Below are positions 1 to 46,676 of a DNA stretch of 46,676 bases, piece after piece. A model generated the notes under the pieces. The model was not told the DNA's origin. It ran no database searches and saw only the letters and a program-made list of their open reading frames with translations. The DNA is from Ectocarpus siliculosus (taxonomy: Eukaryota; Sar; Phaeophyceae; Ectocarpales; Ectocarpaceae). The DNA lies in contig FN649742.1 in NCBI GenBank assembly GCA_000310025.1, forward strand, positions 2,662,099-2,708,774, in the 5' to 3' direction. The translations under genes and the position numbers were made by a program. Every line of letters begins with the position of its first letter. The stretch's first letter is position 1.

Positions 1-160
1 GACTACCCAGCAATGTTTTTTTTTTCTGATGCTTGTACAGAGTTTCCTGTATAAATGCATTAAAGCAGCCCACTGCGGTAACCCAACTATTTAGACAACT
101 TTTTCGACCACACGGTTTACTTTCCGTCCCCTTCTTCGGGACCTCTGACATCTGGATCAG

Positions 161-1090
161 GCCAAGGAGGAGTTCATCGCGATTGGACTTCAACCCGCCA
201 ACCAGTGCGCAAAGAAGAGGGCAGGTACGAGGACGTGGACACTTGCGTGTTAGGTGTTGAGGCTAGTCGTTTTGTTGGTCCAATAATCTAAGGACTACCA
301 ATCTACCGGGCTGTGTACGTTTTTCCACAATGTGTCAATGTTGGTGCCGGTATCAGGCCGGTATGGTACATGTCGTTCGTTACCTCCAGGCCGGCTCAAA
401 ATGATCAAACCTTAGTCAAAACGTTTTCATGAGCCAACACATGGCATGCCGTTTTTTTGTACGTCATCTCTGTTCGTCCTCACAGAACTGGCTGTGCGCT
501 CAGGAGCATGCTTCGGGTCGGCGGTGCAGCGTACGAAAGCCCTTCAGATTCAGGTGGCTCAACATCAACCGGGGAAAAGCGCTGACACCAATGGCATCGT
601 GGAAGAGTATGGCCTTCCGTTCGACATCCAACCGCTGCAGGAGGACCCCACGGCGACAGTGTGCAGAACGCACGCCTTGGGGAGCAATGCCGGGCCTTAC
701 TACGGGCCTGACGCCCTGCACGACTGCAACCACGGGGATGACTGCCGCCAAAAGTACGGTGGGATAGACTCATGCGCCCAGCTCTCGGGGGTCAACCTCA
801 ACGCGCACGAGCAGAACCATGCGAAGAAGAAAAAGTTTCTGCACATGTTGAATGTCATGAAATTTGACCGCTTTGCGTTCATGGTAACTCTGATCAACGA
901 GACCGAGAATGAGGCAATAAACCGCAAATCGGTGGCAAACATGGTCAAGCGTGTTCGAGGCCATGGCTCGGAACGAGTAGAGATTTGCCAGGCTCAGGTT
1001 TGGTTCTGCGGCAGATGCTTCTGCCAGAAGTCTCTAATGCGATCATTCGACCAGTTCGGCCGGGTCCGGCTGACCTTTGTTAAGCCATAG
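161..1090 (+). CDS. transposase-like protein, last two exons (KDZ-like C-terminus?)
   Basis: Two exons fit together: 161-224 (acceptor CAG at 158-160, donor GT at 225) and 486-1090 (acceptor CAG at 483-485), joined in phase 1, ending in TAG at 1088-1090. The larger exon is rich in Cys and His and contains the stretch LNAHEQNHAKKKKFLHMLN followed by a Phe-rich helix and NETENEAINRK. A Glu-Gln pair followed by a basic segment and an aromatic helix resembles the C-terminal end of Kyakuja-Dileera-Zisupton (KDZ) transposases, which use a late catalytic Glu. The rest of the gene would lie to the left of the window, so the catalytic core cannot be checked. It could also be a domesticated transposase or an unrelated algal hypothetical protein. 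The exon structure is well supported; the family is a weak inference. Confidence 0.45.
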
Positions 1091-1767
1091 CCATACTTTT
1101 GGGGGGGCTCGGATGTTGTTGTACAATGTCTCGGATGCTTTGTGGTACGGTGTCCGCTTGAGCTGAACCGCTTGCGCCATTACGTCATTTCGCCCGGTTC
1201 GCAGTGGTGGGTAGAGTTCATTTTTTTTGTAGTCTTTCGGTTGATGGTGTGTCGAGGCTGGTGGTAGGAATATACAGCTCCGCGTTTTGGGGGATAGATA
1301 CGTTTGGTTTTTCTTGAGGGGAATTCATTGGTTTCGCTACACGATAGGGTTGCTTTCAAGAACTATTTCCGAGCCCACCGACGTTCCGTTTGTCAGCCTT
1401 TCACAGCACTTCCAGTACTATCGACTGCTCGCTGTTTTTTGTGTTTCCAAGAGCGCGATGTATCTTTTGCCTTCGAGCCTTGGCTTGAAAGATGCGTATC
1501 CAAGGACAACCAGACCTGTTCCCAAATGTGAAAGTAACGAATTGTCGAAGAACCGTTTTTGATCCTATATCGAAAACAAGGCAGACCTACCTACCATTGG
1601 GTTCGGCTCATTGCGTTCCATCCGGATGAGGGTAGAAATTATTTTGTGTTCTGTCCAAGAAAGTTGTCTGGTGCCCACTTGCCCACTTGGCAATAATTTT
1701 TAGGTTGCGTTTTGGCATTCAATACCATTTCGTCCTGGACTTGTGGTACGTACATGCCGTTTCGAGA
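1091..1767. other. intergenic, nothing recognised
   Basis: T-rich spacer between the transposase-like gene and the inverted-repeat element. Short open frames exist but none shows splice context, conserved motifs or coding character. Confidence 0.5.
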
Positions 1768-1769
1768 TA

Positions 1770-2552
1770 CCGTAATGGTCGGAGAGATGGCACCGGGTGC
1801 GATCGTTTTTTTAAATGTTCTTCCTTGAGTTTTTATCGCGCCCCGGTGCCATGTCTCCGACCCCGGTGCGATTAGATCTTTTTGATTACATTTTCAAGGT
1901 AGCCCGGTGCGATCTCTCCGACCGGTGCGATCTCCGATGAAATACACACAGGTGTTGTATGAGTGGGAGCATACCGGTAACGGCAACGTAGGCTGGTACG
2001 TAACAGCTTTCCATACAGCGAGTGGTGTCGTGTTTGATGCGAGTTTGGCTATAGAGTGACGACAAGAAAGGATGTCGTTTCCATCTGAGGTACTGGTACA
2101 TACGGCATCAGTTGTCTTCCGCTTTCGTTTCGGTGTTTCTCTACGGATACCAGTACGTACGAAGCAACAATAGCTTCGTGTTGTGTAAGGTGGGGTAGGA
2201 TGTGGCTTGTACGTTGTGTGTCTGGTTGAGAGTATACGGTTGGCAACTTCCATACCAATTCAAATATGAAATCAACTGGCATCCCCGTGTGAACCGCGAC
2301 CATGCATACGTACATGCAGGGGTGGCGCTCCGCTGACACCATCCCCACATGTATAAGGAACACACATGTACCTCACTCCGGCAGCTGAAAATGAGCCCAA
2401 TCTTGGGTTTGGCGGTCGGTGTGCGATCTCACTGACCCCGGTGCGTAAATGGATGTAAATCGGGCCGTTCTCGTATTTTTTTGAGCAACCCCGTGCCATC
2501 TCCCCGACCGGTGCCACCTCTCAGACCGGTCCTATCTCTCCGACTATTACGG
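1770..2552. mobile_element. non-autonomous DNA transposon, TIR with TA target duplication
   Basis: The left end reads CCGTAATGGTCGGAGAGAT and the right end, reverse-complemented, CCGTAATAGTCGGAGAGAT; the match continues for about 29 bp with three mismatches. Each end is flanked by TA (1768-1769 and 2553-2554), the duplication expected of Tc1/mariner-type elements. Degenerate copies of the end motif (GGTGCGATCTCTCCGACC and its complement) recur inside at about 1775-1800, 1842-1872, 1903-1938, 2425-2450 and 2496-2545, in both orientations. No transposase frame is present, so the 783-bp element is non-autonomous. Superfamily is inferred from the TA duplication only; PIF/Harbinger or a novel group is possible. 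Confidence 0.75.
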
Positions 2553-2554
2553 TA

Positions 2555-5397
2555 TATATATATTAAAGCTATGTTGTTTTCTTTCCGCGTTCACCCCTTC
2601 TAAACCAAAGCCTAACAAGCAGGCTATCGGCGAGACTATGTCGGCTCCTCTCTCCCCTCCTGCAACTCCCCCTTCAACCAACTTCCCCTTCAACCTACAT
2701 GAAGTAAGTCTACAAGTAAGTATGCCTAAACAACGTGGCGACGACTCGCTCAAACCTGGTGTATAATACACTCGTATAATATCTCCTCAATATACCCTGC
2801 GCAAAAACTTTGGGGTTTTCTCGATAGTTCGACATGGGAAGGTGTTGAATCTAGTATCTGCCATTTGCAACCTACATGGGAGCAGATCATCTGCGATGTT
2901 GCCTGTAAATGCAGCAGCCTACCCGCCTGGACCGTACCGTAGGTGACACTAGATACCATACCCTGGACCGATTTTCAAACATCACTTACTCCACGAAGAG
3001 AATGCGTGCATGAAACGACTGTTTCAGAAGGCTCTTGACAGAGCGGCTTCAACGCCGCCGTTTCCGGCGCTACCACGCTTCTGCTGTGAAAGAATGGAGC
3101 TTGGAAAATCGGTCGAGGGTGTGTGATATCTTGTGTCATACCTTGTTTATAGGTCTAGCCTGAGCCGGAAATGGGTAGGACTTCGACGCCTTATAGGGTG
3201 GCTGGGGGGGATTGGGGGAAACATGCTTCTTCAGACGTCGTATGGGTTGTTGTGCAGTGTTGTGCCTGGTTGGACGTTGGCAAGCTATCAATCTGGAAGC
3301 AGATGGCAGCGGCAGATCTGGATGCTGATGCGCCTACCTCTAGCGTTGCGGGGCAATCGGTTGTTTCTTTCGTGTACAGCACAGAAAGCGGTTCCGGTCA
3401 TCTCGAAGCTGTGCAAAGTAGGCCTAGACCTACAGCACCTAGACTCAGCTAGATATTCCACTCGCTCTTCGTACAGCAGCAGTACATGCCCTACCGAACG
3501 GCCGGCAGCCCGGTAGCGCGCACATACAAATCGGTGCCCCCGACAACAGTCTACATTGTAGACTAATTGATTGTGCTTTCGGCGGTCCTGACATGTTTTT
3601 CTAGCAGCATTCTTCTCCTCCCCTACACACCATGAGTCCCCTGTGCGCGCAGGAACATACTCCACAGAACATACGAGCAGGCGGGCTCTGCAAGCCTGCA
3701 CAGCTCGGGCTTCAGTATGCAAGCTAGCAGAGCTGAGCTAGCCGAGTACCACCTCCAAACCGTCAAGAACCGCGTGCGCGCGCGCCCAAAAAGCACGGCA
3801 TGCTTTCCGAACCTTCCGGAAACCCTACCCCCGAACCCCCTAAAGATCCTTTCGCACGATTGGTAATCCGACCTCCCGAAAGCCGTTGTCCCGTAAAGCT
3901 GTTCCACGAGTATGTATGACTAACGTACAGCACCTGTCTAGAGCAGCGGAACACGCCCTTAACACGTCGTTTGGTATGCACATGGCGGTACGCCTGCAGT
4001 CTTCGGCCGTCCCACGGCGACACATGTCACTGCTCTCCAGCTGCGCTCGATTGATCCATGTATCTGCTCAATGAATCATCGCGACAATGTTGGATGTTGG
4101 AAATCAATGTCCCCCCCCGAGTGGAAATGGAGGGACCGCCTTACGCGAGAAATTACGTTTATGAGGAACTGTACAACAGAGGAAAGGCTAGTTACCGCGT
4201 TCGCGAGAAATAACCCAATTTGCCAGACTCAACGCTTATCCAACATGTTTACTTAAAAGAAAAACGTAGCGAAGGCTACTGGGAAATGGAGTTATCTAGG
4301 GTCTTTCATTATGTTGCACAGCAGAGTCAAGTTTTTTTTCTTCTTTCAGAAACCACACAGACCCTCTTTGTCTATGTGCCTACCTCTTGATGATTCACAG
4401 GGCTTAATGTTGTCTCAACGTCTCTTAGTCGTTTTGGCGTCCATACGCGTACGTATAGCACGCACTGCTTTCGCCATAGGCCGCACACGTGCGTGAAGCA
4501 CGTGCTGTGCGTGGCGCAGCAGTTGCCGTACATACCAGATGCTTGTTCGTGTGCTGCGCTGGCCTTCCGCGCGCGCTTTGGTGACGGGAGTCCTGTTTGT
4601 TCTGTGTGCGGCCGACCAACATGAACCACTCGGCCGTATGTATGCCCCGCTCTGCATGCTGTCCTAAAATCCTCTTCTTTGCCCGGTAGATCTAGTGACC
4701 GACCTGCAAGCACCAAAGGGGGCACGTGGAAGCGCAGCACGAGTATACCCCCCCCCCTGCTTCATCTTTTGTTTTTCTGCGTGTTTTGGGGCGGTCATCG
4801 CTGTTTGGTTGGTTCGATTTACCTTACTGAAAAGAGTGTAGAGGGCCGCCGGTTATCTGGAACTACAGCATTTGACAAGAAACACTCGTGGGGTCATTTT
4901 TTGGGCTAACATTGTTGCCCTGCTCTGTTGTCTTCGCCGTGTGCTAGACACGGGCCGAAAGTTGCTTCTGTTGATTCATTTGAGCATCGGCCACCATATT
5001 GAACCCATCAAGAGCCTTACGCAAGCCCCCCTCCCCAGCGAGAGCTTGTCAGATTTTTAAGGCATGTAGGTAGATAAATATATATATACTCCTCCAGCTT
5101 ATTTGTCCCTCGTGCCCTTTTAAGGAAAACGCAAGCGTGTTTCCTCCTGCGGCGTTAGAACGCATCTTTTTGCCCACCATACGTGTACCCAACTCACGGG
5201 AGGGAGGGGGGGAGGGAGGGCTCATCCTCCAAGAACACGACCAAGCATGACACGTATTAGTTGTGCGTGTTCGCGCTTGATCCTTGGGGGCACCGGTTCG
5301 TGTCTGATTGACTATATACCTCGTCTGTGTCTTGTCTGCCTGTCTGTCTAACCTGGCTGTACACACGGATGGCTGACCTTGACTAAAAAACGGAGGG
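2555..5397. other. region upstream of RBR, no gene resolved
   Basis: The first RBR exon(s) and promoter must lie here or further upstream, but I could not place them. Several open frames exist (for example 3133-3516), none with a convincing retinoblastoma N-terminal motif or phase-consistent donor. A poly-C run sits at 4747-4756 and a G-rich purine stretch at 5199-5220. Confidence 0.4.
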
Positions 5398-5400
5398 CAG

Positions 5401-5592
5401 TTGTCGTCCGCTGCCGAGGTCGAAGACGCCAAGACCGCGGAGCGCCTGTGCTCAGCCTCGGCGATTTTTCTCGCCCTGTACGACGACGACGAGCCCGCGG
5501 CTGAGGCAGAAGACGCGCAACCACGGGCGACGACGACGGGCGCCGACGGCCGCGGCGGCGGGACTTGCAGGCTCGGGGACTTGCTTCGACAG
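5401..5592 (+). CDS. RBR: RBR exon a: N-terminal RB domain
   Basis: Acceptor GGGCAG at 5395-5400, donor GTACTA at 5593, phase 0 at the donor. The peptide begins LSSAAEVEDAKTAERLC and ends CRLGDLLRQ, aligning with the AERFWFAFVL...TLCQILR stretch of plant RBR. An exon before it must carry the start codon. Confidence 0.8.
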
Positions 5593-8500
5593 GTACTACA
5601 CGCGCCCTCCATGATGATGCCTCTCGAGTGCTTGACCTCCTCCTTAAATGCCGCCGGCGTGTATACCGTCATTCAACCCCCCTTCGGAGTGATGCGGCCT
5701 GGTTGGGCTGCTCATAGTGCTCGGTCGGCCGTAGCAGAGTGGTGGTTGATTTCTGTTCATCGTTGCTGTTTCCAACTTTTTTGGGGGTAGTGGTGATGCC
5801 GAGGAATGCCTCGGATATGGACTCTGCTGTGTCGTTTGATCGACGGCCACCGATTCTCTTGCGCGTGCACGCTACCGCTCCTCACAAGACGCCACCGCCC
5901 CCCCTCCCCCCCCCTCTCATGTTGTGTCGCCGAGCGGAAACCTCTGGTAGGTTTATTGTTCGTTTTGCAACGCCTAGAAAGGTTTTTTGTATCGCTTATT
6001 GTGTTGTGCATCTGTAGTTACATGCCGTTGCAATAGAGTAGGCACGTTCAACTGAGGCCTTGCATGTGCGGGTTACCGTTTATGATACGGGACTTGTGGT
6101 GCTCCGATACCCGCATGCCAGATTTGTCTGCTGAGCTAGTTTGAGCGAGCAACAGCAGCAGCAGCAGCAACAAGATCAACAGCAACAAGATCAACAGCAA
6201 CAACAACGAAAACAACAACAACATCCTCGTTGCTTCGATCACGATGCACCATGCTCCCTCTCAGCCATAGCCCCGCTTTCCCGTATCACCCGTTCTTCAC
6301 GACGCTTTGCCTGTTGTCTCTTCTCTTCGGCCCCCGCATCCCGCCGCGGCACGCGCCACACCATCAGTGCAACACCGGCGTGAAGGGCTTCATGGAACAC
6401 CTCACACTGGTAGCGGGTCGCCTGCCAGGGCCCCTGTCAGCACGCCTGGACGGAGACCTGAGGGTGATGAAGGAGGGCATCGTCGTTACCAAAATGCTCT
6501 ACGGGAAGTACCGGCAAATCTGGAACGAGTGAGTGTTTTTTTTTTTTTTGGGGGGGGGAGGGCACGTGAAAGTACGGGGATCCTAGACAGGCGGCTGCTG
6601 TTCCAGACTTACTTGGATGAATGTGTGGATGCGTTTTCAGTACTGCATGGCGTAGCGGTCATGTTGTTGAGCCGCCCCAAACTTCAGGGAAAACCGCCAA
6701 CTCCTATGGAGTGGTGTAACGACTTCACCCTCCCTCCGCCACCCCTGTGTTCCTATTTTTTGTGACCGTGACCCCCCCCCCTCCCCCCGTAAACCTACAC
6801 ACACACTTTTGATTAGAACGTGTTCGTGTTTATTATCCCGCTATAAGATTGACATCTTCTTTTCATTGGTCAGCCGGTTATCGCGGTCGACGCTAGTTAA
6901 AAGTTACACACACAAACGCACACGCCACCTTGCGTTGTCGTCCCACTGCCGATTCTGTCGTGTGTCGCAGACGAGATTCGCTATTCCCACCGGCGATTTT
7001 CGGGCCGAGTTCCGCCGCCTTCGGCAACGACGGCGACAGCAACAACATGACCAACGGGGTGCTGCCGTCGCAGGCTGCAGAAAACAACAAGGGTGGCGGC
7101 GCCGGCGCCGACGACACCAGCGACGACCACGACATCAATAGTGCTGCCGTCGCCGCAGCGGGGTTTCCGCTGCCGCTGCCGCCGTCCGACCCGCAGGCGC
7201 TGCCCCGCCTGGGGTGGTACCTGTACCTGCTGACCAAGGACGTGCTCGGGTTTCGCAGCTCCAACGCGGCGTTCGTGCGCTGCCTCAACCTCGTCCTCGC
7301 GGCGCTCGGCGCCGTGGTGTGGAACTCCTCTTCTTCTTCTTCTTCTTCTTCTTCTTCTTCTTCTTCTTCTTCCTCCTCGTCTCCTCGAGGCTGCTACTCG
7401 CGGCGGCGTTCGTCTCTCCTTGCCGACGGCAGCGGCGCAAGCGGGGGGCTGGAGGGCGGGAGGGAAGGGGCTAGTGCTCCTGCCGCTGATTCTGAACCAG
7501 CAACGGCGGTGGCGGCTCCGCGGGCGGGAAGTGAAGGGGGGGAGGCCGTCGAGAGCGAAACGGCGGCGACCGGCGGCGGCGGCGGCGGTGGCGGTGGCGG
7601 AGATGGCGGGGGGGGCACGTACGGCGGTGAGGCGGCGCTACTTGCCAAGCTGAGCGCCAGCGGCAGGTGCCCGGCGAAGGAGGTGCGGGCGATGAGCGCG
7701 CACGTGGTGGAGGTGATCGAGGCGCTGCTCCAGGAGGGCATCGTCGTGTCTCACCAAGCCCCTGCCCCGGCCACCTCCTCACCGTGTACAGGAGGAGAGC
7801 ATGGCACAACCATTGCTACTGCTGCTGCTGCTGCTGATGTGTCTCTGATGGACACAGCAGCAGACGAAAGTGCTGCTGCGCCCGTTGACGTACCGCGACA
7901 TCAGCAGCTGGCCAGCCGGGCGGAGCGAGTTGCCGGAGTGTTTCACCCCTCTGTCGCCGGGGAGAACGTGGACAGGCTCGACGCGTGCTACTGGGCGCGG
8001 GTGTCGCAGCGGGGGGGGGGCGGGGGCGGGGGCCACAGGGGCGTTGTATTGGACGAGGCATTTGTGCTCACGCCAGACCTGAGGTACGGGGAGTCAAGCA
8101 AGCTGGGTGCGCAGCCGTTGTGTTGATGGTGGTGGTGCTGCTGCCGAGCGGTGGCTGGTTGGTGAAGGGAAGGCGTGGTTTCTGTCTCCTACACGTCAGC
8201 CAAGTGGTTCGGGAGAAGTTGCCCCTTGTGCAGGCAGCCTGCCGTGGCTTCGCTCGTCTCTTGCTGCTGACCAAGCCGAGTTCATGATAACTTCGAACTG
8301 CAGCAGCATCACATACTTGCCTGTTTCTTTTTGATGTGTCGCACTGCTCCGGTGTTTACGTGTGTTTACAGGAGAGCTAAATTGCCGTGTATTCCGCTGC
8401 TGTTTGTCACGCTGATTCGACTGCGCTTAACGTGTTCTTAACCCTCACCACTTGCGGCATTTATCATTATACCCCCGCCACCCCGTTCGGATGCTGCAGA

Positions 8501-9300
8501 GATACCGTTGGAACTCCCCGCTACGGAGGGTCTACCCCTCGCAGGTCTGCTCTGACGCCCAGCGTTTCTCGCACAAGCCGCCAGCTCTTCCAAGACTACC
8601 AGAGGGTGCGGAGAGTGCATGACACTTGTTTTTGTTTTGATCCGTGTGATGTGCACACCACTCTCTTCACGGCATGGCCTTTGCTTTTTTGCGGTGGAAT
8701 ACCGTGGGTTGCACAAGACATCACACCCGCCTGGACAAATTTTCAAGGCTTGATTACTCGGCAAGAAAATCGGTGACGGTGCCGAAAATTGCAGCGGTGG
8801 AACACCTTCTCGTCGAGAACTTTCCGAAAACGTTGATATCGGCATCCTCCTTGTCGTGGAGAAACCGAGTGTTGAAGATCGTTCCAGGGGGTGTGGTATC
8901 TCATGCAACCTACGGTACTAGTTTAGCGGACTGGCTAGCGCTGTGTTGGCGTAACTTTCCCCTCCCGTCGGGTAGAAACTCAGCGCACCTGCCAAAGCGC
9001 CGCGTTTACTCCCTCCCCGGCTTCGTCTCTAGAGGGATATGTATGGTACATTGGTGTATGGTAAATGGCCAAATGAGCTGAATAGGCAAGCATCAAGCTA
9101 AGCACCCCCCCCCCCCGGTGGGCGCGCCGTTCCCCGGCCCCCCTTTCGCTTCCACCCCCCTTCTACTCCAGGTCTCGACCGCCGCTGCCGTCGAACCCCA
9201 GGAGCGAGGGGAGGGTGAGGCCCAGCATTGCCTCGCCCTGTCCTTCGGGCCCCCTGAGGACAGCAACGGGCCCTCCGCTAGCTCGGCGGCAGCAGCGGCA

Positions 9301-9338
<38 letters not shown>

Positions 9339-9626
9339 AGCGGCCGCGGGTAGCTTTCCGGAGTCGATCTTGCCGCCGGGGGGCCGACAGGTCGGAGGAG
9401 GCAGTCCCCGCAGCGGCGGGGTTGGGGGGGGCGGGTTCGGCATCTTGCGGAACCCCTTGGCGTCGCGGTCGTCGAGGCTGGCTGGTGCGGCCGGCATGGC
9501 GGGTATTGCCGTAGGAGGAGGAGGGAATGCCAGAGGAGGCCCCCCTGAAACTCCCGTCATGGCCGTTATGGAGGCAAGATCTTTTTTTATTTGTGTGTGT
9601 TTTCCGCTTGGCAACAACATGCCGAC

Positions 9627-9668
<42 letters not shown>

Positions 9669-12600
9669 CTTTTTCTTGCCTCCATAGCGGGCAGGCCGCT
9701 GGCGCCACACGCGCGAAGAATACACACGTTCCGAAAAAAACACAACAAAAGCACTTCTTTTTGTCTACACGACGGCCACGACGGGAGTCTAGTACCGCAA
9801 CTACCTGGAGGACGCGCTGGCTTTGGGTGCCAGGCTCGGGTCGCCGACGCTTTTCGTCACGCTCACCGCTAAAAGGTTGGTCCGACCAACCTGGACCAAC
9901 CTGTTGGCGGTCAGGGTGACGAAAAGCGTCGGCGACCCGAGCCTGGCACCCAAAGCCAGCGCGTCCTCCAGGTAGTTCCGGTACTGAACTCCCGTCATGG
10001 CCGTCGTGGAGGCAAACAATTCAAGTTTTTTTGTATTTTTTTTTTGCGTTTTTGTTGGAGCGTGTGTATTTCGCGCGTGTGTTGCCAGTGGCCTGCCCGC
10101 TAGGAGGCAAGAAAAACTTGTTGGTGTTTTTTCGGAATGTTGTTGGCAGCAGCTGCTCAAGTTGATGTTAATGTTGCGGATGCGGCGGTCACAACGCCCA
10201 GCAGAGCAGCAGCACAGCAAAACCTGGTGGAAGTGTAGTAGAGGGCAGCGGAAGCGGTGTTGGCGTGCGTGTATGCTACGATGCACACACGCTACACGCC
10301 ACAACAGGCCAGCGCGTGTTTGACTTCTGTGCCATACTGTTGTGGCCCCCGCGTTAGGAGGCACACCCTGCCTCGCGGCACGCCCTACGGGCCCCCCTTG
10401 TGGTGGCCAACCCCCATGTCGCGCCATAGGGGAGTTTATAACCTGCCTGCCTGCATGTGTATGTGTTGGGTGCACCAAGTTGCCTGCCTGGGTTGCACGG
10501 CGGCCGCGGGGGTTAGCTTCTTCTGTACCGCCTGTGTGTCCCGCCGCCCGTGGTGGTCGTTGTTGACGATTCCGTCCGTCTCTGGTGGTGGTCTGGTGGC
10601 TTTACGCGTGCGTGCATCTCTTTTAATTTTGGTCATCACTCTTTTCTTTTTCGTTTTTCTCGTTTGCATCGTCACGCTCGCCCTCCTTTGTACGAAAACC
10701 TCGGAAACCGAAGACCGTGAGGTGGATCGCCGGTCTAGACGCCGGGATCAGCGGGCCTCCGGACTCGCTGCTGGACAAGCTAAAGAAGTAAGCGAAAAGG
10801 GTCGAGGATGTACATCACATGCGTCTCGATGGAGTGATGCCAAAGAGACGCATGGTAAACCCGTAGTTTTTTCGTAAAAGAGGTTTCGGGGGGTGGGTAG
10901 TATCATGAAGACCTGCCTGTCTGTCTATCTGTCTTGTCTGTCTGTCTGTCTGTCCAGCTGTCAGTCATGCTGCGTGTTCGTCCCGTCTTCCATGCATTCT
11001 TCGCGGCTCCATCAGTCGAAGACATGAAAACATGAAATGTGGAACACACTTATTTATCCGCATTTTTTTACGGACAAAGCAGCGCTATCTTGTCCTTGTG
11101 TTTGACACTATTATACCTTTCGTTCGCTCGCGTTGCGTTTTCCGTGGATGTTTCTTTTTTGTTCTCGGGCGGTGCGGTCAGGTGCGCGACGGTGTCGCCG
11201 AGCCAGCTCCAGCAGCGGTTGGCCGGCCTCATGGCCAAGCTAGACGGGCCGGCGGCGCAGCAGCAGGTGTGCGTGCGTGCGAGCGTGTCATTTTGGTGTG
11301 CTCGCGGGAGATTTTTTTTTCGTGCGCATGACGCTAGATAACGTCAAGTCGCAGCAGTTCTTTGGACTCTTCTCTCCATCACCGTTTGCCTTCTTCTGTC
11401 GATCGCTCTGATGCATCAACCGGAAGAACAGGCACTTACTACATACACAGGCGCGCTTAACTGTAGATAAACACCCCAGCATAAGCATGGTCGCAAGATA
11501 TATTAGAAGATACCTGTTGTCTACTGGTTCGTCCTCCTTCTCCCACCCCCTTGTCTCTCGCCCTCTCTCCCCTCTCCCGAACACTCTCTCTCCCCCTGCC
11601 CCCCTGATTCGCCTTCGCCCATTGGTGAAAACAAAACTAGAACGCCGTGAGCAGCCTCACGTCGTCATTTCGAGCAGCGACGAGCTCGCTGGACGCCAGG
11701 GGCTCGGATCTGGAGGCCGGTGTTGTGGGGGATGCGAAGAAGAAGGCCGAGGCTCTCTACTACTCCACGCTCGAGGTGCGTGAAGTGAAAACCATTTTCT
11801 ATAAAGGAAAACAGTAGTAAAGCCGGAAACAAACGATACGATACAAGACGTGATTTTTCACCCAGAAGAAAGAAGCAGCATTGCAAATCAAGGAGAAAGA
11901 AGCAGCACAGCAAATCCAGGAGAAAGAACAAGCATAGCAATCCAAGGAGAAAGAAAGAGCATAGCAAATCAAGGAGAAGGTGAAGCCGGGAACTAACGAC
12001 ACAGGACTTGGTGTTACACCAGGAACGAAACCGCATGCGTGAAAACTAACGCGGGCATCCGTAGCACATGGCAGGCTTATGTCATTGAAAACGGTGCGGT
12101 CGGCGTGAAAAGCGTTGGCGGTGGGTTCCGACGCGATACTGTAGGCGTTTGCCTTCGAATGCTCTCTCCCCCCCCCCCGCCGCCTCCTTTAACCAGGTGA
12201 CCCAAGTTCACGAGGGATCGTCTCCCATGCATGTCACAGCAAAAAAAAATGATCGTCTCCCGTGCGTTGCACGGCGAAGAAGAGGTAACCGTTGCACCCC
12301 CAATGAATACCACCCCCCTCCCCCCCCCCCTATCCCAGGTGTTGCTGGACGCAGAGACGGAGAGGTTGAGCTCCGAGGATCACAGCCGCCTCCTCGAGCA
12401 GGAAACCTTGCACAAGGCTCTCCTCGCTTGCTGCCTCGAGGTGTGGTATCCAGCTTATCTGTCTATCTGTGTGAGTTGTGCTTAACCGTTGTTCAGGTGC
12501 GGGTCATCGCAGCACACACACTTTGGTACCGCGTGTCCTGAAGTTGATTGACCGTGAGGTTGTTTGGCAATCGATGCCGAGAGGGGTGGCGTTGTCTCGG

Positions 12601-15600
12601 AGAGTCTGTCTTCCTTTGCTCTCGTCGTTCTGTCTTCGCGCCTACTGTACCCTCTTGGTTGTGGACGAATCGAGCCTCGAGACCCAATCCTCCATGTATG
12701 GGTCGCATTAGAGTGTGCTGTCGCTTCTGAGGCGCCACCTTGTTCCGGCAGCAGTGGTAACAGCAACTTCTTAAGCAAAGGAGCGCGGTTTTCTGCTTCC
12801 CGTGTGGCGACGGAACAAGGTTGGTTGCGGAAATGATGACATCAGTTTGACACACGCGCCTGCCTCTTGCTGTCGGTGGGTCTTGAACGCGTTTGTTGTT
12901 CCAGCCTGTCGTGCTTCGCGTGCGATCGCAACCACGAACGCCAACCACGACGTCCACGCCACTACACAGCAGCGGCGTGGGGGGCGCAACACGCAACACA
13001 AAACGTTTCTGTTTTTTTCGCTCTTTTTTTCCCGCGCCGACGAAGAAGACAGCAGTCGGGGCAGCCTAAAGCGTGACCGGAGTACATACTTTACTCTCAA
13101 GAAATAATTGACCGTTTCTCTGTAAGGACTCTTGTCTGCGTGACCCCTCCACCCGCCATACACCACAAACCATATACACCACACAGGCGGTGCTGAAGGC
13201 GAGCTCCCTGCTGAGCCTGACTTTCCCGTGGGTGCTCCGGAGGATGGATATCGACGCGCTCGACCTGTGCAAGGTGCTCGAGAGCTTCGCGCGCTTCTGT
13301 CCGGGCCTCCCGGTGAGTTGGGTGTTTGGATAGGCGTCGACCGCGCTAACCGGCTGACCAATGAAAAGACGTCAATCTTGTAGAGGGAAACAAGAGCACG
13401 AACACTTTCTAGTCAAAAGTGTGTGTGTGTGTTTGAATATGCATTACTGCGCGAACCGAACTGACGGAAAACTAGCATGAATAGACTACGAAAGGAACAA
13501 CCGAGCCAGGTAGCGTAGTGTGCTTTGAAACGATTTGACGTTCTTTTTTTGGCTCTCCCGACAAGCACACAACGGGTGGCAGATGAACGTGCATGTAAGC
13601 ACGCCTCGCCTTGCCGGGTGTCGATTTTGCTTGCTAACCGCCTTCGACACGCTTTTTTTTGTGCGATGGCGGCGCAACGACTGCTGCTGTTGCCGCCGCC
13701 GCTGCCGCCGCCGATGATGATGATGATGATGCAGATGAACCTTAAGTACCACCTGTTCGAGGTACAGACGGAGATCGTGGAGAGACTGGCCCTTGAGGCC
13801 GGGGCGGGAGTGTTCAGGCTCATCGAAGAGCACGAGGTACACCGCGTTAGTACCTTCTGTCACAGCTGCGTGGGGGTTGTACGTAGGTGTGGTGATGTTT
13901 GGTGGCGGGAAGAGAAGGACTGCAACGAGGAATGTATCCTCTCGTTGTGACTCTCTTGCTGACTTTGTTGTGGGTCCGCCTGCCCGCCATCTACCCAAGG
14001 CAAACAAACATGTTCAGTAATGTTTACACCCATTATGATTGCCTCTGTCTGGCCCACCCCCTCTTGATTAAAGGGGTGCACCGACGCTGGGGACGAGGGG
14101 GGGTTTAACGCCCCCCTCCGTCGGTCCATCCGTCCCATGTAGTACCCCCCCCCCCCCCCTGTTGATCACGAACATCTCTCAGGCCGCAGGGGAGTGGCCC
14201 GTGACCCCCCTCCGAGAGACGGACGTCGCCCCGCCTACCGGCTCGCACATGGCCGGCCTCCCGTGCTCTCCCCAGAAAGTAGATTGCCAACCGCAGGCAA
14301 ATGCGGGAAAGCCTGCCTCCTCTCTCGACGAACCCGAAGCGGACGGGGAAGCGGCGGCGGCGGCAGCAGCGGCAACGGTAGAAAGGGGGGAAGGAGCAGA
14401 GGTGAACGGTAGCGGCGATGATGCCGTGCCGGCTGGACAGGCCGCCACCGGGACGGCAGTGGTGGCGGCCGCGGCGGCGGGGGCGGCGAGAGCACGGGCG
14501 TCGACCCTCGACCTCTTCTTCAGGAGGCTGATGAAGCGGGCGGCGGAGGTGGTGGCGGAGCTGTGCTTACGGAGGTTGCATCTCCCGGGGGACACGGCAG
14601 ATCAGGTGTGCACGGAGGCGCGTTGCGGTCACGAGGGGTGGAGTTTGCAAAGAGTCTTCGCATGGATGGGTGGTCGGAGGCGTCGTTCGTGGGGTGATCA
14701 CCCGCGAGTTATACGAGTGAGAGATAAAAGCGCGCGTATAGGTTGTGCCGGGGGGGGGGGACTCTTGAACGAGATGGCAGCCTGCCCGCTGGTGCTGACG
14801 TCTTTCTTCAGCCGGTCAGCGCTGTCAATGCTAACGAATAACACAGCTGGTTGGCATCGTCGACGCTAACACAGTCAAACACACCCACCCACCCGACCAC
14901 ATAATAAAAACCCGATACTTTCGTTGGTGTGCTGCTGCGCCCCCTCTCTTGAACTTGCTCTCGCGGCGTACACCCAACAGGTGTGGACGGTTATCAAGCG
15001 GTGCGTGGCGCAGAGGACGGAGATTCTCAAGGACCGACACCTCCATCACGTCATCCTTTGCAGGTACTGTAGGTTTGGTGTGTGTGTGATGAAACGGATC
15101 GCCCGGGGGTGGGGGGATGCTTTCAGCGTGGGGGGAAGGGGTGTAAGCAAACGAGCATTGGGCCCGGCGAATGATCTATTGAAAAAAATGACAGAGAAAC
15201 ACGCCATATGCGCTGCTTGTGCAGTTGATGCACCAAGGGGGGGTGGGTAGCCCTCTCTCAAGTGCTGCTGGATGCCACAATTGTGTGTGTGTGTTTTTTT
15301 TTTTTTTTTTTCGTTGGCAAGGGTTTTGTCCGCTTGCAACGTGAGAAGAACGAAGTCTTCTCTTGGCCCAAGGGATGTAAGACCATCTCTTCCGTTCGAG
15401 TAGAGTTGAATGATCGAGTGTGAAAAGTGCTGAGTAGAATGGTCAGCTTCTCATTTTTCTCACTCTCTGCAACACCGCTGCCGCCGTCTCGACGCCACAC
15501 CAACCCTAACCGGGACCACTTTTTTTTTCTTCCCATCTCGCACCCGCCGTTTTTGTTGCGCCGGCCCCACAGCACGTACAGCGTGTGCAAGGTGAACGGG

Positions 15601-18343
15601 GTTACCCCGGAGGTGACCTTCAAGCGCATCATCGAACAGTACAAGCAGCTGGCGGGGGCCGGCGGGGGCGGCCTCAGCGGAGGCGTGGGCACACCCCGCC
15701 TGAGCGTGGTGAAGGACATCCTTCTCAAGAGAGGGCACGACGAGGAGGCGGGGGGCGAGGGTGCGGGAGAGCCCCAGCAGGAGGAAAGGGGTGACATCAT
15801 CAAGTTTTACAACAAGGTGGGGGAAATGAGTGGATGTAAGAGCAGCGGGACTGTCGTTGCTGTCTGTCGTCCGTACGCTCTCGGTGATGTGCGGCTCTTG
15901 TTTTGCCCGCTGCGCGCTTGTCGAGTGGCTGGCGCGGGCACTAGGACACGTTTTCATACATGAATCGGCGTTAGGATGGGTAAAACGCCATGGCAGTTCT
16001 TAATGAGAGTATACCGCGGCTCTTTGATGGGTGACGGACGATGACCCGAGACGGTTCTTGGGTGGAGTTCTATTCGACCGCTGAAATGGTTTGGTGACGA
16101 AAGATGCGTGAGCAAAGGTTAACCGGACAACATCCCTTGTCCCTCCCTCCCTCCCGCTGCTACGGCGGTGACGCGGCCGATGCGTGCGCGTGGTTCGACA
16201 CCTATTTACCCGTGGTGGCATACCGTGCAACAACAACGAAAAGGTGTACATTCCGGCGATGAAGCAGTTTGTGCTGGAGTTTAAGAACCTTGCCGGGCAG
16301 CAGCAGGGCGTGGCCAGCATCACGACCGCACGTGAGACACAGACGGGACAATGGAAACAGCACTTTTTCGGTACACGCATGCGGGCGGGATGCTTGTTGA
16401 CGAATAAATAGTCTACTCGTTCGGTGTGATTGTCTGTGGTGTGCCTGTATGAGATGCCGTGCGGGTCGCGACCCAGCAAGGCAAGGGCGCGCTTATATTT
16501 TACCGTTCTGCAGCTCTTGCTCTTGACAACGTGTGCCCAAAGGTGAGGGATGTTGTTTGCCAGTAGTTTTTTTTGTCTTGTTCAAGGTGTTTTTTTTCTC
16601 GCGTTTTTGTGCATTTAGGACGTTGAACACGTTTGTTGGGATAAGGGACAAGGGTTAGGTGTGCCTACTCGATATACACAACCTGAGCATGAAAGTCGTT
16701 GCAGTTTCGACCCTTGCGCGCGGAGACGCTAAACAACAGGTTGGTTCACCGCACGGCACGCCCTTGACACGCCCGTCCCCCCCCCATACCTCCTGGCCTT
16801 CCCAGAAGATGCCGCTCGAGTAGCGAAGCGCGTACAGTCCAAAAGATCTGCTGACGGCATCACGCCGCCGCCGCCGCGTGCACCGGCGGATGCCGCGGCG
16901 GATGCCGCGGTTTCACCTCCAACCGGCAGCGAGGGAGGAGGCGGCGACGGGGGAGAAGAAGAAAACGATGCCCGACAAGATGCGGCTCCCGCCGCCGCCG
17001 CCGCCCAACGCCGAAGCCAACGCCGCCGCTTGACGCGTTCGAGCAGTACCACCGGCGGCGGCGGCGGCGCATCGTCCACAAACGATAACGTCGAGGAGGA
17101 GGAGGAGGGCGACAATCGTCACTTGAAGGACGGTGACGACAACAGCGTTAACGACGGCGACGGCGGCGGTGAGAGGAAAAGCCGACGCGGAGGAGGAGGA
17201 GGGGGAGGGAAGCAACCGGTCTCCTCCTCGGCAAGAGAAGATCAAGCAGCGGGAGGAGGAGGAGGAGGAGGAGGGGGAGCGGGTGGGAACGGCAGCGAGG
17301 ACGACGTCGTCGCCGCCGGGGCGGCCCTCTCGGCCCTTAGCACGGCCCCCCACCCGCACAAGCCGCTCGTGTCCCACCTCCCGAGCCAGAAGATGACGGA
17401 CTCCAAACGCGTCCAGGACAACGTTAACGTCTTCCTCACCACCGTGTCCTCTCCCGCTAGGAGACCGTCCCCGCCCCGCGCCGCCGGTGCCACGGCTTCG
17501 CCCTCGTCGTCGCGCGTCGCCGACGGCGGCGGGGTGCGAGGGGGCGGGGGTCGCGGCGGCGGCAGGAGAGCGTCTGCTGGCGGTGGAGGGGCACAGGGGG
17601 GCGGCGGTGGGGGGGGGGGGGGAGTAGGCGTGTATGCCTTCGGCGAAAGCGCATCCAAGGTACGTCATTGTTGGTGTCGGGATCGTTGTCGTTGTCGTTG
17701 TTGTCTTGAGATGATAAATCGTTCCGGTCTCTGCTCGGGACACCATCAAATCTCCGTACCGGTCCAACACACTCGGGCGCCTTCCGTGGTCACGGGCCAA
17801 CTATCCAAAGGGTACATGCACACCATGTCTTGAAGGTTTTTTGCCAGCCGATGGTGGTATGTTCCATAGCATGGCTGAATAGACGTCGCGCTACGTGCCG
17901 CTGGTCGGCGAAGGTACAGCAGGGTGTGAATTGAAGACGTCGTTGGCACGGTCGGCCCACTTGTCGACACGATGTCGTTCCATTTTGGTGTAAGCATTTT
18001 GTGGTAAGGCTGTTGTATATACAACCAGCCCCCCCTCGCCGGACCGACAACGTTGCCAGGACCCGCGTGCCACTCTATAGCTTGGACCACCACGTCACGT
18101 ACCGCCGCCGTTCTCCCTCACTTGGCTCTCCCCTTCGCATACATGCATGTCCCTGTACCACGTCTTGTTCACCTCGAACGATGACGTGATTGGCCCTTCC
18201 GTTGTCAGGACCTCCAAATGATCAACAGAGCTGTGCGTGCCTCGGCTGCCGATGGCGGAGGAGGTTCGCCGCACCCGCCAAGAGCCAAAAGGGCCAAGGC
18301 CTCGTCGTCGTCGTCCTCGAGCCGATCGCGACCACCCCGATGA
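5401..18343 (+). CDS. RBR: retinoblastoma-related pocket protein (RBR), 17 exons, 5' incomplete
   Basis: Pocket-domain cell-cycle repressor expected to bind E2F/DP and chromatin modifiers in the nucleus and to be inactivated by cyclin-CDK phosphorylation. Exons: 5401-5592, 6368-6528, 6971-8083, 8500-8605, 9172-9573, 10714-10787, 11182-11266, 11641-11775, 12339-12440, 13187-13312, 13735-13836, 14183-14605, 14981-15063, 15573-15816, 16244-16331, 16806-17659, 18209-18343. All junction phases agree; they sum to 4425 nt, 1474 codons plus TGA. Domain order: N-terminal RB fold (about residues 1-490), ETPV start of box A (650), box A to about 866, spacer, box B (about 970-1140) with KDRHLHHVILC and DIIKFYN (the Tyr-Asn pair that lines the LxCxE groove in other RB proteins), then a C-terminal domain ending FGESASK-DLQMINRAV. 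Many SP/TP sites flank the boxes (for example GTPR, STPRR, ETPV, CSPQ, GTPR, SSPAR). Poly-Ser, poly-Ala and poly-Gly inserts make it longer than the usual ~900-1000 residues. The initiating exon was not found. Confidence 0.93.
6368..6528 (+). CDS. RBR: RBR exon b
   Basis: Acceptor CAG 6365-6367, donor GTGAGT at 6529 (phase 2). Encodes GVKGFMEHL...LYGKYRQIWN, matching the 'F.KEL ... LLSKYYKRGYREL' helix pair of RB N-terminal domains. Confidence 0.88.
6971..8083 (+). CDS. RBR: RBR exon c, large, with homopolymer inserts
   Basis: Acceptor TCGCAG 6965-6970; donor GTACGG at 8084, phase 2. Contains LGWYLYLLTKDVLGF and VRCLNLVLAALGAVV (RB N-terminal fold), a ~23-residue serine run from a (TTC)n repeat at 7325-7370, a glycine run near 7574-7625, LLAKLSASGRCPAKEVRAM, and VVLDEAFVLTPDLR at the end, equivalent to the 'LDERVF' linker of RB proteins. 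Confidence 0.88.
8500..8605 (+). CDS. RBR: RBR exon d: TP-rich linker before pocket A
   Basis: Acceptor TGCAG ending 8499, donor GTGCGG at 8606, phases 2 then 0. Encodes GTPRYGGSTPRRSALTPS, which carries three Thr-Pro sites and corresponds to the CDK-phosphorylated inter-domain linker of RB. Conservation is weak outside the TP motifs. Confidence 0.75.
9172..9573 (+). CDS. RBR: RBR exon e: poly-Ala linker and start of pocket A, GC donor
   Basis: Acceptor CCAG ending 9171. Contains an alanine run coded by (GCG/GCA)n at 9288-9350 and ends ETPVMAVME, the conserved TPV start of RB box A. No GT donor follows; the best junction is GAG|GCAAGA, a GC-AG intron, because it joins in frame and at the right spacing to TVRWIAGLDAG of the next exon. 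Confidence 0.78.
9790..9875 (+). pseudogene. Helitron Rep-like N-terminal fragment (left arm)
   Basis: In frame the left arm reads YRNYLEDALALGARLGSPTL followed by FVTLTA, closely resembling the 'Y.DAMAL...G.PDLF.T.T.NP' block of the Helitron-like N-terminal domain. Only about 28 residues remain; a stop precedes the Tyr. No HUH motif, helicase or Helitron end (TC...CTRR) was found. Confidence 0.55.
9897..10005 (-). pseudogene. Helitron Rep-like N-terminal fragment (right arm, inverted)
   Basis: The minus strand of the right arm encodes the same block (TAMTGVQYRNYLEDALALG then LGSPTLFVTLTANR). It is the inverted partner of the left-arm copy and slightly longer at its N-terminal side. Non-functional remnant. 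Confidence 0.55.
10714..10787 (+). CDS. RBR: RBR exon f: pocket A
   Basis: Acceptor GAAG ending 10713, donor GTAAGC at 10788. Encodes TVRWIAGLDAGISGPPDSLL, equivalent to the 'A.WL...I.PLP..PS..L' segment of box A. Confidence 0.8.
10917..10962 (+). repeat. (CTGT)n microsatellite in RBR intron f/g
   Basis: Tandem CTGT tetranucleotides with small interruptions. Confidence 0.8.
11182..11266 (+). CDS. RBR: RBR exon g: pocket A
   Basis: Acceptor GGTCAG ending 11181, donor GTGTGC at 11267. Encodes CATVSPSQLQQRLAGLMAKL; phase 2 entry completes a Lys codon from the previous exon. Confidence 0.83.
11641..11775 (+). CDS. RBR: RBR exon h: pocket A
   Basis: Acceptor CTAG ending 11640 after a strong pyrimidine tract; donor GTGCGT at 11776. 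Ends KKKAEALYYSTLE, matching 'LEALKLYYRVLE' of RB box A. Confidence 0.85.
11868..11982 (+). repeat. 27-bp tandem repeat, about 4 copies, in RBR intron h/i
   Basis: Units of the type AAATCAAGGAGAAAGAAGCA(GCAYAGC) repeat at 27-bp spacing with 2-4 substitutions each. Purine-rich on the plus strand. It is intronic; the reading frame on the opposite strand is a by-product of the repeat. Confidence 0.7.
12339..12440 (+). CDS. RBR: RBR exon i: pocket A
   Basis: Acceptor CCCAG ending 12338, donor GTGTGG at 12441. Encodes VLLDAETERLSSED and ETLHKALLACCLE, matching the 'N..FH.SLLACA.E' helix of box A. Confidence 0.92.
13187..13312 (+). CDS. RBR: RBR exon j: pocket A
   Basis: Acceptor ACACAG ending 13186, donor GTGAGT at 13313. 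Encodes LTFPWVLRRMDIDALDLCKV, nearly the textbook 'FPW.L....AFD..KVIESF' of RB proteins. Confidence 0.95.
13735..13836 (+). CDS. RBR: RBR exon k: end of pocket A
   Basis: Acceptor TGCAG after a (GAT)n run, donor GTACAC at 13837. Encodes KYHLFEVQTEIVERLALEAG, matching 'HL...E..I.ESLAW' of box A. Confidence 0.92.
14183..14605 (+). CDS. RBR: RBR exon l: A/B spacer and start of pocket B
   Basis: Acceptor CTCAG ending 14182, donor GTGTGC at 14606. A poorly conserved, Ala/Gly-rich spacer with VTPL and CSPQ sites is followed by STLDLFFRRLMKRAAEVVAE, the first helix of box B. Confidence 0.9.
14981..15063 (+). CDS. RBR: RBR exon m: pocket B
   Basis: Acceptor CAACAG ending 14980, donor GTACTG at 15064, phase 2. 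Encodes VWTVIKRCVAQRTEILKDRH then LHHVILC, the conserved 'L..DRHLDQ...C' helix of box B. Confidence 0.95.
15573..15816 (+). CDS. RBR: RBR exon n: pocket B with LxCxE-groove residues
   Basis: Acceptor CACAG ending 15572, donor GTGGGG at 15817. Encodes YSVCKVNG, TFKRIIEQYKQL, a Gly-rich insert, and RGDIIKFYNK. The FYN triad corresponds to the Tyr-Asn that contacts LxCxE ligands in other RB proteins. Confidence 0.93.
16244..16331 (+). CDS. RBR: RBR exon o: end of pocket B
   Basis: Acceptor AAAAG ending 16243; donor GTGAGA at 16332 (phase 1). Encodes VYIPAMKQFVLEFKNLAG, continuing the KFYN helix exactly as in animal and plant RB. The donor choice is supported by the phase of the next exon. Confidence 0.85.
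16806..17659 (+). CDS. RBR: RBR exon p: C-terminal domain
   Basis: Acceptor CCCAG ending 16805, donor GTACGT at 17660. Starts QDAARVAKRVQSKRS (a basic, possibly nuclear-localising stretch), continues through Ala, Gly and Glu-rich low-complexity sequence, then a conserved block with LPSQKMTDSKRVQDNVNVFL and SSPARR, and ends GVYAFGESASK. Confidence 0.85.
18209..18343 (+). CDS. RBR: RBR exon q: terminal exon
   Basis: Acceptor GTCAG ending 18208. Encodes DLQMINRAVRASAADG, corresponding to the 'S..F..IN..V' end of RB C-terminal domains, then a basic PRAKRAK motif and a Ser/Arg tail, stopping at TGA 18341-18343. Confidence 0.92.
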   Translation, partial: DLQMINRAVRASAADGGGGSPHPPRAKRAKASSSSSSSRSRPPR

Positions 18344-21313
18344 TGATGACAAAAAAAAAATAGCAGCCCTAGAAACAACAAAGCAGTATGTAGTTGCAAC
18401 CCCCCCCCAAAGATTGTGGTAAGCCTGGTTCGGTGAACCCCCGACGTTCTCGTTCCCGGTTTTGCGAGGTCAATGCTCTAACGACTACGGCATGCACGGC
18501 TATGAGTACATAGTCTCGTCTTGGGGGAACGAGCTCACGCTGGTCGTGTGGTCTTCCTCCTGCTGCTGCTGCTGCTGCTGGTTGTGCGAGCCGAACAACA
18601 GCAGTGCTGAGCCTGTTTAGGGCTTGCCGTGGGCTTGCTATAACCTTAACTTTCGAAGGTTCTCTTCGCTCACCAAGGGAGAGAGCACCGGCAGCAAAAA
18701 GTCTGTACCCTGCTGGTGCACTCTGTCTTTTTTCTGTTTTGTGGAGAGCGAGCGGGTACGGGGGGTGCTGGGTATTGTAGCTTGTCTTCGAAGGTTACGG
18801 TTTTCCGGCGGTGGGGGGCGTGGGCTCTAGCGTGTGCATGCGTGCCTTCAGTTGCAGGCTAGTCCGAGCTGTGTGGTGGTGAGTTGCGTATGCTTGGTGC
18901 ACTTATTCTTGTTCGTGCCATCGTGATGGTGGTAGATATTGTTCTGTTTCTCGCACGGCGGCACGCGGCGCGTTTTTTTTTTGCTGCCGCTTGGCCCTGA
19001 GAATTATTCGCCTTCCATGTAAGCTTTGCACGCTCCATGCGACGCCAGGCGACAGCTCTCGACGTCTCTTTCGTAGGCTGGTGTGTTAGCCTTGGAAGCG
19101 GAACACTACACGGGCTGCTTCCTTCCTTTCCCTTGCGCAGCAGCGCTCTTACGGCTGCTTGCTACCGACGACACACACACCCTGTCGAGGCGTCCAGCTT
19201 TCGACGGGCCACGCTTCATGTAGCGGTCGACCGAACAAGTGCGGTGAAACCTCAGCCTGTCGGTCTTGGCTTGAGACATTAGACCAGTCGCGCCAGATCG
19301 CTTGCAAGGGAAAGAAGATCGAAACGCGCTGAGCTTTGGGCGGAGCTTGCTTGGTTTCGATTGGTGTGATGGAAGATAACACCCCGCTCCCCCAACCCTT
19401 GTCCGTCAGGTATATATATATATATATATATATGGTTTGCTGTTGGAGTCCTCTGCGAAGCCAAGCGATTTGGATTACACTCGTGCTTATTCTTCGCTGG
19501 CGTAGCACATACATTACAGATATATATGCGTCTTCTGGCGATCTAACACAGCATCTGTGTTGACCTTGCGATTGAATCACCCTCTACACATGTCGGCACC
19601 TCTTTTCCCCTGCCCTCGTGTTGGAATGGGAGCTGATAAGTCTTTGATTTTGGCGCGCGCTTATCTCGTCGACGCACGCTTCCATACGTTGAAAACTTTC
19701 TCAAGGAGGCTAGTTAATTCCCCCGCCACCCTCTTCACCGAAAAATATTTTCACACGAAACCTTTTTATTTTGCCCATCGGGTGCATGTCCAGGGTTCTC
19801 CAATTGCAAATTCGGGTTTCAGTCAGCGCTATCCCCGAAAACAGCAATGAAGAAATCTTGTCCGATATTCAACTCTTAGATCAAGTGATTTGCGTAATCG
19901 AAATCAACTCTTCGATCTATCCGTTTTACTACTACAGCTGGTGTACGCCATCACCGTGCACAGTAGTAGTACCGAGACACTAAAAAATCAACAGACCGAA
20001 CGGCAAACCAAACATGTAAAGAATAATCAATTGAGGGAGCAGCCGTGGGCGGCAATCTAAAAAATAAGTGAAAGGGTTCACGGCGAGGAATCTACTCTTC
20101 TTTTTTCGCACGGAAGGGTAAAACGGTGTAGTAGTCTAGTCTTACGCCCGCATATGCATCAATAGTCTAGGGTGCATGGCACCAACTCAATGTTCGCAGC
20201 ACCTGCGTTGTTACTCCGTGGAGTAACATCAAGTCCACGCCCTTCCCTGCTGCTAACCTGATCAACACAAGTTGTTGCTTGTGATACCACCCCCCTCCCC
20301 ATCTCGTCCTTAAAAAACGCCATCCAAGCCGGGGACTGTGTTGGCGGGGCCAACCCACAACCCAGCTACGGTCCCGAGGCAATTGATTCAGGTGCTCACC
20401 ATATAGACTATAGATTATACATCGACACGCAATTCGCGAAGAAAGGCTACGCTCACAATGCGAAATATTTGAGGAATAGTCCGCAAACTACTTGTAGTAG
20501 TAGCAATGTACGACACAAACATTAGTCGAGCGTCATCGACGACCTGGCCTTCATGTGGCCTGCGGAGGGGAACACCGCGACCTAAATACAAAAATACTTC
20601 TATTTTACTTTTGGCGGTATCACGCATGTCGTCTATCAGTCACCATCCACGTCACCACACATACTACGACATCACGTGACCCTTTCATCTTCATCTTGAG
20701 AGGAAAACACCCCCAACACACAGCTCAAGAAAAAAAAAAAAAATGTCCCCATCAAAAGCACACACGGTCTAAAAACGCTCGTCATCCGTTCGGTGGGTTC
20801 AACCGCCAACCAAAACCCCACATCATCACCACTACCGTGTCCAGCAAACGGTGTGTATGTACAACGTGTTCATGATTAACCCTACGTCTATATTATATTT
20901 CTAGTCAATAGTCCATACAACGGGGTACAGACTATTTCCTATTCAGTCGTTTTTCGGCCATGACCTTCCTGAAAATTGGTGTGTTGTTACTTTCGCTTTG
21001 CGTATCGCTGATGCCGCCGCCTCTCGTGTCAGCGGCCGTTCCAGCCCCAAGCGAACTCCTTGTTCTTGTCGTCTGTGCCCCGGTGTGGTGTGTTATAACC
21101 CGCCTCCTGTCCTGACACGATCACGACTCAATGCCTTTCACACATTTCGCAAAATGACCTCCTCCTCCTCCTTCACCTCCTCCTCCTCCTGCCGGCATAG
21201 GTAAAGGACAAGCCGGGCCCCGCAGAGAGTTCTTCCACCACCCCGTCCGCGTACAACACGCTGTGGTCGGGGCTGGCCACGTCGACGCATGGAGGCTCCG
21301 GCTGCAAGCAATT
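18344..21313. other. intergenic between RBR and minus-strand gene
   Basis: Convergent gene ends. Contains a tRNA-like box pair near 18425-18490 (minus), a (CTG)n run at 18559-18580 and (TA)n at 19411-19433. No coding region I can support; the first few hundred bases may be RBR 3' UTR. Confidence 0.5.
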
Positions 21314-24300
21314 CTAAAGCTGCTGCTGCTTCTCTTCTTCCTGGTCGGCGACTCCGCCCCCAACCAGGAGCAGCCCGAGAGTGGCCCGATGCTCGTGGGT
21401 CATCATCACGCGCCTCCAGGTCCGGACGATCCCGCACTCTTCCCCCGTGGTGAGGCATCGGGCCTTGATCTCCTATTGGGTTGTTGTAGGATTCAAGTTG
21501 TTTGGGACAAGCAAAAGTCATAGCGTTAGGGTAAGCTTGCCACCCCCAACGAAGTAGTCTAAGCCTCTATTGTATTGTAGTATTGCGGTTGTTTGGGTCA
21601 AGGAAGACTCACAGCGTTAGGGGTAGGCTGCCATCCACAACGAAGCGGTCTAGCCTCGATTGAATTGTAGGGTTGAGATTGTTTGGGACAAGCACGGGGA
21701 GAGGGTCGGAGCGTTAGGGATAGGCTGCCATCCCCAACGAAGCAGTCTAAGCCTCTTTTGGATTGTAGGATTGCGATTATTTAGGACAAGCGAGACTCAT
21801 AGCGTTAGGGGTAGCCTTCCATCCCCAACGAAGCAATCTAAACCTCTAATGTATTGTAGGATTGAAGTTGTTTGGGACAAGCACGGGAAGAGCGTTGTAG
21901 CGTTAGGGATAGGTTGCCATCCCCAATGAAGCAGTCTAGCCTCGATTATATTGTAGGACTGACTTTGTTTGGGACAAGCACGGGAAGAGGGTCATAGCGT
22001 TAGGGGTAGATGACCACCCACAACGGTCCGAAACAAGGAGCCCTGTGAATCAAGGGCCAGCCAGGTGGAAAAAAAGCATGCACTTTTTCTCGCCCACAAC
22101 CTACCTGAATGTGGCACAGACCCCCGTTCGCAACGTAGCGCCGCTCCAGGACCTCGGTGTTGTGTTGGCGTTCGGGCGTGCTCGTATTCCGGATCAGGCA
22201 GACGTATCCCCTCGAGCTAGACCCGAGGTTGGAAACAGTCGTGGAGATGGACACTCTGTTGGGTGTGACGCTGGTCACCTTTTCCTCGCCGAGCACAAAC
22301 CTGTTATGCACATGAACACACGAATAACGAATGGATTTGGGAGAAGGGATAAATGGGATGTGTCGTTTGAGCCTGTCCCTGCACGGCTGAGCCGTCACCG
22401 CGGGCCCTCGTCATCATGAACATCGTAATCGCCACCAGAGTTCATTCGCGGAAGTAGCACTATGTACTGGGTGTCGCGCAAAATGTACGGATATGACAAC
22501 GCTGCCTACTTCACGCAAGACAAACCGGGAGGGGCTGGACGCAGAGTGGAAAGGGAGCGGTTTTGGTTTTGCGCGCATGTGTCTTGAGATCGAAAGCACC
22601 TAGCTGGCCGAAACCGCGCGAGATGATCATGCCGCACGCTGAACGCGCAGCAAGCAACCAGCTGTCGGCGTGTTGCCATCATCCGTTGTCGGAGGATAAA
22701 ATCAAAGGGACTTGTTCCACAGCCAGAGACACATCAAACACCCGCCGCTACAACAATACCGACCACACAGACAGAAAAACAAAAACGCGTTGTGCGCAGC
22801 ATACTCTCGAAGGCACACAGTAAGACTCATCGCCGTCGACACCGTCTGAACACTACACACGCACGTCTCGGTGTAGTTGTTGCGGTAGGTCCGCTTGTGG
22901 ATAGTGAGGGTGGTCTCATCCAGGTGTATCAGGTTCAGGGCGCCACCGTGCTTCCTCTCCGCCAATACCTGACGACGATGTTTCATTAGGTTTGTGCACA
23001 GGTGAGTCTTGAATTTCTTTTTTGGCGTGTGTGTGTGTGTTCCATTCAAAACCAAGAGATTGCACGTGTTCGTTCTCGGGTGACGAGGGGTTGCGCTGTA
23101 CAGTGTTAGCTTCTATTTTTTGTACCATGCCAAACGTGTTTGGGAAAAATACATACAATCTTTGCACAGACGGCAGCGGTGAAAGGTTTCTTTGGAATTT
23201 GCATCGCTCCCAGAGCAGCACAGAATGTTTTCTTTGGAATTTCTATGATGATTGTTGCTGTCGCTGTTTTCTAGGTATCTTTTGTCGAAACTATTTTATG
23301 TGTTCTCTCATGCGTTCCCCTTTGCGCTTCCCGAACCCGTATCCCACACAGATGAAGACATTATCCACGGTTTCCCGATATCGGGGGTACGGTGACAGCT
23401 GTGTCCAGTCTACTGCTGTAGTCGCTTTCTCTCTTCGGCACTCTCCACGACCAGGTGAACAGGGATTGAGTTGTCGGCAATCATGGTTTTACGTCGGGTG
23501 TGATTATGAGATAAAAAACCAGCAGACAGCAGTATCAGTAAATAATATATTGGCCTTCCACTGCATCCGAAAGACAAAAAAATGCCATATGGGTTCCTAC
23601 GTGCTTATTCTCAGCGTACAGCAGTACGAGGCCTTCAAGAAGAAGTGCATCGGTCTCCTAATTTCACGCCAACAAAAAAAAACAACACGTGGCTCGTGTT
23701 GTGAATTGAATTGATATAGGATTTAAGTCAAGCAAGGAGGAAATCTGGTGCCTGCCGCCTTAGTCCTCCTTCTCCTCCTCCTCCTGTTTCTCTCTCACGT
23801 GTGTGTAGGCGTGCGTAGCCGGCATCCCGCTGACCTCGAGGTAGCGTTGCATGGTGTCCGACCTGCGCTTCACACGACGAAAAGGCTTTGTGAGATGATG
23901 GCCGAAGGCGAGAACGTTTGTCAAGAATCCTTGCGGTCGATACCTGGCAACTAGTTATTGTTGTTGTTGTTGTTGTTGTTGTTACTGTTTGTTGATATTA
24001 TTAAAAATAAGTGTGAATGCCACCTCAGACTGTCGTAGATTGTGACGTCAAATGACCTGTCGGAGATCTACCTTCGGGTTATGAGACGGTTGTCTCCAGG
24101 TTCGCGTGTGAGCAAGTTCCCTTTGGGATGTGTGGTGTGGATACACACCGGTTCAACCTGGTGGAGAGGCTGACGAGTACGGATAGTTGTGTTGAGTGTC
24201 AGGTGGGGAGCAACCTTGCGTTGAAGCAAGGTTCAGCGTCCATCCTACACTGACTCTATCTGTGGCATTCACATAAGTAAACATATTTACGACCACGGGT

Positions 24301-25508
24301 AAACCACGCAAACCACGCGTGTGGTCAACCCCAAGCAAACCACACGTGGCTCTACCCCCTCCCGGCACGTGTGGTGGACCAAGCGAACTTCTGTACGCGT
24401 GTGGTGTGAGTGACAACAGACTGCTGTGACCTACATGTAGCTTACAACGGGTTCCACGGCTTCTCAAAGGGTTCCACGGCTAAGCAAGCAGCACAGGAGG
24501 GTAGGATACTGCCGTATGCAGACAACGATGCTTGTACTACACGTAATCCTACTGCTGCCGTGTGTACACATGAACCTCATCAAACACACGTACAACCAAC
24601 CACCGCATCAAGCCACACAGCATCCCAGCTACTGTTGTTGCTGGTGCACACGTTTGTTGGTGAGCGTTTCCAGGAACAATTTTTGGCTCGTCCCCGTTCT
24701 ACATATACGCCCTCGCCGCTCAAGGCTGACGAACTCTGACCAGGGATCTCACAAAAAGAAAAAGCTCTGCTGCGCAATGGCTCTCCATCTATTTAGGGTT
24801 GACAAGAGTTCTTCAGCATCACTTCCTCCTTTGTAGGCGTACTACATGTTTACCTAGGTGCGAACCTAATTTCTTTCACGCTCCAAACACACGAAGAACA
24901 ACCTCTCCCAGTCCCTCCTGCTGTACCGATAATGTACACAGCAAAATCACGTAGCGTTTGACGCGATGGCCTTACAGTACGCGTGGGGGTGCAGGGATCG
25001 GGTGATCTACACGTGCGTGCGTTGTCACCTAGAGAGGTCCAGGACCCACGCGCCCGCCATTGTGCCCAAGTGCTCCTGTTGCCATTGCTCCATGGTGGTC
25101 ATCAAGCAGCCCTCAGTCTACGCAGGCCTGAGTTAATGAGTGGGGCGTTAACGGAGCAATGGGTCCTTGGGATTTAAATGTCTGGAAAGACAACAACAAA
25201 AAGTCTACATTGTAGCGTGTATCGGACAAGAACATCGCCCTAGCGCGAACTTTCTCTTGAGCGTACTGCTTCAATCCGAAGCTAAGTCATCATAAAATAT
25301 GCACTATTTCTATACTTACTTTTCCTCAAACGAGCGTGTTCACTATTTCCATCATGAAACATGCACTACATGGCGTGACGGAACACAACTCAAAAGAGTA
25401 TCCCCGAAGGAGAAGCTGCCGCTGTACATCCTCGCACCCCGAACCTTACGATATAAGTGTTCCCTCTTCCAGTCATCGGGTGGGTGCCTTCTTCGTGTTT
25501 CTGCAGTA
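21314..25508 (-). CDS. spliced gene of unknown family, eight 3' exons
   Basis: Exons in transcript order (all minus): 25508-25450, 25111-25029, 23943-23799, 23657-23601, 23398-23348, 23007-22865, 22300-22105, 21463-21314 (stop TAG at 21316-21314). Every junction has AG/GT ends and the phases agree across all eight. Readable stretches include GCLMTTMEQWQQEHLGTMAG, FGHHLTKPFRRVKRRSDTMQ, ETDALLLEGLVLLYAENKH, LNLIHLDETTLTIHKRTYRN, SISTTVSNLGSSSRGYVCLI and RTWRRVMMTHEHRATLGLLL. I do not recognise the family. The chain gives about 250 residues of C-terminus; upstream exons, including the start, are missing. The 25508-25450 exon is the least certain. It converges on RBR with about 3 kb between the two stops. 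No signal peptide or clear membrane segment was seen. Confidence 0.6.
21485..22030 (+). repeat. tandem array, ~90/98-bp units, six copies
   Basis: Units begin with TTGTAG at about 21485, 21575, 21665, 21763, 21854 and 21951. Each contains TTGTTTGGGACAAGC, AGCGTTAGGGGTAGG, CCATCCCCAACGAAGCAGTC and a GCCTCTATTGTA-like end. Units of ~90 and ~97 bp alternate because some carry an extra CACGGGAAGAGGGTC-type insert. The array lies in the last intron of the minus-strand gene. Confidence 0.85.
23955..23981 (+). repeat. (TTG)n microsatellite
   Basis: Nine TTG units in the intron upstream of exon 23943-23799 (minus). Confidence 0.8.
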
Positions 25509-25511
25509 CTT

Positions 25512-28500
25512 GTAGCCTTCAAGGGGTTGATGATTGCAAGTTGAACGTCAACGCCACCACCACTATACACATGGCCTACATCTGCATACATACATGACCT
25601 GCCGGAGATCTATGCGTTGCCTCAGATCAGAGCCAACGGGCCGCGCTGCCCCCCCCCCGGTAACTCTACGTATGTACTCTTCTTCAACCCGCCGTATGCA
25701 TACATCGTTCGTCCTGTTTCAATGTCGTATGCATACTGCTGTGCCGCCTTTTCTTCTTTCAGGAGAGGTCGATCCTGGTGCACACTCCAAGCCACACATA
25801 CAACCTACGGCAGAATGTTGCCCCCCCGAGCTACAAAAACGGAGGCACTACTCTGTTGTTGTGCCTACTCTGCAGGCATGTAATACCTTTGTCAGCATTG
25901 TTGTCAGGCAAAGAAAAAAAACACATGTGGATCTACGGCAGTAGACTAGCCCCCCAACCGTATAGATACAGTACATGTAGCACAAGAGGTCGAAAAGCAG
26001 TTTTTTTTTTGGCACACGACGTGATGGAGATCGTTTCTCCCGGGCCCTTTTGTCATCGACGCAGCTGAACATTGGTTTTTCTGTTAATGTTACCCCCCAA
26101 TATCGTACATAGATGGGAATGATTTCTGTCCTGGCTCGATTATTATGTCTGATCTTCAAGTGCACAGGGAGGCTCAACACAGACTCTGGTCTTCCAAGTG
26201 CACACAGGGAGGCTCAACACAGACTCGAACAACCCCAAGCCCAGGTTCCACAGTTGTCCTGAGACCTCACCCATCACCGTCACACATCCCTCCAACGGGG
26301 TCTGCTGAAATATGCACATGTAAATACATACCTGGTACGTAAATACAGCAGAGTACATGTACTGCATGTACTGCTGGTGCTGGTGCTGGTGCTGCTGTAT
26401 CTCGAAAGGGAAGTCTTCGTTAAAAATCTGGTGCATTTTCGAAAGGATCGTTGATTACTTGATTACGGCATACGTTCGACTGTGGGTATATCTCGGATGG
26501 GTAGTCTTTCTGTGTGCGTATTTATTATTCCTTAATACACGTCTTTCCTCTCTACGCGTCGTATGCATACTGCTGTAAGCTGTTGTTCTGATGATACTGC
26601 TGTCAACTCCGGAAGTCCTGCGGTCGGCGGGAGGTTTGGATATAGGGCTTCCAACGAGTCGCCCATGAACTTTCTCTGTGCCGAAACAACCTACAATGTA
26701 GGAATAACAGGTTTGCCTTTTTTTTTTTTTTCCTAATATGACCTTTTCAAAATATTTCTTGCTGCAAAAGACTGCTGTTGTTCTTGTGCACTGCTGTGCA
26801 CGTTTCTTGTTCGTGTTTACCTTGAAGATCACGAAAGAGGAGGCACAGCAGCAGCAGTTTAGCGGGAGCTCTGTTGTCGGGATGAGACCTACGAACAGCA
26901 GTAAATTGGAGACAGCAACACCCAACAACAACAAACGAGCAGCAGCCGCACCGTCGGTGTGAAGGAGAGAGCTGCTGTTGGCCGGAAAACGATACACGCC
27001 CACAACAACAACGCCGAAATAGGACCGAAGCGCGTGGGTTCTACATAAGTACCCGCTAGGACAATAATAGCAACCAACGCTGCTGCATGCAGTGGCCGGA
27101 ACCAACATAATCACGAGCTATCTCGACCGCCGCCTGACGGCGCGAGCATCCAACTCCAGCTAAAATATCCTGCTTCCGCAGGACATGATGTGTGTATGAG
27201 AGAGAGAGAGCGAGAAAGGGAGAAGACGGGGACGCAACGACCACCATCATCCCGGGGTTCGCTTGAATCCATACCTGTCCTTTTCTGTGTCAGATGACCT
27301 TGTCTCTGCTTGCGTGTGAAGCACCAAGATTGAACCAAGGGGGTGTACCTCTTTCTCTCTGGCCCGTGATGCTTACTCCTAAAAAATGTCAGTTGTTACC
27401 TCGCATAGCGCGCAGAGGGAGCGGAGGACTCCAGAATATCTGTCGTTGATTTCTTTCTATTGACTTGCGGACCCCTCGGGGCCAGTTTGTTTCAGCGTAC
27501 CTTTTTAGGGTAAGTTAGCCGGTGACCATGAGAATCGCCGCGTCAAGTGTTGGATCAGTACGGACATATGAAGGTACACTGGGTAGAGAGAGATCGGAAC
27601 GGTTGAAGACAACAACAACAACAACAACAATACCTGCTACGATGATACAGCACGCATGTACGCACTCACCTACCTTTTCTCGAGTGGCTTTGTGAGATCG
27701 TGGAAGGAGAGAACACGCGCTCGTTGGTGAGACCTATCTATGCAAACGCTGCAGGCGGTGCGCGTTTGTGGGTTGCGGCGTGCGCACGTAGGTGTTGTAC
27801 ATTTTATACTTTTTCACAGCCATATATATTCCGAGATTCCCAGAAGAATCAGATTCTCGCTGAGATCCCAGACTCCCATCATCATCAGGCTGGTGGATGC
27901 ATCTCCGACGGACCAGGTCAGAGGTCATGTGTGATGATGAAGACCACCTCCTGTATGTTGACAACGACCACATCTGGTTATTAACAACCGATCATTCACA
28001 ACGTCCCTGAGGCCGTGGAACGTGGAACGTGGAACAACACTGGGTGGATTCTTTGGGGGGGTGGGTATACATCCATGCACCTTGCATTGGAGAGCGAGAA
28101 CGGAATACTTTAGTAAACAGAATACAGTATCAAACACTGCTGCTGTTGCTTGCTGCTGCACACGGTATCATCGATCATGGAGCGAGAGGATACGTGCACC
28201 CTCATTCTCCGCACACAGCAACAGGCAGCATATGGTATGTGAAAACGGGCCAAGGGCGTGGACAACTAACTGCTGAGTGATGAACCTGCATGAATCTGCC
28301 CGCTCGTCCACCATGCTTCGGACTCCAAGGGAACGGTACAATTGTCAGGACATGATTATATTTAATTTGTACAAGGGCTCCGGGGGCTACCGCCGCCCCC
28401 CCCGTCCTTCGTTTTGGCTGGTGCTCTATGCGGAGAGGGAAACGTCGGGGCGTTGAAACACATACCAAGTGGGACGTGCTTGATGTGGTCAGAATATGAT

Positions 28501-28624
28501 TTAACTATTTTCCCGAACGAAGAAAGAAGTGGAGCTGTGAAGGCAGCTCGTGGAACACGAAAGAAAAAACACCACAAACTGAAGATAGATTTGACCGGAA
28601 CTACACTTCGGCGCAACGTGAAGT
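25512..28624. other. region without a resolved gene
   Basis: May contain further upstream exons of the minus-strand gene (for instance near 27100-27180 or 27840-27920), but no chain could be established. Also holds a ~38-bp tandem duplication at 26155-26227, a (TGCTGG)n run at 26370-26392, an (AG)n run near 27199-27220 and (AAC)n at 27610-27630. Confidence 0.4.
26155..26227 (+). repeat. short tandem duplication (~38 bp x 2)
   Basis: AAGTGCACAGGGAGGCTCAA is followed 38 bp later by AAGTGCACACAGGGAGGCTC; both continue AACACAGACTC. Confidence 0.75.
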
Positions 28625-28625
28625 A

Positions 28626-28735
28626 TACATACAATCAATCTCGATATGCAAGAGTTTCGGACTTGCGATGTACACCGGAAACATTACGCGGCGTACCGTG
28701 TGAAACCATTTTGCCGTGAAGTAGAGCTTAGAAGG
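28626..28735 (+). repeat. diverged repeat X, copy upstream of 5' LTR
   Basis: TCTCGATATGC, TTCGGACTTGC and ATGTACACCGGAA recur in the same order at 35477-35577, at roughly 75-80% identity by eye, in the same orientation. Confidence 0.6.
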
Positions 28736-28824
28736 TGGCTCTTATATGTTGCAAAGGAAACGACACAGTCGCAACTCTACTACTACTACTACTGTGATAC
28801 TCTTCTAGTAGTATGTACTGTGAT

Positions 28825-29535
28825 TGTTATGGCGGCTGCGCGCAGAATCTACACAAAATACTATAATAATGGGCCGTGACTGTTCGATGGTTACGGCGCT
28901 AGGGGTCTGGGGGCTATATTCAGGAATCGAAGTATCGAACACTTCCCTGTTTTCCCTCTAGAGTGATCGAAGAGGCGGCGGATATGCCGCATCTACGAAG
29001 AAGAGGTCAACTTCAACTTGTCCCTTCGCGACACGTTCTCACGAACGTTGTCAACAACCACCGGTGTTTATTAAACACCCCCAATGTGGATGAAAGTTAA
29101 TAAAGCCCGTTAAAGTGCATATATATATCACCCGTCAACCCGCTAACAACATGTCTATCACATGCATGCCTCACTATGCATGTCAACATGATGAGCGGAC
29201 GGGTGATTACCGTGTTGGCCGTTGGTGAGTAAATGACGGTCGACTTCGGCACGACGGTCGTCAGCAAGCTGCTACATTGCTTGCCAGATACCATACATAC
29301 GAGAAGTGGAGACCATCATGGGAGAGACACGTGATCCAGGTAAGCGCCCGGCCCCTCCCACCTTGCCCACAGTGATCCCAGCCCCGAGGAATACGGTCTA
29401 CGCACGAACTGTACTCAGCTACGAAAGGTGAGAGAAGTCTACTTTGTATGAGCGCTTTCTTTTTAGCTGTTTTAACATGGTGAGGCCGGGGAGATTGCGT
29501 AGCACATGATGACCCGGTGCTGGTGGTACAAAACT
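28825..29535 (+). repeat. 5' LTR of gypsy element
   Basis: Starts TGTTATGGCGGCTGC and matches the 3' copy to GGTGGTACAAAACT. Contains AATAAA in GTTAATAAAGCCC (29097-29108), a likely polyadenylation signal, and a TATATATATA stretch just after. TGGTGGTACAAAACTCAGC at 29521 may be the tRNA primer site, which would put the true LTR end at about 29520; the shared sequence nonetheless runs to 29535. Confidence 0.85.
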
Positions 29536-30242
29536 CAGCCATCGGGTCGGTGATTTTATGTTTCGAGGGATCGAACGCGCGTTTTTTGGGGGATTGGATC
29601 TAACTCCAGTGATGGCGCGACTTTCTAGGGGGTCAAAAGCAGGGCAGCTAATATCAGCGGGATAACAACGCGGACTCCGACTGTCAGGAGGAGGAAGAGA
29701 AGAGAGCCTACTAGAGTCGGTCGGACACAGCAGCGGCGGATACAAAAATAGTGCGGAAGACAGCAGAAAATTTCGTGTTACACCGGGCAGCTTTCCATGG
29801 ATCATCAATCATCAGCTATCGTTGAAAGCGAGCAGGTTACAGGTGGCCAAGGACACAGCAGTTTGGAGGGGTCAACTGAGCAAACTGTACGGGTAACGAG
29901 GTAGTGATGTATCGTTGAGAAGACAGAACGAGTGACATATAGGAAGGAGGTGTCTAGCTGAACGCAAGATACACAAACATTTCAGCGCCAAAAATTCCAC
30001 CAGAAACATTTTCAGTAGATTTATTTTGGGGAGCGCCGAAAATACATTTTGAATAACATGGTTCGTTGTACAAGCATCGTGAACGACATTGGCTTCTTCC
30101 GGTGAACCGCTCTTCTTACCGGCTGTCAAGTAGGGCGATCTGGCCCCGAATGACAGATAAGGGTTGCTGTGGGTTAGTACAAGGATGACTCCAGTAGGAC
30201 TGCAGTGAGCTTTTACTGCGAAGTAGCCGTTGAAGTAACACA

Positions 30243-30431
30243 CGCGTTAGGTTACAGCCGTTGAGTAGTATTACCTCCGCCTGCACCAGTATCTAACAGC
30301 ACCACAATCGTCATTCGAAGATTAACTTTTGTGGGGTGCCACACGACTGCTTTTACCCACACTTGTTTGGCTTCTGCGCTCACTGCTGCCACCATGTCTA
30401 CATCGCTTTTGTCTCTTTCACGATCACACGT
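30243..30431 (-). pseudogene. retropepsin-like fragment in inverted orientation
   Basis: On the minus strand the sequence encodes KQVWVKAVVWHP, then RMTIVVLLDTGAGG. A hydrophobic strand followed by LLDTGAGG is the active-site signature of retroviral-type aspartic proteases. It lies where protease should be, upstream of reverse transcriptase, but on the opposite strand from pol, so this block appears to have been inverted. Stops and frameshifts follow downstream. Confidence 0.55.
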
Positions 30432-30464
30432 TGTGTTCCCCGGGGCAAGTGTTACGCGGTTCTT

Positions 30465-31600
30465 TGGTATCGAAGGCTCTCGGGTCTTTGAAAGGAAAAG
30501 GTGTGCGAAATTGGCTCGACGACATTTTTGATCTACACAGACACGATTGAAGAACATCTCCCGCTACTGAGATCGGTTTTGGAAGCGTTGTCAGAGGCGG
30601 GTCTTTCCCTGAACTTAGCAAAATGCAAGTGTTGTTGTTCTCAACAGGAGTTTTTGGGACTGATTATAGATCGCTTGGGATTGCGGCCGTCGCCTTCTAA
30701 GATTGAAGCCATTCAAGGTTTGAAACCAGCATCTAATGTTGAAGAGTTACGAGCTTTGATTGGGATGGCCGGGTTCCTTCGAAGGTTTGTTCCTAAATTC
30801 AGCGAAATTGTGGCTCCACTCACTGACATTTTGCGCAATGACTCTCGGTTTGCGTCGAAGAGAGGACGTAAACTAGCTATTCCGTGGGGTCCAGCCCAAG
30901 ATGAAGCCCTCGCACAGCTCATTCACTGTTTGTCTTCACCGATTCTGGTTCTACCGAATTGGCGTGAGAGGTTCGTGTTGCATACCGATGCTTCCGAAGT
31001 TGGGGGTGGCGCTGCCTTAACCCAAATTCAAGATAGTATTGAACGCGTCATCGCTTTTGCTAGTCATCGGTGGACTCGGACGGATTCCCGGCGATCTCCA
31101 ACAGAAAGAGAAGCGGCAGCTGTGTTATGGGCAGTTGAACATTTTCGACACTATTTATGGGGTCGAAGATTCACCTTAGTCACTGACTGTTCAGCACTAA
31201 CATGGTTGTTCAAAAGCCAGCACTTATCGCCAAAACTTTATCGTTGGGCTCTTCGATTGATGGAGTACGACATGGATGTTCAGTGGCGAGAAGGGCGGAG
31301 TCATCATTTGCCTGATGCGCTGTCTCGATTACCACGTTTTGATATGCCTACTAAGGATATTGATGCCCTTTTTCCGGATGATTCATCTACCAAGCTTTCG
31401 TTCAGGGGTCCTCAGGGTCCGGTTTTGGATGGCATTTTATTGAAGGATTTAGGGGTGGAAGACATCTGGTATCAGGATGGGTCAGCAAACGATCAGTCGT
31501 TGACGAATACAACAACTATTGCGGCGTTATTGGAGACAGACATGATAGATGCTCAGTTGCTCGATGAGTCATATCAATCACCGCCACATCTCTTTGAATA
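30465..31600 (+). pseudogene. gypsy reverse transcriptase (C-terminal half) and RNase H
   Basis: Begins within the palm at KGKGVRNWLDDI (the catalytic x-L-D-D motif), immediately followed by a one-base frameshift in a T run; the frame resumes at 30528 with IYTDTIEEHL. Thumb: LGLIIDRLGLRPSPSKIEAI and MAGFLRRFVPKFSEI. RNase H: HTDASEVGGG (Asp), REAAAVLWAVEHFRHYLW (Glu), VTDCSALTWLF (Asp) and HHLPDALSRLPR, all catalytic positions present. Fingers and the first catalytic Asp are missing. The same open frame runs on into the methyltransferase-like module. Confidence 0.92.
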
Positions 31601-32587
31601 TCAACCTTTAGCGGTCGTGCTCTGCTGCGGGGGGGGAGGTAATATCCTAGCCGCAGAAGGCATTCTAGACGTGAAGGCTGCTATAGAAGCAGACTGGAGA
31701 GGCTTAGAGTGTGCAAGATTTAATCCAGGCGATGGACGTCCTCGGTTGATACGATCATTTCCAGGAGAACCGCTGTGCACTCAACTTTTGCAAGAGGTTC
31801 ACCCGGAGGTGGTTGTATGCAACGTGGAAAAGGATGTGATATGAATCAAGTCAGGTTAATCATGGACACGTTGTTGAGGACGACAGCTGAGATAATAGTA
31901 ATTGAATGCGCAGGTCCGTTTATGGCTTCTAGAACATGGACACAAGAAATATACCCGACTGCGTCTCAAGCATACTATGTGGATCAAGCATACTATGTGG
32001 AGTCAGTGGATTTGAGAGGTATTCAAGTAAATATTCCATCGGGACGGAGAAGAACTTACATTTCATTGGTTAAGAGAGGTAGGTTTCCTAGATTAAGAGA
32101 AAGGCTGAGGGCTTGGAAAAAAATTGTCGAGAGATCGGGTGGAGCGACTCCTTCTTTAGGTGAGTTCTTGAACAAATCTGAAACTTACTTTTTAGAGAGG
32201 AAAAAAGGGGAACGCCACATTTTTTCTTTTGGGGAACCCACCCTGGCAATCTCAAGGGGTCATATAATGGGAACAATACCTCTGCCTGGAGATTATCAAG
32301 TTCATAAAGCGGATTCTGGTAGTATCAAAGAAGCGGTTGAGTTAGAGTTGGAGGACTTTAAGCAGATTCTTACGTCGAAACGTGATTTTGTTATCCCGAG
32401 AGCTCTTAGCCGGGGAGCAGCCGCTAATATATTGTCTAACTATTCCCTTCCACCGATGATGAGGGAGGTTCTCTTGGGCTTGGAGTTGCAAGGGTTCTTT
32501 CGGGAACTTGAGAACTCGTTAGATTGTATTACCGAAGGGTTGGCCGCTTTAAAAGTCACCCCTGCCAGTAACCCGGAGCGCTACTAG
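31600..32587 (+). pseudogene. C5-cytosine DNA methyltransferase-like domain
   Basis: Motif order follows DNA (cytosine-5) methyltransferases. Motif I: VVLCCGGGGNILAAEG (31612-31665), the SAM-binding loop. Motif II: KAAIEADW (about 31675-31698). A frameshift near 31825 then falls at motif IV; HPEVVVCNV precedes it and a Gly-Cys (31832-31837) follows, in place of the usual PPC, so the catalytic Cys environment is degenerate. Motif VI: EIIVIECAGPFMAS (31889-31930), with Glu in the ENV position. Motif VIII: IQVNIPSGRRRTYISLVKRG (32021-32080), resembling 'GVPQxRxRxY'. Motifs IX/X may be FSFGEPTLAISRG (32223-32261) and the later NYSLPPMMREV. The module sits between RNase H and integrase inside the element. 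Assignment rests on motif order, not on a database search; a derived non-catalytic domain is possible. Confidence 0.65.
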
Positions 32588-32597
32588 GAGAACAAGA

Positions 32598-33410
32598 GTG
32601 GTCGAGAGTATTCAACCTGCGCCTAAGTTTGTTCAATCTTCACCAGCAGTAGAGGAGGAGAAGATGGAGACTACCACCCAAGAACCTGTATCTTCTCCAA
32701 TCTTTCCGGAACCCATGTCTCAACCGATACCTGCATCTCCCACGATTTCCCCTCCTCTGAATACGGTTGAATGCAAATCTTCGTTGGTAAGCGAGACCCT
32801 GCGGGTACTAAAAGATTCTGCGTTCATCTTGAATCAACAACGGGCTGATCCTTTCTTGAAGTCACAGCTATCACCTGAAGGAACAGCCATTGGAGATTTT
32901 ATCACTGACGATGAGGGCATATTATGGCATTGTTCTAAAGGGGCGGAACCTACACTAGCAATTCCTCGTTCGTTAGTATCGAGAGTTGTGTCTTTGACCC
33001 ACACTACTTATGGACATCCGGGGGTAGCACGAACTACCTTGCTTGTCACGGCGAAATTTAGTTGGGCGACATTAAAACGGGATGTTCGTGAGTATGTCCT
33101 ATCTTGTGGATGTCGCCGACGGAAAAGAGCCATGAGCAGGAAGGTACACATGCTTCCCGCTAGGTTTTTGAATCCTTGGGAAGTGTTGGAGATGGACATT
33201 CAGGATCTTCATCAGGTATCGGCGGCAGGAAATTGGTATTTGCTGGTGGTTGTAGACAGAGAGGCGCTAGAGGTGAGCAAGAAACTGTTGGAGTTAATGC
33301 TGACTTTTGGCGTACCTGTTTCGATCCGAAGTGATGCTGGGGGGGAATTTACTGCTACTGTGGCCAATCATTTATGCAAATGGTTAAATGTCGCGCTTAT
33401 CATGGTCCTG
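32598..33410 (+). pseudogene. gypsy integrase, zinc-binding and first part of catalytic core
   Basis: A Pro-rich linker is followed by the zinc-binding region THTTYGHPGVARTT...YVLSCGCRRRK (His-His-Cys-Cys with CxC spacing instead of CxxC). The core has EMDIQDLH (first Asp, about 33193) and SIRSDAGGEFTA (second Asp, about 33333). The expected sequence between VVVDR and EALEVSKK looks shortened. The frame is lost near 33390 and continues one frame over. Confidence 0.88.
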
Positions 33411-34408
33411 CAGATTTCTCGCGAAGTCAAGGAGCAGCAGAACGGATGGGGGGATGGTTTCAAGAAGTGTTATCTATTCTTTGCCAATCTTGGCCCCTTC
33501 GATGGGATCATTATGTTTTGCCCGCTTGTTGGATTCAGAGGGTGACTCCAGATCCTACGTTACCTGGGAACCCAACCCCTTTCAGTATTTTGTTTGGACG
33601 CACTCCCCGTACGCCTTTAGATTCGATGACTCGACACATTGATGGAACCGAATTTAGAGGTGGTATGGATAGTTACGTCGCGGAGAAACATCAATCCTTT
33701 GGGGAGGTTCGAAATGCCTTAGAAAAGCGACAAGCCCAGAAAAACAAACAAAGAGAGACCGCAAATGCGGCCATCCAACGAGCCTCGGCTGGTAATCAGG
33801 TTACAGAAGGGAATTTAGTGATGGTTTTGGAAGCTGACAGTTCTCTGAGTTCGCAAGGCCTGCATCCTAAACTGATTCAGGAGCATTATATTGCACCTTG
33901 GATAGTATCAGAAGTAACTAGGTTAGGGCAAAGCATTAAGGTTCGAATGAATGGACGCCGAATCCGAAGAAGAGTGGTTTCCGGGGCAAGTGTTAAGTTA
34001 TTTCATTTGCGCCCTAAAGAATTGCGCCATGATTTTGAAGATGAGTTTGCTCATTGGGCCTGGGGCGCGGACTTGGGTTTAACTGATGTGTCCGTGGCTG
34101 CCTGCCCTCTCTTCACCTTGTTAGATCGCCGGGTCTTATGGAAGAACGATCGGGTTTGGTGTTGGGAGTATCGTGGCCGGTATCAGGACGGTCGTGAGTC
34201 AGAGTGGACTAATGAGGAAGAGGCTTACAATAGCTTTACCTCTCTTCAGTTAGATGTATTTCACGCACTCTGGGAAGAATATCATGATGACACGTGTCGA
34301 CCTAGACCTCCTGAATATCCGAGCAAAGAAGACCGAGATGCAGCCTCTCGTGAACAAGCGCTAAAAGGATTTTCCGGTGGGTACCAAGGTAAGACAGTCG
34401 TTCACTGA
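33374..34408 (+). pseudogene. gypsy integrase, end of core and C-terminal region
   Basis: Continues the integrase after the frameshift: GPADFSRSQGAAERMGGWFQ supplies the third catalytic acidic residue in the QGxxER context. Then FSILFGRTPRTPLD, a coiled NALEKRQAQKNKQRE stretch, and a beta-rich domain (EGNLVMVLE, PWIVSEVTRLGQSIKVRMNG) typical of gypsy integrase C-termini. WEYRGRYQDGRESEWTNEEE resembles the first strands of a chromo-like fold. Confidence 0.85.
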
Positions 34409-34411
34409 TGG

Positions 34412-34571
34412 GGGAGGGCAAGTTAGTGAGCAGACGGGAATGGTTTATGACTTTAGGGAACCGTATTGGAAAGTACGATATCCGGATGGAGATTGGGAGG
34501 AGCTTAGTCGCCGCGAGATAAATAGAGGAAAAACGAAAGCCGACCTTTACAAGGCGTCATCTTCTCAATAA
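34412..34571 (+). pseudogene. Tudor/agenet-like tail of gypsy polyprotein
   Basis: Encodes TGMVYDFREPYWKVRYPDGD followed by WEELSRREI. The pattern G-x-V ... W-x-V-x-Y-x-D-G-D-x-E-E-L is a small Tudor-like barrel often found at the end of algal and protist retroelement polyproteins. It is one frame from the preceding part. The TAA at 34569-34571 is probably the end of pol. Confidence 0.55.
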
Positions 34572-34771
34572 GGGTCTACGAGCTTGGTGTCACGACTCAA
34601 GTGATGTTAAGGACCCTTTCAAGAGCAGCTGGATAAAAATTAAAGATAAGATCAAGAGCAGCTGGATGGAATCAAGAGCAGCTTTGGAAGGTCGAGAGCA
34701 GCTCGGAGGTGTCTGATTCTGGGCGTCTAGCCGGCATTCCGTTAGCATCTTCGCTTGATACGCGCAGTGCT
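34572..34771 (+). repeat. AGAGCAGCT-rich stretch before 3' LTR
   Basis: Four irregular copies of (A/G)AGAGCAGCTGGA-type sequence at about 34620-34705, between the pol stop and the polypurine tract. Confidence 0.5.
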
Positions 34772-34778
34772 GGGGGGA
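34772..34778 (+). promoter_or_regulatory. polypurine tract (plus-strand primer site)
   Basis: GGGGGGA abuts the TG start of the 3' LTR, the expected position for plus-strand priming. This fixes the LTR boundary and the element's orientation. Confidence 0.7.
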
Positions 34779-35471
34779 TGTTATGGCGGCTGCACGCAGA
34801 ATCTACACAAAATACTATAATGGGCCGTGACTGTTCGATGGTTACGGCGCTAGGGGTCTGGGGGCTATATTCAGGAATCGAAGTATCGAACACTTCCCTG
34901 TTTTCCCTCTAGAGTGATCGAAGAGGCGGCGGATATGCCGCATCTACGAAGAAGAGGTCAACTTCAACTTGTCCCTTCGCGACACGTTCTCACGAACGTT
35001 GTCAACAACCACCGGTGTTTATTAAACACTCCCAATGTGGATGAAAGTTAATAAAGCCCGTTAAAGTGCATATATCACCCGTCAACCCGCTAACAACGTA
35101 TCTATCACATGCCTCACTATGCATGTCAACATGGGCGAACGGGTGATTACCGTGTTGGCCGTTGGTGAGTAAATGACGGTCGACTTCGGCACGACGGTCG
35201 TCAGCAAGCTGCTACATTGCTTGCCAGATACCATACGAGAAGTGGAGACCATCATGGGAGAGACACGTGATCCAGGTAAGCGCCCGGCCCCTCCCACCTT
35301 GCCCACAGTGATCCCAGCCCCGAGGAATACGGTCTACGCACGAACTGTACTCAGCTACGAAAGGTGAGAGAAGTCTACTTTGTATGAGCGCTTTCCTTTT
35401 AGCTGTTTTAACATGGCAAGGCCGGGGAGATTGCGTAGCACATGATGACCCGGTGCTGGTGGTACAAAACT
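34779..35471 (+). repeat. 3' LTR of gypsy element
   Basis: Begins TGTTATGG directly after the purine tract and matches the 5' copy throughout, with shorter TA and ACAT repeats. Confidence 0.87.
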
Positions 35472-35476
35472 ACGGT

Positions 35477-35577
35477 CTTACAATCTCGATATGCGAGGTT
35501 TTCGGACTTGCAATGTACACCGGAAGCATTACTCGGCGTTCAGTGTTCAAACCATTACCGTGAAAGTGGTAGCCGCC
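35477..35577 (+). repeat. diverged repeat X, copy downstream of 3' LTR
   Basis: Second copy of the repeat at 28626-28735, starting six bases after the 3' LTR match ends. Confidence 0.6.
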
Positions 35578-35806
35578 ACTCTAAATGTACTTGGCCTCTA
35601 CACGTACATGTCTAAGCCGCTTCTCTAATTGTGGTACGTGGCAACATAAGGTACTCTGAATGTGATGTATTTACGTGGCTACTTGCATGTATGTATGTAT
35701 GTCAAGTCGCGGATAAATCGTTCGTGTAGAAGATAGATAGGTGGTAGTACGCAAAGCTAAGAGGGAAACCGAACGACACCGAGAGGCATTTAATTTGCAC
35801 AAAGAA

Positions 35807-36919
35807 CTAAACACGAAAAAATAGAAAGGTCAGGCACAGTGACATGGCGTGCCTGGAGTTTACATGGCTACATACATACATACGTGTTGCGAAGCCGGAG
35901 ACATGCAACACCGAAAGACACAGAAAAACGAAGACCTTGTCTTCGATAAGCGACCTTACATGATGATACTTGATGTCTATGTGCTTCGTACGCGGCGTGA
36001 TCTTGTTGTTCACACTAGTCGAGATCGCGCCAGTGTTGTCCTCGAACATCCTGGTCGCCTCCTCTTGCGTCTGGTTGATGGTGCTCAGAAGGTGACGGTA
36101 GTGGATGATCATCGTGCATGCCTTCGACATCGCGACATACTCTGCTTCCACCGAGGAGAGGGCCACCACCGTTTGCTTAACTGACCTCCAGTCCACCGGT
36201 CCGCCTGCCAGAAACAGAACAACGCCTGTAGTCGAGCGACGGTCATCTCCATCGCCTGCGAAGTCGGAATCAACGTATGCTGTCAGTAGGTTTCCTTGTT
36301 CAGCGTCTTCCCTGTACGTTATCCCAATGAAGCTCGTTCCCTTCAGGTACCGGAGCAGTCGCTTCAGTTTGGCCATCGCCTTCGGGCCTGGTTTGGCCAT
36401 GCTCCTGGTAAGCACCAACACCGTGTGGGCGATCTCCGGCCTCGATCCCCTGCACAGGTAAAGAACCGAACCCGTGGCTGATCTGAACATCGTGGTGTCC
36501 TCTGGCGACAGTGCTTCTTCCTCCACGACACGTATCGTACCAACCTCAGCCGGAGTCTTCGTCGGGTGTGCATCTGCCATGCCATACTTAGCAAGGACGG
36601 CCTTGGTGTACACCTCCTGTGTTAAGAGAATCGTTCCTGCCTCAACGCTTCGCTCAATGGCCTTTCCAAGGAGGAACCTCGCATCCCCTAGGTCCACCGT
36701 ATCGAACCGCTCCTTTAGCTGCTCTATTATCGTCGACACCTGATCCCCGTCGGTTCCGGTGAACAGGATGTCGTCTACATAAACAAGGAGAATTACTTCC
36801 CCCCGTTCAGGACGTATAGGCAGGGGTCCGCCGTGCTTTGGATGAATCCGATTTCCAGCAAGTACTCGTGAAACGTGCCATTCCATCCCTTCGGGGATAG
36901 GCGTAGACCGTAAAGCCAC
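35807..36919 (-). pseudogene. copia reverse transcriptase (palm/thumb) and RNase H
   Basis: YVDDILFTGTDGDQ is the reverse transcriptase active site. Then FLLGKAIERS, LLTQEVYTKAVLAKYGM, SATGSVLYLCRGSRPEIA, LKRLLRYLKGT. RNase H: AYVDSDFAGDGDDRRSTTGV, VALSSVEAEYVAMSKA, and TPRTKHIDIKYHHVR, retaining the acidic residues and His. The first ~45 residues are out of frame with the upstream reverse transcriptase; the join lies near 36810. The C-terminus runs past the conserved end into unrelated sequence. Confidence 0.93.
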
Positions 36920-37524
36920 GCCTTCAGTAGCCAGACCTGCCTAGCGTGTTCCGACGAACACTGGAAACCCTTCGGAGGTATCACGTAGATGGGTTCCGCT
37001 TCTTCGGGGATTCTGGCATGGAGGAATGCCGTCTTGATGTCAGCTTGCTTGAGAACGAGACCTTGATGTGCAGCTATAGCAAACACGAGATGAACAGATT
37101 CCATAGACGCCACTGGTGCTGCCTTGTCCGCTCCCGTATCAGCTTCATGAAAACCTTGCACCACTACGCGGCTTTTCGGGTGAATCGGTACACCATCCTG
37201 GTTGTACTTCCACTTGTGTATGAATTTCGACGGAATCAGTGGAACACCCTCCGGCGGATCAACCCAGTCAAATACGTCATGCTCATATAGCGACTGTCCC
37301 TCGTCGCTCATGCTCGCTTTCCAGAGTTCTGAATCCGGTCCGCTTACCGCTTCGTCGTAGTTCGCGGGGTCGGAAGGCATGTAGCCCACCTCACCAGGGC
37401 TGCCCGTCCCCATGTTTCCGAGCTCGCCGCCAGTCAGCAAAGCATGTTCGATCCTCTCGTATGCTTCCTCCGTCGTATGCAACGCCTCCTCCGTCGTATG
37501 CAGGTTTAACACCTGCCTCGGCAC
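36793..37524 (-). pseudogene. copia reverse transcriptase, N-terminal part
   Basis: Contains SDEGQSLYEHDVFDWVDPP, SKFIHKWKYNQDGVPIHPKS, RVVVQGFHEADTGAD, VLKQADIKTAFLHARIPEE (first catalytic Asp) and KAWLYGLRLSPKGWNGTFHE, all in family order. The start region carries two copies of a short LHTTEEA unit. Confidence 0.93.
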
Positions 37525-38453
37525 TGGGATCCTGCTGCTCCGCCGTATTTGCAGTCCTTCTGCTTCTGCCTCCGCGTCGTTTTCTTCATATATGTTTCGA
37601 CAGAGCCAGGCAGGTAAATTGTTTGGCTCAGGTCAGGAAGCGGGTCGTGTCCCGTCTTGGGTTTGACCACGTCACGCGTCTGTTTCTCGCGAAATGAGAC
37701 CTCTGCTGAGTTGGTGATTTTGCGTGGATCGGCAGGGTCCCACAGCCGGTACGTCTTGTTGTGCGTGTTGTACCCCACCAGGTACATCTTCTTCGCCCTG
37801 GCGGCCAGTTTGTTCGACCTGAATCTTGCCTCTACGTGTTTGAAGGCTACCGATCCCCACTCATGGATGTGTGACAAACTGCCAAGTTGCTTGTCTTGCC
37901 ATACCTCTGGCGGTGCCTTGCCGTCCAAGACATCCGTTGGCGTGCGGTTCTTGATGTATACCGCAGTTTTGATGGCCTCAGCCCACAGCTGGGCCGGAAG
38001 GTGAGGCGCCCCCAGGAGAAGGTTGCGAGCAGTACCAATGATGGTGCCGAATCCGCGCTCAGCTATGGCGTTTCCTTCAGGGATGTAAGGAGCATTCGTT
38101 TGAATAGTGATCCCAAGTGACTCGCACAGTGCCTGGAACCTCCCCTTGAACTCAGCTTCCCCATCGCATTGTATTTTACCGATGCAGAGACCTTCAGGAT
38201 CAGCGACATCCTGGACAACCGTTTGAAGCGCCTCAACAGCTTCGTCTTTGCTCTTGATTGGAATCCCCCACCTCATCCGCGACTTGTCATCCGTGAACAT
38301 CACGAGGGATTGGCAACCCCCGTACGACCCGACGGGATGCTTCCCCCACAGGTCAACATGCACGATCTCGAGCCGTGTCTGGGCGCGTGGGCGGTCAGAT
38401 GGAGGGTGACTGATTTTCTTACCTGTTTGAGGTGGCACAGACCTCACCGTCAC
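37506..38453 (-). pseudogene. copia integrase core
   Basis: Has VHVDLWGKHPVGSYGG (first Asp), MFTDDKSRMRWGIPI, IQCDGEAEFKGRFQALCES (second Asp), NAPYIPEGNAIAERGFGTII (Glu), ARNLLLGAPHLPAQLWAEAI and the conserved WGSVAFKH...KKMYLVGYNTHNKTYRLWD tail. The DD(35)E triad is intact. The C-terminus shifts frame into reverse transcriptase near 37515. Confidence 0.94.
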
Positions 38454-38667
38454 CGGATTCGATGTTGCGGCTGAATTTCACGCCTGTAGTCTCCTTGTCC
38501 GACAGCTGCTGTAGCACGCGCGGATTGCAATGGCCCATCCTCCGATGCCACATGTGCGCGTCTACCTTGGTGCGATTCCTGCTGGGCTTGCGGTCCGTCC
38601 ACGTCATCCAATATGATATTGACGACATACATCCGCGGTATTTCGGTTGAAATGGGAAAGTTATTCG
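38419..38667 (-). pseudogene. copia pre-integrase zinc-binding region
   Basis: DAHMWHRRMGHCNPRVLQQL is the His-His half of the pre-integrase zinc finger; the Cys half near GEVCATSNR is disturbed by a frameshift at about 38425. Its upstream end is the ATTCG target site of the nested element. Confidence 0.85.
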
Positions 38668-38904
38668 TGTTAGTATACCCTTGTAAGTGTGTTGAAGATG
38701 ATGGTATCACTTGTATTTAGGACAGCAGACACGATCAGGACGCGGCGGGAGAGAGAGAGTGCCACGACACAGCAAGCACTCCCGCAGGGTCGAGCCCCGT
38801 GGATCAATCATGAAACCAACCCAGGGGACTATCAATTCCTATCTGCGTAGCCAACTCCTACAGTCCCGTTGGAATATTCTCATCCGCTCATGCACACACG
38901 AACA
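38668..38904 (-). repeat. LTR of nested element (3' LTR in element orientation)
   Basis: Plus-strand sequence runs TGTTAGTATACCC to CACACACGAACA. Near-identical to 41606-41842. Confidence 0.94.
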
Positions 38905-38915
38905 CCCTCCCTGGT
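38905..38915 (-). promoter_or_regulatory. polypurine tract of nested element
   Basis: On the minus strand CCAGGGAGGG directly precedes the 3' LTR, as expected for plus-strand priming. The same CCAGGGAGGGTGTT string recurs internally at about 39638-39651. Confidence 0.6.
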
Positions 38916-39991
38916 TCTTTACGCTAGTAACTAACCACTAGTGGGCATGCACACGCCGGATGTGACGAAAACCCAAACGGACAAAAAAACCAACGCGAAA
39001 AAATAACAGGGGGAAACCCGGCCTCCGGGTCAAAACCCCCACCAATATTCACCGTTCCACCAGATACTGTCACTGTTGCGCTACCAGAGCAAGATCAATA
39101 CATGCATAATACCAGTCGCGCCAGAATCCACGCTCGGAATCTTTATCTACAAACGTGGGCGGCGTGCTATCATATTCTTCCTGCATGAAGTACCAAGATC
39201 ATAACCCTGTTACCAACAACGGCCTATCCCAATTCTTGGTAAGCAATAGCGTAAGACTATCCTGAGGAGTTGGTTCAAACAACTACCATGCGGGTGCACT
39301 ACTATCTGTTCTTCAAACAAACATCAGACAAACATTGAAAACGCCCCCCCTCGCTGACGTAACACAGCGCACCGGGGCAAAAGGCAATCATCCAACATTT
39401 TCTGAGCGACACACAACCGGCATGCATTTTTCGACAATCCTCTGTTCTCGTCGACGTACAACACTGGTGTCCCAATTTTTCCTCATACGTTCCTTCAGCG
39501 GTTCCAACAGTATCCCATATTCCTGCACATTTCGCGACCTGGAGAACGGCCCGACGTGGCCGCAATCAAGAATTTTCAACCAAATGACTACCAGGAAAAT
39601 ACTGAACATGTGGACGCGAACGCCTCCGAGAAACACGGAACACCCTCCCTGGCTCTCAACCAAAGTGCACTCATGACAACTAACAAGGATTACCAACTTC
39701 GCTACGAATACCATCAAACACCAAGTACCGTCAAGAAAGAAGTGCCAATCCAGCACTGTGATGCGTGTTGCTCCCCTCCCAGCGCTCGTCCCGGCCTGTA
39801 GCCTCGCCAGAAAAAGGAGTTCCCGTTTTAGCACCACGATGCAAGTACCCTCCCCTCCACGCCCCTTCCGACGTGCCGCGGGGTTCCCCCTCACGCCCTT
39901 TCCGGCGCGCCACGGGGCTGCTTCGGTTTTCTCCCCCCCTCACGCCCCGTCCGACGCGCCATGGGGCCTTAGATATATTTTTTATTTTTTT
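38916..39991. other. internal region of nested element, no gene recognised
   Basis: Contains short imperfect direct repeats of CACGCCCCnTCCGnCGnGCC(A)TGGGG type at 39858-39965. No coding motif recognised. Confidence 0.5.
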
Positions 39992-40519
39992 GGTTGTTGC
40001 CCTCCCGCGCCCCTCCCGTCGCGGCTGCGAGCACACGGCCCTCCCGCCGTGTTATTTGGTTGTTGCCCTCCCGCGCCCCTCCCGTCGCGGCTGCGGGCAC
40101 ACGGCCCTCCCGCCGTGTTCTTTGGTTGTTGCCTTCCCGCGCCCCTCCCGTCGCGGCTGCGAGCACACGGCCCTCCCGCCGTGTTATTTGGTTGTTGCCC
40201 TCCCGCGCCCCTCCCGTCGCGGCTGCGAGCACACGGCCCTCCCGCCGTGTTATTTGATTGTTGCCCTCCCGCGCCCCTTCCGTCGCGGCTGCGGGCACAC
40301 GGCCCTCCCGCCGTGTTATTTGGTTGTTGCCCTCCCGCGCCCCTCCCGTCGCGGCTGCGGGCACACGGCCCTCCCGCCGTGTTATTTGGTTGTTGCCCTC
40401 CCACGCCCCTTCCGTCGCGGCTGCGGGCACACGGCCCTCCCGCCGTGTTATTTGGTTGTTGCCCTCCCGCGCCCCTTCCGTCGCGGCTGCGGGCACACGG
40501 CCTTGCGGCCGGTTTTCTG
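39992..40519. repeat. 66-bp tandem repeat, eight copies, inside nested element
   Basis: Units start GGTTGTTGCCCTCCCGCGCC at 39992, 40058, 40124, 40190, 40256, 40322, 40388 and 40454. Each contains CGTCGCGGCTGCG and ACGGCCCTCCCGCCGTGTT. Because 66 is a multiple of three, all frames stay open in register, which creates long artificial reading frames on both strands. Confidence 0.95.
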
Positions 40520-40860
40520 TGAGTCCACCCTCCCACGCTGCTGCAATGGTGCCATCTTCACCGTCTCCTGCTGCTGCTGTTGTGTGTGGATGGAGCGCGC
40601 GCAGTGACTCGCGCGGCGATGATGTATTTCCTCCGCCTCTTCTTACAAGGCCTCACGTGCTGCATCCAGCTCCTCGTCATCGCTCGCCGCCACGATCGCC
40701 AGGACTGCCTACGGGGTCTGCACGATACTGACCGATGCCCCCGCTTGTTGCACCGATATTATCTACTGCCTCACCCCACCGTGTCCTTCTTCCCATGGCC
40801 CCACGATTAGCTTCACCTGGTTGCTCTGATGGCGCATCGACGGCGTCGTGGGGATGCATG

Positions 40861-41598
40861 CTACCCCAGCTCTCTAGACGCAAGCACTTTCCCGCGGTCG
40901 ACAGGCACACTTGGTGTGCCGTCTGCGGCACCCCCTCCAGCGCCGCACAGCTCTTCTCGACGTGATGAGTACGTTGCTCTGACTCTTCGGCAAGTGCCTC
41001 GAGCGGCGGCTGCATCTCTACCAGCGTTGCCTATGTTGTAGAGGTATTCGGTATTCTGGGATCTACCAAACCCACCGTTAGCAGGGACCTGAAATGCCCA
41101 CACCGGTTCGCCTTCCGCAACCGGCCGACTGCTGATGATCTCTTCTGCAGCCGTGTAGCCTATGCAAGCGCCCACCGCAGCAGGCTGCTCTTGGGATGAT
41201 GACCCCCTGACGTCCCCGCTGCCCGGTCCTATGCCCAGGTCCGCTCCAGCAGGGATCCTTGGCACTACCGGGCTGGTTCCCGGTCTGGTGCTTCTTCCCC
41301 CGTGCTGTGCGGGCGGCGTGATTCCGTCGTTGTGCGGCCCCTCTTCCAGCAGACCGCGGGCAGACGTAGCGCCCGTAACGACAGCGCCCACCGTGGCGCC
41401 GCCGGACTCCCCCTCCTTCTCTAACTTTCCGAGGGCGGCTCGGAGTAGCCCTGCCAACTGCTGTACCTCGTCCGTCAGGCCTGAAACTTTGCTCTCCAGG
41501 TTGCCAACCCTGCCCTGCGTACTAGTGGTGACGTCGGCAGCCTCTGCTGCAACATCGGCGCCACTCATCTCCAGCACGGGTTCCCTCGAGGGATACAC
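40861..41598 (-). CDS. gag-like protein of nested element
   Basis: 245-codon open frame starting at ATG 41598, eight bases inside the 5' LTR. An acidic N-terminus is followed by a heptad-like segment (GRVGNLESKVSGLTDEVQQL, AGLLRAALGKLEKEG) suggesting a coiled coil, then a Gly/Pro-rich region and a basic end. No zinc knuckle or protease motif seen. Position and architecture suggest a gag-like protein, but sequence similarity to known gag is not evident. The window gives no sign that the frame is broken. Confidence 0.5.
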   Translation of the reverse strand: MYPSREPVLEMSGADVAAEAADVTTSTQGRVGNLESKVSGLTDEVQQLAGLLRAALGKLEKEGESGGATVGAVVTGATSARGLLEEGPHNDGITPPAQHGGRSTRPGTSPVVPRIPAGADLGIGPGSGDVRGSSSQEQPAAVGACIGYTAAEEIISSRPVAEGEPVWAFQVPANGGFGRSQNTEYLYNIGNAGRDAAAARGTCRRVRATYSSRREELCGAGGGAADGTPSVPVDRGKVLASRELG

Positions 41599-41605
41599 TC
41601 TAGAG

Positions 41606-41842
41606 TGTTAGTATACCCTTGTAAGTGTGTTGAAGATGATGGTATCACTTGTTTTTAGGACAGCAGACACGATCAGGACGCGGCGGGAGAGAGAGAGTGC
41701 CACGACACAGCAAGCACTCCCGCAGGGTCGAGCCCCGTGGATCAATCATGAAACCAACCCAGGGGACTATCAATTCCTATCTGCGTAGCCAACTCCTACA
41801 GTCCCGTTGGAATATTCTCATCCGCTCATGCACACACGAACA
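41606..41842 (-). repeat. LTR of nested element (5' LTR in element orientation)
   Basis: Partner of 38668-38904; the visible difference is TGTTTTTAGG against TGTATTTAGG. Confidence 0.94.
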
Positions 41843-43024
41843 ATTCGTACTGTGAATGAGGGCCGGAGGAGACGAAAGAAGATCGCACTTCGCCCCCTTT
41901 TCGTCCAGTGCTCCGACCGAAAAGATGTTCGCTCCCAGGTCCCGAACCAGCAGAACTTCCAACGCTACCGGAATGGCGTGATCTTGAGAATTTCGGATCT
42001 TAAACGTTAGCGTACCCTTCTTGGTGGCACTTGACGTACCACATGATCCTATAATGCGCACCGCGCATTCAGTCGGGTCGCGTACGTGTTTGGCCATACG
42101 CGATTCAGTGCAGACCATGTGGCCAGACGCTGCTGTATCGATGTATACGGTCGTGTCACTAACAACCCGGTTCACCTTTTCCACTTGAAACACGTTGGTG
42201 TACGCAACAATCTCTGTTGCATCAGGCGCCTCCACCGCCTGAACCTGAAGGTGAGTAGTGGCAACGAGATCCTCTCCCATCGCTGCGGCAGGCGTCGTTT
42301 GCACCTGCGGCTCACCAGCGGCGCGCTCCTCGAGTTGCACCGCAGCAGGCCTCTGCTCCTGCTCTTCACCAGCGGCGCGCTCCTCGTGCGGCGCCGCAGC
42401 AGGCTCTTTGTGCGCCTGCGTGTCGTCTCCGATAACGATCGCGAAGTCCTCCAGCTCACTGCTGTCTACCTGGACCTGCGTGAACCATGCCTGTGTAGTG
42501 GGTTCCTTCGTGGCGTGCGCCTGTTCTTTGGCGCCTTCTGCCTCATGCGAGAGGCGGAGTGGGCAATCATGCCACCCGTGCTCGGTTGAGTTGTGGCAGT
42601 ACCTGCAACGTCCCCGGTTGTTTTGGCCATTATCCTGGCCCCGTCCTCGACCTCGACCTCCGGGGGCTTGGCTGCCGCGACTTCTTCCGCGTGCGCCTTG
42701 CGCATGACCCGCGCTGGCTCCTCCGTGCGAGTTCCCGTTCGAGGAACCACCGTTGTTGTTGTGCCCGCTCGACGCACCATCGCTGTTCGAACCGCTTGCG
42801 GTTCTGCCGCCATTTCCTCGACGGCCTCGTCCACCACGCCCGCCTTGCTTGCGGAAGCCACGTGCCCCTCCGTGTGTGACCGCGTTCAACGCACGGCCGT
42901 GGTTGCCGGAGCCATCATCGCTCAAAGACACTTTTCCGCGGATTTGCATCGCTGGTACGCTGTTGCACGATTGGCCACATCGTCGAAGTCCAACGCGACA
43001 CGACCACCACTCGGCTTCTCGCAC
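41843..43024 (-). pseudogene. copia gag C-terminus, zinc knuckle and protease
   Basis: Gly/Arg/Asn-rich segment, then a zinc knuckle CRYCHNSTEHGWHDC (CX2CX5HX4C, one residue longer than the usual CX2CX4HX4C), a linker with two EERAAGE repeats, and the protease TTVYIDTAASGHMVC. D-T-A-A-S-G-H-M is the copia form of the aspartic protease site. Ends in LVRDLGANIFSVGALDEKGA, the normal run-up to the pre-integrase region, where the nested LTR element interrupts. Confidence 0.88.
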
Positions 43025-43400
43025 AGCAGTACAGTCTTGAACGACCCATAGTGTTTGTCGGGGAGCGACTTCAGAAAGGTGTGTGTCTTCCTGGTCGGAA
43101 CGACGGTGTCGCCAAGAGCGTCCAGCTCTATGCAGATGCGGCGTAACTCTTGAATCACGCGCGCAGGATCAAAATGGTCTGCAGCGGACACTTCGAGAGA
43201 GCCGAACTTGTCATGCAGCTCCTCCTGCATGCGGAACACGCCGTCGACGCGGAACTTCGCTTGCAGTGCGACCATAGCACTGCGCCCGTCGCCGAATTCA
43301 TCTGTCCCGATCGGGGCATACGTTTGAACCACCTGGGATGCCACGCTGGTGTACCCGTCGGCGCAATCCGATGTCGCCAACAGCAGACAGACGAGTGTAG
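42922..43400 (-). pseudogene. copia gag, middle part
   Basis: AMVALQAKFRVDGVFRMQEE, LRRICIELDALGDTVV, and THTFLKSLPDKHYGSFKTVL match the UBN2-type copia gag pattern ('FL.SLP..Y..F...L'). Frameshifts at about 43395 and 42940 separate it from the flanking gag parts. Confidence 0.85.
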
Positions 43401-43651
43401 AGTTTTCCGTTCTTTTCTTTGTACTCATCCAACTCATCCGCCAGCTTCTTGTGTGCTGCGGCCTCGGCCGTGGTAGCAGTTGCAGCAAGAGCAGGTGGTG
43501 CAATCTCCACTCCAGACATGACCTTTCCCAGGCCAGCTTCGTGCATCAAGGAGCGGAAGAGAGACTGCCAACCATGGAAATGCGCCGGATTTCCGTCAAA
43601 CGGCGCATACCCTCGCTGGAGATGGTTCGTGGCTTGAGAGGCGGATGCCAT
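43390..43651 (-). pseudogene. copia gag, N-terminus
   Basis: Starts at ATG 43651-43649. FDGNPAHFHGWQSLFRSLMH is the usual copia gag beginning ('F.G.N...W...M...L'). Followed by an Ala-rich coiled segment. Confidence 0.82.
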
Positions 43652-45309
43652 GTTCTGACTCGATTCTGTTCCTCCACCGCGCGAGGCTCAAAACCTGACA
43701 GCAGACGCCTACAACTGCAACAGCAGTGCAGCGGCTGTGGTACGCTGCGGGTGGCGTGTGTGGCTGAGGTTTGGGTAGAGAAACACAGAGTGATTTATTA
43801 TCTTCACACAGGCGCCCAAGCTGTCTTCACCTGACGGTTACAGACTTGGCAACGCCTTCACAATACTGCATCAAACCCAATGCAGTAGAATAGAGCCGTT
43901 CTTGTACTACAAGCACTTCCAACATATCCAACCAGTCACCACGCAAGCAAGTCGATCGCCTGCTTCGGGAGGTGCAAACCAGCGTCGTCGTGTACCTACC
44001 TACCCGTTAGCCCTTTGATCACCATTCATCTTTCGTTGTATTCTAACGATAGTATATAGCGTCTTCACCACCACAAACGTCCGTCCATCGCCACCAATAC
44101 TTCATCACCACCATACCACCATATACCTATCCTCTGCCCTGTTTTTCTTAATCACAGTCATCATCCAGCATAACACTCAACTATCTACATCACCACCAGT
44201 AGCGGCGGTTCGGCAAAAGCAGCGCACGCAGCAGGAGCAGCACTCATCATCCTCAAGGAAGGTTGTTGACTAGAGAACGCCGCAAGGATCATCTCCGACA
44301 GGAGTGCGCCTGGTCGCTTCTTCGTCCGTGAGGCTCTCCCAGACCACGGCAGCAGGGTAGGGACGGCGCCCGCCGGGGACGCCGCAACGCTGCTGGTGGG
44401 CCGCGACCACTGCAGCAACAGTTGTGGTGGAGAACTGGTCCGCCTGCTGTGTGAGGCAAGACGAGGAATGACGTAGATGTGAGGTAGCAGTGAGTGAGGC
44501 GGGGCGCGCGTCGGGTTTTCACGTCATGTGGCCTTTCGGGGGAGAGCTGGGTGTTCAACACCGTACCGGCGGGGGGGGGGGGGGGGGGGAATCCTAATCC
44601 GGGGTGCCGGAATCGTTTAAACATTTAACCTCGCATTCCCTCCAAGCCGGGACGGAGCACGCCGGGCTCTCACCGGACCAGGCTCTCACATCACCAAGCG
44701 CGAAGCGCCCTGAGGTATTCGGCGAGTCGCATGAAGGGTGAGCTGCATCCTGCTAAGGGTGTTCGGCATTTTGTGCTTACTTCCTTTCGTACGGATGACA
44801 GCTGCGTATGACTTAATTTAATTTCTGGTGCTTTCACTTCCAGAGACAGTTAGTAATAAGCACTGTGTAACTGCCTCGAGGGTGCTTGACCAATTTAACA
44901 CAACGTGGTGCGATTATCCCCCTTGCGCGGAGTGAGGGTTCTCGACCCCGCACAACATGATCTTCTCGACCACCATTATGGTTGCCGCAAAAAAAAAAAC
45001 AGACGTAAAAAAAAAAAGCGGTAACCTGGTTGCCGAGTTCACGGGGTGAATTGGCTTGTTTTACAACGTCGTTGCGAAGCGACTAAAACCCAATCTCGAT
45101 GGCAAACACCGAGCGACTTATTTTACAACGTCGTTGCCAAGCGACGAAAACCCAATCCCGATGGCAAACACCGAGGGCAACACCGTCCGGGGGTATTTAT
45201 AGTATCGATCCAAGGGTACACGCGAAAAAAATTCAAGACACATAGATAGGCCTACTAATCGAAATCGCAGGCTGCGCCGGTGTGTGCGTGTGATTTTGGG
45301 GGGGGTACT
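43652..45309. other. region between copia gag and hAT-like element
   Basis: Should include the copia 5' leader and LTR, which I could not delimit. Holds a long G run at 44571-44589, A runs near 44990-45018 and a ~64-bp tandem duplication. Confidence 0.45.
45056..45172 (+). repeat. tandem duplication, ~64-bp unit x 2
   Basis: TTTTACAACGTCGTTGCGAA at 45059 and TTTTACAACGTCGTTGCCAA at 45121; both continue GCGAC(T/G)AAAACCCAATC and GATGGCAAACACCGAG. Confidence 0.88.
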
Positions 45310-45344
45310 CTAATTTCCAAGGCTCCTCTCGGGAATTTTCCCGC

Positions 45345-45600
45345 GGTACTTTCCGGCGGGATTTCCACGGGAACGGTAATTGGTAACGTTACCGTGATAA
45401 TTCCCGGTTACCGTACCTATCCAAATCATTACCGAGCAAATGGCCTTCTCCCATTCCCATCCAAATCGATACCAAGGACGTGAAATCCCGTTGTTCCCAC
45501 CCAATCAATTACCGTGCAAAATGTCGAAATCCCGTGGCTTTTGGTTACCACCCAAGCAATTACCGTGAAGGTGTAGAAGTCCCGGCACCGTACGGGAACA
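45345..45600 (+). repeat. left subterminal repeat field of hAT-like element
   Basis: Irregularly spaced ATTACCGTG, GGTTACC, CACCCAA(G/T)CAATTACCG and GAAATCCCG motifs. Confidence 0.75.
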
Positions 45601-46264
45601 AAACATGTTTTACCACGCACATAGCCGAGCGGACTGTCTGCAAGCTTGCGATGCTGTACATGGTTGGTTCGGTGCTCCACATCGTCGCCTTGTCTATTAT
45701 TTTGCTTTTCTTTTTTTTTTATCTCTCTGCTATCGATCCATCAAACGAAAGGAGAACCTTTCCTTTTTTTGTGTCTTGAGTCTTTGAATATTGGTTTTGA
45801 GTATTGCCGTTGTGTGGTGTATTTTTTTGTTCGTGTGTTTGAACTGCTTGCCTACGGTGTGACGCAGATACGGCACACTACGCTTGCTTGTCGTTGAGCT
45901 CGATATGCGTGTACGTGGTAGCTGGTGGTTAATGCATCGCCTGGCAGATAAGTTTGGTGCGCTCAGTCCTCCTCACGTAGCTGAGATATGGATAGTTAGT
46001 GATCAAGTGATGGATATTTCGAGGTGTCCCTCTGGACGTACTGATGTAATTCGTTTGTTTTATTCTTTGTCTTTTGCCTCGTCTTTCGGTAACTTGACCG
46101 CGAGATTTTCGCCTGTAGTCCCAAAACAATTGAAAAACGAAACGCGATAGGTTCCATTCGTGTGTTTCGTGTTCTTTGTGGAACGCGCTGTTTGGGTGTC
46201 ACGCGCACTGAAAAAAAAGCGCAACACAGTTGCAGTGCATCGCTTTGTGGAGTGTTTCCATCCT

Positions 46265-46500
46265 ACGTTACCGTGCATTATCGTGGTGGATTACCGTGGT
46301 GGCCCGTTACCGCGGCATTACCGTGGTGCCGAATTCCCGTACGGGAGTTACCGTGCTGGGCGGTTACCACCCAATTATTACCGTGCTTACCGTGGTGGCC
46401 AGTTACCACCCAAACGTTACCATGATGGCCAGTTACCACCCAAATATTACCGTGTATTACCGTGTTCGCTGATTCCCGTACCAATCGTTACCGAATTGAG
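46265..46500 (-). repeat. right subterminal repeat field of hAT-like element
   Basis: More than ten TTACCGTG/TTACCACCC units at 10-30-bp spacing. Confidence 0.78.
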
Positions 46501-46656
46501 AAATCGTTCCCGAGAGGAGCCTTGCTAATTTCTATAATTTTTTCGTAAGGGGCACCGTAGATAGAAACCCTTCTGCAGTAGGGGGGATAACGACTTATGT
46601 TCGTGAACCCCCTATACTAATTCCCTTTTAAAACCAAAATCGAAATTCGCCCTCCC

Positions 46657-46676
46657 GGGGGGGGGGGGGGGGGGGG
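46657..46676 (+). other. terminal G run, probable assembly edge
   Basis: The window closes in about 19 consecutive G, a common sign of a sequencing or assembly gap boundary. Confidence 0.6.

Follow-up and report, generated by a model that had tools for sequence, protein, structure and literature searches.

We consider it likely that a Ty3/gypsy lineage of Ectocarpus siliculosus carries, within Pol, a domain derived from a C5-cytosine methyltransferase (C5-MTase), that those of its branches which bear the catalytic Cys may methylate, and that the branch found in the window contains a retained pseudo-methyltransferase. The window is the whole stretch of DNA that was analyzed (46,676 nucleotides, G000:C17:2662099-2708774), and its element was compared with copies in the 189 Mb assembly and with database relatives.

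Results

The window contains an extra domain between RNase H and integrase

The element occupies positions 28825-35469 of the window. Its 5′ LTR (28825..29535) and 3′ LTR (34779..35469), both on the plus strand and with approximate ends, form a direct repeat; over 691 aligned bases they differ by 9 mismatches, with 6 gap runs. The element is damaged: most of the reverse transcriptase (RT) is gone, a protease piece is inverted, and Pol is split over several frames. The inverted piece, a fragment of the aspartic protease region on the minus strand (30270..30445), matches L021 8074-8248 at 94%, reversed relative to the remainder of the element, and it is covered by an antisense ORF (30252-30563, minus strand) with the sequence DTGAGGGN. 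The order that remains on the plus strand is a C-terminal remnant of the RT (30528..30668; PF00078 1.4e-5, 25.3 bits, below the gathering score, residues 13-59 of the ORF from 30492), RNase H (30885..31268; PF17917 6.6e-32, PF17919 9.4e-27), the extra domain, the integrase H2C2 zinc-binding domain (32961..33125; PF17921 9.8e-11), an integrase core that is partial in this frame (33237..33398; PF00665 0.081, below the gathering score, and 2.8e-8 in the open-frame copy L021 (P0001)), and a C-terminal Tudor-like segment (34436..34525), which is the by-eye counterpart of P0001 residues 1899-1928 (PF21743 0.0038, below the gathering score). The assignment to Ty3/gypsy relies on the LTRs in the window and on the order RT, RNase H, integrase H2C2 and rve in P0001 and P0002.

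The C5-MTase-like domain spans two frames, with the break near 31830-31845. Its first part (31611..31841, plus strand, ORF 30492-31844) is homologous to the L021 domain, its fold being taken from models of relatives, and carries the SAM loop (VVLCCGGGGN, 31614-31643), the acidic motif II (AAIEADW, 31677-31697) and the motif IV region (VVVCNVE, 31809-31829) without Cys at the catalytic column. The second part (31844..32500, end approximate, plus strand, ORF 31724-32587), supported by genome matches and motif alignment, carries motif VI (IECAG, 31901-31915), motif VIII (SGRRRTYISL, 32039-32068), and a target-recognition and motif X-like region. All these motifs were found where the original prediction had placed them, and the module lies, as it had claimed, between RNase H and the integrase zinc-binding domain of an LTR-bounded element.

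Some further features of the locus were recorded. A short in-frame duplication, YYVDQAYYVES (31960-32010), is present in the window and not in L021, L028 or L030. No clear target-site duplication of the element was seen by eye. A 66-base direct repeat, 88% alike, lies outside both LTRs (28636-28701 and 35481-35546), and may be part of an older repeat that served as insertion target of the gypsy element. Directly downstream, a Ty1/copia-like polyprotein (RT/RNase H region, by eye) is found on the minus strand at 35807-37632.

The domain seems to belong to one element lineage, with a recently moved subfamily

When the second half of the window domain was used as query, 47 matched stretches were obtained genome-wide, and with the L022 domain 87 were obtained (in both cases stretches, not copies). 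The same domain is found at homologous positions in many genome copies, so that the module is not due to chance. Open frames of 1943 aa (L021), 1807 aa (L022) and 1649 aa (L023) each read RNase H, domain and integrase, and PF00078 is full length in L021 and L022. Within the window subfamily, the two LTRs of L028 show no difference in 636 bases and those of L030 two in 638, which indicates that this subfamily moved recently.

There were 19 database relatives, two of them with species names, P0009 from Ectocarpus fasciculatus and P0019 from Ectocarpus sp. CCAP 1310/34. The identity of P0009 with sequences of this genome was at most 53% over the whole length and up to 84% over one 96-residue piece. 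Other integrases of the genome (e.g., on C14, C156, C150 and C227) matched the core of P0009 only and none was among the L022-domain matches, so that the domain seems confined to one Gypsy lineage among several. Scans of viral_contigs and genome_contigs detected no relative of the domain, and therefore no viral or prokaryotic donor emerged by that route. A Tudor profile (PF21743) was recorded near the polyprotein C-terminus of P0001 (0.0038), P0002 (0.0068), P0003 (1.5), P0017 (0.0026) and P0019 (0.036), in all cases below the gathering score. With this Tudor-like C-terminus, the elements probably belong to the Gypsy-10_Ec32 (Tudor Gypsy) lineage of Ectocarpus, a membership read from the description of that lineage (PMC12477816). 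The N-terminal parts of P0018 and P0019 look Gag-like by eye, with a CCCH-type zinc-finger pattern instead of a zinc knuckle.

Fold and profile comparisons point to a C5-MTase origin

The derivation of the extra domain of Pol from a C5-cytosine methyltransferase is supported by predicted models and by profile comparisons. In VIA-align, residues 20-318 of the L022 domain model aligned to residues 1-324 of M.HaeIII, i.e., the predicted fold includes the C-terminal motif X return; the L021 domain model, which is weaker and of low confidence beyond residue ~190, was also C5-MTase-like. Among the 50 rows listed per model, all were of the C5 type by title except 3g7u (titled DNA modification methyltransferase). 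DNMT3 chains were not among these listed rows for either model, which excludes nothing, and they did appear in the Foldseek rows of the L021 model, together with the rRNA methyltransferase KsgA from rank 16. The order of the motifs (I-II-IV-VI-VIII) fits C5-MTases. Thus, the comparison of predicted structures with C5-MTases that the original prediction had proposed came out in its favour, with models of relatives.

By hhalign, trimmed alignments of the family compared with eight MTases gave P values of 4.9e-5 (13 rows without the window subfamily) and 1.7e-5 (17 rows with it); in global mode the result was weaker, with probabilities of 24.4% and 33.8%. The four-row alignment of the window subfamily by itself did not match C5-MTases (P 0.31), and the tail-laden alignment A2 did not match Dcm when compared with it alone. 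With PF00145, 14 of the 19 database relatives were scanned, with one match above threshold (P0007) and two below; six genome copies gave one weak match (E 0.34), and no element copy was listed at E up to 0.1 in the whole-genome search. A published DNMT survey applied PF00145 with E below 1e-4 (PMC12344493). The PF00145 search that had been suggested for the window domain itself returned zero matches (four pieces, frames kept separate). PHROG matches annotated as DNA methyltransferase were also obtained, and NCBIfam dcm reached 0.0077 in P0007, far below the cut-off. An NCBIfam seadornavirus row in L021 was discarded as chance. The search of PDB sequences with the family profile retrieved no methyltransferase, just one chance row (E 1.5). 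Taken together, the fold, the profile-profile comparison, the PF00145 match above threshold in one relative and the PHROG matches bear out the claim of a C5-MTase-like module in a Ty3/gypsy polyprotein. The Ectocarpus domain is so divergent that no DNMT class can be assigned to it.

The same comparisons bear on whether the domain might methylate RNA (e.g., the priming tRNA or the RNA of the element), as DNMT2 does, which we regard as rather unlikely. Retroelements use a tRNA primer, and the first Foldseek rows of both the L022 and the L021 models were DNMT2, as this reading would have it, but the best rows of VIA-align were M.HaeIII and M.HhaI. With both models DNMT2 came within about 1-2 Z units of those best rows, so that the fold does not decide between DNA and RNA.

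The window branch has lost the catalytic Cys

The catalytic residues were compared in a census of 15 of the 20 fetched 8-10 kb genome loci, 13 of the 19 database relatives and the second piece of the window. Loci L025, L029, L031, L039 and L040 and relatives P0008, P0009 and P0012-P0015 lay outside it; motif IV of L029, L031, L039 and L040 was examined separately, with no match in L040. The catalytic Cys was present in 18 of the 25 rows with letters (9/15 genome copies and 9/10 database relatives). The rows that lack it are L021, L028 and L030 of the window subfamily, which carry Glu, as well as P0022 (Gly), L034 (Asp), L037 (Tyr) and L036, which was counted as Cys-less although its motif IV stretch looks frame-shifted. 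Within the window subfamily this column holds Glu in the window, L021, L028, L030, L031 and L039, and Gly in L029. The Cys that had been taken as the catalytic one of motif IV in the window is off the catalytic column, where the six further loci of this subfamily that have the motif in an open stretch carry Glu or Gly. The window branch also has a shortened motif IV loop; within this subfamily, no part of the alignment is less certain than motif IV.

The remaining catalytic positions are better kept. The motif VI Glu is found in 28 of 29 rows, including the window (Gln in P0023), and the second Arg of motif VIII in all 28 rows with letters, again including the window. Several residues of the Dcm reference are altered. 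Wherever a row has letters, the SAM-loop Phe, the P-C Pro and the QxRxR Gln have given way to other residues, so that no census row has the motif IV Pro; the Asn of ENV is retained only in P0007 and L038 among such rows, and Lys stands in for the first QxRxR Arg except in the window subfamily and P0006. PPC and ENV, whose restoration in intact copies was to be checked, are not restored in the open-frame copies: outside the window subfamily motif IV mostly reads G-N-A-C, and the place after the motif VI Glu is taken by S, C, A, T, N or K. Measured against the refuting conditions named with the original prediction, the window pieces gave no PF00145 match and the Cys is missing from intact copies of their subfamily, but the fold matches and other branches retain the Cys. 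The core claim is supported, and the readings of the motif IV Cys and of PPC and ENV fail.

In the domain tree (24 of 30 rows; Wpart1, P0005, P0019, L036, L027 and P0011 were left out), the window subfamily groups with P0006 and P0022 in a single clade (100/98). This tree makes a single loss of the Cys, in that clade, probable; as P0006 lacks letters at this position, the loss rests on the window subfamily and P0022. L034 and L037, which also lack the Cys, fall outside the clade. The Cys-bearing P0023 is drawn next to it, on a long branch and in an unsure place. A tree of RT-RNase H (12 of 14 rows, L038 and L034 having been dropped as too short) contains the same groups as the domain tree, namely the window pair, the L022 group, L023 with L024, and P0016 with P0017; the placement of P0020 is unsettled. 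Where both trees resolve the main groups they concur, which is the pattern that a single entry of the domain, followed by joint movement with the element, would leave.

It could be argued that all branches encode an active, self-methylating DNA C5-MTase, like SymbioDIRS-Dnmt3, with a shifted Cys in the window branch. The motif VI Glu and the motif VIII Arg are conserved nearly everywhere, the domain is under purifying selection (see below), and in six window-branch loci a Cys lies three residues past the catalytic column (KGC), all of which this proposal would explain. Against it, the motif IV of P0022 (ANIGKGAS) has Cys at neither place, the motif IV loop of the window branch is shortened, and Ectocarpus has no or negligible 5mC according to passages in PMC3145265 and PMC12477816, so that we judge such activity throughout the family to be unlikely.

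The domain appears to be constrained in the Cys-less branch

When five sequences of the window subfamily were each compared with L021, the domain showed dN/dS values of 0.25-0.48, vs 0.50-1.05 for the adjoining downstream linker; these comparisons all share L021 and hence are not independent. The window and L021 domains differ by 19 nonsynonymous and 22 synonymous changes (neutrality p 2.3e-5); the other tests against L021 gave p 0.0015 (L028), 0.0023 (L030), 0.04 (L029, marginal) and 0.09 (L031, not significant), and those of the linker in the window subfamily p 0.28-1. In the L022 group, the domain gave dN/dS values of 0.21-0.30 (six comparisons), and L023 vs L024 gave 0.48. The linker in those comparisons was at 0.25-0.46 in five and 0.60 in one, i.e., it is not neutral in the L022 group, which limits its use as a neutral control to the window subfamily. 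Synonymous change was saturated in the wide comparisons of L023 with L033 and with L034. For reference, dN/dS was 0.06-0.09 for RNase H (two comparisons) and 0.18-0.48 for integrase. From these substitution rates, the Cys-less branch appears to keep the domain under purifying selection, looser than that on RNase H and about as loose as that on integrase.

These values also weigh on the view that the captured MTase is decaying as a neutral relic in the window branch. Such decay would account for the lost Cys, the altered ENV and P-C, the broken frame and rearranged 5′ part of the window copy, and the weakness of two of the five neutrality tests; the constraint on the domain relative to the linker, and the identical LTRs of L028, which denote recent spread with the domain still present, make it very unlikely.

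Discussion

Methylation in the host

The host genome has one listed place for PF00145, C2:8124750-8127041, where two exons form one gene by place; in this search only the best candidates were scored and exons were sought singly. The pieces around these exons read PPCQPF, ENV and TTFTKGY, the last of which we take to be a DNMT2-like motif, and on these motifs the gene is a probable DNMT2. DNMT2 (TRDMT1) shares the fold of the element domain and heads its Foldseek rows, but unlike it the host gene is built from exons, has the classical PPCQ and ENV, and lies outside retroelements. DNMTs other than DNMT2 are described as missing in brown algae at large (PMC13076208). The original prediction had described Ectocarpus as lacking detectable cytosine methylation, with which the passages on 5mC cited above agree. 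Counter to this picture, a DNMT1 is reported in early-branching brown algae (PMC12344493), and about 1.4% of cytosines are given as methylated in the kelp Saccharina japonica (PMC6916402).

Comparison with known retrotransposon-borne methyltransferases

Dinoflagellates and charophytes are known to harbour DNMTs on retrotransposons (PMC5890265), and no report of a C5-MTase in a brown-algal Gypsy element was found in the literature searched, supplements being outside its scope. One of the closest counterparts is KnitGypsy-Dnmt3 of Klebsormidium nitens, likewise a C5-MTase inside the Pol of an LTR Gypsy element, with purifying selection on the domain (PMC5890265); the streptophyte case is given as LTR Copia in PMC12344493. 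The KnitGypsy-Dnmt3 domain is of the DNMT3 type, has its key residues conserved and resides in a host with 5mC (PMC5890265), whereas the Ectocarpus window branch lacks the Cys. In Symbiodinium, SymbioDIRS-Dnmt3 and SymbioLINE-Dnmt are also retrotransposon-borne C5-MTases, but belong to other retrotransposon classes, and all three families are described as keeping the key residues (PMC5890265). In the yeast methylation work of the same paper, two SymbioDIRS-Dnmt3 domains were active and methylated yeast DNA, and the result with the Klebsormidium Gypsy domain was inconclusive (PMC5890265). Another transposon-borne MTase of Ectocarpus, the ParB-methyltransferase of Sola1-1_Ec32, is carried by a DNA transposon, is predicted to be of the N4-cytosine or N6-adenine type and belongs to another family; in the main text of the paper that describes Gypsy-10_Ec32, both mentions of "methyltransferase" concern Sola1-1_Ec32 and histone enzymes (PMC12477816). 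The Ectocarpus domain is thus alike in kind to the known retrotransposon DNMTs, and differs from them in its divergence, its probable lineage and its selected Cys-less branch.

A model for the history and role of the domain

The agreement of the trees is consistent with a C5-MTase domain that would have entered Pol once and then moved along with the element. A C5-MTase requires the Cys of motif IV, the Glu of motif VI and, in motif VIII, the second Arg. Many copies outside the window branch hold all three and may still be able to methylate cytosine. The simplest substrate of such methylation would be the element's own cDNA or the integration target, and action on element cDNA has been proposed for retrotransposon DNMTs (PMC5890265). 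In the window branch, the loss of the Cys and the shortening of the motif IV loop would have preceded the spread of the present copies, and the resulting pseudo-methyltransferase would most likely bind nucleic acid and/or SAM and aid the RT/RNase H/integrase complex. A Rossmann-fold methyltransferase of a non-C5 type, as the KsgA rows of the weaker L021 model might suggest, is highly improbable, given the C5-type titles of the listed VIA-align rows bar 3g7u, the motif order, an alignment that reaches the C-terminal end of M.HaeIII, and PF00145 in P0007.

A wider scenario may be offered tentatively. In a lineage whose host DNA has lost cytosine methylation, an old Ty3/gypsy family could have kept its captured C5-MTase, so that the branches with the full catalytic set might be the only source of C5 methylation of host DNA, and one branch might have turned into a selected, catalytically dead pseudo-methyltransferase with a part in reverse transcription or integration.

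Copies of the element in this genome fall short of PF00145, and a class of C5-MTase-derived domains, residing in elements that have spread recently, has probably been overlooked in brown algae. The need of a retroelement for methylation chemistry, as opposed to the bare fold, and a retroelement origin of the 5mC traces in brown algae become testable questions.
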